In this document: piece by piece, positions 1-64,000 of the stretch
Numbering within the stretch: position 1 is the first letter of the stretch
How the letters are laid out: each line of letters begins with the position of its first letter
Source: Sphingorhabdus sp. EL138
GTDB lineage: Bacteria > Pseudomonadota > Alphaproteobacteria > Sphingomonadales > Sphingomonadaceae
DNA: 64,000 nt
Direction: 5' to 3'
NCBI RefSeq assembly: GCF_900258045.1
Contig: NZ_OGVD01000003.1
Coordinates: forward strand, 620,001 to 684,000
Notes under the pieces: model-generated
Database searches by the model: none
Told to the model about the DNA's origin: nothing
Seen by the model: only the letters and a program-made list of their open reading frames with translations
Position numbers and translations under genes: made by a program

Positions 1-140
1 AAATGCCGCCACAGCCCGAAATCAACGAATCACTGACCGAAGAAGAGGCCGATGCCGCGCTTGAAGAGCTGCAAGCTGAGCAAAGGGCGCTGGAAGATAG
101 TGCTGAGACAGAAAACAGCGCAGAGGATGGTGAAGAGTGA
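1..140 (+). CDS. C-terminal fragment of an unidentified protein (5' end outside window)
   Basis: An open frame enters from the left edge and ends with TGA at 138-140. The visible 45 or so residues are strongly acidic, rich in Glu and Ala (for example EEEADAALEELQAEQ), probably a helical tail. No catalytic or family motif is present, so no function can be given. The frame contains an ATG at 3-5, but with no upstream sequence a start there cannot be judged; a fragment of a longer protein is more likely. It converges on the protease gene at 143, with only two bases between the stop codons. Confidence 0.45.
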   Translation, partial: MPPQPEINESLTEEEADAALEELQAEQRALEDSAETENSAEDGEE

Positions 141-142
141 AA

Positions 143-1087
143 CTATAGTTTCACGCGAGTATTTTTTGGCAAAAGAAAATGGATTTTCCGCTTTTTAAAG
201 TCGATAGCGACCTGATCAAACCTGCGTAAAACATCCATACCAAGAAGCAGCGCCGGTTTTTTGGCCATTCCTAACTTCTCAAAGGGCGGCGCATCGGCAA
301 AGGCTACCGGCAGGCTCGCAAATTCTGCGCGGCCTATGCGAAGGTTGCGTGCTCTGCCAAATTCGACACCCAGTGTCTGACCCGTAACCGCGATCAGGCT
401 GTCGTCTTCGCCGCGTTCTTTCGCGCGCTTGGATAATCGTTTTCGCAAGACTGAGTTTGCAATGGAAATTTGTGCGCCTGAGTCAACAATCACGTTCACC
501 CTGATTCCCGAAATGGTTGCTTCAGTAAAAATCAATTGCCCAGAACGCCGTTTGGCGGTCACCACAATTTCACGATTTGACGCCATCGAATTCGGGGTGT
601 CTGTATCTTCAATGGATATTTGATTGGCAACAAAATCGAACAGAACACGCTGATTCTGAAGACTATCGAGGCCCAATATACCGTCTGCTCCAATATGTCG
701 TGCCAGTAGAACAGGCGCAATTAGGCTATCGTAACTCTTGGTGCCTACAGTCAATTCCGGAACATAGACCATATCTACGGTACTACTGCCAGCAATGCTG
801 AGCAGTTCTGCGGGTTCTTCCGCATCAAGCGCAAGCCGGGTGGCAATTTTACGGGATAATACCGTTCGTTCGGCACCCGTATCGATCACGAAAGAAAATG
901 GTCCCCGGCCTTCAATACTGACAGGAACAGTCATCCGCCGCGCGCGATCCTCGTCTATCGAAACGATTTCCCCTTCCGGTTTAGTTAGTGCCCCGGGTTC
1001 TATCGATTGCCCCATTGGGACAGGATAGGAAAAGGCTAGAACCGAAGATGCAATTGCGGGAATCAGGCCATTCGAAAAAACAGGCAT
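143..1087 (-). CDS. Two-lobed retropepsin-like aspartyl protease (copy 1)
   Basis: A 314-residue clan AA protein with two retropepsin-type lobes in one chain. Lobe 1 has the triad D69-T70-G71 (VIDTGAERTVLS) and the later GADGILGLD flap region; lobe 2 has D202-S203-G204 (VDSGAQISIA) and ends with LLGMDVLRRF. In this fold each lobe supplies one catalytic Asp. The N-terminus has a short hydrophobic stretch, so export to the periplasm is likely. The ATG at 1085-1087 is preceded by GGAGAG at suitable spacing. It lies directly downstream of a paralog at 1152-2135 on the same strand, giving a tandem duplication. Protease activity is inferred from the fold; the substrate is unknown. Confidence 0.82.
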   Translation of the reverse strand: MPVFSNGLIPAIASSVLAFSYPVPMGQSIEPGALTKPEGEIVSIDEDRARRMTVPVSIEGRGPFSFVIDTGAERTVLSRKIATRLALDAEEPAELLSIAGSSTVDMVYVPELTVGTKSYDSLIAPVLLARHIGADGILGLDSLQNQRVLFDFVANQISIEDTDTPNSMASNREIVVTAKRRSGQLIFTEATISGIRVNVIVDSGAQISIANSVLRKRLSKRAKERGEDDSLIAVTGQTLGVEFGRARNLRIGRAEFASLPVAFADAPPFEKLGMAKKPALLLGMDVLRRFDQVAIDFKKRKIHFLLPKNTRVKL

Positions 1088-1151
1088 TATACTCTCCAGC
1101 CATGGTTTGGGTCATATAGTAACATCAAATCGGGATATTGCCAAAACGCGC

Positions 1152-2135
1152 TCACGTAGCGCTTTCTGGCAAAAGAAAATAGATTTTGCGGTTGGCGAAA
1201 TCGATCGCCATCCGGTCAAATTTCCGAAGCGCATCCATGCCCAGGAACATGGCCGGCTTTTTTTGCAGGTTCAGGGCGGCAAAAGGCGCGATATCGGCAA
1301 AGGCGATTGGAATCACCCCAAAGCGTGCACGACCGATGTGCAGCTCGCTGGCAATACCATAGTCCGCCGCAATGGAACGGCCGGTCACGTCGACCAGACT
1401 AATCTGTTGCAATGCCGAGCGCTTCATCCGCAAGCGGCGTTGCAGCGCCTTGTTTCCGATTGAAAGCTCTCCACCAGTATCGATGATTACACTGACCTTG
1501 ATACCTGAAATTTCGGCATTGGTAAAAATCAACTGGCCGGAACGGCGTCTGGCGGTGACAACGATTTCGCGGCGAGAGCGGGCCTTGCGCTTTTTGGCTG
1601 TATCTTCGACCGAAATGGCGCTGGAGATAAAATCAAATAAAATGCGCTGTCCCTGCAGACTGTCGAGACCCAATACGCCATCGGCGCCAATATTGGTTGA
1701 CCGAAAGGTTGGTGCGATAATGCCCCCGTAGCTGCGACTGCCCAGAGTCAGTTCAGGAACATAGACGGTTTGCACTACCGTGTTGCCCGCCAAGGCAATG
1801 ATATTGACCTCCTCTTCCAGTTCCAGGGTCAGGCTGCCCGCAATTTCTTTGGACAATATTGTGCGTTGTGCTGCCGTATCGATAATGAACTTGAAAGGGC
1901 CGCTTCCTTCAATACTGACCGGAACAGTCATGCGCGCTCTGCGGTCTTCGGTAATCTCTATTTGTTCGGCATCCGGCTTGATGAACTGATCGGGCAGGCG
2001 ATCAGCCAATATCGCTTCGGGTTCGACAATTTCCGGTATGGCGGCTGCCGTTTCCGGCAAAGGCGCCGCCGGCTCAGCAGTTTGGGCTGAAAATAGCAGC
2101 GGTAACACTGCAGCCAGGGGAAAAGATATGCTCAT
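1152..2135 (-). CDS. Two-lobed retropepsin-like aspartyl protease (copy 2, altered first triad)
   Basis: A 327-residue paralog of the preceding protease, alignable along its length (RMTVPVSIEGSGPFKF here, RMTVPVSIEGRGPFSF in copy 1). It has an N-terminal signal-like segment followed by an Ala/Pro/Glu-rich linker to about residue 60. The first lobe reads D-T-A (IIDTAAQRT) where copy 1 has D-T-G; the second lobe keeps D-T-G (IIDTGGELSIG). The Gly of the triad normally allows the fireman's-grip geometry, so lobe 1 may be impaired or specialised. I take the ATG at 2133-2135; a TTG codon one position upstream is less likely. The gap to copy 1 is 64 bases, so the two are probably co-transcribed. 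Confidence 0.8.
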   Translation of the reverse strand: MSISFPLAAVLPLLFSAQTAEPAAPLPETAAAIPEIVEPEAILADRLPDQFIKPDAEQIEITEDRRARMTVPVSIEGSGPFKFIIDTAAQRTILSKEIAGSLTLELEEEVNIIALAGNTVVQTVYVPELTLGSRSYGGIIAPTFRSTNIGADGVLGLDSLQGQRILFDFISSAISVEDTAKKRKARSRREIVVTARRRSGQLIFTNAEISGIKVSVIIDTGGELSIGNKALQRRLRMKRSALQQISLVDVTGRSIAADYGIASELHIGRARFGVIPIAFADIAPFAALNLQKKPAMFLGMDALRKFDRMAIDFANRKIYFLLPESAT

Positions 2136-2195
2136 CAATAGCTAGTTACCCGAAATTTTAGCGGGCGACAAATATGTACGAAATACCAAACGTGT

Positions 2196-4631
2196 CTAAT
2201 CACCGCGCATCGCCTCTTCAATCAGGCTTTCCGCTTCGATCAGCAGTGCGTCATCCGTAGCTCCTTGCGCCACATGTTCGCGGCCGATCATCACCAAAAC
2301 AGGTACGGCAAGGGGACTGACCCGGTCGAGTTCGACATGGACCATGGAACCCGCTGCCCGGTCTAGCAGGTCGCCGAGTCGGGCGACATCGGTCATTCGT
2401 GCCCTTGCATCGGCCCAGGCAGCCTGCATCAACAGATGATCGGGCTCATATTTGCGCAAGACGTCGAAAATCAGGTCGGTGGAGAAAGTCACCTGCTTGC
2501 CGGTCTTGCGCTTGCCGGGATGTTGCCGGTCGACCAGTCCGCTAATTACAGCCACTTCCCGAAACGCACGTTTGAGCAGATAGGAACCTTCGATCCAGTC
2601 GAAGAACTCGTCTTCCAATATGTCGGCACTGAACAGTGGTACAGGATCAGTTACCGGCTCAACACTCCAGCAGGCGAGCGCATAATCATTGGCGACAAAG
2701 CCGATGGGTTTCAGCCCCCGGGTTTCCATCCGCCGCGTCAGCAGCATACCGAGCGACTGATGGGCGTTCCAGCCTTCAAAGCTATAGGCCGTCATATAGT
2801 GCATCCCCTCGTGCGGGAAAGTTTCAACCAGCAGTTCGCCGGGTTCAGGCAGCCGTGATCGATGGTCCTGCATTTCCAACCATTCGCGCACGTCATCGGG
2901 GAAACGCGCCCACCCTGCCCGATCTGTCAAAAAACCGCGTACGCGGTCTGACAGGTGCGTGGTGAGCGGCAGGCGCAGGCCCATATAGCTGGGGATCATC
3001 GCCGCTTTCTTGGTCGCCCGCACAATGACGTCCGACGTGTCGAGCTTGATCAGCTCCAGGCTCATACCGGCGAAAAAGAACGTATCACCGGGGCTCAGGA
3101 TGGCAGCGAAGCTCTCCTCCACCTTGCCGAGATTCCGGCCATTTTTAAACCGCACATTCATCATCGCGGCATCGACGATAATCCCCGCATTCATCCGGTG
3201 CTGGGTGGCGAAACGCGGATGGACAAGGTGCCAGACACCCTTGTTGTCGCGCCGCAGGCGTTTGAATTTGTCATAGGCTTTCAGCGCGTATCCGCCGTCG
3301 CGCGTGAAGCCGAGCACGCGGTCAAACGTCTCTCTGTCGAGCGCGCTGTAGGGCAGTGAGGATTGCAGCTCGTCGAGCAAATCATCTTCCTGAAATGGCG
3401 CGGCGCAAGCGCAGGTCATGACATGTTGTGCGAGGACATCGAGCCCGCCGGGGCGAAAAGGCTCCCCATCTCGCCGGCCTTCATTGACGGCATCCAGTGC
3501 CGCCTGGGCTTCGAGATATTCAAAACGGTTACCGGGGACCAGCAAAGCCTTGGACGAGACGTCGAGCCGGTGGTTGGCCCGGCCAATCCGCTGGAGCAGG
3601 CGCGAACTGCCCTTAGGCGCCCCCATCTGGATAACGCAATCTATGTCGCCCCAATCGACACCAAGGTCCAGGGAGGCCGTGCAGACCAGCGCGCGCATCT
3701 TGCCCGAGGCCATGGCATTTTCGACTTTGCGCCGGGCTTCTTTGGAGAGGCTGCCGTGATGCACCCCGATCGGCAGGGTGTCGTCATTAATCTCCCACAG
3801 TTTCTGGAAGATAAATTCGGCCAGAAAACGGGTGTTGGTGAAAACCAGTGTCATCCGATTGGCCTTGATCTGCTCCATCACCTGAGGAACGGCATAGACA
3901 CCGGCATGCCCGGCCCATGGCACACGGATCTTGTCGCCTTCCGGGGTCTCGGGGATCATGATCGCGATGTCAGCAGGTGCACCCTCTTCGCCCAGCACGT
4001 GGGTGACAGCGTCAATATCACCATAGGGTGCCAGCCATGCGCGAAAATCATCAGGGTCGGCTACGGTTGCCGACAAGGCGGCGCGGCGCATATCCGGCGC
4101 AATCCGTTGTAGCCGGGCAAGTGATAAGGAAAGCAGGTCACCGCGCTTGCCGGATGCAAAAGCGTGCACTTCATCGATGATCACATGCTTCAGTTTCGCA
4201 AAGAGCGTGAAACTGTCTTCCTGGCTGAGCAGCAGGTTGAGCGATTCTGGTGTGGTCAGTAATATTTGCGGCGGCTTGACGCGCTGGCGCGCCTTGCGAT
4301 TGGCGGGCGTGTCCCCGCTGCGGGTCTCCACCTTGATTGGCAGGCCCATTTCGTCAATCGGCGTCAGCAGGTTGCGCTGCACATCGACGGCCAAGGCCTT
4401 GAGGGGTGAAATGTAGAGCGTGTGGAGACCATCAAAATCGGGCTGTTCGATCAGGTCCACCAGCGTCGGCAGAAACCCGGCCAGTGTCTTGCCCGCGCCT
4501 GTGGGTGCGGTAAGCAAGGCATGCCTCGCCGCCCTCGCAGCTTCGAGCATTTCCAGCTGATGCCGACGCACCGTCCATTTGCGCGAGGCGAACCAGTCGG
4601 AAAGAGGTTTAGGAAGTGCGTTGCCGCTCAT
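2196..4631 (-). CDS. Ligase-associated Lhr-like DEXH-box helicase
   Basis: An 811-residue superfamily 2 helicase. The N-terminal RecA lobe has Walker A APTGAGKT near residue 42 and the Walker B box DEVH near residue 153; the second lobe has the motif VI sequence QRIGRANH. The long C-terminal part (winged helix and Lhr-type core) matches the ligase-associated DNA damage response DEXH helicase subfamily, which usually sits with an ATP-dependent DNA ligase and an MBL-fold exonuclease. Neither partner is next to it here, so the module is split or the partners are elsewhere. The ATG at 4629-4631 is preferred over the GTG just before it. The likely role is DNA unwinding in repair. Confidence 0.9.
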   Translation of the reverse strand: MSGNALPKPLSDWFASRKWTVRRHQLEMLEAARAARHALLTAPTGAGKTLAGFLPTLVDLIEQPDFDGLHTLYISPLKALAVDVQRNLLTPIDEMGLPIKVETRSGDTPANRKARQRVKPPQILLTTPESLNLLLSQEDSFTLFAKLKHVIIDEVHAFASGKRGDLLSLSLARLQRIAPDMRRAALSATVADPDDFRAWLAPYGDIDAVTHVLGEEGAPADIAIMIPETPEGDKIRVPWAGHAGVYAVPQVMEQIKANRMTLVFTNTRFLAEFIFQKLWEINDDTLPIGVHHGSLSKEARRKVENAMASGKMRALVCTASLDLGVDWGDIDCVIQMGAPKGSSRLLQRIGRANHRLDVSSKALLVPGNRFEYLEAQAALDAVNEGRRDGEPFRPGGLDVLAQHVMTCACAAPFQEDDLLDELQSSLPYSALDRETFDRVLGFTRDGGYALKAYDKFKRLRRDNKGVWHLVHPRFATQHRMNAGIIVDAAMMNVRFKNGRNLGKVEESFAAILSPGDTFFFAGMSLELIKLDTSDVIVRATKKAAMIPSYMGLRLPLTTHLSDRVRGFLTDRAGWARFPDDVREWLEMQDHRSRLPEPGELLVETFPHEGMHYMTAYSFEGWNAHQSLGMLLTRRMETRGLKPIGFVANDYALACWSVEPVTDPVPLFSADILEDEFFDWIEGSYLLKRAFREVAVISGLVDRQHPGKRKTGKQVTFSTDLIFDVLRKYEPDHLLMQAAWADARARMTDVARLGDLLDRAAGSMVHVELDRVSPLAVPVLVMIGREHVAQGATDDALLIEAESLIEEAMRGD

Positions 4632-4662
4632 CACTTCACCATAAGCAGCGCAGCTGAGATAT

Positions 4663-5334
4663 CTAGTAGGTCCCTATCGCCGCTTCAATGAGATCGAGCG
4701 TGGGTTTGCGCACGGCCAGTTTATTGGCGCCATATGCACGTCCGGGAAGTTTGCTGAGTAGTTCAGCCTGCTCCTTTGCGGTTTTGAGAACCAGCTCGGG
4801 ATCAACCAGCATGTCGATATATCCTACATCCAGCGCTTCCGCTGGCTCATAAAGTTGCGACTGAATCAGTGCTTGGGTAAGTTTGCGACTATCCAGACGT
4901 GCCTTTGGCAGTTCAACGGCAAATACCGGCAAATTCATGTTGTTGATCGTCTCGTTCGCTCCGTATCGAAACGAGCCTTTCGCGCCGATGCGGGTATCAC
5001 AGGCCAATAATAGAAACGCACCCATGGCAATGGCATGGCCATTACACGCGGCAATGACGGGAACCCGGCTGCCATAGACTTTGATCAGCATCTTGCTTGC
5101 CTGATCCAGTAGCTCGCCCGAGCGCGCTGCCCCTTCTGCGGCCAACCATTTGAGATCAAATCCGCCGCTGAAGACACCTTCGCGGCCAGACAGGATGACG
5201 GCCTTGGCACCGCTTTCCGCTTCTTCGAACTTTGCTACAAAATCGGTCATCCAATCAGGATTGATTGCATTGGCTTTGCCATCATCCATCGTCAGATAGG
5301 CGATGTCGCCGTCTATCTTCACTGTAATGTTCAT
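4663..5334 (-). CDS. Crotonase (enoyl-CoA hydratase/isomerase) family protein
   Basis: A 223-residue crotonase-fold protein, somewhat shorter than the usual 255-270. The oxyanion-hole segments are visible: SGREGVFSGGFDLK in the first half and CNGHAIAMGAFLLLACD in the second. The C-terminal helices that normally extend trimer contacts are short. The sequence is continuous, with no sign of a frameshift. The substrate acyl-CoA cannot be deduced. A perfect inverted repeat lies 19-40 bases upstream of the start (see the operator entry), which points to control by a TetR-type repressor. The gap to the downstream helicase gene on the same strand is 31 bases. Confidence 0.85.
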   Translation of the reverse strand: MNITVKIDGDIAYLTMDDGKANAINPDWMTDFVAKFEEAESGAKAVILSGREGVFSGGFDLKWLAAEGAARSGELLDQASKMLIKVYGSRVPVIAACNGHAIAMGAFLLLACDTRIGAKGSFRYGANETINNMNLPVFAVELPKARLDSRKLTQALIQSQLYEPAEALDVGYIDMLVDPELVLKTAKEQAELLSKLPGRAYGANKLAVRKPTLDLIEAAIGTY

Positions 5335-5352
5335 TTTGATCTCCGGATCGAA

Positions 5353-5374
5353 AATTTAATCAATCGATTAAATT
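5353..5374. promoter_or_regulatory. Palindromic operator upstream of the crotonase gene
   Basis: Perfect inverted repeat AATTTAATC-AATC-GATTAAATT, 9-bp arms with a 4-bp spacer, 19 bases before the crotonase ATG. AT-rich palindromes of this type are typical binding sites of TetR-family repressors of acyl-CoA metabolism genes. No TetR gene is in the window, so the regulator is unassigned. Confidence 0.6.
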
Positions 5375-5437
5375 CAACCGAAAAGCAATTGCTATTTGTG
5401 CCAGCGATTTTTGGCAGTGACGAAAGGTCTCTAACGT

Positions 5438-6385
5438 CTAACGCCGCAGTTCCGCCATCAACCCGAATAACTGTGTGGCATCAGGGGGCGTGGTGTCGCC
5501 AGAATATTCGCGATAGAGGGTCGAAACATTAACCGCGATCCGTTCGCTATCGCCCCAGCTGGAAAAGTCTCCCAGCCGGATATCATGGGCAGCATCACGC
5601 GCCGGGAGACCTGCATCATAGCGTTTGCGCGCTTCTCCGTCGATATAGTGCAGATAGTCTTGCACTCGCCTTACGCCTGCTTCATCCGTGATCGGTCCGT
5701 GACCCGGAACAATCGTCTCCGGTTTCAAATCGATAATATGATCGCAGGCGGCGATCCAGTTGGAAACCGGCCCCGCCCACATAATCGGTGTGCCTTCGAT
5801 AAACAGGATATCACCGGTGAAAACAGTTTTGTCATCCGGCACATGAACCAACACATCGCCAGCGGTATGGGCGGGACCGACCTCGATCAGGTCAACCTGC
5901 TTGTCACCGACTGTTACGCTATATTCCCCGCTAAATGTCTTGGTTGGGTGTTTTTCGGCGACATCGGTAAAATCAAAGCTGCCGAAAATATCGACAAGAT
6001 ACTGTCCGGTCGGGCCCAAGTCTTTTGCCTGTGCCATGATTGCCGCCAGGGCAGGTGCGGGCAGCTCGTCCATTTCTTTGGCGCTGGCCTTTGACGCAAT
6101 TACTTCCGCGTGCTGGCAGCAACCATTACCATGGGTATGATCTCCGTTCGCATGTGTGTTGACGATAATGCCAATGTCATCGGCGCCAACACCCGCAGCA
6201 TCAGCCATGGTGGACAGCATATCGCGGGTGAGGCTGGCATCGAACAATGTATCGACGAGCAACGATTGCCCACCATCAGTAATCAGCCCGGCATTGGACC
6301 AGCCCCAGCCGCCATCAGGCTGCAAATAGGCGAAGATGCCATTGCCGGTTTCATACAGGCCTTTCTGGAAGGGTATGTTATCCAT
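5438..6385 (-). CDS. MBL-fold metallo-hydrolase (HxNxDH variant)
   Basis: A 315-residue metallo-beta-lactamase-fold protein with no signal peptide, so probably cytoplasmic. The metal motif reads THANGDHTHG near residues 77-86: it keeps the first His, the Asp and the last His of HxHxDH but has Asn in place of the second His. Later motifs GPAHTAGD and VPGHGP supply further ligands. The chosen ATG (6383-6385, MDNIPFQ) has GAGAGG on the minus strand just upstream; a 19-residue Lys-rich extension is possible but unlikely. The substrate is not identifiable. It is divergent from the AI-2E family gene. Confidence 0.8.
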   Translation of the reverse strand: MDNIPFQKGLYETGNGIFAYLQPDGGWGWSNAGLITDGGQSLLVDTLFDASLTRDMLSTMADAAGVGADDIGIIVNTHANGDHTHGNGCCQHAEVIASKASAKEMDELPAPALAAIMAQAKDLGPTGQYLVDIFGSFDFTDVAEKHPTKTFSGEYSVTVGDKQVDLIEVGPAHTAGDVLVHVPDDKTVFTGDILFIEGTPIMWAGPVSNWIAACDHIIDLKPETIVPGHGPITDEAGVRRVQDYLHYIDGEARKRYDAGLPARDAAHDIRLGDFSSWGDSERIAVNVSTLYREYSGDTTPPDATQLFGLMAELRR

Positions 6386-6526
6386 TTTACCTCTCGCTTT
6401 ACTGTTTTTCTTTTTTGCATGTTCTGGCAGCTTTCGGACCATTTGGATAGAGGACCGAAATGGGGTGTGGTTTCGGGATTTATTGTGTAAAAACTCAAAT
6501 TGTTATACCAAAGTGGCCGAAAATAT

Positions 6527-7642
6527 ATGAATGAATCAGAGCCCCCCCAATTTGGAATAGAACGGCTTTTTGTGCTGGCGCTGTTGGTGATTATCTCACT
6601 GGCTTTTGCGATGCTGATCGAGCCGTTTTTTGGCGCGATAGTCTGGGGCGTTGTCGTCGCAGTTCTGTTTCAGCCGGTTTATCAAAAAATATCCGGCTGG
6701 CTTTCGCCGCGGGTCAACCTTGCGGCTTTTGTGACGCTGATCCTTGTTATTCTTCTGGTTATTGTTCCTGCTATTTTGCTGGGCATGGCTCTGGTGCGTG
6801 AGGCGACCAGCGCTTATGCCAGCATCCAGGCGGGGGAGATTGATTTTGGCGGCGCCTTCATAGCCTTTCAAAATAGCCTGCCATCATGGGCGCAAAATCA
6901 AATTGCGGCTATGGGCTATGGCGATCTGGCAACCGTACGGCCACAAATTGAAGACGCGATTGGCAGCAGTCTTGAATTTCTGATCGCGCAGGCGCTTAGC
7001 TTCGGTCAGGGGGCGTTTCGATTCCTGCTCGCTCTGGGCGTCATGCTCTATCTGACATTCTTCCTGCTGCGTGACGGGCGCGCCCTGGCTGCCCAGATTG
7101 AAAATATCGTCCCGCTGTCTGAGAGTAAGAGTGCCATCCTGATCGACAAGTTTTTTGTCGTCATCATCGCAACGATAAAGGGCAGCTTTGTTGTTGCATT
7201 GCTGCAGGGAACGATCGGCGGGCTGATATTCTGGGCGCTGGATATTCGCGGCGCTTTGCTTTGGGCCGTTTCGATGGCAATATTGTCGCTCATTCCTGCG
7301 ATTGGAACCGGTTTTGTCTGGGTGCCGGTTGCGATCTATTTGCTGGTTACAGGATCGATATGGCAGGGGGTTGTTCTTATCCTCGCGGGTATATTCGTCA
7401 TCAGCTTGGTCGATAATATTGTTAGGCCAATATTGGTCGGCCGGGACACGCGTATGCCGGATTATGTTGTGTTGATCTCGACATTGGGTGGGCTGCAGCT
7501 GTTCGGTTTTAATGGTATTGTCATCGGGCCGCTACTGGCCGCCTTGTTTATCGCGGTCTGGCGGATTTTTGCCGAAATGAACAAGAGCGAGAGAGAGCGA
7601 ATGGCGAAAGTCAGGATCGCAGATGATAAGTCAAAGCCATAG
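6527..7642 (+). CDS. AI-2E family transporter (PerM/YdiK-like membrane protein)
   Basis: About 371 residues with paired N-terminal membrane helices (residues 10-60), a soluble central segment, then a C-terminal helix cluster containing the family signatures SLIPAIGTGFVWVPVAIYLL and FVISLVDNIVRPILVG. Members of this family export small molecules or act as ion antiporters, and the AI-2 label is historical, so the substrate is unknown. I take the ATG at 6527 (MNESEPP); an upstream in-frame ATG at 6500 would add nine residues. The 3' end overlaps the convergent DUF1801 gene by 32 bases. Confidence 0.88.
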   Translation: MNESEPPQFGIERLFVLALLVIISLAFAMLIEPFFGAIVWGVVVAVLFQPVYQKISGWLSPRVNLAAFVTLILVILLVIVPAILLGMALVREATSAYASIQAGEIDFGGAFIAFQNSLPSWAQNQIAAMGYGDLATVRPQIEDAIGSSLEFLIAQALSFGQGAFRFLLALGVMLYLTFFLLRDGRALAAQIENIVPLSESKSAILIDKFFVVIIATIKGSFVVALLQGTIGGLIFWALDIRGALLWAVSMAILSLIPAIGTGFVWVPVAIYLLVTGSIWQGVVLILAGIFVISLVDNIVRPILVGRDTRMPDYVVLISTLGGLQLFGFNGIVIGPLLAALFIAVWRIFAEMNKSERERMAKVRIADDKSKP

Positions 7643-8018
7643 AAAGGCAGTGTTTTACTGCTTCGGTCGGTAATTCACTCTCGACGTCAAAGACAATCGC
7701 GCGGTTGCCCTCAAATGTCAGTATATCGCCATATAATTGCCTGCAGCGTTCGATCAGATTGGACTGGCAATGCACATAGATGGCGTAACCGCTGCCGGAT
7801 TTTTTGTGGCGATCAATGCGGATGGTCGTACCGGATTTGGTAGCAGGCGTCAGATATGCTGGCTGACCCCATTTGAGCGTTTCCTCCAGCGGCCCGATTG
7901 CCGGATTGTCGGCAGCGGTCTCAAATATCAGCGCCCGCAGCGTCACCAGCCGATCAGCCATGGCTGGGGGAAGGCCGTCGAAAACTGCCTCGGTTTGCGA
8001 TGGTAGCTTGGTGTTCAT
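7611..8018 (-). CDS. DUF1801 domain protein
   Basis: A 135-residue soluble protein that fits the DUF1801 (YdhG-like) family: an N-terminal helix, the central ETLKWGQPAYLT segment, and a C-terminal strand-helix unit. The family has a small alpha/beta fold related to iron-chaperone-like proteins, but its biochemical role is unclear. The ATG at 8016-8018 follows AGGTGA. It lies 8 bases downstream of the HTH gene on the same strand, so it may be the third gene of a DUF2975-HTH-DUF1801 operon. Its 3' end overlaps the convergent AI-2E gene by 32 bases. Confidence 0.78.
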   Translation of the reverse strand: MNTKLPSQTEAVFDGLPPAMADRLVTLRALIFETAADNPAIGPLEETLKWGQPAYLTPATKSGTTIRIDRHKKSGSGYAIYVHCQSNLIERCRQLYGDILTFEGNRAIVFDVESELPTEAVKHCLSMALTYHLRS

Positions 8019-8026
8019 GATGTCAC

Positions 8027-8251
8027 CTATTTTTCATCAGCCGAAGCGCCAGGCACATAGCGCAGCAGTTCTCCCGGCGTACAATCCAGATACTCACAGA
8101 TTTTGGAAAGCGTTTCAAAACGAATGCCCTTGACCTTTCCGGATTTTAACAGGGAGAGATTGGCGTCCGTAATGCCCACATGAGCGGCAAGATCTTTGGA
8201 CTTAACTTTCCGGACGGCCAGCATCACATCAAGGGTTACTTCAATGCTCAT
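8027..8251 (-). CDS. Small XRE/Cro-type HTH regulator (YozG-like)
   Basis: A 74-residue protein that is almost only a helix-turn-helix domain: VKSKDLAAHVGITDANLSLL is the HTH core, followed by GKVKGIRFETLSKICEYLDC and PGELLRYVPG. This is the short YozG-type regulator usually paired with a DUF2975 membrane protein, as here. Its start codon shares one base with the stop of the upstream gene (TGATG), which implies translational coupling. The DNA target is unknown; it may control its own operon. Confidence 0.88.
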   Translation of the reverse strand: MSIEVTLDVMLAVRKVKSKDLAAHVGITDANLSLLKSGKVKGIRFETLSKICEYLDCTPGELLRYVPGASADEK

Positions 8252-8799
8252 CAGACGATCTGCCTCAGTTCGTCCTGAAGCTCGCGTCCTTCGCGCAGGG
8301 CTCCCGCCAGTGCCATCAGCACAATGCCGATAAGCAAGCCCAGAGCATTGAGATCGATCAGATAGACAAAGAAATCAATGCTATTTTCAATGATCGATTC
8401 CGGTTCGATCAGCATCGGCAGCAATATGTCAAAACCGAGGAAAACCACATATAGCAATATCATCGAGACACCCATTCTGGATAAGGCATTGGCCGCACTG
8501 TCCAAAAATAGCTCGCCTTTCTCTGCATGAGCTAGAAACCGATTGATAGACCGGAAAAGCAGGAGGAATGTGAAAACTGCGAGGCTGCATGTGGCGACAA
8601 GAGCAATCTGGGCAACCAAACCCAGTTTGGGATCGTCCGACTCGATTTCGACCATATCGGTCAATAACTCCATATCTCCGGTCAATGCAGTCACGGCCGT
8701 AAGAATAATGACCAATCCGACCAACGAAGTCATGAGTCCGGCAATAATTCGCAGGGCTCGATAAAGCCATCGATTCTGAATGTAAGCTTTCTGATTCAT
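8251..8799 (-). CDS. DUF2975 four-helix membrane protein
   Basis: A 182-residue inner-membrane protein with four predicted helices at roughly residues 14-36, 60-85, 108-130 and 148-170. Topology and neighbour fit DUF2975, whose members sit with small YozG-type HTH proteins in many phyla and may transduce a membrane signal to them. The ATG is at 8797-8799. An AT-rich promoter region lies between it and the divergent lipoprotein gene. No enzymatic motif is seen. Confidence 0.8.
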   Translation of the reverse strand: MNQKAYIQNRWLYRALRIIAGLMTSLVGLVIILTAVTALTGDMELLTDMVEIESDDPKLGLVAQIALVATCSLAVFTFLLLFRSINRFLAHAEKGELFLDSAANALSRMGVSMILLYVVFLGFDILLPMLIEPESIIENSIDFFVYLIDLNALGLLIGIVLMALAGALREGRELQDELRQIV

Positions 8800-8925
8800 A
8801 GAAACTACCTTTTGAATGACAGATAAAAATTATTGTAGAACAATAATAAATATTCATGTTTCAGAAAGATTCTAGAGTGTAGCTGGCGATATGCAATCGA
8901 AATATCCATTGAAGGAAACGCAGAA

Positions 8926-9309
8926 ATGAGAATTCAAAGAAGCAACGCTATTATGGTAATCGCCTGTGGCAGCCTTGTCCTGGGAGGGTGTGCAAATACC
9001 GCATCCGGATATCGGCCGATAGTCGATGGCTATGAGGATGAAGCCTATCATGCAGATCTTGCCGATTGTCAGGCACTTGCGAAAACGAAGCGCTATGACA
9101 ATGGGGATACCAAGACTTCAGCCTTGGCCGGTGCCGTTGTCGGCGGCGCAGTAGGGGCCATAGAAGATGACTCAGTAGAGGGTGCGATAGTCGGTGCGCT
9201 TTTGGGCGGCCTGATCGGCGGTGCGAGCGGCGCCGCTGATACCCGAACGGATCGAAAAGACATTGTTATTCGCTGCATGAGTGGTCGCGGTCACGCCGTT
9301 GTCGGCTGA
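8926..9309 (+). CDS. Glycine-zipper outer-membrane lipoprotein
   Basis: A 127-residue protein with a lipoprotein signal and lipobox LGGC (acylated Cys at 22). Residues 65-105 form a glycine-zipper repeat (AGAVVGGAVGAI, then GAIVGALLGGLIGG) typical of SlyB/OmpA-anchor-like surface lipoproteins that insert a helical hairpin into the membrane. Two further Cys (about 49 and 119) could form a disulfide. Role: envelope structure or stress, by family only. It stands alone, with an outer-membrane protein gene 146 bases downstream. Confidence 0.82.
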   Translation: MRIQRSNAIMVIACGSLVLGGCANTASGYRPIVDGYEDEAYHADLADCQALAKTKRYDNGDTKTSALAGAVVGGAVGAIEDDSVEGAIVGALLGGLIGGASGAADTRTDRKDIVIRCMSGRGHAVVG

Positions 9310-9455
9310 TAAAATACGAGATTTCTTAGCGATCTGATCCAGTCAGTCACGACCGCAAATTTCACAAAATCAACAAAACAACCATCGGGGCATATTTTCC
9401 GAAGAAGGATTCTTGCGCCCAAATTTTCCCCAAAAATGTCGAGAAAGGACATAAT

Positions 9456-10079
9456 ATGAAGAAGACCCTAATGATTTCCACCATCGCTGCTTTCGGCGTT
9501 CTGACCGGAGCCTCGGCTGCTCATGCGCAGAACGACGATGAAAATTTTGAAGGCGTAAAAGTTGGCGTGCAAGCTGGATGGGAGCGCCGCAAGATAGATG
9601 AAACCTTGCTACCTGCGCCCAATAGTGCGCGATTAAACGACAAAGCCAGCGGAATCTCCTACGGCGGTTTTGCAGGATATGATGCGCAGTTTGGCAGTTT
9701 TGTTCTGGGCGTCGAAGCCGATTTCAGCCCGAATAGCAAAACATTGCGTTCTACCCTGCCCGGAGGTGGTTCGATTGAGCTGGATTCCAAATGGAATGCC
9801 AGCGCGTCGGCCAGAGCCGGTGTCGCACTCACCCCCAATCTTCTGGCCTATGGCCGGGTGGGTTACGGCCTTAACCGCTATACCGTTCGCGGATTTGCGG
9901 CAGGAAACGACACTGCAGTTGCGACGGACAAGGTAACGGGTGATGGCCTGATTTACGGTGGCGGCCTTGAATATGCGATAAACAGAAACGCATCATTCCG
10001 TGTCGAATATCGCCGCAATGACAATGAAGCCTCCCTCGGCTCCAATCAGGTTCTTGGTGGTTTGACCCTGCGCTTCTGA
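9456..10079 (+). CDS. Outer-membrane beta-barrel protein (Omp25/porin-family type)
   Basis: 207 residues with a clear signal peptide (cleavage after AAHA, near 24). The mature part alternates hydrophobic strands with Gly/Asp/Asn turns, for example YGGFAGYDAQFGSFVLGVEA and LLAYGRVGYGLNRY, and ends GLTLRF, the C-terminal Phe required for BAM-mediated insertion. This fits the small 8-stranded OMP_b-brl family (Omp25/RopB-like). Probably a structural or surface protein. A strong inverted repeat follows the gene. Confidence 0.85.
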   Translation: MKKTLMISTIAAFGVLTGASAAHAQNDDENFEGVKVGVQAGWERRKIDETLLPAPNSARLNDKASGISYGGFAGYDAQFGSFVLGVEADFSPNSKTLRSTLPGGGSIELDSKWNASASARAGVALTPNLLAYGRVGYGLNRYTVRGFAAGNDTAVATDKVTGDGLIYGGGLEYAINRNASFRVEYRRNDNEASLGSNQVLGGLTLRF

Positions 10080-10103
10080 TCCCTCCCAAGAAGCGCTCCG
10101 CCG

Positions 10104-10148
10104 GAGGCCGGGCGACGGCAATTATCCCCTGATTGCTCGTCCGGCCTC
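10104..10148 (+). terminator. Hairpin after the outer-membrane protein gene
   Basis: Arms GAGGCCGGGCGA (10104-10115) and TCGTCCGGCCTC (10137-10148) pair with one G:U, with inner arms GCAAT/ATTGC extending the stem. A run of T is lacking; the sequence after it is only pyrimidine-rich. It may act as a terminator or mRNA-stabilising stem-loop. Confidence 0.45.
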
Positions 10149-10403
10149 ACCTTATCTTCCTTCCTGAACAAGGACGCCGACGATAAAATGAAAATGACAG
10201 CATCACAAGGAAAGCAGCCCCGTACAGCTGATAAGCCTCAGAAAAAATCCTCCCTGGAGCGTCGTGGATCTGACATATCCAGCTGCTGCTATTGGCTGGT
10301 GCGGTTACTGGTCTGGGGAAGCAGAAACTCCTGATATTGCTATTGGCATTGCGCTATCCAATCAAGAAATGTCCGCTTTGTGATTCAGGCAGCTGCCAAG
10401 CGG
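10149..10403. other. Intergenic stretch without a convincing gene
   Basis: Between the hairpin after the outer-membrane protein gene and the convergent mutase gene. It holds a 48-codon frame (10188-10334) with no good ribosome site and no recognisable product, and near 10372 a short match (TCCGCTTTGT) to the palindromic element seen at 50.5 kb. No RNA gene was seen. Confidence 0.4.
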
Positions 10404-11813
10404 CTAGTGCTCCACCGTTTTCCCGCGCTCCAGACCGGACAAAGCCAGCTGCTCGTCGATTTGCGCCATTAGCCGCTCCAGTCCTTCCTTGGATTTGGCC
10501 TCGGCACGGGCTACCAAAACATCCTGCGTATTTGATGCCCGCAGCAGCCACCAGCCGTCTTCCGTATTTACCCGTGCGCCATCAGTATTGTTGACGTCCG
10601 CACTGCTTGCTGAAAGGCGTTCAAGTATCTCCTCGATCACAGGGAATTTGCGGCTTTCATCGACCTGAAACCGCATTTCCGGCGTGTTGATCATCTCAAC
10701 CATATCGCTGCGCAGCTGGGTCACGCTTTTGCCGATATTGGTTGCGGCCTGAATCAGGCGCACGGCGGCATAAGGCGCATCGTCAAAGCCGTAATAATCA
10801 TGCTTGAAGAACACATGGCCGCTCATTTCACCGGCAAGCGGCGAAGAAACTTCCTTCATTTTGGACTTGATCAGGCTGTGCCCGGTTTTCCACATCAGCG
10901 GTTTGCCGCCGAGTGCCGCGATCCGGTCATAGAGCGCCTGTGATGCCTTTACGTCTGCGATAATCGTCGCTCCAGGCTCGGATTTCAGGACATCCTCTGC
11001 ATAGATTTGCAGCAGCTGATCACCCCAGATCACCCGCCCTTCTCCATCAATTGCACCTATCCGGTCGCCATCACCGTCAAAAGCTACTCCGAAATCGAGC
11101 TTCTTGTCGGCGACAAGCGCCTTCAGATCGGCGAGATTCTTTTCTTCTGTGGGATCGGGATGATGATTGGGAAAATTGCCATCGACATCGGTAAAAAGGA
11201 GATGATGCTCACCGGGCAGGTTGGCAGTGAGTTTTTCGATGACCGGGCCGGCCGCGCCATTGCCCGCGTCCCAGCCGATTTTCAAGGCGTCACCAGTAAA
11301 ATTCTTGGTCAATCGGGCAACATATTCATCCATGATATCAAAGCGTTCGATGCTACCAACCGCGTCATCGACTGCCACCTCCCAGTCACCGCTTGCCGCC
11401 ATCGTGCCGAGCTTCTGGATGTCCGCTCCGAAAAAAGGTCGTCCCTGAAATACCATTTTGAAGCCATTATAATTGGCGGGATTATGGCTGCCGGTTATCT
11501 CGATGCCGCCCTGCACCTGTTCTAGGACACATTCGGCATAATAGAGCATCGGGGTTGGTCCCATGCCGATGGAAACGGCGTCCACACCAGCATCGTTCAG
11601 ACCTTTGATCAGCGCATCTTCCAGCATCGGGGAACTGGTCCGCCCATCATAGCCGGTCGCAACCGCAGTTCCCCCCGCCCGTGCGATCAGCGTACCGAAG
11701 CCCCGACCAATGGCATAGGCATCATCTTCATCCAGCGTTTCGCCGATGATCCCGCGAATGTCATATTCGCGCAGGCTGGTTGGATGAAAGTCATGGGATG
11801 TACGTGCGGTCAT
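10404..11813 (-). CDS. pgmG: Phosphomannomutase/phosphoglucomutase
   Basis: A 469-residue alpha-D-phosphohexomutase. The phosphoserine loop reads TGSHNPANYNGFK, the magnesium loop DGDGDRIG, the sugar-specificity loop GEMSGHVFF, and the C-terminal domain has the phosphate-binding RASNTQDVLVARAEA segment. The full length and AlgC-like layout fit the bifunctional enzyme that interconverts mannose or glucose 1- and 6-phosphates for sugar nucleotides used in exopolysaccharide and LPS. The symbol follows the sphingomonad ortholog and is given with reserve. It is transcribed leftward as an apparently single gene. Confidence 0.9.
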   Translation of the reverse strand: MTARTSHDFHPTSLREYDIRGIIGETLDEDDAYAIGRGFGTLIARAGGTAVATGYDGRTSSPMLEDALIKGLNDAGVDAVSIGMGPTPMLYYAECVLEQVQGGIEITGSHNPANYNGFKMVFQGRPFFGADIQKLGTMAASGDWEVAVDDAVGSIERFDIMDEYVARLTKNFTGDALKIGWDAGNGAAGPVIEKLTANLPGEHHLLFTDVDGNFPNHHPDPTEEKNLADLKALVADKKLDFGVAFDGDGDRIGAIDGEGRVIWGDQLLQIYAEDVLKSEPGATIIADVKASQALYDRIAALGGKPLMWKTGHSLIKSKMKEVSSPLAGEMSGHVFFKHDYYGFDDAPYAAVRLIQAATNIGKSVTQLRSDMVEMINTPEMRFQVDESRKFPVIEEILERLSASSADVNNTDGARVNTEDGWWLLRASNTQDVLVARAEAKSKEGLERLMAQIDEQLALSGLERGKTVEH

Positions 11814-11934
11814 CGATTATTTTCCTTTGGGGGAGCCGAACATGGCGCGTGGTGTATTTGTAGCGATGTAATAGAAAGCCTGTGGTCCAAAAGCTAGTCC
11901 CCGGATCGCCGTCATATCGCACCAGACCGGCAGC

Positions 11935-12369
11935 TTACCGGTGATTGGCCGCTTCCAATTCCTTCAGCAGAATGTCTCGGGCCCGGTTTATCTGACGAGC
12001 CAGCTCTTCATCTCCGCCGCGGTCAGGATGATGCTCGGTCAGGCGTGATCGCCATGCTGCATTGATCGTGGCTTGGTCTGCCCCTTCGGCAATGCCTAAT
12101 AAGGATCGCGCCCGGTCCAGTTCAAAATTACGCGGCTTGCGATTTTCTTCCGTCTCGACTTTGCGTGCACCGAAAATCTTGGAGCCGCTCCACGCCAACG
12201 CCGCCACTATCAATCCACCACCAAATATCCAGTTACCGCCGCGGCATAAATTAACGCCAACCAACGCTACAGCAACCGCTAACCAGTCATTCGGCCCCAT
12301 GGTCTTGGCCCGGCCCGACAATATGAGCGCGGCGATGACGGACCCGCTCAATATGAGCATGAACGTCAT
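11935..12369 (-). CDS. Membrane-anchored J-domain protein
   Basis: 144 residues: two short membrane helices (about 2-18 and 45-65), then a cytosolic J domain from about residue 85 with the HPD motif (EHHPDRGGD). The Gly/Phe and zinc-finger regions of true DnaJ are absent, so this is a class C (type III) co-chaperone that would bring DnaK to the membrane. It starts 3 bases after the mipZ stop and is surely co-transcribed with it. Confidence 0.85.
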   Translation of the reverse strand: MTFMLILSGSVIAALILSGRAKTMGPNDWLAVAVALVGVNLCRGGNWIFGGGLIVAALAWSGSKIFGARKVETEENRKPRNFELDRARSLLGIAEGADQATINAAWRSRLTEHHPDRGGDEELARQINRARDILLKELEAANHR

Positions 12370-12372
12370 GGC

Positions 12373-13185
12373 TTAGGCAACAAGTTGGGGTTTGCCAAAA
12401 ACCGGCCGCTCGCCTTCTGGTTGCGGCAAGGCAAGATGCTTGATCAGTTCGCGCAATTCCTGCCGGGCCGCAATGTGGCTGGTCGCGAGGCGGCCGAGAT
12501 GTTCTTTGTCGAGCATCGTCAAGCCGGCGGGGAAAAGTTCACGGTAGATCACACGTTCACTCAGGCCAGGTATGACCCGAAAGCCGACCCGTTGTGATAA
12601 TTCTGTCAGGGCAGAGATGACCCGCTGCATATTGTGCGCCTCGACATGTTGTGTACGATTGCGCAGCACCACCCAGTCGATGGTCGTGCCATCCGCTTTG
12701 GCGCGTGCCTTGCGGGCTTCCCAGATCAATTCGGCATAAAAGCTAAGCTTGCGAACCTTGAAAGTTTCCGGATCGACTTGACCTATCAAGTCAAAGTCAA
12801 CAAAACTGTCGTTGATCGGCGTCACCAGCGTATTGGCGCGGGTGGCGACAAAACGAGCAAATTTGTCATCACGACCCGGCGTATCGAACAACAGATAATC
12901 GACACCGTGGCCCATCCGTTCAACCAGTTGTTCCAGTCGGGCAAGGTTATCTTGTTCGAACACCTCGAAATAAGGTTGTGGAATATCGATGTTCAGCCGG
13001 TCCATCGTGGCCCTGCGATTTTCCAGATAACGATAAAGCGTACGCTGGCGCGGATCGAGATCAATGACTGCGACCTTATGTCCCTGATAGGCGAGTGCGA
13101 CAGCAACATGAACGGCGGTGGTGGACTTGCCGGTCCCGCCCTTTTCATTGGCAAAGACTATATGATGCGCTTTGCTGTCGACCAT
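12373..13185 (-). CDS. mipZ: Division-plane positioning ATPase MipZ
   Basis: A 270-residue ParA/MinD-family ATPase with the deviant Walker A KGGTGKST (residues 15-22), VIDLDPRQ as switch I, and FDTPGRDD as Walker B. The sequence from TNDSF-like VTPINDSFVDFDLIG onward is characteristic of MipZ, not ParA. In Caulobacter, MipZ forms a gradient from the ParB-bound pole and inhibits FtsZ, so septa form at midcell. Its presence supports an alphaproteobacterial host. It precedes the J-domain gene by 3 bases. Confidence 0.94.
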   Translation of the reverse strand: MVDSKAHHIVFANEKGGTGKSTTAVHVAVALAYQGHKVAVIDLDPRQRTLYRYLENRRATMDRLNIDIPQPYFEVFEQDNLARLEQLVERMGHGVDYLLFDTPGRDDKFARFVATRANTLVTPINDSFVDFDLIGQVDPETFKVRKLSFYAELIWEARKARAKADGTTIDWVVLRNRTQHVEAHNMQRVISALTELSQRVGFRVIPGLSERVIYRELFPAGLTMLDKEHLGRLATSHIAARQELRELIKHLALPQPEGERPVFGKPQLVA

Positions 13186-13335
13186 CTGCTTTGTTGCACC
13201 CCCGTTTTGACAACCGGATTCGAAACCAGAATGAATCGCAAAACCGGGTGCCTTGAAGCCAGTGCTAACCTAAACGGCGGTTGAATAAAAGCGCAGGTGA
13301 CAAAAACTTACCAATGCTGTGACCACTGTCCCGGC

Positions 13336-14172
13336 TTAAGACGCTGCCCCGGTCAGCGGCACGCCGGCCACCGTGATACGGTTAAGATAGCGGCGATGTC
13401 CCTGATAATCATTCAGTGCATAATGCCAGGTGGAACGATTGTCCCACATGGCCAGCATGCCTTCTTGCCATTGCAGGCGGAAGTGAAATTGCGGCTGCCG
13501 GATATGGGTATAAAGCTCATCCAGCAATGCCGTGCTTTCCGCCGGGTCCATATCGACAATCTCCAATGTGAAACCCGGATTGACATAGAGACCCTTTGCT
13601 CCGGTTTCGGGGTGGCTGAGTACCACGGGATGGATTGCTTCTTGCACCGCAGATTCCGTATTGCCAAAGCGGCCGCCAAATTTCTTTTGATAGTCACTGT
13701 CTTTACCGAAAATATGGGCGTTACCGTGCCGGGCCCTCAGGCCATCCAGACGCACTTTCATCTCGTCATCCAGCGCTTCATACGCAGCGTGCATTCCGGC
13801 AAACAATGTGTCGCCGCCGCTCGGCGGGATTTCCAGTGCGTAGAGGATAGAACCCATAGCGGGGATCTCGTCATAACTGTGATCGGTGTGCCAGCCGCCG
13901 CCAATATTCACTTCCTGATCCGGTTCTTTCAAGACTTTGGCAATTTGGGGGTAGCCCTCGACGGGCGTGAAAAAGCGGTTGATGTCGATATCGTTCCAAC
14001 GCTCTGCAAAGGCGATATGGTCTTCTGGTGTCAGCTGCTGGTTTCGGAAAAACAATGCACCGGAATCAAAAAAAGCTTCCCTGATTTCCGCGAACTCGTC
14101 ATCGGTTAAAGACGTTAGATCGACACCTTCGACAATTGCGCCCACAGCTTCGCTCGCTTTGGTTATCTGCAC
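13336..14172 (-). CDS. TauD/TfdA-family Fe(II)/2-oxoglutarate dioxygenase
   Basis: 278 residues with the jelly-roll iron triad: H95 and D97 in GGGWHTDHSYD and the distal H250 in WDNRSTWHYA; the following HRRYLNR carries the Arg that binds the 2-oxoglutarate carboxylate. The family hydroxylates taurine, aryloxyacetates, alkyl sulfates or similar; no neighbour indicates which. The start codon is GTG (14170-14172), with GGGAGAG upstream at good spacing and no nearby ATG. It is divergent from the SDR gene at 14261. Confidence 0.88.
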   Translation of the reverse strand: MQITKASEAVGAIVEGVDLTSLTDDEFAEIREAFFDSGALFFRNQQLTPEDHIAFAERWNDIDINRFFTPVEGYPQIAKVLKEPDQEVNIGGGWHTDHSYDEIPAMGSILYALEIPPSGGDTLFAGMHAAYEALDDEMKVRLDGLRARHGNAHIFGKDSDYQKKFGGRFGNTESAVQEAIHPVVLSHPETGAKGLYVNPGFTLEIVDMDPAESTALLDELYTHIRQPQFHFRLQWQEGMLAMWDNRSTWHYALNDYQGHRRYLNRITVAGVPLTGAAS

Positions 14173-14260
14173 CTATTCTCTCCCGAATCTTATTATCGGA
14201 TAGATATATAGCCTATTTCTGTGATATTGGGACGGACAATTGCGATAAGGAGCACAGCCT

Positions 14261-15247
14261 ATGACCGACACCAAATTGAATCGCCGCCAGATGCTCGCCG
14301 CGGGCGCGGCAACGGGTATCGCCCTGACCGCCTGTCAGTCGGTCGCTGCACAGGGAGACACCAACCTGACCGGTAAATCTGTGCTGATCACTGGCTGTTC
14401 TTCCGGCTTTGGCTATCTCGGTGCACTGCATTACGCTGAACGGGGTGCGAAAGTCTTTGCCACCATGCGAAACATGCCACGTGAAGAAGCAGGAAAACTG
14501 GAAGCCGCGGCAAAGGATGGCTCTGACCTGACATTATTGGAACTCGATGTGCTGTCGGATGAATCGGTTGCCAAAGCGGTGGCGGAAGCAGAACGGCTTA
14601 ACGGCGGCGCTCTGGATGTCATCGTCAACAATGCTGGTATCGGCACGGGCGCGTCGGTTGAGCTGCAGGATATCGAGGCGACTCAGCTGTTGTTCGAAAC
14701 CAATACCGTCGGGCCGCACCGGGTGGCGCGTGCAGCTTTGCCAGCGATGCGGGCCAAAAAAGCCGGACTGATCATCAATGTGTCATCGCAGCTGGGCCGG
14801 GTCATGATACCGGGCATGGGGCTCTATTCCTCGACCAAGTTCGCACTGGAATCGATGAGCGAGCAAATGGCTTATGAATTAGTCCCGAACGGCGTTGATG
14901 TTACGGTGGTGCAGCCGGGCGGCTATCCGACCAAGATCTGGGAAAATGGCAACAAGCTGACCGCACCGATGCTGGAGCGGGCGACCGAAGAGAGCAAAGC
15001 CGCCTATCCCGAGCTGGTCGCAGGAGCGCTGCGTGATGGTGGCGGCTCTACCGATCCGATGGATATACCGCGCGCCATAGCTGGCCTGATAGCTATGGCA
15101 CCCGGTAAACGGCCGCTGCGTGTCCCCGTTCATCCCGGCAGCAAGCCATCATTGGCTATTAATGATGTCAGTGCCAAGACCCAGGTGGCGATGCTGGGCA
15201 ATTCGCCCTTTGGCCCCTGGATCAAGGATGTGCACGAGCGAGGTTGA
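14261..15247 (+). CDS. SDR-family oxidoreductase with N-terminal Tat/lipoprotein-like signal
   Basis: 328 residues. The N-terminus (NRRQMLAAGAATGIALTAC) has the twin-arginine motif followed by a hydrophobic segment and a Cys at 25 in a lipobox-like LTAC. The rest is a classical short-chain dehydrogenase with TGCSSGFG at 44-51, NNAGIGTG, and the YSSTK active site. A Rossmann enzyme exported folded via Tat is unusual, since NAD(P) is scarce outside the cytoplasm. AAGGAG lies 8 bases before the ATG. Its stop codon abuts that of the convergent membrane-protein gene. The substrate is unknown. Confidence 0.85.
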   Translation: MTDTKLNRRQMLAAGAATGIALTACQSVAAQGDTNLTGKSVLITGCSSGFGYLGALHYAERGAKVFATMRNMPREEAGKLEAAAKDGSDLTLLELDVLSDESVAKAVAEAERLNGGALDVIVNNAGIGTGASVELQDIEATQLLFETNTVGPHRVARAALPAMRAKKAGLIINVSSQLGRVMIPGMGLYSSTKFALESMSEQMAYELVPNGVDVTVVQPGGYPTKIWENGNKLTAPMLERATEESKAAYPELVAGALRDGGGSTDPMDIPRAIAGLIAMAPGKRPLRVPVHPGSKPSLAINDVSAKTQVAMLGNSPFGPWIKDVHERG

Positions 15248-15685
15248 TCAGGCGTTAACCGCCGCACCGGTCTGTTTGGCCAGTAAAAGCGGCGCCATGT
15301 AAAAAGCCAGGAAGACCAGGTTGGGGATCACATTCGCCGCGTTGCCCGACGCGACCGAAGCGCTACTATCGATCACAAACCAGGTGAGAAACACGTAGAT
15401 GGACCCGCGCCGGATCAGCTCATTGCCCTGTTCCACACCGGGCGCAGAGATGAACAGATACATCGCACCCAGTCCGCCGAACACGCCGCCGGCTATCGCC
15501 ATGGCAAGTTTCGCTTCTGGCGTCGTCAGGCCGGCCACGCCTTGGCTTCCGGAGGAGGCCAGATTGAAAAACATGTCATTCATGCCGGTGAAATCGGTAA
15601 CACCGGCCAGAGCAAACAGGACGGCGGTGATGATCGAAAAGGCGCCGATGATACGCATGGCGCGCGCTGCAGTTGTGGGTGACAT
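15248..15685 (-). CDS. Four-helix membrane protein of unknown function
   Basis: 145 residues with four hydrophobic helices (about 8-30, 60-82, 92-112, 116-138) and no catalytic motif. I do not recognise the family. AAGGAGATAG precedes the ATG at good spacing. It is divergent from the MmyB-type regulator at 15814, with a perfect 15-bp palindrome in the shared intergenic region, so that regulator may control it. Confidence 0.65.
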   Translation of the reverse strand: MSPTTAARAMRIIGAFSIITAVLFALAGVTDFTGMNDMFFNLASSGSQGVAGLTTPEAKLAMAIAGGVFGGLGAMYLFISAPGVEQGNELIRRGSIYVFLTWFVIDSSASVASGNAANVIPNLVFLAFYMAPLLLAKQTGAAVNA

Positions 15686-15741
15686 GATCTATCTCCTTTT
15701 TGATTCCCGGTAATGAAACCCGATGCGGATAGTGAAAACAA

Positions 15742-15756
15742 TTACCTGACAGGTAA
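15742..15756. promoter_or_regulatory. Perfect palindrome between divergent genes (operator candidate)
   Basis: TTACCTGACAGGTAA, 7-bp arms around a single central A, between the membrane-protein gene (start 15685) and the XRE regulator (start 15814). Position and symmetry suggest the operator of the adjacent regulator. Confidence 0.6.
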
Positions 15757-15813
15757 GTGCGCCCCTTGTGCTGCGCTGGCATGGTGCAATAATATTGATT
15801 GGAGGAGATGGAG

Positions 15814-16575
15814 ATGCAGACAGAATTTGGCAGTATATTGAAGGAATGGCGCAAGTTACGCCGGTTCAGTCAGCTTGATCTGTCGCTGGAGGCCGACATG
15901 TCGGCGCGCCATCTCAGCTTTCTCGAATCGGGCCGCTCCAATCCCAGCCGGGCTATGGTATTGCGGCTGTCGGAGGCCCTGAAACTCCCGCGCGGCACTG
16001 CCAATCAGGCTTTAAATGCAGCCGGTTTTGCGGCCATTTATCCCAGTTTACCAGATGATGCACCGGAACTCGCGCCTGTTCATCAGGCCATTGCGACCAT
16101 GCTCGACCATCATGACCCCTATCCTGGCATTGCGGTGGACCGGCACTGGAATGTCGTACGGTCCAACAAGGGCTCGCAAATGCTGTTGGCGCTGGCTGGC
16201 CCGGGCCAGACGGTGAATCTGATGGAGGTTTTGATCAAAAGTGCCGAGATGGACCTCATTGAAAATTGGGACGAAGTAGCGATGCTATCGCTGACCCGCT
16301 TACGCACTGAAATATTGGAGCTTGGCGGCGATGAGAAATTATCTGCCTTGATGCAGCGTGTGTCTGATCTGGACCGGGTTAAAAATGCCGATCTTGCTTC
16401 GATCAATCTCAACCAGGCGGTCATTCCCACCATCTTGCGGGTTGGTGAAAATCGCTTGTCGCTCTTTTCGACTATCTCGCAATTTGGCTCCGTGCAGGAC
16501 ACACAGGCGGGCGAAACGCGTATTGAACTGATGTTCCCAATGGACGATGAAACCATTCAGTTTTTCGAAAGGTAG
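15814..16575 (+). CDS. XRE-family regulator with MmyB-like ligand-binding domain
   Basis: About 253 residues. Residues 1-65 form an HTH domain (FSQLDLSLEADMSARHLSFLE, then SNPSRAMVLRLSEALKLP); the rest matches the MmyB-like transcription-regulator ligand-binding domain, which is PAS-like and binds lipids or fatty acids in studied members (VHQAIATMLDHHDPYPGIAVD, HWNVVRSNKG). GGAGGAG at 15801-15807 places the start at the ATG at 15814. Regulators of this class often control a neighbouring short-chain dehydrogenase or membrane protein, and both are next door. Confidence 0.88.
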   Translation: MQTEFGSILKEWRKLRRFSQLDLSLEADMSARHLSFLESGRSNPSRAMVLRLSEALKLPRGTANQALNAAGFAAIYPSLPDDAPELAPVHQAIATMLDHHDPYPGIAVDRHWNVVRSNKGSQMLLALAGPGQTVNLMEVLIKSAEMDLIENWDEVAMLSLTRLRTEILELGGDEKLSALMQRVSDLDRVKNADLASINLNQAVIPTILRVGENRLSLFSTISQFGSVQDTQAGETRIELMFPMDDETIQFFER

Positions 16576-16623
16576 CGACGGGCATCTGGCAGCAGAGGGT
16601 TGTCAGGGAGTGGAGTTTTTAAC

Positions 16624-17589
16624 ATGCTGAAGATGCGTTTCTTAGCCTTGCCGCTGCTGTCTCTGGCGGCTTGCACGCCCGGGCCCGATCTCACTGAAAG
16701 CCCGAAAAATGCCGGCATAACCAAAACAGAATCTTTGCCGGAAAATAGGGTCTCGGCCGAAAATCTTGCCAAGTGGCGCAAGGATAACCCGAGCTGGTAT
16801 GCTGCTGTAGAGCCTTTTCAGGTGATTGGCGAGGATGGTGCAGGCATCTATTATGTCGGAACTGAGGGGTTGGGTATGTTTTTCATCCCGACCCAAGACG
16901 GCCATATCGTTATTGATGGCGGCATGCCTGATCAGGGACCGATGGTTGCAGAGGCCATCACCCAGCTCGGCTATGATCCCAAGGACATAAAAATCCTCCT
17001 CAACAGCCATGCACATCTCGACCATTCTGGCGGGCTGGCCGACCTGAAAGCAATGAGCGGTGCCGAGATGATTGCTAGCGAAGGTGATCGCTCCGCGCTG
17101 GAAGGTGGTTTCTATCTTGGGTCTGAAGATCAGGACTTTCTGTTCGCGCCGCCGGTGAAGGTCGATCGCATCATCGCCGACGGAGAGAAGGTAAAGCATG
17201 GCGGCGTGATACTAACCGCCCATGCCACGCCGGGCCATTCGCGTGGTTGTACATCCTGGACCATGGATGTCGAGCAGAGCGGCAAATCATACGATGTACT
17301 GGTATTTTGCTCCGCCACGGTGGCTGCCAACCGACTTGTTAATCCGCCGCAATATGAAGGCATTGTTGAGGATTATCGCAGCACGTTTGACAAGACACGT
17401 GATTGGATGCCGGATGTCTTTCTTGCCAACCATCCCGGTTTTTTTGGATTGATGAAGAAGCGCGAACGGCAACGAGCTGGCGATCCGCTAGCCTTTGTCG
17501 ATGATCAGGCCTTTGGAAAGTTCATTACCCGGGTAGAAGGCTGGTTCATAGATGCGCTGCAAAAACAGTCGGCAGCGACAACGCCCTAG
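16624..17589 (+). CDS. Subclass B3 metallo-beta-lactamase, lipoprotein form
   Basis: 321 residues from the ATG at 16624. The signal ends in a lipobox (SLAAC, Cys17), so the enzyme is probably lipid-anchored in the periplasm. All B3 zinc ligands are visible: HAHLDH (H129, H131, D133, H134), H205 in TPGHSRGCTSW, and H270 in ANHPGFFG. The B3-type H116-H118-H196 and D120-H121-H263 sites are thus intact. Family members hydrolyse penicillins, cephalosporins and carbapenems, though B3-like relatives with other hydrolase roles exist. The gene directly follows the regulator with a 48-base gap. No mobile element is nearby, so it looks chromosomal. Confidence 0.85.
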   Translation: MLKMRFLALPLLSLAACTPGPDLTESPKNAGITKTESLPENRVSAENLAKWRKDNPSWYAAVEPFQVIGEDGAGIYYVGTEGLGMFFIPTQDGHIVIDGGMPDQGPMVAEAITQLGYDPKDIKILLNSHAHLDHSGGLADLKAMSGAEMIASEGDRSALEGGFYLGSEDQDFLFAPPVKVDRIIADGEKVKHGGVILTAHATPGHSRGCTSWTMDVEQSGKSYDVLVFCSATVAANRLVNPPQYEGIVEDYRSTFDKTRDWMPDVFLANHPGFFGLMKKRERQRAGDPLAFVDDQAFGKFITRVEGWFIDALQKQSAATTP

Positions 17590-17664
17590 GCTAGTCAAAA
17601 GGGGGCTTGCCCAAACACCGGCCCCGCCCCTAATTTTACCGTGACGGCAATAGAGGAATGGAAT

Positions 17665-18012
17665 ATGGCGACAGCAAAACAGGTTATCGAGAAATTCTGG
17701 AAGATCCAGAACGAGCATGATTATACAAAGCTCAATCCTCTTTTTGCCGACAATGCGGTGTTCGAAGATCCAGCCATCGGGCGGGTTGAGGGCAAGCCAG
17801 CTATCGAAAAACTTCTCGCCGGATTGACCAAGGAACTGGCGGACAAGAAAATGCATTTCGAAGTTCTCGAAATTGCTGGCGATGACCATGTCGCCTGGTC
17901 GCGCTGGCTCTGGAAAAGACCTGAAGGCGATATTGAAGGGGTTGGACTATACAAGGTCGCGGATGGCCAGCTGATATCCTATCGCGACTTTTATGCGGTG
18001 CCCAAAGGATAG
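17665..18012 (+). CDS. NTF2-like (SnoaL fold) protein
   Basis: 115 residues of the cone-shaped NTF2/SnoaL fold: the N-terminal helices (QVIEKFWKIQNEHDYTKLNPLF), the typical DNAVFEDP turn, and the curved sheet ending KVADGQLISYRDFYAVP. Proteins of this size serve as isomerases, cyclases or simple binding domains; nothing here identifies the ligand. The ATG at 17665 has AGAGGA upstream; an upstream GTG at 17641 is less likely. Confidence 0.8.
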   Translation: MATAKQVIEKFWKIQNEHDYTKLNPLFADNAVFEDPAIGRVEGKPAIEKLLAGLTKELADKKMHFEVLEIAGDDHVAWSRWLWKRPEGDIEGVGLYKVADGQLISYRDFYAVPKG

Positions 18013-18017
18013 CACTT

Positions 18018-18347
18018 TTAATCCTTCGGTTGAATATCTTCCGGATAGGGATTGCGCGATATCAGGCCCCATGAACTGTTGTTTGACAGGCTTTGGCGCG
18101 CATCAATCTCGATCAGCAACTCTTTGGTCTTGATGATATCCGCACCGACAGCGGACGATAATGTCTCGATACTGCGCCACTTATATTTTTCGCCGCGCAG
18201 CAAAAGGATCAGCCGCTCTTTGCGCTTGTCATCCAGCCGATATTCGCGGCGCTTGGCCAGCCAATGGGTGAGAAACACCGTCGCAAGCGAAGCAACCGCG
18301 CCGACCACGGCGCCGATAAGGACGGCAATTTCTGCACTAACGGTCAT
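18018..18347 (-). CDS. Small single-helix membrane protein, unknown
   Basis: 109 residues: one N-terminal membrane helix (about 6-28), then a highly basic segment (AKRREYRLDDKRKERL) and a helical C-terminus resembling a small winged-helix-like unit (WRSIETLSSAVGADIIKTKELL). No family recognised. It is 21 bases downstream of the flavin oxidoreductase gene in the opposite-reading run, so the two may share a transcript. Confidence 0.6.
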   Translation of the reverse strand: MTVSAEIAVLIGAVVGAVASLATVFLTHWLAKRREYRLDDKRKERLILLLRGEKYKWRSIETLSSAVGADIIKTKELLIEIDARQSLSNNSSWGLISRNPYPEDIQPKD

Positions 18348-18368
18348 TCCGGTTCCTCCAAGTTTCGA

Positions 18369-19367
18369 TCAGGGATTAGGCCACATCAGGGCGCTTTTCA
18401 TTTCCGATTCAATGTCAGCAATCAACGTTGCCGCATCTGGCACGCTGGATATCATGCCAGCAGACTCGCCGATACCGATATGTGCTCTGTCAAAATCTGC
18501 CTGACGCACGCCGTCATCATAGGCGGCCCGGCCTTCCTCCGGATCATTTCTCAACACATCTATGCGATCTTCCCATTGCCGGTACAGGTCATTCCGGATG
18601 GCCCGAAAGTCAAAAGACTCGGGCCAGTTTTTCCGCCGTAATATATCAAAGACCGAGCTGCGCGCTGTATTATCACCATCGGTCTGGGTCGCAACTTTCT
18701 TGGCTTTCGGGTTGGCTAGACATTCGCTGGTGGCCCAATACCGGGATCCCATCATGGCGCCATCTGCGCCCAGCACCATAGCCGCAGCAAGGCCGCGACC
18801 ATCGGCAATGCCTCCAGCACCCAGCAAATGGGTTTCGGGTGCATGGGCGGCAAGCCAGTCTGCCGTTTCTGAGATAAAAGAGAATGTCCCTCTGCCGCGA
18901 TCTTGGGTCGCGCCATGTCCACCGGCTTCGGTACCCTGCGCAACAATTATTTTCGCGCCGGCCTCAATCGCCACCGGCAAATCTTTCAGCGAATGGATCT
19001 GGCATATCAGCGTCGCTCCTGATCGCAGAATCCGTTCAGAAAATGGGCGGGGATCGCCAAAGGATAGCATGATCGCAGCGGGACGATGATTGTCCATCAG
19101 CCAGTTTAGCGCGTCGGAATTTTCCGCAAGCTTCCAACTGATGAATCCGCAGCCAAGGCGTTTCATGGCCGCAGGATCGTCTTTGAGCGCATCCGCCGCG
19201 ATGTCATATTCCCGGCTGGTCCATTCAAGATCACCATAGCCGCCGCCAACCAGCCCCAATGTTCCGGCCCGTGCACAAGCCGATGCCAGCGCGCCGCCAG
19301 AGGCCAGCGCCATTGGCGCAAGTGCCAGCGGTATCTTCAAATCGAAATGATCGGCAAAGCGTGTCAC
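18369..19367 (-). CDS. Nitronate monooxygenase-like FMN oxidoreductase
   Basis: 332-residue TIM-barrel flavoprotein of the 2-nitropropane dioxygenase family: N-terminal PLALAPMALASGG, the glycine-rich FMN phosphate segments QGTEAGGHG and LGAGGIADGRG, and GADGAMMGSRYWA. The family oxidises alkyl nitronates or reduces quinones with NADH. The start codon is GTG (19365-19367), with GAAGGA upstream. It is not part of an obvious pathway cluster. Confidence 0.85.
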   Translation of the reverse strand: MTRFADHFDLKIPLALAPMALASGGALASACARAGTLGLVGGGYGDLEWTSREYDIAADALKDDPAAMKRLGCGFISWKLAENSDALNWLMDNHRPAAIMLSFGDPRPFSERILRSGATLICQIHSLKDLPVAIEAGAKIIVAQGTEAGGHGATQDRGRGTFSFISETADWLAAHAPETHLLGAGGIADGRGLAAAMVLGADGAMMGSRYWATSECLANPKAKKVATQTDGDNTARSSVFDILRRKNWPESFDFRAIRNDLYRQWEDRIDVLRNDPEEGRAAYDDGVRQADFDRAHIGIGESAGMISSVPDAATLIADIESEMKSALMWPNP

Positions 19368-19425
19368 TCTTGTTCCTTCAAAAATGCGATAATCGTTTCG
19401 GCGATCTTGCTGGTAATGGTGTGCG

Positions 19426-19623
19426 CTAGAAGTCTATCGCCAGTCCCTTATGTTCCCAATCTCCATAACGAGTAGGGCTGTTCTTTTCTAAAATTTCGTC
19501 GGCTTTCTCAAGCGGATCGGGTTCCGGAACCGGAGGATTTTTGGACAGATGGGCAGGTGGTTTGACATTGTCGGGACGTTCTCCCGGCTGGCGAGTATCA
19601 GATTTTCTATCATTTTTGGCCAT
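19426..19623 (-). CDS. Succinate dehydrogenase assembly factor 4 family (DUF1674)
   Basis: 65 residues with a Pro/Lys-rich disordered N-terminal half and the conserved C-terminal signature RYGDWEHKGLAIDF of DUF1674. In mitochondria SDHAF4/Sdh8 binds flavinylated SdhA and shields it before complex II assembly; alphaproteobacterial homologs are thought to do the same. No sdh gene is in the window. Divergent from htpX. Confidence 0.82.
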   Translation of the reverse strand: MAKNDRKSDTRQPGERPDNVKPPAHLSKNPPVPEPDPLEKADEILEKNSPTRYGDWEHKGLAIDF

Positions 19624-19707
19624 ATTTTCTATTTTCCATATGTTTGAAAAACCCCGCCTCAGCCCCTATATTGAAGGGGAAAGCACTATAATCAAGCGAG
19701 TTGACCT

Positions 19708-20607
19708 ATGAATTTTCTAAAGACAACCATGTTGCTGGCGGCACTGACAGCCTTGTTCATGGTTATGGGATTCTCACTTGGCGGTCCGCGCGGCGCGATA
19801 TTGGCGCTTCTGGTGGCGGCTGGAATGAACCTCTTCACTTACTGGAACGCCGATAAAATTGTGCTGAAAATGCACAAGGCGGTCGAGGTCGATGCCAGCA
19901 GCCATCCGGAATTTTATACGATGGTGCAGCGACTGGCGCAGCGTGCGCAGCTGCCGATGCCGAAAGTCTATATTGTTGATCAGGCGCAGCCCAATGCCTT
20001 TGCTACCGGCCGCGATCCGGAACATTCGGCGGTGGCGGCAACAACCGGTCTGCTCAACATGCTGAGCTATGACGAGATTGAAGGCGTGATGGCGCATGAG
20101 CTCGGCCATGTGAAAAACCGCGATACGCTGATCATGACAATGGTTGCTACGATCGCCGGTGCTGTTTCGATGCTCGCCAATTTCGGCCTGTTCTTCCGCG
20201 ACAATCGCGGCATTGCCGGGTTGTTGGCGGTGTTCATCGCGCCCTTTGCGGCGATGATCGTGCAAATGGCGATCAGCCGGACCCGCGAATATGGCGCGGA
20301 TCGGTCAGCAGCCGAGATTAGCGGCAAGCCGCTAGCGCTTGCGTCCGCTTTGCACAAGATTTCTGGACAGGCACAGCGTATTGCCAACCCGGTGGCCCAG
20401 CGCAATCCTGCCGCAGCGCAACTCTATATTGTGCCATCCGGTGTGAAGCAGATGTTCTCGACCCACCCCGCAACCGAAGACCGCATCGCCGCGTTGCAGG
20501 ATATGGCCAGTGGCGGCGGATCGGACGGCTGGTCAAGCAATGCCGATGAAATTGGTGATATGGGCAGACTCAGAACCAAGCGTAGCGCGCTCGATCCAAC
20601 ACGGTGA
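19708..20607 (+). CDS. htpX: Membrane zinc protease HtpX
   Basis: 299 residues of the M48B family. Two N-terminal membrane helices (residues 4-44), the zinc motif HELGH at 130-134, a second helix pair near 150-190, and the downstream Glu ligand in [11 protein letters not shown]. HtpX degrades misfolded inner-membrane proteins with FtsH. It opens a rightward set htpX-RNA methyltransferase-rpe-heparinase-purH that is common in sphingomonads. Confidence 0.94.
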
Positions 20608-20712
20608 TGCAAAGCGCCAAGCGCGCCGCACTTGATCCAAAGTGAAGTGTGTTTATGGGGAGATCAGCGTGATCCGCTCTGGATTCCGCAGTAAGTGCGG
20701 AATGCAAAATAT

Positions 20713-21993
20713 ATGAACAACCCAGGCTCTTCCAGAATTCCCGGTCTCCCGGCCCGCACGGCGGCGCTGCGGCTGCTGGATGCCGTCTGCAGGCGCGGAG
20801 AAACGTTGGATCAAGCCATGGCAGCGGCGACCTCGAAACTTTCCAATCCGTCTGACCGGTCGCTGGCGCATAATATCGCAGCTAACGCCCTGCGTTGGAT
20901 GACCGCGCTCGATGCAATGATCGACAGTGCGACCAGGAAACGCTTGCCCGATGATGCCAAGGCGCGAATGGCGCTGCGCATTGCCTTGGTGCAGGTTCTG
21001 GTACTGGAAACACCGCAACATGCTGCGATTGCTACAGCTTTGCCACTCGTCCATGGTGGGCCGCGACGACTTGTGCATGGCGTTTTCTCCACCGTGATGC
21101 GCGGACTGGAATCTGGTAAGCTGACCTTGCCCGAGGCTCCCGAGATACCTGGCGAAACGCTCGATCGCTGGACCCATCATTGGGGAGAAGATGTGGCCAG
21201 CAGTGCAGGTCGTGCCTGGGCCAGTGCGCCGCCGCTCGATCTCAGTTTCAAGGATGATGATATCGGCGCGTTGGAGGGTGAGAGGCTCTCCCCCAAACAT
21301 CTGCGTATGCCATCGGGGTCGTCCGTCACCGATCTGGCGGGCTTTGACGATGGTGCCTTTTGGGTACAGGATCTGGCAGCGTCCTTGCCAGCCCGATTGC
21401 TCGGCGAAGGTGGCGGCAAAACCGTGCTCGATCTTTGTGCTGCGCCGGGTGGCAAAACCATGCAGCTCGCGTCTGCGGGCTGGAAAACCATATCTGTTGA
21501 CAATAGCGCAAAACGGATGGAGCGGTTCAAGGATAATCTCGCTCGCACCAAACTGGACGCGGAAATTGTGATCGCGGATCTGATGAACTGGGAGCCATCA
21601 CAGCTCGCTGACGCGATCCTGCTGGACGCGCCATGCAGCGCGACGGGTATTTTTCGCCGCCATCCTGATGTGCTGCATTGCATCGGATCGCGCCAGGTTG
21701 CCGAGCGCGCAGACGTACAAAAAACACTGCTCGACCGGATTGCAACATGGGTCAAACCGGGCGGGATGCTGGTCTATGCCGTCTGTTCGCTGGAGCCGGA
21801 AGAGGGCGAGGAACAGATAGAGCAATTTTTGGAAAACCATGCGGATTATGAGCTGGTCGCAGCCCGGAGTGATGAACTTCCCAATGGCATCGAACCCGAT
21901 GATAAGGGATGCGTGCGGACGCTGCCCAATATGCTCTCAGAAAAAGGGTGTCTCGACGGCTTTTTCATCGCGCGGTTGCAGCGAAAAGGTTGA
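20713..21993 (+). CDS. RsmB/NOP-family RNA (cytosine-5) methyltransferase
   Basis: About 426 residues. An NusB-like N-terminal domain (AALRLLDAVCRRGETLDQA to about 140) precedes the Rossmann methyltransferase domain: SAM motif LDLCAAPGGKTMQLA, DAPCSATGIFRRHPD with one active-site Cys and YAVCSLEPEEGEEQ with the nucleophile Cys. This matches RsmB, which makes m5C967 in 16S rRNA, although related enzymes modify other sites. ATG at 20713 is preferred over the GTG at 20695. Confidence 0.9.
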   Translation: MNNPGSSRIPGLPARTAALRLLDAVCRRGETLDQAMAAATSKLSNPSDRSLAHNIAANALRWMTALDAMIDSATRKRLPDDAKARMALRIALVQVLVLETPQHAAIATALPLVHGGPRRLVHGVFSTVMRGLESGKLTLPEAPEIPGETLDRWTHHWGEDVASSAGRAWASAPPLDLSFKDDDIGALEGERLSPKHLRMPSGSSVTDLAGFDDGAFWVQDLAASLPARLLGEGGGKTVLDLCAAPGGKTMQLASAGWKTISVDNSAKRMERFKDNLARTKLDAEIVIADLMNWEPSQLADAILLDAPCSATGIFRRHPDVLHCIGSRQVAERADVQKTLLDRIATWVKPGGMLVYAVCSLEPEEGEEQIEQFLENHADYELVAARSDELPNGIEPDDKGCVRTLPNMLSEKGCLDGFFIARLQRKG

Positions 21994-22111
21994 TCGGACG
22001 ATGAAATTCAGCCTGTCCCCAAATTGTCCACAGACCTTTAAGATTACCGCTGAATCGCGCCTTGCGGGTCCAATGCAAAAATCCTAGACGCAAGATGGTA
22101 AAGGAACCGTC

Positions 22112-22774
22112 ATGACCAGCCCTGTCCGTATCGCCCCCTCCATTCTTTCTGCAGATTTCGCGCGGCTGGGTGAAGAGGTCCGAGCGATTGACGAAGCGGG
22201 TTGTGACTGGGTGCATGTTGACGTCATGGACGGTCATTTTGTTCCGAATATTACCATCGGCCCGGCTGTCGTCAAAGCGCTGCGTCCGCATAGCGAGAAG
22301 CCGTTTGACGTACATTTGATGATTTCGCCGGTGGATCAGTATCTTGAGGCTTTTGCCGACGCCGGTGCAGATATCATTTCTTTCCATCCCGAGGCCGGAG
22401 CCCACCCGCATCGCACCGTGCAAACAATCCACACGCTGGGCAAGCAGGCCGGACTGGTCCTCAATCCTGCTACGTCGCTGGATGTGCTCGATTATCTGAT
22501 CGACGATCTTGATCTTATTTTGGTCATGAGCGTCAATCCCGGTTTCGGCGGACAGAGCTTTATCGATACACAGCTGCGAAAGATTGAAGCGATCCGTCAG
22601 CGCATTGACGCAACTGGCAAGGATATCCGGCTGGAAGTGGATGGCGGTATTGATTTGAATACAGCGCCCAAGGCGATTGCAGCGGGTGCCGACACGTTGG
22701 TAGCGGGCACAGCGACCTTTCGCGGTGGCCCTGACCAATATGCCGCCAACATAAGCGGTCTGAGGGGTGAATGA
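22112..22774 (+). CDS. rpe: Ribulose-phosphate 3-epimerase
   Basis: 220-residue TIM barrel with all family marks: IAPSILSADFARLG, the metal-binding HVDVMDGHFVPNI, DVHLM, VMSVNPGFGGQSF and EVDGGI. It interconverts ribulose 5-phosphate and xylulose 5-phosphate in the pentose phosphate cycle. Its stop overlaps the start of the heparinase-like gene (ATGA), indicating coupled translation. Confidence 0.96.
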   Translation: MTSPVRIAPSILSADFARLGEEVRAIDEAGCDWVHVDVMDGHFVPNITIGPAVVKALRPHSEKPFDVHLMISPVDQYLEAFADAGADIISFHPEAGAHPHRTVQTIHTLGKQAGLVLNPATSLDVLDYLIDDLDLILVMSVNPGFGGQSFIDTQLRKIEAIRQRIDATGKDIRLEVDGGIDLNTAPKAIAAGADTLVAGTATFRGGPDQYAANISGLRGE

Positions 22775-24573
22775 GCGCAGACCGTCCCGAAAATGAAAGT
22801 CCCGCCGATGATCCCGCTAGTGATCCAGGCGGCGGACTAGAGCGCTATAGCGGCGAAGAAAGCGAGGCGCCGGAAGGACGTAGTCTGACCCTTCGTGCGG
22901 GGGGTGATCGCGGGCAATCGCTGGCGGAGCAAACCGCGCTGCTCTATTATCGTATGACTTGGCGAATGCCGCTGCATCGGTTGCGGCTGTCGGGAAAACT
23001 ACCGCTGCGCTTGCTCGCTGTACCGGTTGACCCGGTCGATGGTGACCGGGTGCAGGGCATGGCAGTCCGTGCAGGCCATTTCCTTTTTCGCGGTCTCCAG
23101 AAAAAACTCGACGGCATTGATTTTGCTGACCTGAAATTGCCGCCTGCTTTTGAAGACTATGTCCATCGTTTTGTCTGGCTGCGTGATCTTGATACTGCCG
23201 CATCCCGCGACCAAGCCTTGCCGGTTGCTGAAAAGCTGGTCGAACAATGGCTCGATGCCAACGGCAAGAAAATCCGGCAACCAGCCTGGCGCCCCGACAA
23301 TTGCGGCTGGCGCCTGCTCATCTGGGCCAGTCATGCACCGCTGATCCTCTCGTCGAACGACCTGATTTATCGCTCCAAAGTCCTCAACAACATTGCTCGT
23401 ACTGCCCGGCACCTCGACCGGACGGCTGACAAGGCGACTTCCAGCCTCGGCCGTCTCGTTGCGTGGAGCGGGGTGGTCGCCGCGTCGCTGCTGATTCCCG
23501 AAGGACGGGTGCGCCGTATTGTCGGGGAAGCGGGTCTGGAAAAGGCGATGGGTGAATTTTTCTATCCCGACGGCGGATCTGTTTCACGCTCTCCGCTTAA
23601 TCAGATGGACGCGGTGATCCTGCTTTCAATGCTGAAGCAAGTCTATCTAGCCCGTGAAGAAGATGCGCCCGAATTCCTCGAAAATGCGCTGGCACTGGCT
23701 GTGCCACCGTTGACCGGCCTCACCCATTTCGATGGCAGTATGGGCAATTGGCAGGGTGGCGGCGCGACGTCGACGGAGCAGGTCGATCAAGCCATTGAAG
23801 CCAGTGGTATTCGCGCAAGGCCCCTGCGGCAGGCGCGCGATTGGGGTTATCAACGCGTGTCGTCAGGACGTTCCGTGTTGATAATGGATGCAGCGCCGCC
23901 GCCGATCGCAAGGATGGCGGTCGCGGGCTGTGCGTCGACACTGGCATTTGAATTTTCCAACGGCGACAACCGGATTATCGGCAATTGCGGTGGCGCGGGG
24001 CTGGTCGGCGCGACCATTCCGGCGGCACTGGCACGCGGACTGCGGACAACGGCGGCACACAGCACCCTGTGTATCGACAACAGCAACAGCACCTCGATCC
24101 TGCCTGACGGCAAATTGGGCCGCGGGGTGAACGAGGTGGAACTGTTCCGCCGTGATGTTGAAAATGCGACCCGGCTGGAGGCGAGCCATGATGGTTATGC
24201 ACGGCGTTTCGGGCTGCTCCACAAACGCTTGTTACTGATGCGCTCTGATGGGCTAGAACTGCGCGGTGAGGATATGCTGATCCCCGATGGCCGCAAACGC
24301 CGGCGCAAGAAAAAGGACGTGGAATATGCGCTGCGTTTCCACCTTGGTCCTGATATTGAAAGTGACCTGATATCCGAAGGCAAGGGCGTGCTATTGCGTC
24401 TGAAAGACGGAAATCTATGGCAATTTCGCGCTACAAGCGGGACAATCATTCTTGAAGACAGCGTCTGGGTCGATGGCATGGGTATCCCTCATGGCGTCAT
24501 GCAGATGGTGATAACAGACACGGTGGGCAGCGGCGGCGGCGCGACTGGCTGGCTGCTCAAACATATGGGATAA
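22771..24573 (+). CDS. Heparinase II/III-fold family protein
   Basis: 600 residues, no signal peptide and an acidic N-terminal 45-residue leader. An (alpha/alpha) toroid occupies about residues 60-330, followed by the beta-sandwich domain from about 350 ([33 protein letters not shown], then the basic run RKRRRKKKD). This is the standalone heparinase II/III-like protein found between rpe and purH in sphingomonads. True polysaccharide lyase activity has not been shown for that group; lack of a signal peptide argues against an extracellular lyase. Confidence 0.85.
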
Positions 24574-24581
24574 AGACGATC

Positions 24582-26174
24582 ATGACAGAGAATATTACGA
24601 TCAAACGGGCTCTGCTTTCGGTGTCCGACAAAAGCGGTTTGGAGGATCTGGGCAAGGAACTGGCCGCCATGGGCGTGGCGTTGATCTCCACAGGCGGTAC
24701 GGCAAAGGCCCTGCGCGATGCCGGGCTTGATGTTGCTGACATTTCTGATGTTACCCATTTCCCGGAGATGATGGACGGCCGCGTGAAAACCCTGCATCCC
24801 AAGGTCCATGGCGGCTTGCTCGCCCGTCGTGATAATGCGGGCCATGTCGCGTCGATGGAGGAGCATGACATTGCCGGGATCGATCTGGTAATCGTCAACC
24901 TCTATCCCTTTGCCCAGACTGTGGTCAAAGGCGCGGCTCGTGACGAAATTATTGAGAATATCGACATTGGTGGCCCCAGCATGGTGCGCAGCGCGGCGAA
25001 AAACCATGATTTCGTGACCATCGTTACCGACCCGTCGGATTACGACATATTGCTTGCGGAACTGAAAGAAAGCGGCGGTGCGACAAGCCTCGATTTCCGC
25101 AAGAAAATGGCGGCCAAGGCCTTTGCCGCAACGGCGAGCTATGACGGCATGATTGCACAATGGTTCGGCTTTGCCGACCAACAGCAGATGTTCCCGCCGA
25201 CCCTGCCACTCACCATGAGCCAGCCGACGGAACTGCGCTATGGCGAAAACCCGCACCAGATGGCTGCGCTTTATCTGCCGGATGGACCATCCGCCAAGGG
25301 CATTGCCCAGGCAGAACAATTGCAGGGCAAGGCACTGAGCTATAATAATTATAATGACGCTGATGCCGCGCTGGAACTGGTCAGCGAGTTTCGTGACGGG
25401 CCGCCAACCGTAGTGATTGTCAAACATGCCAATCCCTGCGGTGTGGCAAGCGGCGACAGCATATTGGAAGCCTATAAGGCCGCGCTCGCCTGTGACAGTG
25501 TTTCGGCCTTTGGCGGGATTATCGCGGTCAACCGGCCGCTGGACGGCGCGGCGGCCGAAGCGATGACCGGCATTTTCACCGAAGTCGTCTGCGCGCCCGA
25601 TGCAGATGCCGATGCCCGCGCGATTTTTGCGAAGAAGAAGAACCTGCGGCTCTTGCTGACGGGTGAGCTGCCGGATCCTGCGCGTGGCGGCATGGGGTTG
25701 AAGTCGATAGCGGGCGGCTATCTGCTGCAATCGCGCGACAATGGACAGATTGCCGAAGAAGACCTGAAATGCGTCACCAAGCGCCAGCCGAGCGCTCGGG
25801 AAAAAGCGGACTGCCTGTTTGCCTGGACTGTCGCCAAGCATGTGAAATCCAACGCGATTGTCTATGCCAAGGACGGCTCGACCGCAGGCGTTGGCGCGGG
25901 GCAGATGAACCGGCTGGAGTCCGCGCGGATTGCCGCATGGAAAGCCAAGGACGCAGCTGAAAAAGCCGGTTGGAGTGAAACACGGACGATTGGATCAGCT
26001 GTGGCCTCCGACGCCTTCTTCCCCTTTGCCGATGGCCTGATGGCGGCGGTCGAAGCGGGCGCAACGGCGGTGATTCAACCCGGCGGCTCGATCCGCGATG
26101 ACGAGGTAATTGCAGCGGCAGACGAGGCGGGCTTGGCGATGCTGTTTACCGGGATGCGGCATTTCCGTCATTGA
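24582..26174 (+). CDS. purH: Bifunctional AICAR formyltransferase/IMP cyclohydrolase
   Basis: 530 residues. The N-terminal IMP cyclohydrolase domain (MGS-like) has [14 protein letters not shown] and [15 protein letters not shown]; the C-terminal formyltransferase domain has [13 protein letters not shown], the catalytic KHANPCGVA loop and [10 protein letters not shown]. It carries out the last two steps of purine biosynthesis. It lies 8 bases after the heparinase-like gene. The stop is followed by an 8-bp inverted repeat AACGGCTT/AAGCCGTT (26179-26219). Confidence 0.96.
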
Positions 26175-26196
26175 TGAAAACGGCTTTTTGGTGACG

Positions 26197-26218
26197 TCCG
26201 CTATCGGGATGAAGCCGT
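26197..26218 (+). repeat. Degenerate copy of a 22-bp palindromic element
   Basis: The sequence TCCGCTATCGGGATGAAGCC and two following bases match the element at 50486-50507 at 18 of 22 positions. It lies just downstream of purH, within a larger inverted repeat that may form a 3' stem-loop. Confidence 0.4.
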
Positions 26219-26248
26219 TGTTGGCGTGGGCAGACGGCTGTCGCCTGC

Positions 26249-26779
26249 CTATTCGGGCAGAGCGATCAAATGGGCGATCATGCGAGTGCCTTCAAAAACG
26301 GCAGTATCTTCAACATTAATTCCATCTTCAACGAAGACGAAATCAAATACGCGGTCTTGATCAACATCGCTGTGCAGCATGGCCAAAAACCTGTCACCGG
26401 CATCGGCAGGATGCTGAATTCGGATAGTCACATTCTCGCTTTGACCCGGGTTGAGGTAAGTGAAACCGGAAACGATATCACCATCCGGGCGGCCATCAAT
26501 GACCGGGTGAAGGACAATCCAGCCCGCCTTTTCAATCGTTACGGCGGGAAAGGTCACCGCGGTTGTATTCGCGCGCAAGGTCGACACATCCGTTCCATCG
26601 ACGCGAACTTCGGAGGCGATGGACTTTCCATTCTGACGGGTCAAGCCTTCAACCTGAATCGCGTTGGCGGTGCCATTGCCCATTGTAATTTGAGATCTTT
26701 CGGGCGTTTCCTGTGCCGTGGCCGTTCCGGAGATGAATGCAATTGATAGGGCAAAAGACAGGGCGCGTTTGATGTGCAT
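26249..26779 (-). CDS. Exported DUF7282-like beta-sandwich protein
   Basis: 176 residues from the ATG at 26777-26779 (MHIKRALSF). A signal peptide ends near ATAQE. The mature part has the pattern of DUF7282: FPAVTIEKAGWIVLHPVIDG, then LNPGQSENVTIRI, then FLAMLHSDVDQDRVFDF with Asp-rich turns that could bind calcium. Function unknown; a secreted or periplasmic binding role is only a guess. It is convergent with purH and divergent from the SDR gene at 26970. Confidence 0.65.
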   Translation of the reverse strand: MHIKRALSFALSIAFISGTATAQETPERSQITMGNGTANAIQVEGLTRQNGKSIASEVRVDGTDVSTLRANTTAVTFPAVTIEKAGWIVLHPVIDGRPDGDIVSGFTYLNPGQSENVTIRIQHPADAGDRFLAMLHSDVDQDRVFDFVFVEDGINVEDTAVFEGTRMIAHLIALPE

Positions 26780-26969
26780 GACAGGAACCTCTTCACTTTC
26801 TTTCAGGCACATACCGGGCCTGCGGGTAATATTTCATTTCAAGTATGAATTGGTTTTGTAAACAACACAATAGCCGGGCAGGCCAGCTTGAAATACCCAA
26901 AGAGATATTGCGCACATAAGAGCGGGCTCCCCCTATACATTCGTGCTTCATTCCGCCAAACCTGTTTGC

Positions 26970-27743
26970 ATGAAACTGAAACTGGAAAACAAAGCCGTCC
27001 TTGTCACCGCTGGCAGCAAGGGCATTGGACTGGCCACCGCTTTGGGATTTCATGAATCCGGCGCCAATGTCGCGATTTGCGGGCGGTCGCAGGACAATCT
27101 GGATGCTGCTGCAGCGCAGATGCCCGGTTGTCTGGCGTTGACGGGCGATGTCTCGCAGGGGGAAGATATTGACCGCGTCATCGGTGCGGTGGCGGATAAA
27201 TTTGGCGGTATCGATATATTGGTGAACAATGCCGGCGGTCCCCCGCCTGGTCTTTTTGAAGACCTGTCCGATGGCGACTGGGACAATGCCGTGCAATTGA
27301 CCCTGATGTCGGTCATCCGCGCGACGCGGCTGGTTCTGCCTCATATGCGGGCGCAGAAATGGGGGCGGATTATCAATATTTCATCCTCGGGCGTGAAACA
27401 GCCGGTGCCAGGTCTTACCCTGTCGAACAGTATCAGGATGGCGGTACTCGGCTGGGCCAAGACGCTCGCCAATCAGGTGGCGGGCGATAACATATTGGTG
27501 AACACGGTCTGCCCCGGCTTTACCAATACCGACCGGGTCACGCAGATATTGGAGAATCAGTCCAGGGCATCGGGTAAGAGCACCGAAGAAATCGCTGCCG
27601 GCATAGCTGCCCAGATTCCCATGCAGCGAATTGGTGAACCGGAAGAAGTCGCCAATCTGGCAATTTTCCTGGGATCAGAGGCGGCGAGCTACATTACGGG
27701 CACAGCCATCCAGGTGGACGGCGGATCGGTACAGGGTTTCTGA
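26970..27743 (+). CDS. SDR-family protein with altered catalytic Tyr/Lys
   Basis: 257 residues with a normal Rossmann nucleotide motif (TAGSKGIG) and NNAGGPPP, and a C-terminus GTAIQVDGGSVQGF typical of FabG-like enzymes. Where the YxxxK pair is expected the sequence reads TLSNSIRMAV: aligned on the NISSSG serine, Tyr is replaced by Ser and Lys by Arg. It may therefore bind a cofactor without classical dehydrogenase chemistry, or use other residues. The start used is ATG 26970. Confidence 0.82.
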   Translation: MKLKLENKAVLVTAGSKGIGLATALGFHESGANVAICGRSQDNLDAAAAQMPGCLALTGDVSQGEDIDRVIGAVADKFGGIDILVNNAGGPPPGLFEDLSDGDWDNAVQLTLMSVIRATRLVLPHMRAQKWGRIINISSSGVKQPVPGLTLSNSIRMAVLGWAKTLANQVAGDNILVNTVCPGFTNTDRVTQILENQSRASGKSTEEIAAGIAAQIPMQRIGEPEEVANLAIFLGSEAASYITGTAIQVDGGSVQGF

Positions 27744-27778
27744 AAAGCCAGACAATAATTGCCGAATATTTATAGAAA

Positions 27779-28192
27779 CTATTCGGGTGTAGCGGCCTGC
27801 GCTGTTTGACCATCGCCTTCCGGTGCGGCGATAATGTCGCGGGTTACGCTGCCCTTGTCGACAGTGAACGTTCCGGCATCACCCACAGAAGAGCGGATAC
27901 CGGCATCGGCGTCACCAGCCTGACCGACAATCGCGGATTCGGTGACACTGCGTGCCTGCGCGCCGCCAAACATGGCTTCCAGCGTCTGTTGCTGCACACC
28001 ACCGGTTTGCGGGCGCGGCTGGCCGGGTTGTGGCGGGGTCAGAGCGAAATCGGGTGGAATCACCAGCGGTGCCTGGCGCGACACAGCGAATTCATCGGGA
28101 CGGTCACGGTCAAACAGGCCGCTGGAACCGCAAGCAGACAGCCCAACCAGTGAAACGAGACTGATACCAATTACTGATTTACGCATATTCAC
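27779..28192 (-). CDS. DUF3035 lipoprotein (BamF-like)
   Basis: 137 residues with lipobox LSAC (Cys21), followed by the DUF3035 signature FDRDRPDEFAVSRQAPLVIPPDF and a Pro/Gln-rich tail. DUF3035 proteins in Alphaproteobacteria are described as BAM-complex lipoproteins (BamF); I transfer that role by family only. It lies downstream of lspA, which encodes the peptidase that processes such lipoproteins, as in other alphaproteobacterial genomes. Confidence 0.78.
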   Translation of the reverse strand: MNMRKSVIGISLVSLVGLSACGSSGLFDRDRPDEFAVSRQAPLVIPPDFALTPPQPGQPRPQTGGVQQQTLEAMFGGAQARSVTESAIVGQAGDADAGIRSSVGDAGTFTVDKGSVTRDIIAAPEGDGQTAQAATPE

Positions 28193-28296
28193 TTACCTCA
28201 ATCCTTCTTTGGCCGAGTTTTCCTTGTGGCCTTAAATCTCTACCTAGAGCCTTTGGCGGGCTCTTTGCCATGGGTCAACTGTCACCAAGCTGAATA

Positions 28297-28797
28297 TTAA
28301 TCTTCATCCGGCTTTTCGCGTATTAACAGCGCGCGTGCAAGCAAGATTACAACACCGATGGAAATGCACGCATCCGCAACATTGAAAATCAGGAACGGGC
28401 GGAAGTCACCAATATGTAAGTCTGCAAAATCAGCAACATAGCCGAGCCGCGCCCGGTCCAATATATTGCCCATCGCCCCGCCGAGGACGAAGGACAGGGC
28501 AATAATATCCCATTTCGCCTTTTCCCGCCACATCCAGATCAGAACCGCGACGCCAATCGCACCGGTCAGGGCGACCAGCGCCCAGCGCTGAAAATCGGTC
28601 GATGCGGTCAGGAACCCCATGGATACGCCGTAATTTTCCGCCCAAGTCAGATTGAAAAAGGGTAGCAGTTCAATCTGGCCCTTGGCCTTCAGATCGAGCG
28701 GATGCATCACCATATATTTGGTGAACTGGTCGATAATGAAGATCAGGAACGCGACAATAAGGCCGGTGACCCGGTATTTCGATACGGCTTCGGTCAT
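28297..28797 (-). CDS. lspA: Lipoprotein signal peptidase (signal peptidase II)
   Basis: 166 residues with four membrane helices. Conserved family segments are visible: IDQFTK near 22, GAMGNILDRARLGYVADF with the catalytic Asp near 123, and FNVADACI with the second catalytic Asp near 142. It cleaves the signal of prolipoproteins after acylation. The start overlaps the ileS stop (ATGA). Confidence 0.95.
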   Translation of the reverse strand: MTEAVSKYRVTGLIVAFLIFIIDQFTKYMVMHPLDLKAKGQIELLPFFNLTWAENYGVSMGFLTASTDFQRWALVALTGAIGVAVLIWMWREKAKWDIIALSFVLGGAMGNILDRARLGYVADFADLHIGDFRPFLIFNVADACISIGVVILLARALLIREKPDED

Positions 28798-31700
28798 GCG
28801 TTAAGAACCCCGTCACAGCGGCCACAGAGCGCGCCATCTTCTTCCACGTCCGGCAACAAGCGCCAACAGCGCCCGCATTTATGATGACCGGTTTTGGTAA
28901 CGGAGATATCTGCGCCATCCTTCACATCGGCAACAATGCACAGTTCAGCAAACTCGGTCGCATCGATCGGCAGGTCTGCCATTGGATAGGTAATCTCTGC
29001 TTCGAGACTGGACCGGATGGTCTTCTCGCGGCGCAGCGGTTCAATCGCTTCCGTCACGGCAATCCGAGCTGTGCGGATATTGCTCCATTTTTCAGCCAGC
29101 GCATCATCGGCCCAGCCACCATCTACTTCCGGCCACTCTTTCAGGTGGATTGAATCATTCTCATCCGGGAAACGGCTTTGCCAAATCTCTTCTGCGGTAA
29201 AGACCAGTACCGGCGCGATATAGCGGGTGAGGGCGTGGAACAATATGTCCATGACCGTCCGATATGCCATGCGTTTGGGATCATCCGGCGCATCGCAATA
29301 GAGGCAATCCTTGCGGATATCGAAGAAAAAGGCGCTGAGGTCATCCTGCGCAAAGGCGGTCAGCTCACGCATATAGGGGCCGAATGCGAAATCATTCACA
29401 TGCTGCTTCAGCTTCGCATCGACCTCGGCCAGCCGGTGAAGAATATAACGCTCAAGCTCCGGCATATCGGCGACAGCGATCCGTTCGCTCTCCGCAAAAT
29501 CGCTGAGACCGCCGAGCATATAGCGGAAGGTATTGCGTAGCTTGCGATAGCTGTCGGTGACGCCTTTCAGGATTTCATCACCGATCCGGTGATCTTCGGT
29601 GAAATCGACGCTGGCCGCCCAGAGGCGCAGGATATCGGCGCCATTGACGTTGATGATCTTCTGCGGATCGAGCGTGTTGCCGAGCGATTTCGACATTTTC
29701 TTGCCGTTCTTGTCGAGCGTCATGCCGTGGGTCAGTACAGCCTTGTAAGGCGCACGACCGCGCGTGCCGCATGACTCTAGCAAGCTCGACTGGAACCAGC
29801 CGCGATGCTGGTCGCTGCCTTCCAGATAGAGATCGGCAGGCGTCTGATGATCCGGCCATTTGCCGCTTTCCAGTACAAAGGCATGGGTGCAACCGCTGTC
29901 AAACCAGACGTCGAGAATGTCGGTGATCACCTCATAATCGCCGAGGCTATATTTGTTGCCCAGAAATTCCTGATGATCGGCGTTGAACCAGGCATCGGCA
30001 CCGCCTTTCTTGAACGCCTCGATGATGCGTTCGTTTACAGCGGGATCGTTGAGATAGTCACCGGTCTTTCGATCGACATAAAGCGCGATTGGCACACCCC
30101 AGGCACGCTGGCGGCTGAGCACCCAGTCGGGGCGGCCTTCCAGCATGGACTGCAGGCGGCGATGGCCACGGGCCGGGACGAAACGGGTTTTGTCGATTTC
30201 TGCAAGCGCCACTTCACGCAGCGTTCCGGCAACGCCTTCGGCATGGCCGACTACGGTCTTGTCTTCCTCATCCTCAACCGGTTCGATCTGGCTGGGCGCA
30301 GTAAGCGGTTCATCCATCGGAACAAACCATTGCGGGGTGCAGCGATAGATGATCTTCGCCTTCGACCGCCAGCTATGCGGATAGCTATGCTGGAAATCAT
30401 CACTGGCCGAGAGCAGTGCACCGGCGGCGCGCAGATCTTCGCAAATCGGACCGGTGCTGCTGACAAATTTCTTGTTGATCACCCCGCCTGCACGCTCGTC
30501 CCCGCGCGGCAGCCAGTCCCAATCCTCGCGATACACACCATCTGCATCGACCGCGAATACCGGGTTGATGCCGTTTTGCTTACAGAGTTCGAAATCATCC
30601 TCGCCATGATCGGGAGACATATGAACAAGGCCGGTACCAGCCTCAGTGGTGACGAAGTGCGAACCGTCGAGAAACGGGCGCGGCTTGGTATAGAAATCGC
30701 CGTCCGGAAACTTGTCAGCCATCGGGTGTTTGGCGATAGCGCCGGCGAGTTGGGAGCCTTTCAAGGTCTTCAGGACGCCCCACTCAGTATCTTCATCATC
30801 CTTTGAAAGGATGGCATCAAGTCGGTCAACTGTGTTGAACATCAAGTCTTTCGCGACGAGCAGCTTTAATCCTGCAAGTTCACCAGACTCGAGTTCAATC
30901 AAACGATATTCAACATCCGCCCCATAAGCGAGCGCCTGATTGACCGGAATCGTCCACGGCGTCGTCGTCCAGATCACCGCATGGGCGCCAACCAGTTCTG
31001 GCGCATTGGGTGCCTCGACAATCTCGAACGCCACATCAATCTGCGTCGACGTGATATCTTCATATTCAACCTCGGCCTCGGCCAGAGCGGTTTTCTCGAC
31101 CGGCGACCACATCACCGGCTTCGCGCCGCGATAGAGCTGTCCCGCTTCCGCGAACTTCAACAGCTCGGTGACAATCGCCGCTTCGGCGTCATAATCCATG
31201 GTGAGATAGGGTTTGTCCCACTGCGCCAATACGCCCAGCCGCTTGAATTCCTCGCGCTGCACGCCGACCCATTTGCCGGCATATTCGCGGCATTCGGCGC
31301 GAAATTCGCTTGCTGGCACTTCGTCCTTGTTGCGCTTTTTCTTGCGATATTGCTCCTCGATTTTCCATTCGATCGGCAGGCCATGACAATCCCAGCCGGG
31401 TACGAAGGGTGCGTCCTTGCCGAGCAGATTCTGGCTGCGCACCACCAGATCCTTCAGTGTCTTGTTGAGGCTGTGGCCGATATGGATGTTGCCATTGGCA
31501 TAAGGCGGGCCGTCATGAAAAATGAACTTTTCCCGTCCTGCACGGGCCTCGCGCAGCTTTTCATACAGCCCGATAGTCTGCCAGCGCTCCAGAATCGCCG
31601 GTTCCTTGTTCGCAAGGCCGGCTTTCATCGGGAAATCGGTTTTCGGCAGGAAAACCGTGTCTTTATAATCGCGCTCTTTGGCGGGTGTATTCTCGGTCAT
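28794..31700 (-). CDS. ileS: Isoleucyl-tRNA synthetase
   Basis: 968-residue class I synthetase. HIGH box at 73-76 (GNIHIGHSLNK), a CP1 editing domain, KMSKS (GKKMSKSLGN), and a C-terminal zinc finger with Cys 942, 945, 959 and 962 (CGRCW and CGRCD). The presence of the C-terminal zinc domain puts it in the bacterial IleS1 type. It is translationally coupled to lspA downstream and 73 bases after the GDPD gene. Confidence 0.97.
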   Translation of the reverse strand: MTENTPAKERDYKDTVFLPKTDFPMKAGLANKEPAILERWQTIGLYEKLREARAGREKFIFHDGPPYANGNIHIGHSLNKTLKDLVVRSQNLLGKDAPFVPGWDCHGLPIEWKIEEQYRKKKRNKDEVPASEFRAECREYAGKWVGVQREEFKRLGVLAQWDKPYLTMDYDAEAAIVTELLKFAEAGQLYRGAKPVMWSPVEKTALAEAEVEYEDITSTQIDVAFEIVEAPNAPELVGAHAVIWTTTPWTIPVNQALAYGADVEYRLIELESGELAGLKLLVAKDLMFNTVDRLDAILSKDDEDTEWGVLKTLKGSQLAGAIAKHPMADKFPDGDFYTKPRPFLDGSHFVTTEAGTGLVHMSPDHGEDDFELCKQNGINPVFAVDADGVYREDWDWLPRGDERAGGVINKKFVSSTGPICEDLRAAGALLSASDDFQHSYPHSWRSKAKIIYRCTPQWFVPMDEPLTAPSQIEPVEDEEDKTVVGHAEGVAGTLREVALAEIDKTRFVPARGHRRLQSMLEGRPDWVLSRQRAWGVPIALYVDRKTGDYLNDPAVNERIIEAFKKGGADAWFNADHQEFLGNKYSLGDYEVITDILDVWFDSGCTHAFVLESGKWPDHQTPADLYLEGSDQHRGWFQSSLLESCGTRGRAPYKAVLTHGMTLDKNGKKMSKSLGNTLDPQKIINVNGADILRLWAASVDFTEDHRIGDEILKGVTDSYRKLRNTFRYMLGGLSDFAESERIAVADMPELERYILHRLAEVDAKLKQHVNDFAFGPYMRELTAFAQDDLSAFFFDIRKDCLYCDAPDDPKRMAYRTVMDILFHALTRYIAPVLVFTAEEIWQSRFPDENDSIHLKEWPEVDGGWADDALAEKWSNIRTARIAVTEAIEPLRREKTIRSSLEAEITYPMADLPIDATEFAELCIVADVKDGADISVTKTGHHKCGRCWRLLPDVEEDGALCGRCDGVLNA

Positions 31701-31773
31701 GATTGGCGGGGATTAGGCGAGGCAGCGCGCGGGCGCAAGCGGGATTTCACGGTCAGTGAATCACCACGATCCG

Positions 31774-32757
31774 CTACCGAACAAGAGCCGGTCCGACCTT
31801 CCTGATATCCTCGACCATCACATAGCCGTTGAAGTTCGCCGGAATGTCTCTCAGCTGATCTCCATGGGTAAGGCCGCGGCTTGCTTCGCCGCCCGTCATC
31901 GGGCCTATAATCAGGATGCGCGCACCGACTGCTTCCATCCGGGCAATGGTACGGTTCGGCCATCCGGCAAAGGCCCATTGATAGTTGAGCGGTACGACGA
32001 GCGTCCCGTCCTTGCAGCTGTCCGGCATGATGCCAAGCCAGCCCATCCAGGCATAGTCCGTGGTGCAGGTTTTGGCGCCGGCATTGGACCAGGCCCATGT
32101 CCCGGGGATCAGCTCTTTCATGCGTTTCACCGGAGCTTCGGCTCCGTAAAAACCATCCCCTTCTTTCAGGGCGTTCCGGCCTGCGCTTTTCAGGATGGCA
32201 TGCAGCTGGTCCGCTTCATCGGGATCATTGCTTTTGAAATTAAACAGAAAGGGTTTGAATCCCCCGGATGCCAGAGCCTCTTCTACAGTCGGGATTTCGC
32301 CGACCCCTTTTCCGCGCAACGGGAATGTCTGGCCGCTATCGGAAGAATAGCCATAACCGACGTCCAGTGATTGTAGTTCCGCCAGCGTCAGGTCTCTTAC
32401 ATTGCCTTTGCCGTCCGTGCGGCAATCGACGGTCCAGTCGTGGAACAGCACCATCTTCCCATCTCTGGTTGGTGCGACATCCACCTCGATCATGTCTGCT
32501 TCCATGCCAATGGCCGCGGTGATCGAGCGAATGCTATTCTCGAAAATCTCCAGGTCTTCCTGTCCCGGGAGCATGCGGATCGCCGTGCAATCATCCCGGC
32601 CCACACCCGCCGGATCATAGAGATGATGGACGCCGCGATGAGCGATCATCTTCAATCGCCCTTCGGGATCAGGCGCCCATATGGAACTGTTAAGCAAAAA
32701 GATAATGAGGAACAGCATCCAGAGGCCGCCAAGCCCCCATAGCAGCTTGCTCATCAT
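31774..32757 (-). CDS. Membrane-anchored glycerophosphodiester phosphodiesterase
   Basis: 327 residues: an N-terminal signal anchor (residues 4-24), then a GDPD TIM barrel with MIAHRGVHH, ENSIRSI, EADMIEVDVAPTRDG and VLFHDWTVDCRTDG carrying the metal- and acid-base residues. It would hydrolyse glycerophosphodiesters to glycerol 3-phosphate in the periplasm. The start overlaps the ribF stop (ATGA). Confidence 0.88.
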   Translation of the reverse strand: MMSKLLWGLGGLWMLFLIIFLLNSSIWAPDPEGRLKMIAHRGVHHLYDPAGVGRDDCTAIRMLPGQEDLEIFENSIRSITAAIGMEADMIEVDVAPTRDGKMVLFHDWTVDCRTDGKGNVRDLTLAELQSLDVGYGYSSDSGQTFPLRGKGVGEIPTVEEALASGGFKPFLFNFKSNDPDEADQLHAILKSAGRNALKEGDGFYGAEAPVKRMKELIPGTWAWSNAGAKTCTTDYAWMGWLGIMPDSCKDGTLVVPLNYQWAFAGWPNRTIARMEAVGARILIIGPMTGGEASRGLTHGDQLRDIPANFNGYVMVEDIRKVGPALVR

Positions 32758-33674
32758 CCAAGCATGTCCCGGGCCTTGGCGCAGTCCTTTTCCATCTGCG
32801 CCATCAGGTCATCGAGCTCATCAAATTTCTTTTCCCCACGAAGGAAATGATGAAGCTCGACTTCAATCACCTGCCCATATAAATCTTCGGAAAAGTCAAA
32901 GAAATAGGGTTCAAGCAACTCTTTCGGCGGATCGAAAGTGGGGCGTATGCCAAGGTTGGCGGCCCCGTTGACGACACGGCCATCCGGCAAGCGGCCTTTC
33001 ACGGCGTAAATGCCATATTTGGGGCGCAAATAGTGATCGATGTCGATATTCGCGGTGGGATATCCCAGCTTGCGGCCATTTTTGTCGCCGTGAATGACCG
33101 TGCCCTCTATCGCAAAGGGCCGGGTCAGCAGCTTCGTTGCGGTTTCACAGTCACCGGCTTTCAACGCATCGCGAATACGGCTGGAAGAGATGACCTCATC
33201 GTTGGCGCTTACCGGTCCGACGGATTTGGTGGCAAGGCCCAAAGGCTCGCCGAGTTGCTTCATCACCTCGATATTGCCAGCGCGGCCCTTGCCAAAGGTG
33301 AAGTCCTCGCCGGTGACAATGCCTGCTGCACCAAACCGTTCGACCATCAATTTTTCGACAAAATCCTCAGCCGTGGTGCCCGCAAGCTCTGCGCCAAATT
33401 CAAAGACCAGCATTGCATCGGCGCCGGCCGCGGTGAACAGCCGCTCCCGCTGATTCAATGTCGTCAGGCGAAAGGGCGGAGCATCAGGCTGGAAATGGCG
33501 AACGGGATGCGGATCAAAAGTTGCGATAATCGCCTGCCGACCTTCTTCTTTGGCCCAGTCTATGGCTGTTTGCGCAACAGTCTGATGACCTTTGTGAAAA
33601 CCATCAAAGTTACCCAGCGCGATGATCGCGCCGCGCATATTTTCCGCTATCCTGTTTTGCCCACTTAGCCGCAT
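32754..33674 (-). CDS. ribF: Bifunctional riboflavin kinase/FAD synthetase
   Basis: 306 residues: N-terminal adenylyltransferase domain with GNFDGFHKGHQ, TFDPHPVRHF and EDFTFGKGRAG, C-terminal kinase domain with GTVIHGDKNGRKLGYPTANI and the conserved NLGIRPTF. It makes FMN and FAD from riboflavin. It lies 8 bases downstream of the dipeptidase gene within the leftward run. Confidence 0.95.
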   Translation of the reverse strand: MRLSGQNRIAENMRGAIIALGNFDGFHKGHQTVAQTAIDWAKEEGRQAIIATFDPHPVRHFQPDAPPFRLTTLNQRERLFTAAGADAMLVFEFGAELAGTTAEDFVEKLMVERFGAAGIVTGEDFTFGKGRAGNIEVMKQLGEPLGLATKSVGPVSANDEVISSSRIRDALKAGDCETATKLLTRPFAIEGTVIHGDKNGRKLGYPTANIDIDHYLRPKYGIYAVKGRLPDGRVVNGAANLGIRPTFDPPKELLEPYFFDFSEDLYGQVIEVELHHFLRGEKKFDELDDLMAQMEKDCAKARDMLG

Positions 33675-33682
33675 GATTTGCG

Positions 33683-34897
33683 CTATTGGCCAGTTTCGTC
33701 GGTTTGTTCAACCGCTTGTTTGGGTAAATCTTTTAAAGGGATTAGACCCTGCTGCAGCACCCGCATGGCATTGCCCCCCATCACCGCGCGAATTTCGTCC
33801 TCAGTGAAGCCCGCCTGCATCAGGGCCTGAGTGATATGGACAATCCCGCTGGTGTCGAAACGGGTCGTTACCGCGCCGTCAAAATCGCTACCCAGGGCGG
33901 CATGTTCAATACCCACTAGATCACGGACATGCTTGACCGCTCTGGCAACGCTTTTGGGGTCCGTGTCACACATCGCTCCGTCCCAATAGCCCAGCCCGAT
34001 AACACCGCCTCTAGCTGCCACGCCCTTGATCTCCCCATCGGTCAGATTGCGGTTAACTCCGCAGACCGCCTGTACACCGCCGTGGCTTGAGACAACCGGA
34101 CGCCGCGCCATTTTCAGGATGTCGGCTACCGCTTCATGGCTTGAATGGGCAATATCGACTATCATACCCTTGTCTTCCATATCCCGGACAATCTGGCGGC
34201 CAAATTCAGTAAGCCCGCCTTTCTCTTCGCCATGCATGGATCCGGCGAGCTTATTGTCGAAAAAATGGACGAGTCCAGCCATGCGCATGCCGGCGTCGTA
34301 AAGCTTGTCGAGATTTTCTCGCTTCCCTTCAAGCGTTTGCAGCCCTTCGGCTGAGAACATGACGCCAATCGGTTTGTCGTCACCGCCGCGCGCTGCGCCC
34401 AACCCTTGCACATGGCCGGGTTCGCTTATTGCAACCATCGCTCCATCGGAAGCGGAGACGGCCCGATCCAACTTTGTGGCGTGCCACAACTGGCGTTCCA
34501 GCAGGGAAGACCAGGTGCGGATGGGTTGAAGCTGAGCAACAGTGAGCATAGTGATATTGTCGCTGTCGGCGCTATTGCTGTCATAATTCTGGTTTTTCGG
34601 CGTCTTGGTAACGCTGGAAAATATTTGCAGACCGACATTGCCATCTTGCATGCGTTTCAAGTCGACATGGCCATAATCAACCGCATCATTGATTTTGCGC
34701 TTCCACAACAATGTATCACTATGCAGATCGACAATCATCAGTCTGTCATGCAGCTTTTGGGCCTCTGTCGTAATTTCGGGTAACGGTTTGCCGTCGACCA
34801 TATTGGTCTGTTTTTCAAATATGCTGGGCGCGAAGATGAAAAAAGCGGTGACGCCGACAATGAGAACGACCAATAGTCCGATGAAAAACTTCTTCAT
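33683..34897 (-). CDS. Membrane dipeptidase (peptidase M19)
   Basis: 404 residues with an N-terminal signal anchor (5-27). The zinc ligands of the renal dipeptidase family are visible: DLHSDTLLWKRK (HxD), VDIAHSSHEAVADI and SHGGVQAVCG, with the final ALGSDFDGAVTTRFDTSG. It would hydrolyse dipeptides in the periplasm. Its start overlaps the folA stop (ATGA). Confidence 0.9.
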   Translation of the reverse strand: MKKFFIGLLVVLIVGVTAFFIFAPSIFEKQTNMVDGKPLPEITTEAQKLHDRLMIVDLHSDTLLWKRKINDAVDYGHVDLKRMQDGNVGLQIFSSVTKTPKNQNYDSNSADSDNITMLTVAQLQPIRTWSSLLERQLWHATKLDRAVSASDGAMVAISEPGHVQGLGAARGGDDKPIGVMFSAEGLQTLEGKRENLDKLYDAGMRMAGLVHFFDNKLAGSMHGEEKGGLTEFGRQIVRDMEDKGMIVDIAHSSHEAVADILKMARRPVVSSHGGVQAVCGVNRNLTDGEIKGVAARGGVIGLGYWDGAMCDTDPKSVARAVKHVRDLVGIEHAALGSDFDGAVTTRFDTSGIVHITQALMQAGFTEDEIRAVMGGNAMRVLQQGLIPLKDLPKQAVEQTDETGQ

Positions 34898-35388
34898 ATA
34901 TTTTTCCGTTTCAGCGTGACGAAGGAAAAGCCCGGCCTGCCATTTTCCGCATCATGCGTTTCTCGTTCGCTTTCTTGCCAGATGTCGGAATCAAAAGGCT
35001 CCATCATCGTGTCGCCCTTGGCGTCGATATGCACTTCAGTAAGCGCAATTCGGTCGGCTTTGGGCAGAAAGAGCCGATAAATTTCAGCACCGCCGATAAT
35101 CGCTATGTGCGGAGCGTTGGCAGTTTTCAGAGCGGCCTCAACATCATAGACCACTTCCGCGCCCTCCGCTTCCCACTCCGTATCACGGGTCAGCACGATA
35201 TGACGGCGTCCCGGCAGCAGGCCGGGGAGGCTGTCAAAAGTCTTGCGCCCCATGATCATTGGCTTGCCTTGGGTCAGCGATTTGAAATGCCGCAAGTCTG
35301 CTGGCAAGTGCCAGGGCATCGTACCGTCTTTGCCAATCACGCCATTGTCAGCGCGAGCCAGGATCATGATGATTTCCGGGTGATTCAT
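34894..35388 (-). CDS. folA: Dihydrofolate reductase
   Basis: 164 residues with LARADNGVIGKDGTMPWHLPADL (active-site region), MGRKTFDSL, PGRRHIVLTRD and IIGGAEIYRLFL, all typical of chromosomal DHFR. It reduces dihydrofolate with NADPH for thymidylate and purine synthesis, fitting its place after purE-purK. The purK stop is 35 bases upstream. Confidence 0.95.
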   Translation of the reverse strand: MNHPEIIMILARADNGVIGKDGTMPWHLPADLRHFKSLTQGKPMIMGRKTFDSLPGLLPGRRHIVLTRDTEWEAEGAEVVYDVEAALKTANAPHIAIIGGAEIYRLFLPKADRIALTEVHIDAKGDTMMEPFDSDIWQESERETHDAENGRPGFSFVTLKRKNI

Positions 35389-35423
35389 GAAATGCGCCTA
35401 CCCCAGTTTAAATCCTGTGCAAA

Positions 35424-36494
35424 TCAGAAAAACAATTTCGTGACGTGACCCATTTTCCGACCGGGGCGGCTTTCGGTTTTGCCATAGAGATGGAGATGGT
35501 TGGCCGGGTCTGTCAGCAGCGCCTGCCACTCGTCGGTATTGCCGCCAATCAGATTGGTCATTTCCACTTTATCAGCAGCCAATCCGGTATCACCCAGCGG
35601 TAATCCGCAGATCGCCCGGATATGATTTTCAAACTGGCTGGTGATCGCGCCCTCTATTGTCCAGTGGCCGCTATTATGGACACGCGGCGCCATTTCGTTG
35701 AACACCGGCCCATCGGCGGTGGCAAAAAACTCGCATGTCAGTACGCCGACATAGTCCATCGCTTCTGCCATTTTTGCTGCCAGCGCGCGGGCAGCTTTCT
35801 CTTGCTCGATTATCTGACCGGGTGCGGGCAGCAGGGATTTTGCCAATATACCGTCTTCATGGACATTATGCGGCGTATCCCAGTAGCGGACGGCGCCATC
35901 CTGTCCGCGCACCAATATGACCGAAAACTCGTGTATGAACTCTACAAAGCCTTCAGCCACGCAAGGTTGATGACCGACAGCATCCCAATGAACGGCCAAA
36001 TCGTCTCCCGGCTTAATTCTGCTTTGCCCCTTGCCGTCATAGCCCATGCGGATGGTTTTCAAAATGGCCGGCGCGCCGATGTCATCGATCGCCTTGTCCA
36101 GTGATGCCGAATCCGTGACTTCGGCAAAAGGGGCTGTTGTGCCGCCGTGAGTGCGCGCGAAATTTTTCTCCGCAATCCGGTTTTGTGCAATGTCCAGCGC
36201 CCCAACCGGCGGGTGAAGCGAGGTGCGGCCGGCGGTGGCATTGAGTGATGCGACGGGAACATTTTCAAATTCGAAAGTGATCACGTCGCAGCCATCGGCG
36301 AACTTGCCCAATGCCTCGATATCATCATCCTGTGCACAGGTGAATCTTGCAGCAACATCTGCGGCAACGCTGGCTTTGTCGGGTGCGTAGATATGGCAGC
36401 GATAGCCAAGTTGTGCCGCGGCGACCGCCAGCATACGGCCCAATTGACCGCCGCCCAATATGCCAATGACCGAGCCGGGAGGGAGTGGATTCAT
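35424..36494 (-). CDS. purK: N5-carboxyaminoimidazole ribonucleotide synthase
   Basis: 356-residue ATP-grasp enzyme: IGILGGGQLGRMLAVAAAQLG at the N-terminus, the ATP-grasp core with LKTIRMGYDGKGQ, and EMAPRVHNSGHWTIEG near the active site. It carboxylates aminoimidazole ribonucleotide. It starts 9 bases after the purE stop, the usual purEK pair. Confidence 0.95.
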   Translation of the reverse strand: MNPLPPGSVIGILGGGQLGRMLAVAAAQLGYRCHIYAPDKASVAADVAARFTCAQDDDIEALGKFADGCDVITFEFENVPVASLNATAGRTSLHPPVGALDIAQNRIAEKNFARTHGGTTAPFAEVTDSASLDKAIDDIGAPAILKTIRMGYDGKGQSRIKPGDDLAVHWDAVGHQPCVAEGFVEFIHEFSVILVRGQDGAVRYWDTPHNVHEDGILAKSLLPAPGQIIEQEKAARALAAKMAEAMDYVGVLTCEFFATADGPVFNEMAPRVHNSGHWTIEGAITSQFENHIRAICGLPLGDTGLAADKVEMTNLIGGNTDEWQALLTDPANHLHLYGKTESRPGRKMGHVTKLFF

Positions 36495-36503
36495 CGCAGC
36501 TTA

Positions 36504-37016
36504 CTATTCTGGCTGATCGGCCACGGCAGCGCTTTGCTCGGCGCGCCATTTATCCAGACGGAGACCCAGAGCTTCGTCGTCATTTGCCAGAATCGCAGCG
36601 GCCAGCAAGGCGGCATTTTTTGCACCTGCATCGCCAATGGCCAAAGTACCGACCGGAATACCCGCCGGCATCTGCGCAATGGAAAGCAGGCTGTCGACGC
36701 CATTTAAGGTGCGTGATTGTATAGGCACGCCAAGTACAGGCACCCGTGTTATTGCTGCCGCCATGCCCGGCAGATGCGCAGCGCCGCCAGCGCCGGCGAT
36801 AATCACTTTTAACTTCCGCGAGGCCGCCGCTTTGGCATAGTCGTAGAGCCGATCCGGCGTCCGGTGTGCCGAAATAATCCTGACTTCATACGCGACATCC
36901 AGCTGTTCCAGTATCTCGGCTGCAAGGCGCATGGTCACCCAGTCAGACTGGCTGCCCATGATGATGCCAATTTGCGGCGTGGTCTGGTGGCCGGTTTTCG
37001 GCGTGGCTTCGGTCAT
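36504..37016 (-). CDS. purE: N5-carboxyaminoimidazole ribonucleotide mutase
   Basis: 170 residues from ATG 37014-37016. Signature [42 protein letters not shown] and the catalytic His in SAHRTP. It converts N5-CAIR to CAIR. It is the first gene of the leftward purE-purK-folA-dipeptidase-ribF-GDPD-ileS-lspA-DUF3035 run. Confidence 0.95.
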
Positions 37017-37252
37017 GCTTGCACCTGAATAGTGTCGCGGAAGCAAAATCGTTTAGCCATGAAATTCACCGCGCGCAATGCAGCAATGAGTATCCAGGTT
37101 ATTATGCAAGACTATTTCAGCCTGTAGTTTTACAAAACAGGACTCTGACGGCTGTCGACTATCAATTTTGTTGACTATCCAATATCTAACAAACTAAAGG
37201 CCAAGAAAGCACAAATATTCGTTAAAAGAATATCGCTACAGGGGGTGGAAGA

Positions 37253-37834
37253 TTGATAGGTGAAGCAACTAATAGCAATCAAGGTGAACAAAAATGCACC
37301 CATTGTACTGCTCTTCAATCAGAAAATATGCGATTGAGAGAAGAGCTTGTTAAAATGGAAATGCGCGCAAATCATGATGCTCTGACGGGATTGCCGAATC
37401 GCCGTTTTTTCATTGAGAGTCTGGAAAAACGTATCATGCGGTGTCAACGCTATGGAGATAATACGGCTCTGCTCTTTCTTGATGTCGATGATTTAAAGGC
37501 AGTCAATGATGCCCATGGACATGGGGCAGGCGACGCATTGTTGGTCTGTCTGGCCAAAATATTGAAAGGCAATATCCGAGTTTGCGATATGGTCGCGCGG
37601 ATCGGCGGAGATGAATTCGCGCTGCTCCTCGACAATCTTGACGCCGACCGGGTGGAGAAAAAGATTCTCTCCCTGATCGACCTTATCCAATCGGCTGACC
37701 TGAAATATGATGGCCAGGTTTTAAAACTTGGCGCTGCCATCGGCTACAGCTTTGTCGGACCTGCAGATACGGTGGCTGCCCTGATGTCTCGCGCCGATGA
37801 AGCCATGTATCGGTCAAAAAGGGATGACGGTTAA
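37253..37834 (+). CDS. Diguanylate cyclase (GGDEF) with short N-terminal CxxC coiled coil
   Basis: 193 residues. A short N-terminus contains C15-T-H-C18 and a likely coiled coil (SENMRLREELVKMEMR), followed directly by a GGDEF domain: DALTGLPNRRFF, the intact GGDEF and an RVCD I-site exactly five residues before it, so c-di-GMP synthesis with product inhibition is expected. The start is read as TTG at 37253, which follows a purine-rich GGGGGTGGA; the next in-frame ATG (37328) would remove the CxxC. No sensor domain, so control may come from the CxxC (metal or redox) or a partner. Confidence 0.82.
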   Translation: MIGEATNSNQGEQKCTHCTALQSENMRLREELVKMEMRANHDALTGLPNRRFFIESLEKRIMRCQRYGDNTALLFLDVDDLKAVNDAHGHGAGDALLVCLAKILKGNIRVCDMVARIGGDEFALLLDNLDADRVEKKILSLIDLIQSADLKYDGQVLKLGAAIGYSFVGPADTVAALMSRADEAMYRSKRDDG

Positions 37835-37859
37835 AAAGGGCCGCCAGTGCCCACCGCAT

Positions 37860-38546
37860 TTATCTTTCCGACAGGTAATAACGTTCTTTTTCATTCAGAT
37901 CATCGTCCAGATCATAGATAATCGGCTGCCCGGTCGGAATTTCCAGACCGGTAATTTCATCATCCGAAATGCCCGACAGATGTTTGACCAGCGCACGCAG
38001 GCTATTGCCATGCGCAGAGATCAGGATGCGCTTGCCTGACTGGAGTTCCGGTGCAATCCGTGTTTTCCAATAGGGCAGTACGCGGGCAATTGTATCTTTC
38101 AGACTCTCGGTCGCAGGCACTTCAATCCCGGCATAGCGCGGGTCGGAGGACATTTGGTATTCGCTGTCGGCGGCCATTGGCGGCGGCGGCGTATCAAAGC
38201 TGCGGCGCCAGATATGCACCTGCTCATCACCATGTTTGTCTCGGGTTTCCTGTTTGTTGAGACCGGTCAACCCGCCATAATGCCTCTCGTTCAGCCGGTA
38301 GTTTTTCTCCACTGGTAGCCATAGACGGTCCATTTCTTCCAGCGCCAGGTTCAGCGTCTTGATCGCACGGCTTTGCAAGCTGGTAAAACACAAATCCGAT
38401 TCAATGCCCTTTTCTTTCATCAGGCGGCCCGCCGCTCTGGCTTCTTCAATTCCCTTTTCGGTGACATCAACATCCCACCAGCCGGTGAATCGATTCTCCA
38501 GATTCCATTGTGACTGGCCATGACGAAGAAGGATGAGCTGAGGCAT
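37860..38546 (-). CDS. gpmA: 2,3-bisphosphoglycerate-dependent phosphoglycerate mutase
   Basis: 228 residues with LLRHGQSQWN (phospho-His9), the ENRFTGWWDVDVTEKG segment, ERHYGGLTGLNK and ISAHGNSLRALVKHL. It interconverts 3- and 2-phosphoglycerate. It is convergent with the diguanylate cyclase gene; no terminator is obvious in the 25-base gap. Confidence 0.95.
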   Translation of the reverse strand: MPQLILLRHGQSQWNLENRFTGWWDVDVTEKGIEEARAAGRLMKEKGIESDLCFTSLQSRAIKTLNLALEEMDRLWLPVEKNYRLNERHYGGLTGLNKQETRDKHGDEQVHIWRRSFDTPPPPMAADSEYQMSSDPRYAGIEVPATESLKDTIARVLPYWKTRIAPELQSGKRILISAHGNSLRALVKHLSGISDDEITGLEIPTGQPIIYDLDDDLNEKERYYLSER

Positions 38547-38699
38547 AGGATGTCCTTAAATTTGCTGTTGAGAAACCTGTAGCGGTGAAGGCGGGGTCCG
38601 CCAAGCCAGATAATGATGACGGGGTATAGTTATAGACCGCGAAATATATGAAAATTCGTCCTGCGGGAAAGCGATTTCACTACTGCTGCTGTCGGTCGA

Positions 38700-39671
38700 T
38701 TACAGGATCCGGCTAAGCGTGTAAAAGGCCCCGAGCCCGCCCACCAGATAGACGGCTGGTATCTCCACCCATTTCCGCCGATCAACAGGTGACCGGCCGA
38801 TCAGCCATAACGCCGCCAATATGGCACCCACGAACAGGATCTGTCCGATCTCCACGCCCAGATTGAACAGCAACAATGCCCAGATTTCTTGACCTCTGGG
38901 TAGGCCGATATCGGCCAGCGCCCCCGCGAAACCCAGGCCGTGGAGCAAACCAAAGCCCAGCGCGATCAACCATGGTCGGCGGATGGTCAGGCTTGTTTTT
39001 CCGGCCCATTTGCGGACCACTTCGACGGCGAGGAAGAATATAGACAGCGCGATCAGTAACTCCACCGGCTTGCTCGGTAAGCTGAACAGACCGAGCGCGG
39101 TAATCGCCAAGGTTATGCTGTGGCCCAGCGTGAAGGCGGTGATCACCCAAAGCAGTTTGCGCACCGGGGTGAGCAGCAACAGGCCAAGGACGAACAACAA
39201 GTGATCCCAGCCGAACAGCATATGCTCTGCACCGATTTGCAGATAAGCGCGAGCAGGGGATCCACCGGGATCGCCCAAGGCAAAAGACGCACTGGCCGGG
39301 CGCAGAATATGCGTAGTCTCTTCGCCATCCGCCGTGCTCAGGCGGACAAAGACGTCGGTGAGCGTCCGATCGAGGCCTTCGATCATGACACGGCCTTTGT
39401 CGAGCTGACATGAAACCTGCCAGCTTTCGACAATTGCGTCACCGGAAATGACTTGACGTGTCGTCTCCGTCGCCGGGCACTGGTCCGGCAGTACAGGACG
39501 CATTTTGAGCTTGCGGCCGGACAGGATTGGCTGTTTCCAGACGACCGCAACAGTGCCGCCGGATTGCTCGGTCAGTTCGAGAGCGGCTGGCCGGATTTCA
39601 TGGGCATTGGCTGATATGCCGCAGAGCCAGATGAAGAGAGCCCAAAGAAAACTGAGCCGTATGATTGTCAC
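38700..39671 (-). CDS. HupE/UreJ-type membrane protein
   Basis: 323 residues: a signal peptide ending near SANAHE, an extracytoplasmic beta domain (about 25-130), and six or more membrane helices with the family sequence AEHMLFGWDHLLFVLGLLLL and GLLHGLGFAGALADIGLP. HupE and UreJ transport nickel; the longer two-domain form here has no assigned role. The start is GTG overlapping the stop of the PpiC-type gene (GTGA). Third gene of the trio with a PHP-like lipoprotein and a foldase. Confidence 0.82.
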   Translation of the reverse strand: MTIIRLSFLWALFIWLCGISANAHEIRPAALELTEQSGGTVAVVWKQPILSGRKLKMRPVLPDQCPATETTRQVISGDAIVESWQVSCQLDKGRVMIEGLDRTLTDVFVRLSTADGEETTHILRPASASFALGDPGGSPARAYLQIGAEHMLFGWDHLLFVLGLLLLTPVRKLLWVITAFTLGHSITLAITALGLFSLPSKPVELLIALSIFFLAVEVVRKWAGKTSLTIRRPWLIALGFGLLHGLGFAGALADIGLPRGQEIWALLLFNLGVEIGQILFVGAILAALWLIGRSPVDRRKWVEIPAVYLVGGLGAFYTLSRIL

Positions 39672-40495
39672 TCGTCTGCGCCCTCAATCACCACATCATA
39701 ACCGCGCACCAGCTCTTGCAGTGCCGCTTGCTTGGCCTTGGTGCTCTGGTCTTCTTTCCATGCCGCGGCGACCTCGGCCCTGATCGGTTCGAAATTCGCC
39801 TCCGCTGCATCGTCAATCGCTTCGATGCGAACCAGATGCAGTCCGAATGCAGACCCGATGGGTGGGCTCCATTGTCCAGGCGACAGTTTGAAGATCGCGC
39901 TGGCAAAATCCGGTCCGAACAGACGGGTCACTTCACTTTCCGGTATCGCGGCATAGCTGCGCTTCTGGATGAAGGGATCGCCCAGGCCTTTCCAATCTGT
40001 TCCTGGTTGCAGGTTCTGCAAAGTGTCGGCCGCTACCCTTTCAATCGCACCACCATGTTTCTCCGGACTGAGATAGATATGGATAAAACTCCGACGTTCT
40101 GGCGCGGCAAACTTGTCGCGGTTTGCGTCAAACCATGACTCTAACTCGGCATCAGAAGGATTGTCCGCCGTGCTTTCGCCACTAACCAGAAAATCCATTT
40201 TCTGTGCCAGGCGGCGCTTGATGATCGTGTCATCATCGCCAAGGCCAAGCCGCCGGGCCTCGCGCACCAATACCTCCTGTTGCACATATTGGTCGATAAT
40301 CTGCTGTTTATCCTCACCAGTGGGAAAGCGACCGGCGGTGTTGGCCCATAGCGCGCTCAACCGGTCTATCTCGGCGGCGCTGACAGTGATCGTCCGGCCT
40401 TGCTCCCCTTGATAGCCGTTCCAGAGATGATTGATGGCAACCAATGCCAGCCCGATCAGAACGAAATGCGTGATCGGATCTCGAAATATTTTCAC
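39668..40495 (-). CDS. PpiC-type peptidyl-prolyl isomerase, membrane anchored
   Basis: 275 residues with an N-terminal anchor (about 7-24), SurA/PrsA-like helical region (about 30-115), then a parvulin domain beginning ERRSFIHIYLSPEKHGG and ending FGLHLVRIEAI. It is probably a periplasmic foldase. The start codon is GTG (40493-40495). It sits 15 bases after the DUF3604 gene and is translationally coupled to the HupE/UreJ gene, suggesting a dedicated foldase for that system. Confidence 0.82.
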   Translation of the reverse strand: MKIFRDPITHFVLIGLALVAINHLWNGYQGEQGRTITVSAAEIDRLSALWANTAGRFPTGEDKQQIIDQYVQQEVLVREARRLGLGDDDTIIKRRLAQKMDFLVSGESTADNPSDAELESWFDANRDKFAAPERRSFIHIYLSPEKHGGAIERVAADTLQNLQPGTDWKGLGDPFIQKRSYAAIPESEVTRLFGPDFASAIFKLSPGQWSPPIGSAFGLHLVRIEAIDDAAEANFEPIRAEVAAAWKEDQSTKAKQAALQELVRGYDVVIEGADE

Positions 40496-40510
40496 AGATT
40501 ATCCCGTCAA

Positions 40511-42427
40511 TCAGGCCTTGGTCGGCACATACCAGATGGGTGAAGACCAGGCGCGTTCCTGAATGGTTTTTTGCAAGGCCGGGTTAGGCGGTACGCCTGC
40601 GCGTATCGCGTCCCATGTTGACCAGCGGCAAACGGGATTCTCCAGCACCCGGACATAATAGGATGCGCGTTGTCCCGCCTTATGCTCAAGATCGCGCCAG
40701 AATGTCTTGAGTTCCGGCGCCCCTTTGTTGGTCGAGATGGAGCAATCAGACAGATTGACTGTCGCGCCATTGTCAGGACAGCGCGCAGTGGCCGGATCGA
40801 CTGATCCGCCATCGGAACAGGCAACATCAAAAACCTTTTCATTGGTCTTGCCGCCATCAGTCCAGACTTTGACGATCTGTACCCGCTGCAAGGGTGCGCT
40901 CATCGCGTCGCGCATAGCCCAAACGATAAACCCGGGAGCCTTGTCCTCACCAACCAGGTCGCCGCCCATGGCAACGCCATCCTTATAGGCTTTGGATACC
41001 ATTTCCGGATCATCCAGCATGGCGGCATCAAAATCAAAACCGCCAAAGAAGCGCAATTTTATCCGGGTGCCGGTGGTTGCATAAGTTTCCTTGCGCCGCA
41101 TCGCGTCAAATATCGCCTCGCGGGTATTTTCTTCGGCCCAGACTGCCGCATAGCCGGATGCGCCCCAGCGTGAGAACCAGCTCGCCGCGCGCGGATCGAC
41201 CGTTACGCCTTCCCAGCTTTTCTTGCCGCCCGGCGGGACGGAGCCTCGTGATTCCGGCGTGCCATCAACGACGCCGATTTTGGACCAGAAATTCTTTTCG
41301 TCAAATGATCCGCCGGCGACATGAGTGTCGGTAGATCCAATCAAGCCGAATTGAAACGGGTTGCTGCCGATTTTGTCTCCCAGCATCAAGCCATTGGCGT
41401 AAGCCTGCCTGACATAGTCGCCGCTGCTTGTCTTGGACTTGATCTGTGAAGACAGCAGATATTCGTAAATGCCGAAATCCGCCCACTCATCATTTGGTGA
41501 GAGGGACGGATGGGTTTCTGATGTGCCCTTGACCTGTGTGATCTCGACAATTGGCTCATTGCGCATGCGTTGATCGGCATAGGCTTTGGTCAGCGGCTGG
41601 CCATTATAGGTTTCCAGCTTGAACATTTCGCCGTCCGACACATTGCTGTTATGCGGAATCGAAAGTCCGTCAATCCCGGCTGCGCGTTGTTCGTCCATCC
41701 ATGACCATAAATCTTCTGGGTTGCTCGATTCCAGCGTGCCAAAGGGCATGTCGGGGGCGGAATCGCGGAATACGACATTGCGGTGCAGATTTCCGCCGGC
41801 AAAACCACCGCCTTCGCCTTGCGTCACCCGCGTGGCGGTATATTCATAGGCGGCGAACGTCGTGAATTTACCCGGCTTATAATATTTGTCTGCCGCATCG
41901 ACAGTGGCTTTCCACACGTCTCCGATGATTTTGGCATCGTAAACACCATCCATTTTTCGGCCGTCGCGAACCGATCCACCAATCAGCTGGAAGGCGGCAA
42001 TAATTTTATCAGGATCCGTGCTGAACATATCCTTTGCCATCTCAAGCTTTGAAATTTCCGTGCCTTCGGTGTCCATTGCCGGTAAGTGGCCCAGATAAGC
42101 TGCATGATCGGTGACCGCCATGAAATCCAGCGCCGGACCTTCGAGTTTCAGATCATAGCCGGACGGATGGGTGATACCCTCGCCTATGCCGAATTTATAT
42201 GCATCTTCCGGTGTTGTGCGGACATTGAAAATATAGGCGTCAAAGCTGTTGCGGGTATGAATGTGGAGGTCGCCAAAATAGACATTGCGGTCAGGATTGG
42301 GTTGCTCAAGCGTCTCGCCCGGGGCGAGCGCGATGCCAGTTTTCTCCTGCGTATCGGTGTCACCGGAACAACCGGCCATCAGCGCACCCATTGCCGTTAG
42401 CGTCAAAAAATTGCGTATCATCTCCAT
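40511..42427 (-). CDS. DUF3604 lipoprotein with PHP-like metal motifs
   Basis: 638 residues with lipobox LMAGC (Cys20). The DUF3604 core shows PHP-hydrolase-like metal motifs: GDLHIHTRNSFD (H55, H57), AVTDHAAYLG (D107, H108), SIPHNSNVSDG and GSTDTHVAGG. It is thus likely a metal-dependent hydrolase attached to the outer membrane. GGGAGGGAG precedes the ATG. It heads the trio with the PpiC isomerase and HupE/UreJ and is divergent from a TonB-dependent receptor, hinting at a shared substrate. The substrate is unknown. Confidence 0.85.
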   Translation of the reverse strand: MEMIRNFLTLTAMGALMAGCSGDTDTQEKTGIALAPGETLEQPNPDRNVYFGDLHIHTRNSFDAYIFNVRTTPEDAYKFGIGEGITHPSGYDLKLEGPALDFMAVTDHAAYLGHLPAMDTEGTEISKLEMAKDMFSTDPDKIIAAFQLIGGSVRDGRKMDGVYDAKIIGDVWKATVDAADKYYKPGKFTTFAAYEYTATRVTQGEGGGFAGGNLHRNVVFRDSAPDMPFGTLESSNPEDLWSWMDEQRAAGIDGLSIPHNSNVSDGEMFKLETYNGQPLTKAYADQRMRNEPIVEITQVKGTSETHPSLSPNDEWADFGIYEYLLSSQIKSKTSSGDYVRQAYANGLMLGDKIGSNPFQFGLIGSTDTHVAGGSFDEKNFWSKIGVVDGTPESRGSVPPGGKKSWEGVTVDPRAASWFSRWGASGYAAVWAEENTREAIFDAMRRKETYATTGTRIKLRFFGGFDFDAAMLDDPEMVSKAYKDGVAMGGDLVGEDKAPGFIVWAMRDAMSAPLQRVQIVKVWTDGGKTNEKVFDVACSDGGSVDPATARCPDNGATVNLSDCSISTNKGAPELKTFWRDLEHKAGQRASYYVRVLENPVCRWSTWDAIRAGVPPNPALQKTIQERAWSSPIWYVPTKA

Positions 42428-42944
42428 CTCCCTCCCCGTCGGGATTTAATGGCCCAGTTAAAACACTTATGCAAGTATAACCGCAGTGGACCAAATTTCT
42501 GATCGTCAAGGCGCGCTGGAAATCCCCTCTTCCTGATTGGTTTTGGGGCACCGTGCCGCGTCGCTGCAATGTTTGCGAGTTGACCACAAGTTCCCAGAAA
42601 AGCTCAATGCTTAGAAATTGTTACGCGATATTCCAGTCTTGCGATGAAGCCTGTTTCAGCTACCTGTTTGTGCGCCGGATTCACAGACTCCGCCTGATGG
42701 TATGCAGGACGCATCAAATATACCACAGATAGTGTTTTGAGCGTTGATTTTGACTGAAATCTGTCATTTTACATTGTATCATTTTTGCCACTGCGCGGCT
42801 TTTTCTGTGTCGATCCGCCGATATCAGCTTGATTTAGCGGTCTAATTAAACGACCTGTGTCCTGCGACCGACGCAATAAGTTCAGCATCCCCTCCCCATT
42901 TTATAGGGATAAATGACAGGCGCCGGAGAGTTCAACGGGAGAGA
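42428..42944. other. Divergent intergenic region, DUF3604 gene / TonB receptor gene
   Basis: 517 bases with no gene and no clear palindrome. A weak sigma70-like pair, TTGACT (42750-42755) and ATTGTA (42773-42778) with a 17-base spacer, faces the receptor gene but is far from it, implying a leader of about 165 bases if real. GGGAGAG precedes the receptor start. Confidence 0.35.
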
Positions 42945-45551
42945 ATGATTATGAAGAGTTTGAATCGCGTCCTTATGGCAGCACTGTGTACGAGTGCCAT
43001 GACAGTGCCAGCATACGCGCAAGATCAAGGTGCTGAAGAAACAGTTGATGATAATGTCATCATCGTGACCGCGACGCGCCGCGCCGAAGACGTGCAAGAT
43101 ATTCCGATTGCTGTGACGGCGGTTAGCCCGGTTCAGTTGGAGCAACAAGGCGTTGTCAACGTTCAGAATATCGGCAGCGTTTCCCCAAGCTTCTCAACCT
43201 CCAATGCGCAAACCGCATCGGGTACGGTTGTGCTGCGCATAAGAGGTGTCGGTACCACATCAAACAATATCGGCTTTGAATCCGCGGTCGGCATCTTTGT
43301 CGACGGCGCATATCAGTCCCGCCCAGGCGTCGCGCTTGGTGAGTTTGTTGACGTCGAACGTGTCGAAGTCCTTCGTGGCCCACAAGGCACCCTGTTCGGA
43401 CGCAACACTTCGGCCGGTGCTTTGAATATCACCAACAAGCGTCCAGACCTGGATGAATTTGGCGGCTTCGTAAACGCGACCTATGGCAATTTTGATCATA
43501 TCAGCGTGCAGGGTGCCATCAATGCGCCGATTATCGAGGATACGCTCGCATTTCGTCTGACCGGCGCTTATCGGCAGCGCGATGGATTTGTGGATGTCGT
43601 TGACAGCACGGGCAACCAGATCGCCGAATCCAATGAAACAGATCAGTATCTTGTTCGCGGGCAACTTGGCTTCGAAAGTGATAGCGGCATTCAGGCGCGC
43701 TTGATTGCTGACTATTCACAGAGCACGGCAAGTTGTTGCAGCGCCGTTGAGCTTCTGCGTTCCGGCGTTGAAACCTCAGGCCTGTTTGCCGCTGTAGGAC
43801 TTGGTCTGCGCGGCGGGCAAGCTGGCGTTAACGCAGCGACAAGTCCATTTGATACCGGAAATGCCCAACTTGCAGTGGATGACAGACTATCAACAGAAAG
43901 CTTCCCATCCGACAGCAAGATAAGCCAATGGGGCATAACAGGTGAGCTGGAATTCCCATTGGGAGACAATGCCGATCTCATCTACATTGGCTCCTATCGG
44001 GAATTTGAAGCACGGAATGCTTATGACTCCGATTTCTCTGGCATAGATGTATTCAACGTCATCCCCGACTTCGGCTTTGGTGGTGGAACAGAAATCAACA
44101 CCATGACCCACGAATTGCGTGTTCAAGGCGAAGCTTTTGACGGTGCCCTCGACTGGCTTGTCGGTGCCTATTACTCGGACGAAGACATCAGCCAGACCGC
44201 TAACTTCGGTTTGGGTGCAGACTATGATCGTCTAGTTGGTGCCCTGTTGGCCGCTGGCACCGGCGGCGCCACGCTGAACCCGGCGAGCCCACTATACGCA
44301 GGCGGTGCCACCTTCCTTGGCGCGACACCGTTGCAGAATTTGACCGGCGTCGATCCGTCAACTGTGCAGACCGCCAATGCTTATACCCAAAACAGCAAAA
44401 GCTGGTCGATCTTTACACACAACACGTTGGAAGTAGCCGATGGTCTGAAACTGACTGTTGGTTTGCGCTATTCTGACGAGAGCAAGGATGGTTCGTTCAG
44501 CCAACCTGGCATCAACAACAATCTGTGCCCAGCTACATTGGGTCAAGTTGCCGCGGGTAACGCTGTACCCGATCTGATTGGTAGCATTTTGGGATTAGGT
44601 TGTTTTGCCTTTACCGCACCGGCTATCGGCAATGATGCGATTGCATTCCCGCTGCCGCGTCCGTTCGATACAACGTTTAGCGATGAAGAGCTGATCTATA
44701 CTGGTAAGGTAAGCTACGAATTTGCTTCACCGGTCACAATATATGCCAGCTTCACGCATGGCTATAAATCAGGGGGCTTCAACCTCGACTCCACGGCTGC
44801 AGCTGGTGGCGCTGATCCGCGCTTTGCTTCGGAAGAAGTTGATGCCTATGAAGTTGGCCTGAAAGCCAAATTCCTTGATAATGCTGTAACTTTAAACGTT
44901 GCTGGATTTCATGAGGAGTTTACCAACTTTCAGGTTCTGGAATTTACCGGAGCGCAGTTCAGAACGTTTAACGTGCCGGTTGCAAAATCGACGGGTGTTG
45001 AACTTGAAACGGTTATCCGTCCGGATGACAATTTTACAATCAATGGTGGATTGACCTACACGGATGCAAGATATCCGGGCAATTGTGCGGGTACGCTAAC
45101 GTCTCCGAATGTTGTCAATCTATGCGGCAACTCGTTGACCAATGCTCCGAAATGGGTGGGTATCATGGGGGCGACCTATGATCGTGATTTGGGCAGTAGC
45201 CTGAAGTTCTTCGTGAACGGCCAAATCCGTATGGAAAGTGATCGCCGGACGTCAACGCAGGCCAGCTTGGTTCCAAATGCTGCGCAAATTACGGCAGCCG
45301 GAAGCGTTCAGGCCGCCGCAGCAGCGACAGCTTTGAACCCGTTTGATATTCAAGACAGCAATATCAAGATCAACATGCGTGCCGGTATCGGTGACATTGA
45401 CGACGCTTGGGGTATTGAGGCCTGGGTGACCAACCTGACCAATGAAGTGACGCGCGGTGTTACGTTCAACACGGTGCTGCGCTCCGGTTCGCGGTCAGCA
45501 TTTGTTCAAGAACCGCGCATGTTTGGCTTGACGCTTCGCGGCAAGTTTTGA
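42945..45551 (+). CDS. TonB-dependent outer-membrane receptor (1)
   Basis: 868 residues. Signal peptide ending PAYAQ, a TonB-box-like NVIIVTATRRAED, plug domain to about 170 with SAVGIFVDGAYQSR and VEVLRGPQGTLFGRNTSAG, then the 22-strand barrel, ending LTLRGKF. No STN domain. It imports a large or scarce compound through the outer membrane; members of this FecA-like group in sphingomonads carry substrates other than siderophores. Either ATG (42945 or 42951) could be the start. A strong terminator follows. Confidence 0.93.
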   Translation: MIMKSLNRVLMAALCTSAMTVPAYAQDQGAEETVDDNVIIVTATRRAEDVQDIPIAVTAVSPVQLEQQGVVNVQNIGSVSPSFSTSNAQTASGTVVLRIRGVGTTSNNIGFESAVGIFVDGAYQSRPGVALGEFVDVERVEVLRGPQGTLFGRNTSAGALNITNKRPDLDEFGGFVNATYGNFDHISVQGAINAPIIEDTLAFRLTGAYRQRDGFVDVVDSTGNQIAESNETDQYLVRGQLGFESDSGIQARLIADYSQSTASCCSAVELLRSGVETSGLFAAVGLGLRGGQAGVNAATSPFDTGNAQLAVDDRLSTESFPSDSKISQWGITGELEFPLGDNADLIYIGSYREFEARNAYDSDFSGIDVFNVIPDFGFGGGTEINTMTHELRVQGEAFDGALDWLVGAYYSDEDISQTANFGLGADYDRLVGALLAAGTGGATLNPASPLYAGGATFLGATPLQNLTGVDPSTVQTANAYTQNSKSWSIFTHNTLEVADGLKLTVGLRYSDESKDGSFSQPGINNNLCPATLGQVAAGNAVPDLIGSILGLGCFAFTAPAIGNDAIAFPLPRPFDTTFSDEELIYTGKVSYEFASPVTIYASFTHGYKSGGFNLDSTAAAGGADPRFASEEVDAYEVGLKAKFLDNAVTLNVAGFHEEFTNFQVLEFTGAQFRTFNVPVAKSTGVELETVIRPDDNFTINGGLTYTDARYPGNCAGTLTSPNVVNLCGNSLTNAPKWVGIMGATYDRDLGSSLKFFVNGQIRMESDRRTSTQASLVPNAAQITAAGSVQAAAAATALNPFDIQDSNIKINMRAGIGDIDDAWGIEAWVTNLTNEVTRGVTFNTVLRSGSRSAFVQEPRMFGLTLRGKF

Positions 45552-45577
45552 TCCTTCTCTCCCGTTGGATCAAACGA

Positions 45578-45609
45578 GGCGGTCGGTTGGGGAACCGGCC
45601 GCCTTTTTT
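45578..45609 (+). terminator. Rho-independent terminator after TonB receptor 1
   Basis: Arms GGCGGTCGGTT (45578-45588) and AACCGGCCGCC (45593-45603) pair over 11 bp with one G:U, loop GGGG, followed by six T. Confidence 0.9.
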
Positions 45610-45684
45610 GTTTACGACGATCTACGCAAAACTGGCTATTCCAAATGTTGTGGCAAGATAGAACTCCAGAGAGCTAATTTGTTT

Positions 45685-46077
45685 TTAGAGCGCTACAGTG
45701 GTTTTTTGTTTGGATTTCTGTAAATTCCAGATGACCCACAGGCTGGCCCATGCGGGAATCTGGATCAGCAGAAAATTGGTCGCTGATACATCGTCAAGCA
45801 ACATACCTCGGTGGAAGAAAATGGCGATATGATAGATTGCATGGAGAGCAGGCCAGATACAGGCGAACATCCCGACCGAAGCATCACGGAATGCCCATAA
45901 TATGCCGCCACCCATCACCCCATAGGCGATACCGATATCGCGAACGAAATGCTTATGATACAAACCCATCTGGGCGATGCCAGGTACGGTGTCATACCAC
46001 CATTGCGGGGCGAACCACATCACCAGTCCGTTGATGATGTAAGCGAGACCGACAGACCATAAAATTAGCTTATTCAT
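45685..46077 (-). CDS. Four-helix membrane protein, unknown
   Basis: 130 residues, four membrane helices (about 4-20, 45-62, 68-88, 100-122), many Trp and His (YHKHFVRDIGIAYGVMGGG, HAIYHIAIFFHRG). Family not recognised. TGGAGGAACC precedes the ATG. It lies 49 bases downstream of the PadR gene on the same strand and is likely co-transcribed with it. Confidence 0.65.
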   Translation of the reverse strand: MNKLILWSVGLAYIINGLVMWFAPQWWYDTVPGIAQMGLYHKHFVRDIGIAYGVMGGGILWAFRDASVGMFACIWPALHAIYHIAIFFHRGMLLDDVSATNFLLIQIPAWASLWVIWNLQKSKQKTTVAL

Positions 46078-46126
46078 TTGGTTCCTCCATATTTCGCGAT
46101 CCGTTTTGTAACGCAGTTTGCGCCAG

Positions 46127-46702
46127 TCACGACTCAGCTCGTTTGATGGGGATCACTGAACTTAGTTCTTGGACGCGCTGTTCGCTCAATTCTTCCAAAG
46201 CATGGGCGCACCAACTGGCCCATTCCCGTTCATTTCTTACGCCAACTTCCAGGGCCAGTTTCCTCCCCAAATCCGCCAGTGACTGGGCTTTGCCAATTTT
46301 GTTGTGAATCGCTTCATATTGCATCTGGCGATCTTTATGCCGATCCAGTCGCAGAAACAGATTCTCCCGCAGTGCCTTTAGGTTAACCGACTCGATTCCA
46401 TAAAGTTGCACCAGAAAATCATCTTTCATCGGCTGCGGCTCCGAAGGAGATTGAGACCAGTCGAAAAGATCCGAACGTCCCGGTTCGGTAATCTCAAAGA
46501 CAATGCGATTGGGCTTGCCGGTTTGTTCGACCTCTTCCGATTTGACGAAGCCTTTCTCTTTCAGCTTTCGCAGCTCACGATAGATTTGGGAATGCTGGGC
46601 ACGCCAAAACAGACCTGTCGACTTGTCGAACTGTTTGGCCACGTCATAGCCGGTTTTAGGTCCGTCAGTGAGGGCAACTAATATTGCATATCGTAATGAC
46701 AT
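46127..46702 (-). CDS. PadR-family transcriptional regulator
   Basis: 191 residues: an N-terminal winged helix (RYAILVALTDGPKTGYDVAKQF, HSQIYRELRKLKEKGFVKSE) and a C-terminal Vir-like dimerisation domain with RLDRHKDRQMQYEAI. PadR proteins repress stress or phenolic-acid genes. GGGAGAGG precedes the ATG. Palindromes typical of PadR targets lie just upstream, suggesting autoregulation and control of the downstream membrane protein. Confidence 0.88.
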   Translation of the reverse strand: MSLRYAILVALTDGPKTGYDVAKQFDKSTGLFWRAQHSQIYRELRKLKEKGFVKSEEVEQTGKPNRIVFEITEPGRSDLFDWSQSPSEPQPMKDDFLVQLYGIESVNLKALRENLFLRLDRHKDRQMQYEAIHNKIGKAQSLADLGRKLALEVGVRNEREWASWCAHALEELSEQRVQELSSVIPIKRAES

Positions 46703-46713
46703 GAAACCTCTCC

Positions 46714-46759
46714 CATATGATACTAATCACATATTTTTATATGATATTTGTATCATATG
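46714..46759. promoter_or_regulatory. PadR operator candidate
   Basis: Two nested inverted repeats: CATATGATAC (46714-46723) with GTATCATATG (46750-46759), and the compact ATATGATA-TTTG-TATCATAT (46739-46758). PadR repressors typically bind such ATAT/ATAC-containing dyads in their own promoter. Confidence 0.65.
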
Positions 46760-46854
46760 AGTCAAGCTTCGCGTGGAGGGCAGTATTGTGATGATCGCTC
46801 TTGAGATTGAAATGTAGAGATATGACCGGTGTCCTCCAGCTGTAAAAACTGCTT

Positions 46855-47760
46855 CTAGCCAGCCGGCCATGTCATCCCGCCAATTCGATCAACCAAAAAG
46901 TCAATGAACACGCGTACTTTGGCCGTCAACACATTGGACTTTGGATAAACGAGCCACAGGGCTGCCTTATCATCAATCCGATAATCCGGGAGCACCCGTA
47001 TCAGCGATCCCTCGGCAATTTCTCGATGAACCAGCCACGCGGCATTCATCGAAATTCCCGCTCCTGCAAGCGTAACCAATTTCTGGCTAAGACCATCATC
47101 CACGATCAGACGACAATCAGATGCGCCTGGATCAAAGACATGACTGTCACCATTTTGTGCCACGAGTTTCCGGGCGGTCTGTTTCTGAAAAGCGATGAGA
47201 TTATGGGTGGTCAGATCAGCGGCTTTTAAAGGCCTGCCGTGCCGTGCGAGATAATCCGGAGAGGCGCATAATATCCGCGTATCATCACATAGTTTGCGGG
47301 CCTTGAAGCTGCTGTCATCTAGTGCTTGATTGCGTAGAGCCAGATCAAAACTACCTTCGATAAGATCAAAGCGCGTGTCAGACAGCCGCATATCCAGGGT
47401 GATTTCGGGATATTGCCGATGGAATTCAGGAAGGATCGGCATGATATAAAGCTGCGCAAAGGTGCTCGAGGCGGCAAAGCGTAACAGCCCTGAAGGCTCC
47501 GCCTTGGTCAGCCCCATCGCAGCAAGCGCCGCATCTTCCTGTGCCAATATTTCCCGAGCGTAAGGCAAGAAGTCTGCACCCTCAGCAGATAGAGACACTT
47601 TGCGGGTTGAACGATGCAAAAGATCGGCGCCAAAAGTCCGTTCCAATTTGGCGAGCCTTGAACTGGCAACCGCTGGAGCCAGACCCAATGCCCGCCCGGC
47701 CGCGCTGATGTTCCGTTTTTCCGCTGCCAAAACGAACAGGCGGACTGCGTCGGTATCCAT
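46855..47760 (-). CDS. LysR-family transcriptional regulator
   Basis: 301 residues: N-terminal HTH (LFVLAAEKRNISAAGRALGLAP, VASSRLAKLERTFGADLLHR) and a two-lobe effector domain ending LVDRIGGM. Divergent from the enoyl-CoA hydratase gene at 47862, the usual arrangement for a LysR activator and its target. The effector may be a substrate of the following three enzymes. Confidence 0.9.
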   Translation of the reverse strand: MDTDAVRLFVLAAEKRNISAAGRALGLAPAVASSRLAKLERTFGADLLHRSTRKVSLSAEGADFLPYAREILAQEDAALAAMGLTKAEPSGLLRFAASSTFAQLYIMPILPEFHRQYPEITLDMRLSDTRFDLIEGSFDLALRNQALDDSSFKARKLCDDTRILCASPDYLARHGRPLKAADLTTHNLIAFQKQTARKLVAQNGDSHVFDPGASDCRLIVDDGLSQKLVTLAGAGISMNAAWLVHREIAEGSLIRVLPDYRIDDKAALWLVYPKSNVLTAKVRVFIDFLVDRIGGMTWPAG

Positions 47761-47861
47761 TCATTATATCCAAAAAGCGAATAGTAAATTCTAATATGCG
47801 CTATTTATATCGAATTTGGCAATGATATCTTCACTGCAATCACCGCGAATGGAGAAATGCA

Positions 47862-48707
47862 ATGAACAACGAGAAATACACCACATTCAATATCAAGGCT
47901 GAAGATGGCATCGCCTGGGTCACGTTTGATTACCCGCCCGTCAATATCCAGGGGTTGCCGATGATTGCCGATCTTGATCAGCTGGCCGAACAATTGGAAG
48001 CGCATCGGACGATTAAAGTGGTCGTATTTCAGTCCGCCAATCCAGAGATTTTCGTCGCTCATGCCGATACCAATTTCCTGAAAGACATATCGACAACCGC
48101 AGTTCCCCGCAATGAAGTAGAGCTACTCGATCTGCAGCGGGTGCTGGAACGCATCAGCAATCTGCCACAGGCGACCATTGCCAAGGTCGAGGGTTTTGCC
48201 CGCGGCGGCGGCCATGAATTTGCACTGGCCTGTGACATGCGTTTTGCAGCCCGCGGCAAAGCCAAGTTCATGCAGATGGAAGTGGGCATGGGCATATTGC
48301 CGTGCGGCGGAGGGTCTTCCCGCATGGCCCGCCAGACCGGACTCGGCCGGGCACTGGAGATTATTTTGGGCGCAAAGGATTTTGATGCCGATCAGGCCGA
48401 AGCCTATGGCACAATCAACAAGGCCCTCGATCCCGATGAGATCGGTCCTTATGTTGAAGCTTTGGCGAAACGCATTGCGCTATGGCCTGCGGAATCCATC
48501 AACGCCTGCAAACAGACTGTCTATGAATCCATCGACAAACCGATTGACGAGGCGCTGAAGGCTGAAGCCTATTGGCTTTACCAAGCCACTAGCCAGACGC
48601 CGGCGATCAAACGTTTTGCATGGGCCGATGAAAATGCTGCCCAATTCGATATGGATAACCAGCGTAGCTGGGAAGACGTAGTTGTAGGCGTTCAGGACGT
48701 CAATTGA
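47862..48707 (+). CDS. Enoyl-CoA hydratase/isomerase family protein
   Basis: 281-residue crotonase with VVVFQSANPEIFVAHADTNF in place of the usual first oxyanion segment and FARGGGHEFALACDMRFAARG for the second. Gly-rich GGG replaces the more usual GGA/GGG-CxxA context, and a substrate-specific role is likely. First gene of a rightward set with the CmcJ-like and SDR genes, divergent from LysR. Confidence 0.85.
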   Translation: MNNEKYTTFNIKAEDGIAWVTFDYPPVNIQGLPMIADLDQLAEQLEAHRTIKVVVFQSANPEIFVAHADTNFLKDISTTAVPRNEVELLDLQRVLERISNLPQATIAKVEGFARGGGHEFALACDMRFAARGKAKFMQMEVGMGILPCGGGSSRMARQTGLGRALEIILGAKDFDADQAEAYGTINKALDPDEIGPYVEALAKRIALWPAESINACKQTVYESIDKPIDEALKAEAYWLYQATSQTPAIKRFAWADENAAQFDMDNQRSWEDVVVGVQDVN

Positions 48708-48765
48708 TTGCGAAGGCGGCGAAGAACTTTGCGTTTTTCGTCGTCGTTAGCCCTGAGGATCATCC

Positions 48766-49545
48766 ATGCTTATGCAAGCTCGAGTTAATTATCATCGCGT
48801 GAACGATGAGCGCCCTGCTTATTATATTGATGCCGACGGCGTGACGGGCAAGATAATTGCTCCCGAGCATGAAGTGGCCCAGGTTCATGTCCGCGACGTG
48901 CGTACCGGCGAAGCGGATGTCCGTTTCGCGTCCGACAGCATAGCTTTCGTTCGGAACCCATCGCAGATTGTCGAGTTTGATGAAGATGAGAGTTGGCGAG
49001 GAATCTACGACGCTGAACTCACTCAATTCTTGAAAGAACAAATCGACGCTAAAGAAGTGCTGATATTCGACCATACTGTGCGGGTTGATGATCCGGATAG
49101 CGGCCGCCAACCCGCGCGCAATGTGCACAGCGACTACAGTCCTGAAGGGGCTCATCAACGGCTCCGTGACATTGTCGGTGAGCATCAGGCAGAGAATTGG
49201 AAAGCTGGACATTTTGCATTCATCAACCTCTGGCGCCCGGTGAAACATCCGATAACCAGTGCACCGCTCGGCTTTGTCTTGCCGAAATCTGTCGCAACCA
49301 AGGATTGGCGGTTGATTGACCTGATCTATCCCGACCGTATAGGGCAAATAATGGGTCTCGTCGCCAATTCGGCGCATCTATGGGTATACAACTCCCATAT
49401 GACGCCAGATGAAGTCGCCTATTTCAATATCTATGACAATATGGGTCAGCCCTCCATCGCCCATAGCGCTTTGGACGTAGTGGATGGAAAGCATGATACG
49501 AGGCCACGAATGAGCATCGAAAGCCGCACCTTGGTGCGTTATTAG
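48766..49545 (+). CDS. CmcJ/NvfI-like 2-oxoglutarate-dependent oxidoreductase
   Basis: 259 residues of the CmcJ/NvfI family, best known from cephamycin biosynthesis and fungal meroterpenoid pathways. Visible marks are NVHSDYSPEGAHQRL with a possible HxD iron pair, FAFINLWRP, and the C-terminal SIESRTLVRY. It is unusual outside actinobacteria, fungi and scattered proteobacteria. It lies between the enoyl-CoA hydratase and an SDR, so modification of an acid or CoA-linked compound is plausible; the substrate is unknown. Confidence 0.82.
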   Translation: MLMQARVNYHRVNDERPAYYIDADGVTGKIIAPEHEVAQVHVRDVRTGEADVRFASDSIAFVRNPSQIVEFDEDESWRGIYDAELTQFLKEQIDAKEVLIFDHTVRVDDPDSGRQPARNVHSDYSPEGAHQRLRDIVGEHQAENWKAGHFAFINLWRPVKHPITSAPLGFVLPKSVATKDWRLIDLIYPDRIGQIMGLVANSAHLWVYNSHMTPDEVAYFNIYDNMGQPSIAHSALDVVDGKHDTRPRMSIESRTLVRY

Positions 49546-49563
49546 TTAGGAAAACTAGTCGTT

Positions 49564-50373
49564 ATGAAAAAAACCATTCTGATAACCGGAGCCACGGATG
49601 GCATAGGGCTGGAAACGGCAAAAAGGCTTTGGACTGAAGGAGCCGATCTGCTCCTCCATGGCCGCAATCCAGCAAAGTTAGAGAAAGTTGCAGATGCTGT
49701 CTCGGCTTTGAGCGGCCACGGCACTGTCGAGACCCATGTAGCCGATCTATCAAACCTATCCGATGTAGCTGCTTTGGCTGAAGCAGTAATTGTCAAACAA
49801 AAGAAACTTGACGTATTGATCAATAATGCAGGGGTTTTTCATATTGCTGACCCTATCTTGGATAACGGACAGGACGTCCGTTTTGTAGTGAACACTCTCG
49901 CACCCTATCTACTGACGAAAAAATTTATGCCGCTACTTGGAGTCGAATCTCGCGTCGTCAATCTGTCTTCTGCAGCCCAAGCTGCTGTCGATCTGGACGC
50001 ACTTCGGGGAAAGCGTCAGCTTTCGGATGGGGAAGCATATGCGCAGAGCAAGCTTGCTCTTACAATGTGGTCGTTTGCTCTGACGCAACAGATTGGAGAT
50101 AGTGGTCCGATAATTATATCCGTAAACCCTGCTTCTATGCTGGGCAGCAAAATGGTGAAAGATGCTTATGGAGTGAACGGAGGTGATCTCCGTATTGGCG
50201 CCGATATTCTAACGCGCGCTGCCATGACGGATGAATTTGCAGATGCAAACGGCAAATATTTCGATAACGACAGAGGCATATTCACTGCACCGCATCCTGA
50301 CGCGTTAGATGAGGACAAACGCAATGAAATAGTTGCTATTCTAGAAAATCTCTTGGGTGTTTTCCAAGCATAG
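49564..50373 (+). CDS. SDR-family oxidoreductase
   Basis: 269 residues: TGATDGIG at the N-terminus, NNAG at 87-90, Ser in NLSSAAQ and the YAQSK catalytic pair (Y159, K163). It resembles retinol-dehydrogenase-like SDRs. It starts 18 bases after the CmcJ-like gene and is probably in the same operon. Confidence 0.88.
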   Translation: MKKTILITGATDGIGLETAKRLWTEGADLLLHGRNPAKLEKVADAVSALSGHGTVETHVADLSNLSDVAALAEAVIVKQKKLDVLINNAGVFHIADPILDNGQDVRFVVNTLAPYLLTKKFMPLLGVESRVVNLSSAAQAAVDLDALRGKRQLSDGEAYAQSKLALTMWSFALTQQIGDSGPIIISVNPASMLGSKMVKDAYGVNGGDLRIGADILTRAAMTDEFADANGKYFDNDRGIFTAPHPDALDEDKRNEIVAILENLLGVFQA

Positions 50374-50485
50374 ATTTCTACACCCTAAGCACGAACTGCA
50401 ATTTACCCCGGGCGGCGTCCGCATACTGTCAGATTGCTCATTATCAGGTAGCAATTTGACTGACAAGTGAACGCCGAAGCTATTG

Positions 50486-50507
50486 TCCGCTTTCGGGATA
50501 AAGCGGA
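50486..50507 (+). repeat. Palindromic element, copy 1
   Basis: TCCGCTTT-CGGGAT-AAAGCGGA, perfect 8-bp arms. It matches the reverse complement of the copy at 50596-50617 in 20 of 22 positions. It lies between the convergent SDR and LacI genes. Confidence 0.6.
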
Positions 50508-50595
50508 ATCCATCGGACGTCGGATTTTGGGGCGCTTATCAGACTTAAGAGAACGGTCGATAATTTTCCTTATGTGAAAGGGTAGACGGCCGACG

Positions 50596-50617
50596 TCCGC
50601 TTTGTCCCGAAAGCGGG
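50596..50617 (-). repeat. Palindromic element, copy 2 (inverted)
   Basis: Arms CCGCTTT and AAAGCGG around GTCCCG. Inverted relative to copy 1, 88 bases away, so the two can also pair with each other into a long stem between two convergent genes. The rest of the 279-base gap shows no gene. Confidence 0.6.
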
Positions 50618-50652
50618 CAGTTGCGATATGGTCAGAATTCCTAGAAGCAACA

Positions 50653-51675
50653 TCAAGAAAGGCGAGCGGAAGTCCCTTCCATCAAAATACCAGAAAACAC
50701 TCTTTTCTCATTTGCGATTTCCGGGTTTTCAATACGTTCTATCAGCATGTTTACAGCGGCTTCAGTCATGCGCCCAACTGGTTGGCGCACGGTGCTGAGG
50801 TCAAAACTTAGCCAATTTGCAGGGCCAACACCGTCAAATCCAACGACAGAAACATCATCCGGCACTTTCAGGTCATGCTCGAAACGCAGGGAATCAATCA
50901 CGCCAATCGCACTCATATCATTCACGCACATGATGGCATCGGGAATATTTCCATGTTTTTCCAGTATTTTGTCAATTGCGGCAGCCCCGCATTCATAAGA
51001 AAAATCGCCATCGATTTTGACGATATCGGTAATTCCCAGCTCTCTAAGGCGTGCTTCACTTGCTTGCTCTCGCTCTTGTCCGACGACAGAATCTGGCGGA
51101 CCGCAAATAATAGCTGCGCTGTTATGCCCGGATTCAACCAGACCAGTTGCAAGCGTTTCAGCACCCTCTGCTTGATCGCAGCATACTGCGCTTGCACTAT
51201 GATCGTTGGAATGCCGGTTGTAGAAAACCAGAGGCTTTTTCCGACGCGAAAATTCGGCGATTTGCTTTTCGGAAAGTTTGGCGGCGGCTATCACCCCGTC
51301 GACTTGATATTGCCAGATTTGTTGCAGCGCATCTTCTGCATCGCTCTCTGCTTCCAGCGCGAACAACAATACGCGAATACCGCGTTTTGAAAACCGCTGA
51401 CCAAGTTGGGCAAGGACTTCAGGATAATATAGATTGGTCAGATTGGGAATAATCACGGCGACAGAATTTGAACGTTTGGTGATCAGACTTCTTGCAATCG
51501 CGTTGGGTTCGTATCCCAACTCCTCTGCGGCTATCCTGACCTTTTCTCTCGTTTTTGCAGAAACTGACGCTCCGGCCTTGTAGCAGCGAGAGACAGCAGA
51601 TTGAGACACTCCAGCCTTTTTTGCAACATCATAGGATGTGACGGGCTTGCCTCTACGTTTCTCAATATCCGCCAT
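50653..51675 (-). CDS. LacI-family transcriptional regulator (candidate master of the 51-64 kb regulon)
   Basis: About 340 residues from ATG 51673-51675 (MADIEKRRG); an ATG at 51708 would add 11 residues. HTH with TSYDVAKKAGVSQSAVSRCY and hinge helix ending PNAIARSLITKRS, then a periplasmic-binding-protein-like effector domain (VAVIIPNLTNLYYPEVLAQL, DVSVVGFDG). Divergent from TonB receptor 2. The 14-bp palindromes with central CG upstream of five nearby transcription units are the form LacI-family proteins bind, so this protein is the likely repressor; its inducer would be the substrate or an intermediate. Confidence 0.9.
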   Translation of the reverse strand: MADIEKRRGKPVTSYDVAKKAGVSQSAVSRCYKAGASVSAKTREKVRIAAEELGYEPNAIARSLITKRSNSVAVIIPNLTNLYYPEVLAQLGQRFSKRGIRVLLFALEAESDAEDALQQIWQYQVDGVIAAAKLSEKQIAEFSRRKKPLVFYNRHSNDHSASAVCCDQAEGAETLATGLVESGHNSAAIICGPPDSVVGQEREQASEARLRELGITDIVKIDGDFSYECGAAAIDKILEKHGNIPDAIMCVNDMSAIGVIDSLRFEHDLKVPDDVSVVGFDGVGPANWLSFDLSTVRQPVGRMTEAAVNMLIERIENPEIANEKRVFSGILMEGTSARLS

Positions 51676-51795
51676 GTCTTTGGTTACCCCTCGCCGCTGT
51701 ACCGGCATATCGTAGCTGTGACAGCCTTTCTATCAACAAAGCTACTGCCGATTGCAAGGCACCAGTGATATACTGATCAAGTGGTTCAAAAAAAT

Positions 51796-51809
51796 TGCAT
51801 GCGCATGCA
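51796..51809. promoter_or_regulatory. LacI-type operator candidate A
   Basis: Perfect 14-bp palindrome TGCATGCGCATGCA with central CG, 120 bases before the LacI ATG at 51675. It is a close variant of sites B-F and may serve autoregulation. Confidence 0.6.
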
Positions 51810-51941
51810 CCATTACATTCAATATCCAATCGGAACGCTTCCAGTGTATCAGATAGACAGAAATTTCTGCCTAATTTATATTATTGATAATTAACAATAA
51901 TATTTCAAATCTGGCAAATCAGCAACAGTATCTCAGCATTT

Positions 51942-51955
51942 TGCATTCGAAGTCA
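51942..51955. promoter_or_regulatory. LacI-type operator B (TonB receptor 2)
   Basis: TGCATTCGAAGTCA, the exact reverse complement of site C, 78 bases before the receptor start. The overlapping TTGCAT could be a -35 element. Confidence 0.75.
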
Positions 51956-52033
51956 TTATTTTATTGCCATATTGCACGGTTGTGGATATCAAAATTTCAA
52001 ACAGCGTTTGCATAAATTTAGGGAGGGAGTCGT

Positions 52034-54499
52034 ATGGCTATATCAATTACAAAGAAATTAATGCTGGGTGCGTCAGGTAGTGCGTTGGCCATCGGAGGCT
52101 TTGCTCCGGCATATGCACAAGATGAGGCAGGCGCCGAAGACAGCAATGTAATCATTGTTACGGCGAACAAGAAAGAAGAGAGCATCCAGGATGTCAGTCT
52201 TTCTATTCAGGCTTTTGATGCAGAAGCACTCGACAAGGCCGGCATTACCGATGCGTCCCGGCTGGAGCTTTTGGTCTCGGGTGTTAACTACGCGTTTTCG
52301 GGCAACGATGCGAAATTCAATGTTCGCGGCGCGAACTCGAACAACACTTTCGCAGATAACGGCTCAATCGTCGGCGCGTATGTAGACGGCGTTTACAAAG
52401 CACGGGCATCGCAGCAAACACGGGCATTTTTTGACGTAGAACGGGTTGAATTCCTGAAAGGTCCGCAAGGAACTTTATATGGCCGTAATACATTTGCCGG
52501 TGCGCTGAACCTTCACACCACAAAGCCGGACCTCACAGACTTCTCAGCAGGGATAGAGGTTGGCTACGAGCGGTTCGATAGCGTCAAAGCCGAGGGATTC
52601 ATCAATGTTCCGCTAGGCGATACATTTGCTGTGCGTTATGCCGGCTATATCCAGAAAAGCGATGGCTTCATTAACAATCTTGCCGGCCCAGATATTGGTC
52701 AGCAGGATGATAAAGGTTTCCGGATTAGCGCGCTTTGGGAGCCCACCGACAATTTCAATCTGATCGCCAGGCTGCAACATACGGCTGAAGATGGGCGCGA
52801 AGCAGGATTATTTGGTTACACCTTCCTTTGCCGGAATGTAACTCCATCGGGTCACACTGATGCCTTTGGATCAGAGCGCGATTGTGCCAATCCCAACCGC
52901 GGTTCTGCAGGCCTGGGGCCAGCAGCAAATAGTGGTGCTCCTGGCTCTGGCCCGCACACCATCGCGCAGGACTATGTGCCTGATGTGAATTTGGAAGAGA
53001 CGGTTGTGTCGCTAGAAGCCAATCTTGACCTCGGTGCTGTCTCGATCAAGTCGATCAGCTCCTACACGGATTTCCAGAACCTGTTTGGGTTTGATTTTGA
53101 TTTCGGGCCGAACCCACATGCCATTGGCGGCTTTGATGAAACACTGGAATCCTATAGCCAAGAATTGCAGTTCAACACCAATTTTGATGGGCCGTTTAAC
53201 CTTACGGCAGGCGCTTATTATTCCAAAGAAGACACTTTTTATAGCTTCTCGATCTACAACCAGACGGTTCGCGACCCCGCTTTCCCGCGTGTAGTAGCTC
53301 CGGTTTTGGATAATGCGGGCAATCCGGTTCTGGATGGAATGGGCAATCCTTTGTCATTGCCTGTTTTGACGGCAACGCCAACTGTTGGCTTGAACCGCAG
53401 TCTCAATGGCTTTTTTGCAGATAGCGCGTTTTTGGATATCGAAACATTCGGTATCTATGGACAAGCAGAGTTTGAACTCACCGATCAGTTGCGTATCATC
53501 GGTGGTATTCGGTACAGTTCAGAGAAGAAGGAACTGACCGGCGGCGGTAGCAATTTTACCACCAACGGCCCTGTGACAGTCGTTCCAGGGGCGGCTGGTT
53601 CGTCTCCCGTAATTCTTCCTGATAGCCGCGATGTGTTCCTCATCAATGAGAATGCGGCTGGTGCCAATACGGCCAGCCGGACCTTTAACAATGTCGATTA
53701 TAAAGTCGGCATTGAATTTGATGTCGCTGATGACGTGCTGCTATATGCCAACACGGCAACAGGTTTTCTGTCTGGTGTTGTAAACAACAATGGTTCAACG
53801 ACTGATCAGCAAGATTCGCAAGTATATGAAATCGGCCTGAAGAGCATTTTGTTTGATGGCGATCTGACCTTCAACCTCGCGGGACATTATACGGAATATT
53901 CCAATCTTCTGTCGCAGTTCCAGGTCATTGATCCCAATACCGGAATCGGTGTTACGTTTAGTGAAAACGGCGGTTCGATCGAAGCCTATGGTGTGGAATT
54001 GGAAGCGGTTTATCGACCAACGCAAGAGTTGACCTTGGCGATGAACGCCGCTTGGCAGGATGTGCAGTTTGGAACATTTGGTCAAACAAGTCCTTATCAA
54101 TTGAACAATGGCACCACGACTACCTTTGTCGATCTGTCAGGAGAAACACCAACATTCTCACCCGATCTGACAGTGTCCCTGACCGGCTCTTATGAATTTG
54201 ATCTGGGTGAAGATTTTGGTTTCCTTACACCCTATGTCCAGTTCTATTATAGTGATGGATTTGGAACATCGAATTTGTTCGCCATTGATCCAGCCGCGTT
54301 CCAGAGCAGTTATACGAAAACCGACATACGTTTGGTTTGGGACTCGCCTGATCGGAACTATTCTATCGAAGCCTTTATCGAGAATATTGAAGATGAAGCA
54401 GTTCTGTCGCGGAGTAACAATAATGGCGGGGACGACTTGCTGCAGTCTTCCTACCTCTATCCGCAAAATTATGGACTGCGTCTGAAAGCGCGGTTCTGA
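52034..54499 (+). CDS. TonB-dependent outer-membrane receptor (2)
   Basis: 821 residues. Signal peptide ending PAYAQD, TonB-box-like NVIIVTANKKEES, plug with GSIVGAYVDGVYKAR and VEFLKGPQGTLYGRNTFAG, barrel ending LRLKARF. No STN domain. Distinct from receptor 1. Shares an operator with the catabolic genes to its right, so it is the probable outer-membrane entry for their substrate. Ends at a strong terminator. Confidence 0.93.
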   Translation: MAISITKKLMLGASGSALAIGGFAPAYAQDEAGAEDSNVIIVTANKKEESIQDVSLSIQAFDAEALDKAGITDASRLELLVSGVNYAFSGNDAKFNVRGANSNNTFADNGSIVGAYVDGVYKARASQQTRAFFDVERVEFLKGPQGTLYGRNTFAGALNLHTTKPDLTDFSAGIEVGYERFDSVKAEGFINVPLGDTFAVRYAGYIQKSDGFINNLAGPDIGQQDDKGFRISALWEPTDNFNLIARLQHTAEDGREAGLFGYTFLCRNVTPSGHTDAFGSERDCANPNRGSAGLGPAANSGAPGSGPHTIAQDYVPDVNLEETVVSLEANLDLGAVSIKSISSYTDFQNLFGFDFDFGPNPHAIGGFDETLESYSQELQFNTNFDGPFNLTAGAYYSKEDTFYSFSIYNQTVRDPAFPRVVAPVLDNAGNPVLDGMGNPLSLPVLTATPTVGLNRSLNGFFADSAFLDIETFGIYGQAEFELTDQLRIIGGIRYSSEKKELTGGGSNFTTNGPVTVVPGAAGSSPVILPDSRDVFLINENAAGANTASRTFNNVDYKVGIEFDVADDVLLYANTATGFLSGVVNNNGSTTDQQDSQVYEIGLKSILFDGDLTFNLAGHYTEYSNLLSQFQVIDPNTGIGVTFSENGGSIEAYGVELEAVYRPTQELTLAMNAAWQDVQFGTFGQTSPYQLNNGTTTTFVDLSGETPTFSPDLTVSLTGSYEFDLGEDFGFLTPYVQFYYSDGFGTSNLFAIDPAAFQSSYTKTDIRLVWDSPDRNYSIEAFIENIEDEAVLSRSNNNGGDDLLQSSYLYPQNYGLRLKARF

Positions 54500-54579
54500 T
54501 AATCGCACTCCGGTCCTCGACCGGGGGACTGAGTTAAACAGGGGGTGGAAGGATCAAAGGCAAGCGATCCTTCCAATTT

Positions 54580-54609
54580 GGGAGAGGTGTTTCACCTCTC
54601 CCTTTTTTT
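54580..54609 (+). terminator. Rho-independent terminator after TonB receptor 2
   Basis: GGGAGAGGTG (54580-54589), loop TTT, CACCTCTCCC (54593-54602), then seven T. A second perfect hairpin, GGAAGGATC/GATCCTTCC (54547-54574), lies just upstream. Confidence 0.93.
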
Positions 54610-54668
54610 GCCAATTGAATACACTCTGGGGTTTGGCCCGGTATAACTCCGTGCACCAACTATCGGAT

Positions 54669-55679
54669 TTAAAGCCCTTGCATCTGACGATTGCGCTCCA
54701 ACAGGTCGAGACCTTGCACGAAGAAATAATGTAACAGATCAATATATACCCAGTTCTCGGAGAGTCTGTCGCCTTCGCGGCGATAGACATCAACGACGCG
54801 CATTTCGCTTCGGCCAAGACCGGCCGGCATGCCGAGAAAGCTGCCTGACAGGCGGTTGTTCAGATTGGGCCAGCCGAAGAATCCAGCATAATTCCCTTCG
54901 GCAAATCTTGCCACATGGCCGTTATAGACCTTGTCAGTCAGGCCTTCCCGAAAAGGATATTGATGCTGCTGCTGATATCGCTCAATCGTGTAGGTTGAGC
55001 CAATACCGGTTGGTCCGTACCATGCCATATCTTCATGCCAGCTTCGCGCTAGATATTCCGGCGGGCATCTATCCTCACCTGACTTGTTGAGCCGATCAAG
55101 GTCCTCAATCATCTGGTTGAGGATCTGCATGGTGCGACTGGCCTCTGCAGGGGGCACCGGTTCATTCTGGACGCCGTCATTTGTTTTTGGACCAGGCTTG
55201 ATAATGTCTGAACCCATTTGCGGCGGCAACGGATATTGATCCGCCTGCTGCATAACGCTCAATATATCGCAGAAAAATGCTGTCTCTTTGATCTTGCCAT
55301 CCACTACGCAGTGAAATTCGGCATATGGCAGCATGGTCAGTTTGTGGTTCGGCCGAATGCCTAGCCATGGTTCATCGAATAGTCCCATGAAATGTCCGCT
55401 ACTGCAAACCCAGGTGGAGCTGCCGTCGTCAACGTCATTCTGTCCGGCAAAAAATATAGTCTCCCGGCGTTGCAAGGAATGAAAAGCGCTGTGCAGCGGG
55501 GTCCAGAACGCATCTACCGCATGTTTCGCATCATCTTTGTCGGAAAATGGATGCATTCCGCGCCACTGATATTCTGGCACGGCATGGTCAGACAAAACAT
55601 CGTAGAGGCCGGCCGATCCTGCCCGGTCAAATGCGTCCTGATATTCTCTTACAATCTGCTTTGCCTTTTGTAATTCCAT
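54669..55679 (-). CDS. Double SnoaL/NTF2-like protein (1)
   Basis: 336 residues with two NTF2-type cone domains: residues about 1-140 (VREYQDAFDRAGSAGLYDVL, FFAGQNDVDD) and about 165-330 (YLARSWHEDMAWYGPTGIGS, GHVARFAEGNYAGFFGWPN). The family includes polyketide cyclases, isomerases and dehydratases that use acid-base residues in the cone. The ATG at 55677-55679 has GGAGAA upstream; a TTG two codons earlier is less likely. Operator C lies 50 bases before it and it is divergent from the cupin operon. The substrate is unknown. Confidence 0.82.
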   Translation of the reverse strand: MELQKAKQIVREYQDAFDRAGSAGLYDVLSDHAVPEYQWRGMHPFSDKDDAKHAVDAFWTPLHSAFHSLQRRETIFFAGQNDVDDGSSTWVCSSGHFMGLFDEPWLGIRPNHKLTMLPYAEFHCVVDGKIKETAFFCDILSVMQQADQYPLPPQMGSDIIKPGPKTNDGVQNEPVPPAEASRTMQILNQMIEDLDRLNKSGEDRCPPEYLARSWHEDMAWYGPTGIGSTYTIERYQQQHQYPFREGLTDKVYNGHVARFAEGNYAGFFGWPNLNNRLSGSFLGMPAGLGRSEMRVVDVYRREGDRLSENWVYIDLLHYFFVQGLDLLERNRQMQGL

Positions 55680-55729
55680 GCTCAACGCATTCTCCCATTA
55701 GCAACGATACAGCTTATCTCATCGAATAA

Positions 55730-55743
55730 TGACTTCGAATGCA
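55730..55743. promoter_or_regulatory. LacI-type operator C (SnoaL 1)
   Basis: TGACTTCGAATGCA, 50 bases before the leftward SnoaL start. On the minus strand it includes TTGCAT, a possible -35. Confidence 0.8.
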
Positions 55744-55827
55744 ATCATTTTTCGACTTTTAGCCTAAGACCGATTTCTGACTATCACAACCAGCCTATTT
55801 CTTTACAAAAATCTTTTCAATTTAATT

Positions 55828-55841
55828 TGACTTCGGATGCA
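55828..55841. promoter_or_regulatory. LacI-type operator D (cupin operon)
   Basis: TGACTTCGGATGCA, 38 bases before the cupin ATG. It overlaps a promoter-like TTGACT (55827-55832) with ATAAAT at 55851-55856, so binding would block RNA polymerase. Confidence 0.8.
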
Positions 55842-55879
55842 AAAAAGCCAATAAATCGCAGTCTCAACGAGGGTAAAGC

Positions 55880-56830
55880 ATGACAGTCCGTTCTCAAAAT
55901 GAATCAGGCTCAGAGAAGCGCTCACCGGTTCAACTGGTTCGATATGAAGAGCTGATTCCGTGTTACAATGCCTTCATTGACACCCGCACACCTGGATCGG
56001 ATCAGAAAGAGAATTTCACCATAATTGGCCCCGGCGTCTCGGAGAACCCGGACCAGCATGTCCATATCGCCGAACCGCATGGCTTTAACATTGGCGCAGC
56101 GCGTCAACCGCCTGGCTGCGTCAACTCACAGCATAGCCATGAAACCGAGGAAGTGTTTTTCGTGCACAAGGGGACCTGGTCCTTCGACCTTGGGGAGCAT
56201 GGTGACGATGCCCGGATCACTTTGAAGCCTGGTGATCTGATATCCATTCCGACCCACGTCTTTCGAGGCTTCGAAAACATCGGCGATGACATGGGGTTTC
56301 TGTGGGCCGTGCTTGGTAGAGATGATCCTGGTCATGTGCTCTGGGCTCCAGAAGTTTTCAAGATGGCCGAAAAATATGGGCTTGTTCTTCTCGAAGATGG
56401 CAGCCTGATTGATACCAATGAAGGTGATGTCGTTCCCGCCAACAAGAAGCCGATGCCGGTTACCACTGGTGAGCAAGTTGCTGAGCTGAAAACATTCGAC
56501 GAAGCGCAATTGCGGGCCTGTTGTACTTTCTCAGAACAATCAGTCAGCCGAAATCGCAAGTTAATTGCCGAAGACGGTGAATTGAATTGGCCGCACGGGT
56601 TTGAGGTCATTCAAACCCGCCTTGGTGAACAGGAATCAATTGATTCCTATGCGTTTGAGGGCTCCGAGGTGCTGTTTGTTCATGACGGCGAACTGACAAT
56701 AGAGACAGCTGGTGAGGAGACAATTGTTCGCGCGGGCGACACTGCCACAATCACACCGGGATCGACACGGTCTTTCGCCAATAAATCATCAGGCGACGTC
56801 GTTTTTTTGGTTGTTCGCGGCAAATTATAA
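55880..56830 (+). CDS. Bicupin protein with one intact metal site
   Basis: 316 residues. N-terminal cupin has the complete motif 1 (G79 with five residues to HSH at 85-87, then E91 and G98) and motif 2 PGDLISIPTHVFRGFEN with its His near 126. The C-terminal cupin (about 225-316, GSEVLFVHDGELTIET) lacks the HxH. This resembles quercetin-dioxygenase-like or isomerase bicupins. First gene of a five-gene rightward operon; operator D precedes it. Confidence 0.85.
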   Translation: MTVRSQNESGSEKRSPVQLVRYEELIPCYNAFIDTRTPGSDQKENFTIIGPGVSENPDQHVHIAEPHGFNIGAARQPPGCVNSQHSHETEEVFFVHKGTWSFDLGEHGDDARITLKPGDLISIPTHVFRGFENIGDDMGFLWAVLGRDDPGHVLWAPEVFKMAEKYGLVLLEDGSLIDTNEGDVVPANKKPMPVTTGEQVAELKTFDEAQLRACCTFSEQSVSRNRKLIAEDGELNWPHGFEVIQTRLGEQESIDSYAFEGSEVLFVHDGELTIETAGEETIVRAGDTATITPGSTRSFANKSSGDVVFLVVRGKL

Positions 56831-56844
56831 GCTGAAAGAAAGCT

Positions 56845-57567
56845 ATGACTGCTCTGGAAGGGAAAACCGCACTCGTCACTGGTGCAAGCAAAGGAATCGG
56901 TCGAGCTATCGCTTTGTCACTTTGCGAGGCCGGTACCCATGTGATTGCGGTGGCTCGTTCATCTGAAAATCTGGACAGTCTTGGTACGCAACTAGGAGAC
57001 AAAGGGACGATTTGGGCGGAAGATGCAACCAGCGATGCATTTCTCGAGAAAATTGCTGCGCTACAATCGCTCGATATCCTGATCAATAACATTGGCACCA
57101 ACCGGCCGCAGCCTTTTGTTGAGGTAAGCGATGAAAATCTGGATGTAATGCTTGATATGAATGTTCGCGCAACCTTCCGGATTGCAAGGGAGGCGGCAAA
57201 GAAAATGGGGCAGGGTGGCTCTATCGTGAATATGACATCGCAAATGGGGCATGTCGGATCACCGGGCCGGACAGTCTATTGCATGACCAAACATGCGATA
57301 GAGGGGTTAACCAAGGCAATGGCGGTTGAACTGGCACCAAAGGGTATTCGCGTGAATTCCGTTGCACCAACATTCATCGAAACGCCAATGACTAAGCCAA
57401 TGCTCGACGATCCAAAATTTGCAGATTTCGTTAAAAGCATGATCCCGCTTGGGAAAATTGGTCAACCGGAAGATGTTGCTGCAGCCGTGCTTTATCTTTG
57501 CAGCGATGGTGCTTCGATGGTGACCGGGCATAGCTTGCTCGTCGACGGAGGATGGACCGCACAATGA
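56845..57567 (+). CDS. SDR-family dehydrogenase of the catabolic operon
   Basis: 240 residues, classical FabG-like: TGASKGIG at 12-19, Ser132, YCMTK with Y145 and K149, and GHSLLVDGGW near the end. Oxidises or reduces a hydroxyl/keto substrate with NAD(P). It lies 14 bases after the bicupin gene and overlaps the next gene by four bases, so it works in the same pathway. Confidence 0.9.
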   Translation: MTALEGKTALVTGASKGIGRAIALSLCEAGTHVIAVARSSENLDSLGTQLGDKGTIWAEDATSDAFLEKIAALQSLDILINNIGTNRPQPFVEVSDENLDVMLDMNVRATFRIAREAAKKMGQGGSIVNMTSQMGHVGSPGRTVYCMTKHAIEGLTKAMAVELAPKGIRVNSVAPTFIETPMTKPMLDDPKFADFVKSMIPLGKIGQPEDVAAAVLYLCSDGASMVTGHSLLVDGGWTAQ

Positions 57568-58640
57568 GCAAATTTCCAATCACCCATGTCGCCACTACGG
57601 ACATTTCCGAGATGCTTGACCCCGTTCCCGGGCGGCGAATGGATCTTCCCGGTTTTGATGACGAATTTGTCGACTTTCCCGATTATATTATCCGCATAAC
57701 CGAACGGATATGGCATGAACGCAAGGTTGATTTGTGCCTGAAATATTATACTGAAAACTGTCTGATCCATACATTGTCGGGGGATATTGTGGGCGCACAA
57801 ACTGTGGTCGATAATACCCATGCAACACTGGAGGCATTTCCGGACCGGAGGCTGGATGCAGACAATGTGATCTGGTCGGAAGACGGAGAAGCAGGGCTTT
57901 ATTCCTCGCATCTCATTACCAGCAAGATGACTAACTTGGGGCCTTCTGAATTTGGCCCCGCGACTGGTAAAAAGGTTCGTGTGATGACTATTGCCGACTG
58001 TGCCTGCCGCGACAATCAGATTTATGAAGAATGGCTGGTGCGCGATTATTCGGCAGCGGTCATGCAACTGGGGTTTGATGTTGGTGAGACTGCACGTAAA
58101 TTGGCGCAGCAAGACATCGCCGCCAACAACTCGCTGATCGACTTTCACACGGCTGAGCATGAAGCTGTTCAGGGCGCCGATACCGATCAATTGCCGGACA
58201 ATTCAGCTTCGCAGGAAGCGCAAGAATTTGTAGCGCGATATATCAGAGATATTTGGAATAGTCGCAATCAAGAAGCCTATCCGGAACATTATGATTATCG
58301 TGTTGGTGCGCGATATCCGGGACTAAGGGACTTTTACGGCCCGGATGAAGTTTCGCCCTATCATCAGAAAATTCTGGATGCCTTTCCTGATGCCAAAATC
58401 CGCGTCGACCATATTGCAGACATTCCCTATCTGGGAGAGGCGCGCGATATAGCAGTACGCTGGACATTGGCCGGAACGCATAGTGGCGACGGGATTTATG
58501 GAGCGCCAACCACTGCCCCCGTCCTGATCTTGGCAGTCAGTCATTTTCGCGTGATAAATGGCCGTGTCCGAGAAGAAACCACCATCTGGGATGACGTTGC
58601 GGTCCACCGGCAAATCGAGACCGCCCGGTTGTCCGTATGA
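57564..58640 (+). CDS. Double SnoaL/NTF2-like protein (2)
   Basis: 358 residues from the ATG overlapping the SDR stop (ATGA); an ATG at 57552 would add four residues. Two NTF2-type domains: about 30-190 (IWHERKVDLCLKYYTENCLIH, IYEEWLVRDYSA) and about 215-355 (YIRDIWNSRNQEAYPEHYDY, VRWTLAGTHSGDGIYG). Distinct from the double SnoaL encoded divergently. Probably an isomerase or hydratase-type step or substrate carrier; function not assigned. Confidence 0.82.
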   Translation: MSKFPITHVATTDISEMLDPVPGRRMDLPGFDDEFVDFPDYIIRITERIWHERKVDLCLKYYTENCLIHTLSGDIVGAQTVVDNTHATLEAFPDRRLDADNVIWSEDGEAGLYSSHLITSKMTNLGPSEFGPATGKKVRVMTIADCACRDNQIYEEWLVRDYSAAVMQLGFDVGETARKLAQQDIAANNSLIDFHTAEHEAVQGADTDQLPDNSASQEAQEFVARYIRDIWNSRNQEAYPEHYDYRVGARYPGLRDFYGPDEVSPYHQKILDAFPDAKIRVDHIADIPYLGEARDIAVRWTLAGTHSGDGIYGAPTTAPVLILAVSHFRVINGRVREETTIWDDVAVHRQIETARLSV

Positions 58641-59533
58641 CGGCACCGGCGCGGATCATTGATGCGCACCACCATCTCTGGGACCTTTCCCATTGCCATT
58701 ATCCCTGGTTGATGGAACGCGGTGTGAGGCGCTTTTTTGGTGATCCTGAGCCGATTCAGAAAAATTATCTGACCTCTGATTTCACCGCTGATCAGGGCGA
58801 TTTGCCCATAGTAAAATCGGTGCATATCCAGGTTGGTGTGCAAGAAAAAGACGCGATCAACGAAACGCTCTGGCTACAAAGCGTCGCAGATGAAGGTGGC
58901 TTCCCGCACGCAATTGTCGCATTTGCCGATTTGACTGGCCGTGATCTTGAGGCACAACTGGATGCCCATACCAGGGCCGCAAACCTGCGCGGTGTTCGCC
59001 AGATTGTCGGGCGCAGTGCTGAAGAAGACGCTAAGACCGGCACTTCGGCTTTGCTATCGGATCCGGCCTTTGCCGCCGGCTTAAGGTTGCTGGCCAAACG
59101 CAAATTGTCTTTTGATCTACAGCTTACTCCGCCGCTTATGGATGTGGCCGCTAAACTATTTTGTTCGATCCCCGAAACACCGCTGGCTCTTTGTCACTGC
59201 GGCAGCCCAAGCGATTTTTCGATGGACGGTATCGAGCAATGGCAAAACGGTCTTGAAGCCTTTGCCGGTCACGAGAATATGATCTGCAAAATATCCGGAT
59301 TTGGCATGTTCGACCATGGTTGGACTGTCGACACGATCCGGGAACATGTGCTGCGTGTTATCGATATTTTCGGGCCGAACCGCGTCGCCTTTGGCAGCAA
59401 TTTTCCGGTCGACAAATTATATGCGAGCTATGGCGATGTCATGGGTGCTTATTTGAAGATTACCGAAGGTTTTTCAGATGACGAACGTCAGGCCATGTTC
59501 CATGATAACGCTGCACATTTTTATAGGATATGA
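58637..59533 (+). CDS. Amidohydrolase-2 family lactonase-like hydrolase
   Basis: 298-residue TIM barrel of COG3618 type: IIDAHHHLWDL at the N-terminus (metal His 11 and 13), ALCHCGSPSD, and FGSNFPVDKLYASY near the end. Close families are L-fuconolactonase, rhamnonolactonase and 2-pyrone-4,6-dicarboxylate lactonase, all of which open a lactone. Start overlaps the SnoaL stop (ATGA). A lactone intermediate in the pathway is a reasonable inference. Confidence 0.87.
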   Translation: MTAPARIIDAHHHLWDLSHCHYPWLMERGVRRFFGDPEPIQKNYLTSDFTADQGDLPIVKSVHIQVGVQEKDAINETLWLQSVADEGGFPHAIVAFADLTGRDLEAQLDAHTRAANLRGVRQIVGRSAEEDAKTGTSALLSDPAFAAGLRLLAKRKLSFDLQLTPPLMDVAAKLFCSIPETPLALCHCGSPSDFSMDGIEQWQNGLEAFAGHENMICKISGFGMFDHGWTVDTIREHVLRVIDIFGPNRVAFGSNFPVDKLYASYGDVMGAYLKITEGFSDDERQAMFHDNAAHFYRI

Positions 59534-60237
59534 TGATGACGCCAGATGAAAATTTTATCCAATCACTCGCCCGTTATGATACGCCAACGATTTGCAATTC
59601 GATTGAAGTAGCGCAGGGCAAACGCGGTTTTGACGACTATACGCGGGGAACTTTTCAGGCAGCGATGAACGGCGCGAAGGCGATGGTTGGCTATGCAAGA
59701 ACGGCGAAGATTGCCGGGAAAAATCCACCAACAGAATCGCCGGAAATTATCAAGGCACGCCGACTGGATTATTTCCGATACATGGCGGACGGTCCCAGGC
59801 CCGCTCTCTGCGTTATAGAAGATGTTGATGGCCCCAATTGCGTGTCAGCCTGGTGGGGAGAGGTTCATACGGTCGTGCACAAGGGTCTCAAATTGTCGGG
59901 TGCCGTTACTAACGGTGTGATGCGTGATCTCGACGATCATCAGGAGGGTTTTCCTGTTATCGCTGGTTCTGTCGGCCCCAGTCATGCCTTTGTCCGCGTT
60001 GAGGAATTGGAATGTCCTGTGGAGATTTTCGGAATGAAAGTTAGGCCGGGCGACTTGGTTCATGCCGATCAGCATGGCGCGCTTGTCATCCCGCCAGAAA
60101 TTATGCCGGAATTGCAGGCCGCTATCGACAAGCTGCTAGCGACGGAACAGATCATCATTGCGCCGGCAAAACAGGACGGGTTTGATATCGAAACGCTGGA
60201 AACGGCCTGGCACGAATTTGAGCAATCCCGAACCTAG
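59530..60237 (+). CDS. RraA-like protein (HMG/CHA aldolase family)
   Basis: 235 residues with the RraA/aldolase fold: LARYDTPTICNSIE, the active-site GAVTNGVMRD (R132, D133 retained; the usual Asp before Gly is Asn), GSVGPSHAFVRVEE, and VRPGDLVHADQHGALVIPPE. Relatives cleave 4-hydroxy-4-methyl-2-oxoglutarate or 4-carboxy-4-hydroxy-2-oxoadipate to pyruvate. Size and catalytic pair favour an aldolase over the RNase E inhibitor. Last gene of the operon; its stop overlaps that of the convergent MetE-like gene. Confidence 0.85.
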   Translation: MMMTPDENFIQSLARYDTPTICNSIEVAQGKRGFDDYTRGTFQAAMNGAKAMVGYARTAKIAGKNPPTESPEIIKARRLDYFRYMADGPRPALCVIEDVDGPNCVSAWWGEVHTVVHKGLKLSGAVTNGVMRDLDDHQEGFPVIAGSVGPSHAFVRVEELECPVEIFGMKVRPGDLVHADQHGALVIPPEIMPELQAAIDKLLATEQIIIAPAKQDGFDIETLETAWHEFEQSRT

Positions 60238-61379
60238 TTCCAAAGCCGCCCGGTAGCGATCTCCGCGCCATCCGCCATGCTTGCTAGCTTCGCATAAACT
60301 ATATCCTCATCCACCGCACCAAATCCGGCGAAGGTTGAAAAACCACAGTCGGTGCCAGCGATTACACGTTCCCGGCCCACGATATTGGCGAACCGTTCAA
60401 TCCTTTGCGCAACCAATTCGGGATGCTCGATAAAGTTGGTGGTGCTATCGATCACGCCGGGGATCAGGATCTTGTCATCCGGGATATCCATTTCGGCAAT
60501 CTCGGCCCATTCATGCCCGTGACGCGGATTGGAATTTTCAAACAACAACCCTTGCGGTTTGGCCTTCAGCGCAACCGGCATGACCATGCTCATCGGCGCA
60601 TCGTGATGATGCGGCCCTTCATAATTACCCCAACAGATATGCATCCGCACCCGGTCGGCAGGGACGTTGCGCAACGCATGGTTTAGTGCCTCGACATGGC
60701 GCATGGCTAGGCGTTCATAGTCTTCTTCTGGCTGATCCTTGAACATCATATGCTTGCCGAGACCGAGATCGGGCGTGTCGAGTTGCAGGATATATCCGGC
60801 TTCCACGATGGCCTCATATTCTGGCCGCATAGCTTCGGCGAGAGCCTCAAGATACTCCTCCTGCGTGGCATAGTGGCTGTTGGGCTGGAACAGAGCGATC
60901 ACGCCCGGTGATGCCGCGTTCATAAAACCCTCAGCAACATCTGCATTCTCCAGAGCGGCGCTGAAATTATCAAGGTCATCCTGCAGCGGTTGCATGGATT
61001 TGACTGCCACAGGTCCGACACAACATGGGCGGGTATAGGTTGGTGTGCCACCGCTTGATGCCTGTCGCTCCAGAAATCCGGGAAATTCTTCCAGGTCTGA
61101 AGGCGGGGTACGCGGGCTGTCGCCTTCAAAACCGGTAATTCGGTCCTTTATGTAGGTTGCATAGGAGATTTTGCTCATCTCGCCATCGCTGACGATATCG
61201 ACCCTAGCTTCGTCCTGTTTCTTCACAACATCAGCGACGGCATTACGGATCGTTTTGGCAAAAACTGCCTGATCCTGTTCTTCGCCATGTTCGTGGGCGA
61301 AGACACAATCGGTCACCGGTTTGGAGCGCGGCAAGCTGCCGACATGGGTTGTCAAAATGCGATCGGTACTGATTTTCAT
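60234..61379 (-). CDS. Short MetE-like zinc protein (cobalamin-independent methionine synthase II family)
   Basis: 381 residues equal to the C-terminal barrel of MetE. Zinc ligands are present: H247 and C249 (MHICWGNYEG), E281 (LLFENSNPRHG) and C345 (AGTDCGFS). The N-terminal folate-binding half of MetE is missing. Such proteins include epoxyalkane:CoM transferase and uncharacterised alkyl or methyl transferases, so here it may transfer a group between the substrate and a thiol. Operator E lies 41 bases upstream. Confidence 0.85.
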   Translation of the reverse strand: MKISTDRILTTHVGSLPRSKPVTDCVFAHEHGEEQDQAVFAKTIRNAVADVVKKQDEARVDIVSDGEMSKISYATYIKDRITGFEGDSPRTPPSDLEEFPGFLERQASSGGTPTYTRPCCVGPVAVKSMQPLQDDLDNFSAALENADVAEGFMNAASPGVIALFQPNSHYATQEEYLEALAEAMRPEYEAIVEAGYILQLDTPDLGLGKHMMFKDQPEEDYERLAMRHVEALNHALRNVPADRVRMHICWGNYEGPHHHDAPMSMVMPVALKAKPQGLLFENSNPRHGHEWAEIAEMDIPDDKILIPGVIDSTTNFIEHPELVAQRIERFANIVGRERVIAGTDCGFSTFAGFGAVDEDIVYAKLASMADGAEIATGRLWN

Positions 61380-61420
61380 GCCTGCTCCTCGTTGGCTTTT
61401 GGGAACGGCCTAAAGTGCTA

Positions 61421-61434
61421 TGACTGCGAATGCA
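61421..61434. promoter_or_regulatory. LacI-type operator E (MetE-like gene)
   Basis: TGACTGCGAATGCA, 41 bases before the MetE-like ATG. Confidence 0.78.
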
Positions 61435-61454
61435 AATAATTGCGTCAAAAACAG

Positions 61455-62738
61455 CTATCCCGGCGTTCCGCCATAGCGACGCAGACGGATATCAGCCTGC
61501 TCTTTATGCCCTGCAAATCCTTCCAGCGCGCAGAGACGCGAACAATATTCTCCGACAAGAACCGAGGCTTCTTCCGTGACTCGCTGGAACGTACACGTCT
61601 TGAGATATTTTCCGACCCACAGCCCGCCCGTGTAGCGCGCCGCCTTATTGGTCGGCAGCGTGTGATTGGTCCCGATCACCTTGTCACCGTAGGAAACATT
61701 CGTTTCCTTGCCGAGGAACAGTGCACCGTAATTGGTCATATTGTTGAGGAAATAATCTGGATTCTTTGTCATCACCTGCACATGTTCCGAGGCGATGTCG
61801 TCGGCAACCGCAACCATTTCATCATAGCTGTCACAGACAATTACCTGCCCATATTCTTCCCATGCTTTTCCTGCGATTTCCGCAGTCGGCAAGATCGTCA
61901 ACTGCCTTTCCACTTCTGCCATGGTGTCCTTGGCCAGTTGTTCGGAATTGGTCAGCAGCACAGCCGGGCTGTTCGGGCCATGTTCCGCCTGACCCAGCAA
62001 GTCCGCTGCACAAAGTTCACCATCGACACTGTCATCCGCGATGACCAGCGTCTCGGTTGGACCGGCGAACAGATCAATGCCAACGCGCCCGAAAAGCTGG
62101 CGCTTGGCCTCTGCAACAAACGCATTTCCGGGGCCGACAAGGATATCGACCGGATCGACTGTCTCTGTCCCTACCGCCATCATGGCCACGGCCTGAACAC
62201 CGCCAACGGTATAGATTTCGTCAGCACCGCCCATATCCATGGCAACAACAATTGATGGATGCGGTTTGCCTTCAAATGGTGGTGCGGTGGCGATAACACG
62301 CGGGACGCCAGCCACTTTTGCGGTGACGACGCTCATATGGGCTGAAGCGATCAAAGGATATTTCCCGCCCGGGACATAGCAACCCACCGCATTCACCGGA
62401 ATATGCGTGTGCCCTAATGTCACGCCGGGAAGCGTCTCAACCTCAACATCTTTCATTGAGTCCCGTTGAATCTGTGCGAAATTACGAACCTGTTCCTGCG
62501 CAAAGCGGATATCATCCTGTGCCGATTGCGGTACCTGTTCATAACAGGCGTCAATTTCCTCACGGCTCAGCCGATAGGAATCGGGTGTCCAGCTGTCGAA
62601 TTTATCTGAATATTCGCGGACAGCAGCATCGCCGCGTTCTTCCATATCGGCAATAATGCCTTCGACAATTTCACGGACTTTGGCATCGGTTTGCATCTTG
62701 GTATCGGCATCAATGCCTTCTTTGAGCCAGCGGGACAT
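61455..62738 (-). CDS. HisD-family dehydrogenase in catabolic context (HpsN-like)
   Basis: 427 residues from ATG 62736-62738, which has AGGAGA just upstream. All HisD residues are kept: zinc ligands Q250 and H253 (GQAEHGPNS), D352 ([13 protein letters not shown]) and H411 (GFAGHKE), and catalytic E318-H319. HisD enzymes oxidise an alcohol to an acid in two NAD-linked steps. No his gene is nearby and it carries the shared operator, so it probably acts on another alcohol, as HpsN does on dihydroxypropanesulfonate. Histidine biosynthesis cannot be excluded from sequence alone. Confidence 0.85.
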
Positions 62739-62778
62739 AACATTCTCCTTGTCGATTTTGAGCGCACATAATCGGTTT

Positions 62779-62792
62779 TGCATTCGAATGCA
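62779..62792. promoter_or_regulatory. LacI-type operator F (HisD-like gene), perfect palindrome
   Basis: TGCATTCGAATGCA, perfect, extending to TTGCATTCGAATGCAA; 40 bases before the HisD-like ATG. On the minus strand TTGCAT and TATGTG are 17 bases apart, a plausible promoter overlapped by the site. Confidence 0.85.
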
Positions 62793-62825
62793 ATAATTGC
62801 CGTCCACCAGGTGCTAATTTATGTC

Positions 62826-64000
62826 TTAAGCGAGCTTTCCGAATAGGTAGAGGAACAGCATGATCGCGACAAAAACGACAAGAAGTCCCCATAACGGACG
62901 GTCAATCCGTCCCGGCACAAGATACCATCCATCCTGCTTTTCGGCTTTGCCACTTTCGCGGAAATGGCGGATCTGTCCCGGCACTGTTTGTTCATGCCAG
63001 TCTTTCTGAAAACCGTCGAGAAGCACACTCGCGATCCACGATACGATGATATTGATCCCACCACCGATAACTACATACCAGGGCCAAGCGATTTCGGGAT
63101 AAAGACCGTTAATGCCCATTAATCCGCCCAGACCGACAATTACGATCAGTCCAATGGCTCCTGCCGCAACGCCAACCAGCAAACCGCGTTCGGTCGTATG
63201 TTTGGAGAAGAAGCCCATGCCGAACATGGCGAGCTTGGCGCCGACAAAATAGGAACCGACTTTCGACAATGTTTCCAAAATCGACCCGCCGCTGGAGATG
63301 AAAGCATAAGCCATCGGGATGACCATCAGCGCCCAGATCAAAGTGAATATCCGCGACATGAGAAGATAATGCGCCTCGCTGCCATCCCCTTTGATAAACG
63401 GCTTGTAGATATCAGCAACGCTCACCGTGGATAGCGAATTGAAAGCCGAAGATAGGCTGGACATGGAAGCGGACAGGATGGCCGCTGCCAATATCCCCAT
63501 CAGCCCGGGAATGGCCAATGTATTGGCGAAGGTGAGGATGATCTCATTGGGTTGTTCAAATGGCTCCCCTTTGAAATGTACGAAGAGCAACGCACCGACG
63601 AAGAAAAAGACGAAGTAGAGAATGAAGGCAACATAGCCCATCAACAGATAGGATTTTTTCGCGTCCCCAATATTCTTCGCCGCTAGTGCCCTCTGCACCA
63701 TCATCTGGTTCGCGCCGTAGACGGTGATATGGAACAAAGTCATCGCAAACACACCCGCCCAGACCGTCGGCGCGACGGTGAAATCAAGATCGGTATTGAG
63801 CGGATCGAGTTTGCCATTCTCTGCCAGAAACGCAGTCGCGTCGGATAGGGGAGAAACTGTACCGAGGAGACAGTAGAGAATGATACCGGCACCGAGAAAC
63901 AGGATCGCGCCTTGCAATACATCGGTCCAGATCACTGCATTCATCCCGCCAAGCAAGGTATAAACCAGCACAATCGCCGTCATGATGATGATCGATATTT
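62826..64000 (-). CDS. Sodium:solute symporter (SSS family), N-terminus outside window
   Basis: At least 390 residues of an SGLT/SSS-type carrier; the frame stays open to the right edge. Visible marks: LLGGMNAVIWTDVLQG, NQMMVQRALAAKN, then AAILSASMSSLSSAFNSLSTV, the sodium-site helix of the family, with some nine or ten membrane helices in the visible part. It lies 87 bases upstream of the HisD-like gene on the same strand. Probably the inner-membrane importer of the catabolic substrate. Confidence 0.9.
   Translation of the reverse strand, partial: ISIIIMTAIVLVYTLLGGMNAVIWTDVLQGAILFLGAGIILYCLLGTVSPLSDATAFLAENGKLDPLNTDLDFTVAPTVWAGVFAMTLFHITVYGANQMMVQRALAAKNIGDAKKSYLLMGYVAFILYFVFFFVGALLFVHFKGEPFEQPNEIILTFANTLAIPGLMGILAAAILSASMSSLSSAFNSLSTVSVADIYKPFIKGDGSEAHYLLMSRIFTLIWALMVIPMAYAFISSGGSILETLSKVGSYFVGAKLAMFGMGFFSKHTTERGLLVGVAAGAIGLIVIVGLGGLMGINGLYPEIAWPWYVVIGGGINIIVSWIASVLLDGFQKDWHEQTVPGQIRHFRESGKAEKQDGWYLVPGRIDRPLWGLLVVFVAIMLFLYLFGKLA

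Follow-up and report, generated by a model that had tools for sequence, protein, structure and literature searches.

Genes at the locus

The window that we analyzed is 64,000 nucleotides long and corresponds to positions 620,001–684,000 of contig C2 from a sphingomonad genome (3.66 Mb in four contigs). At 50653..51708 on the minus strand, it encodes a LacI-family regulator of 351 amino acids, with matches above cut-off to PF00356 and Peripla_BP_3 (PF13377). This is the LacI gene that was predicted to head the region, and it is the only match to PF00356 in the genome. Divergent from it is a TonB-dependent receptor (52034..54499, plus strand; PF00593 and PF07715), followed by a SnoaL-like protein of 338 amino acids that we call SnoaL-A (54669..55685, minus strand; PF07366).

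Five genes on the plus strand come next: a double cupin protein (55880..56830; PF07883 in two stretches), a short-chain dehydrogenase or SDR (56845..57567; PF13561), a tandem SnoaL-like protein, SnoaL-B (57552..58640; PF07366 in two stretches), an Amidohydro_2 protein (58637..59533), and an RraA-like protein of an aldolase family (59530..60237; PF03737). The best-fitting model for the Amidohydro_2 protein is fucono-lactonase, below its cut-off. The minus strand then encodes a MetE-like protein of 381 amino acids (60234..61379; PF01717), a HisD-like dehydrogenase (61455..62738; PF00815), and a sodium:solute symporter (62826..64000). The symporter gene runs past the end of the window, and its full open reading frame (L028:2826-4535) is above the cut-off for TIGR00813. 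Beyond the window are an alpha/beta hydrolase, which was included in the family scan, and then an aldehyde dehydrogenase, a small SnoaL protein, a divergent SnoaL protein, and an AraC-type gene, all read from their translations.

The GC content of the cluster is 50.7%, as compared to 54.3% to the left of it. Among 32 genomes from the genus, only the source genome (G000) and G030 contain a homolog of the LacI protein (E ≤ 1e-40). The lower GC content and the rarity within the genus suggest that the cluster was acquired. After the cluster (L028:9270-13893), we noticed genes that resemble those of hydroxyproline catabolism: DapA-like, proline racemase-like, amino acid oxidase-like, and aldehyde dehydrogenase genes, as read from translations. 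These lack an operator of the cluster's type.

A palindrome upstream of the cluster's genes

The original prediction described five exact copies (B–F) and one close variant (A) of a 14-bp LacI-type operator, and a pattern search confirmed all six. Site A (TGCATGCGCATGCA, 51796..51809) lies between the divergent genes for LacI and the TonB receptor, 87 bases before the ATG of LacI at 51708. Site B (51942..51955) is an exact match on the minus strand and lies before the TonB receptor, as predicted, at 78 bases from its start. The other four are indeed 38–50 bases before start codons: site C (55730..55743) is 50 bases before the ATG of SnoaL-A at 55679 (or 44 if TTG 55685 is used), site D (55828..55841) is 38 bases before the cupin gene, site E (61421..61434) is 41 bases before the MetE-like gene, and site F (TGCATTCGAATGCA, 62779..62792) is 40 bases before the HisD-like gene. 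For the HisD-like gene we chose ATG 62738 as the start because the longest open reading frame, which begins at 62807, would contain site F. A seventh site, G (C2:687257-687270), lies 3.3 kb past the end of the window and 46 bases before the start of the small SnoaL gene; simple base counting gives an expectation of 0.002 such sites in 15 kb.

Within the window, the exact 14-bp pattern has six strand-hits at five places, while 100 dinucleotide shuffles averaged 0.03 and never exceeded 2. If two mismatches are allowed, the excess disappears (13 seen, 11.66 expected), so only near-perfect sites should be counted. Exact sites are not equally frequent elsewhere in the genome: all six places with the exact pattern (B–G) are at C2:671942-687270, or 15.3 kb out of 3.66 Mb. 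The backward control pattern had zero places in the whole genome. A symmetric pattern, TGMMTKCGMAKKCA, which site A fits and site D does not, occurs at seven places in the genome, of which six are in the cluster and one is inside an unrelated open reading frame.

Aligned sites from loci with related LacI proteins show that the operator is longer than first described. The palindrome stands, but with an outer T and A added it spans 16 bp instead of 14 bp: TTG(CA/AC)TTCGAA(TG/GT)CAA, with half-sites that are mostly TGCA or TGAC. As predicted for a LacI-family operator, it has dyad symmetry with CG at its center, and the palindrome is even. We also considered if the TTGMMT of the operator might double as a -35 element, and found no convincing -10 element relative to the sites in the aligned flanks. 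A variant half-site, GTACTTCGAATGCA, is found repeatedly close to genes of the cluster (L093:9573, L070:2577, L070:12929, and L068:10501); it could be the operator itself with a single base inserted on one side.

Places with one mismatch number 27, including site A, and are scattered across the genome. Of the 26 that are outside the cluster, we inspected five, and four of these are inside open reading frames. We rejected one palindrome with one mismatch, TGCATTCGAATGTA at L030:3902-3915 (C2:733901-733914), which is 46 bases before putA, as a further target of LacI, because it also precedes putA in two genomes, G023 and G026, where no protein matches LacI at E ≤ 1e-40. The same site precedes putA in G030. 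G021 has the same 14-mer, and putA was not found in the 3 kb of sequence covered there.

The motif accompanies relatives of LacI in other genomes

Among 147 related genomes, 12 encode a homolog of LacI at E ≤ 1e-40. The strict 16-mer TTGMMTTCGAAKKCAA is present in seven of the 147. Six of these seven belong to the 12 with the homolog; the seventh is G127, where the site has AA/TT steps that are not found in the window's sites. The strict 16-mer was found in 5 of 7 relatives whose LacI is at least 50% identical and in 2 of the 140 others (p = 8e-7, Fisher's test, ignoring kinship).

We also examined 385 genomes drawn from the class. The strict pattern is present in 10 of these, with CA or AC steps on both sides in four (G000, G160, G320, and G268). 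Four genomes encode LacI at E below 1e-100 (G000, G160, G320, and G376). In G160 and G320, the cluster is present and its genes are preceded by sites. In G376, which has both LacI and genes of the cluster, we found no site scoring 14 or more in the 18 kb covered. The site in G268 is where a solute-binding protein gene begins, on a contig of 3.8 kb. Both G127 and G268 have the strict 16-mer without a related LacI at the E-values used.

To collect more loci, we scanned with six aligned LacI sequences and obtained 79 loci, 55 with LacI proteins that are 50–99% identical and 24 with LacI proteins that are 25–40% identical. We scored these with a matrix built from sites A–G only and with 300 control matrices that were chosen not to recognize the motif. 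(These replaced an earlier control of 200 permuted matrices, one of which reached 118 sites and was presumably near-identical to the motif.) Near the closer relatives, 46 of 55 loci (45 of 54 without L085) contain a total of 135 sites, as compared to a control mean of 2.56 and a maximum of 19; these 55 loci are not independent, as at least L084, L085, and L120 match G143, G030, and G051 and several others are close kin. Near the more distant relatives, we found six sites in 4 of 24 loci (control mean 1.04, maximum 5). Of the 135 sites, 119 are before an open reading frame and 112 are before a core gene of the cluster, while the rates for random positions are 27% and 16.5%. The closer relatives of LacI mostly sit among the same genes.

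In nine of the 55 loci, no site reaches the matrix threshold. Three of these (L093, L095, and L140) contain the gene set with altered sites that score at most 14.6, and two more (L113 and L131) have a site with a score of 14.6. The remaining four (L097, L121, L126, and L132) have no intergenic site that scores 8 or more. Two loci from Rhodocyclaceae, as well as the locus from UKL13-2, have the same genes with altered sites of 14.6 or less.

In G130, which has a LacI protein that is about 40% identical, a perfect TTGCATTCGAATGCAA (L077:10391-10404) lies before a divergent NAD-dependent epimerase-like gene that is unrelated to the set. This type of operator is thus common to a wider group of LacI proteins and is not exclusive to the genes of the cluster. 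Relatives of LacI were also found in 53 plasmid records, all below 60% identity.

Composition of the cluster

We counted families across the 55 loci by a mechanical choice of open reading frames, which misses some genes: LacI itself was caught in 45, even though all of the loci were found via LacI. By this count, the most common families are the MetE-like protein (39/55), SnoaL-B (38/55), the HisD-like protein (36/55), the cupin (36/55), SnoaL-A/C (35/55), the TonB receptor (35/55, plus 7 of the window's type), an HpaI-type aldolase (35/55), and the hydrolase (33/55). SDR (23/55), MFS (21/55), SSS (14/55), amidohydrolase (9/55), and L-serine ammonia-lyase (9/55) proteins are found less often. 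The window and its near relative G030 lack the HpaI-type gene and encode the RraA-like protein instead. By its position before individual genes, the shared operator identifies the members of the set that belong together across the α-Proteobacteria and β-Proteobacteria.

For L-serine ammonia-lyase, the operator in L122 is just 16 bases before the gene's start, while in L097, which also contains this gene, we found no operator. At L122:299-1669 and in five similar loci from Porphyrobacter and Erythrobacter, the L-serine ammonia-lyase gene neighbors two operators, along with a SnoaL gene that is divergent from it.

Other genes are found near the operators in individual loci. In G116, a gene from PF03458 ("glycine transporter") lies behind an operator-led SDR gene. 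Also in G116, at L070:17007-18863, a TPR-sulfotransferase gene is divergent from the SDR gene, with the operator in between. L123 has an amidase near the operators. In a MAG from the Kordiimonadaceae (L083:609-2083), SapC and DUF6445 genes are beside the cluster. GCV_T and MTHFR genes adjoin an operator-led TonB receptor in G089; these families are known from O-demethylation.

LacI as the probable regulator

We propose that these sites are the operators of the LacI protein at 50653..51708, and that some 15 genes form one local regulon under their control. Judging from the sequences, we give this a probability of roughly 0.92. The prediction of one regulon is supported by the confinement of exact sites to one locus and by the motif's association with relatives of LacI in other genomes. 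Its extent has to be revised, in that the single locus continues for about 4.4 kb past the window and includes site G. Within the protein, S35, Q36, S37, and A38 of the recognition helix are invariant in six aligned relatives, and L75, which we take to be the leucine of the hinge helix that would fit into the operator's central CG, is invariant in ten.

We infer the binding itself, repression rather than activation, autoregulation through site A, the presence of an inducer, and a catabolic role. Most likely, a dimer of LacI would sit on the 16-bp palindrome, 38–87 bases before the start codons, and would hold the genes for uptake and catabolism off; an intermediate of the pathway would then act as the inducer and relieve repression. 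Site A might serve in autoregulation, and it also precedes the divergent gene for the TonB receptor.

It is improbable that LacI binds these sites wholly or partly as an activator. Sites B and A are farther from the start codons (78 and 87 bases) than C–F are, and the lack of a convincing -10 element relative to the sites would fit with activation. On the other hand, sites C–G are 38–50 bases from the start codon, which is where a repressor would meet the promoter, and LacI proteins are mostly repressors.

We consider it very unlikely that another regulator binds the palindromes and that the LacI gene is a bystander: an AraC-type gene is at the far end of the cluster (L028:8338-9147, read from its translation), but the motif accompanies relatives of LacI in genomes that were picked by LacI alone, the stretch of G030 past the SnoaL-C gene (L067) has sites and no open reading frame that matches the AraC-type protein, and an even palindrome with a central CG is the form of LacI-family operators (PMC4052901).

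The regulatory logic is that of an ordinary local LacI regulon. In the sections of Ravcheev et al. 2014 (PMC4052901) that bear on LacI-family regulons of Proteobacteria, most motifs are even palindromes with a central CG, over 75% of sites are 30–140 bases before start codons, and autoregulation is given for 72% of the regulators. Our regulon resembles these in the form of its palindrome, in its spacing to start codons, and in having a site before the regulator's gene. It differs in that the controlled genes do not form a recognized sugar pathway; as far as those sections describe the compared material, sphingomonads are not part of it.

What the pathway may break down

The controlled genes are probably for uptake and catabolism: they include the TonB receptor, the symporter, the HisD-like and MetE-like proteins, the tandem SnoaL protein, the double cupin protein, the SDR, hydrolases, and an aldolase. 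We searched the open-licence literature on mycosporine catabolism, the gene set, HpsN, LacI regulons of sphingomonads, and bloom bacteria, and found no description of this cluster. The interest of the regulon lies in the pathway that it outlines, which we did not find described in that literature, rather than in its regulation. The shared operator makes the question of the substrate testable with one reporter strain.

The MetE-like protein belongs to the same family (PF01717) as the C-terminal domain of cobalamin-independent methionine synthase, and an H-x-C motif and a late C, which we take to be the zinc ligands, align with solved relatives. In contrast to methionine synthase, it is a single protein of 381 amino acids within a cluster, and each of the methionine synthase models that it matched scored it under the cut-off.

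The hints suit a methylated, amino-acid-bearing compound from algae. A specific version, which we consider a long shot, is that the pathway spread horizontally and acts on mycosporine-like amino acids, sunscreens of the shinorine type that are found in cyanobacteria and algae. In that case, the O-methyl group would go to the MetE-like enzyme, oxidation of the ring's CH2OH would fall to the HisD-like enzyme, and ring opening would be the task of the SnoaL, cupin, and hydrolase proteins. Pyruvate would then come from the aldolase, and the L-serine ammonia-lyase of some clusters would consume the released serine. LacI would sense a cyclitol-like intermediate and switch the whole pathway. In the open-licence literature, we found no catabolic gene family for mycosporine-like amino acids to compare with.

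The main rival is that the genes break down a sugar, methylated or deoxy, that comes from an algal polysaccharide and is processed by a non-phosphorylating route. This is possible, and we would put it at somewhat under one chance in three. The amidohydrolase best fits the fucono-lactonase model and the common aldolase fits the models for GarL, HpaI, and 2-keto-3-deoxy-rhamnonate aldolase, all below cut-off, and sulfatases are present in G143 and G089. But the lactonase-like family is found in just 9 of 55 loci, no family of sugar-acid dehydratases or glycosidases was found among the scanned proteins (which are part of the neighbors), and the HisD-like, MetE-like, and SnoaL genes would be left without a role.

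Among proteins of solved structure, those closest to the HisD-like protein are HpsN-type sulfopropanediol 3-dehydrogenases (E = 1.9e-120; PDB 8v35 and others), although the protein is also above the cut-off of NCBI's hisD model. A 2,3-dihydroxypropane-1-sulfonate pathway with the HisD-like protein as HpsN nevertheless seems highly improbable, as a general family scan of part of the neighbors turned up no sulfo-lyase family, and the neighbors of the HisD-like gene do not resemble that pathway as we understand it (the aldolase, MetE-like, and SnoaL genes are foreign to it).

Hosts

The gene set is rare in its genus, and some of the bacteria that carry it are partners of algae or cyanobacteria. 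Some of the hosts are aerobic anoxygenic phototrophs (PMC5248499, PMC10008586). We dropped the idea of a link to photosynthesis because PF00124 has no match in the source genome. The links of hosts to algae or cyanobacteria are individual cases: Sandarakinorhabdus cyanobacteriorum is linked to cyanobacteria by its name only, and the titles of the other host records show no link to algae or cyanobacteria. The group that includes Phycosocius and Aquidulcibacter is tied to algae or cyanobacteria, according to a portion of PMC10008586. UKL13-1, an α-proteobacterium, and UKL13-2, a β-proteobacterium, came from a single co-culture with Aphanizomenon (PMC5248499). Their loci are L105 and L140, respectively; in L140, the genes are accompanied by altered sites only.
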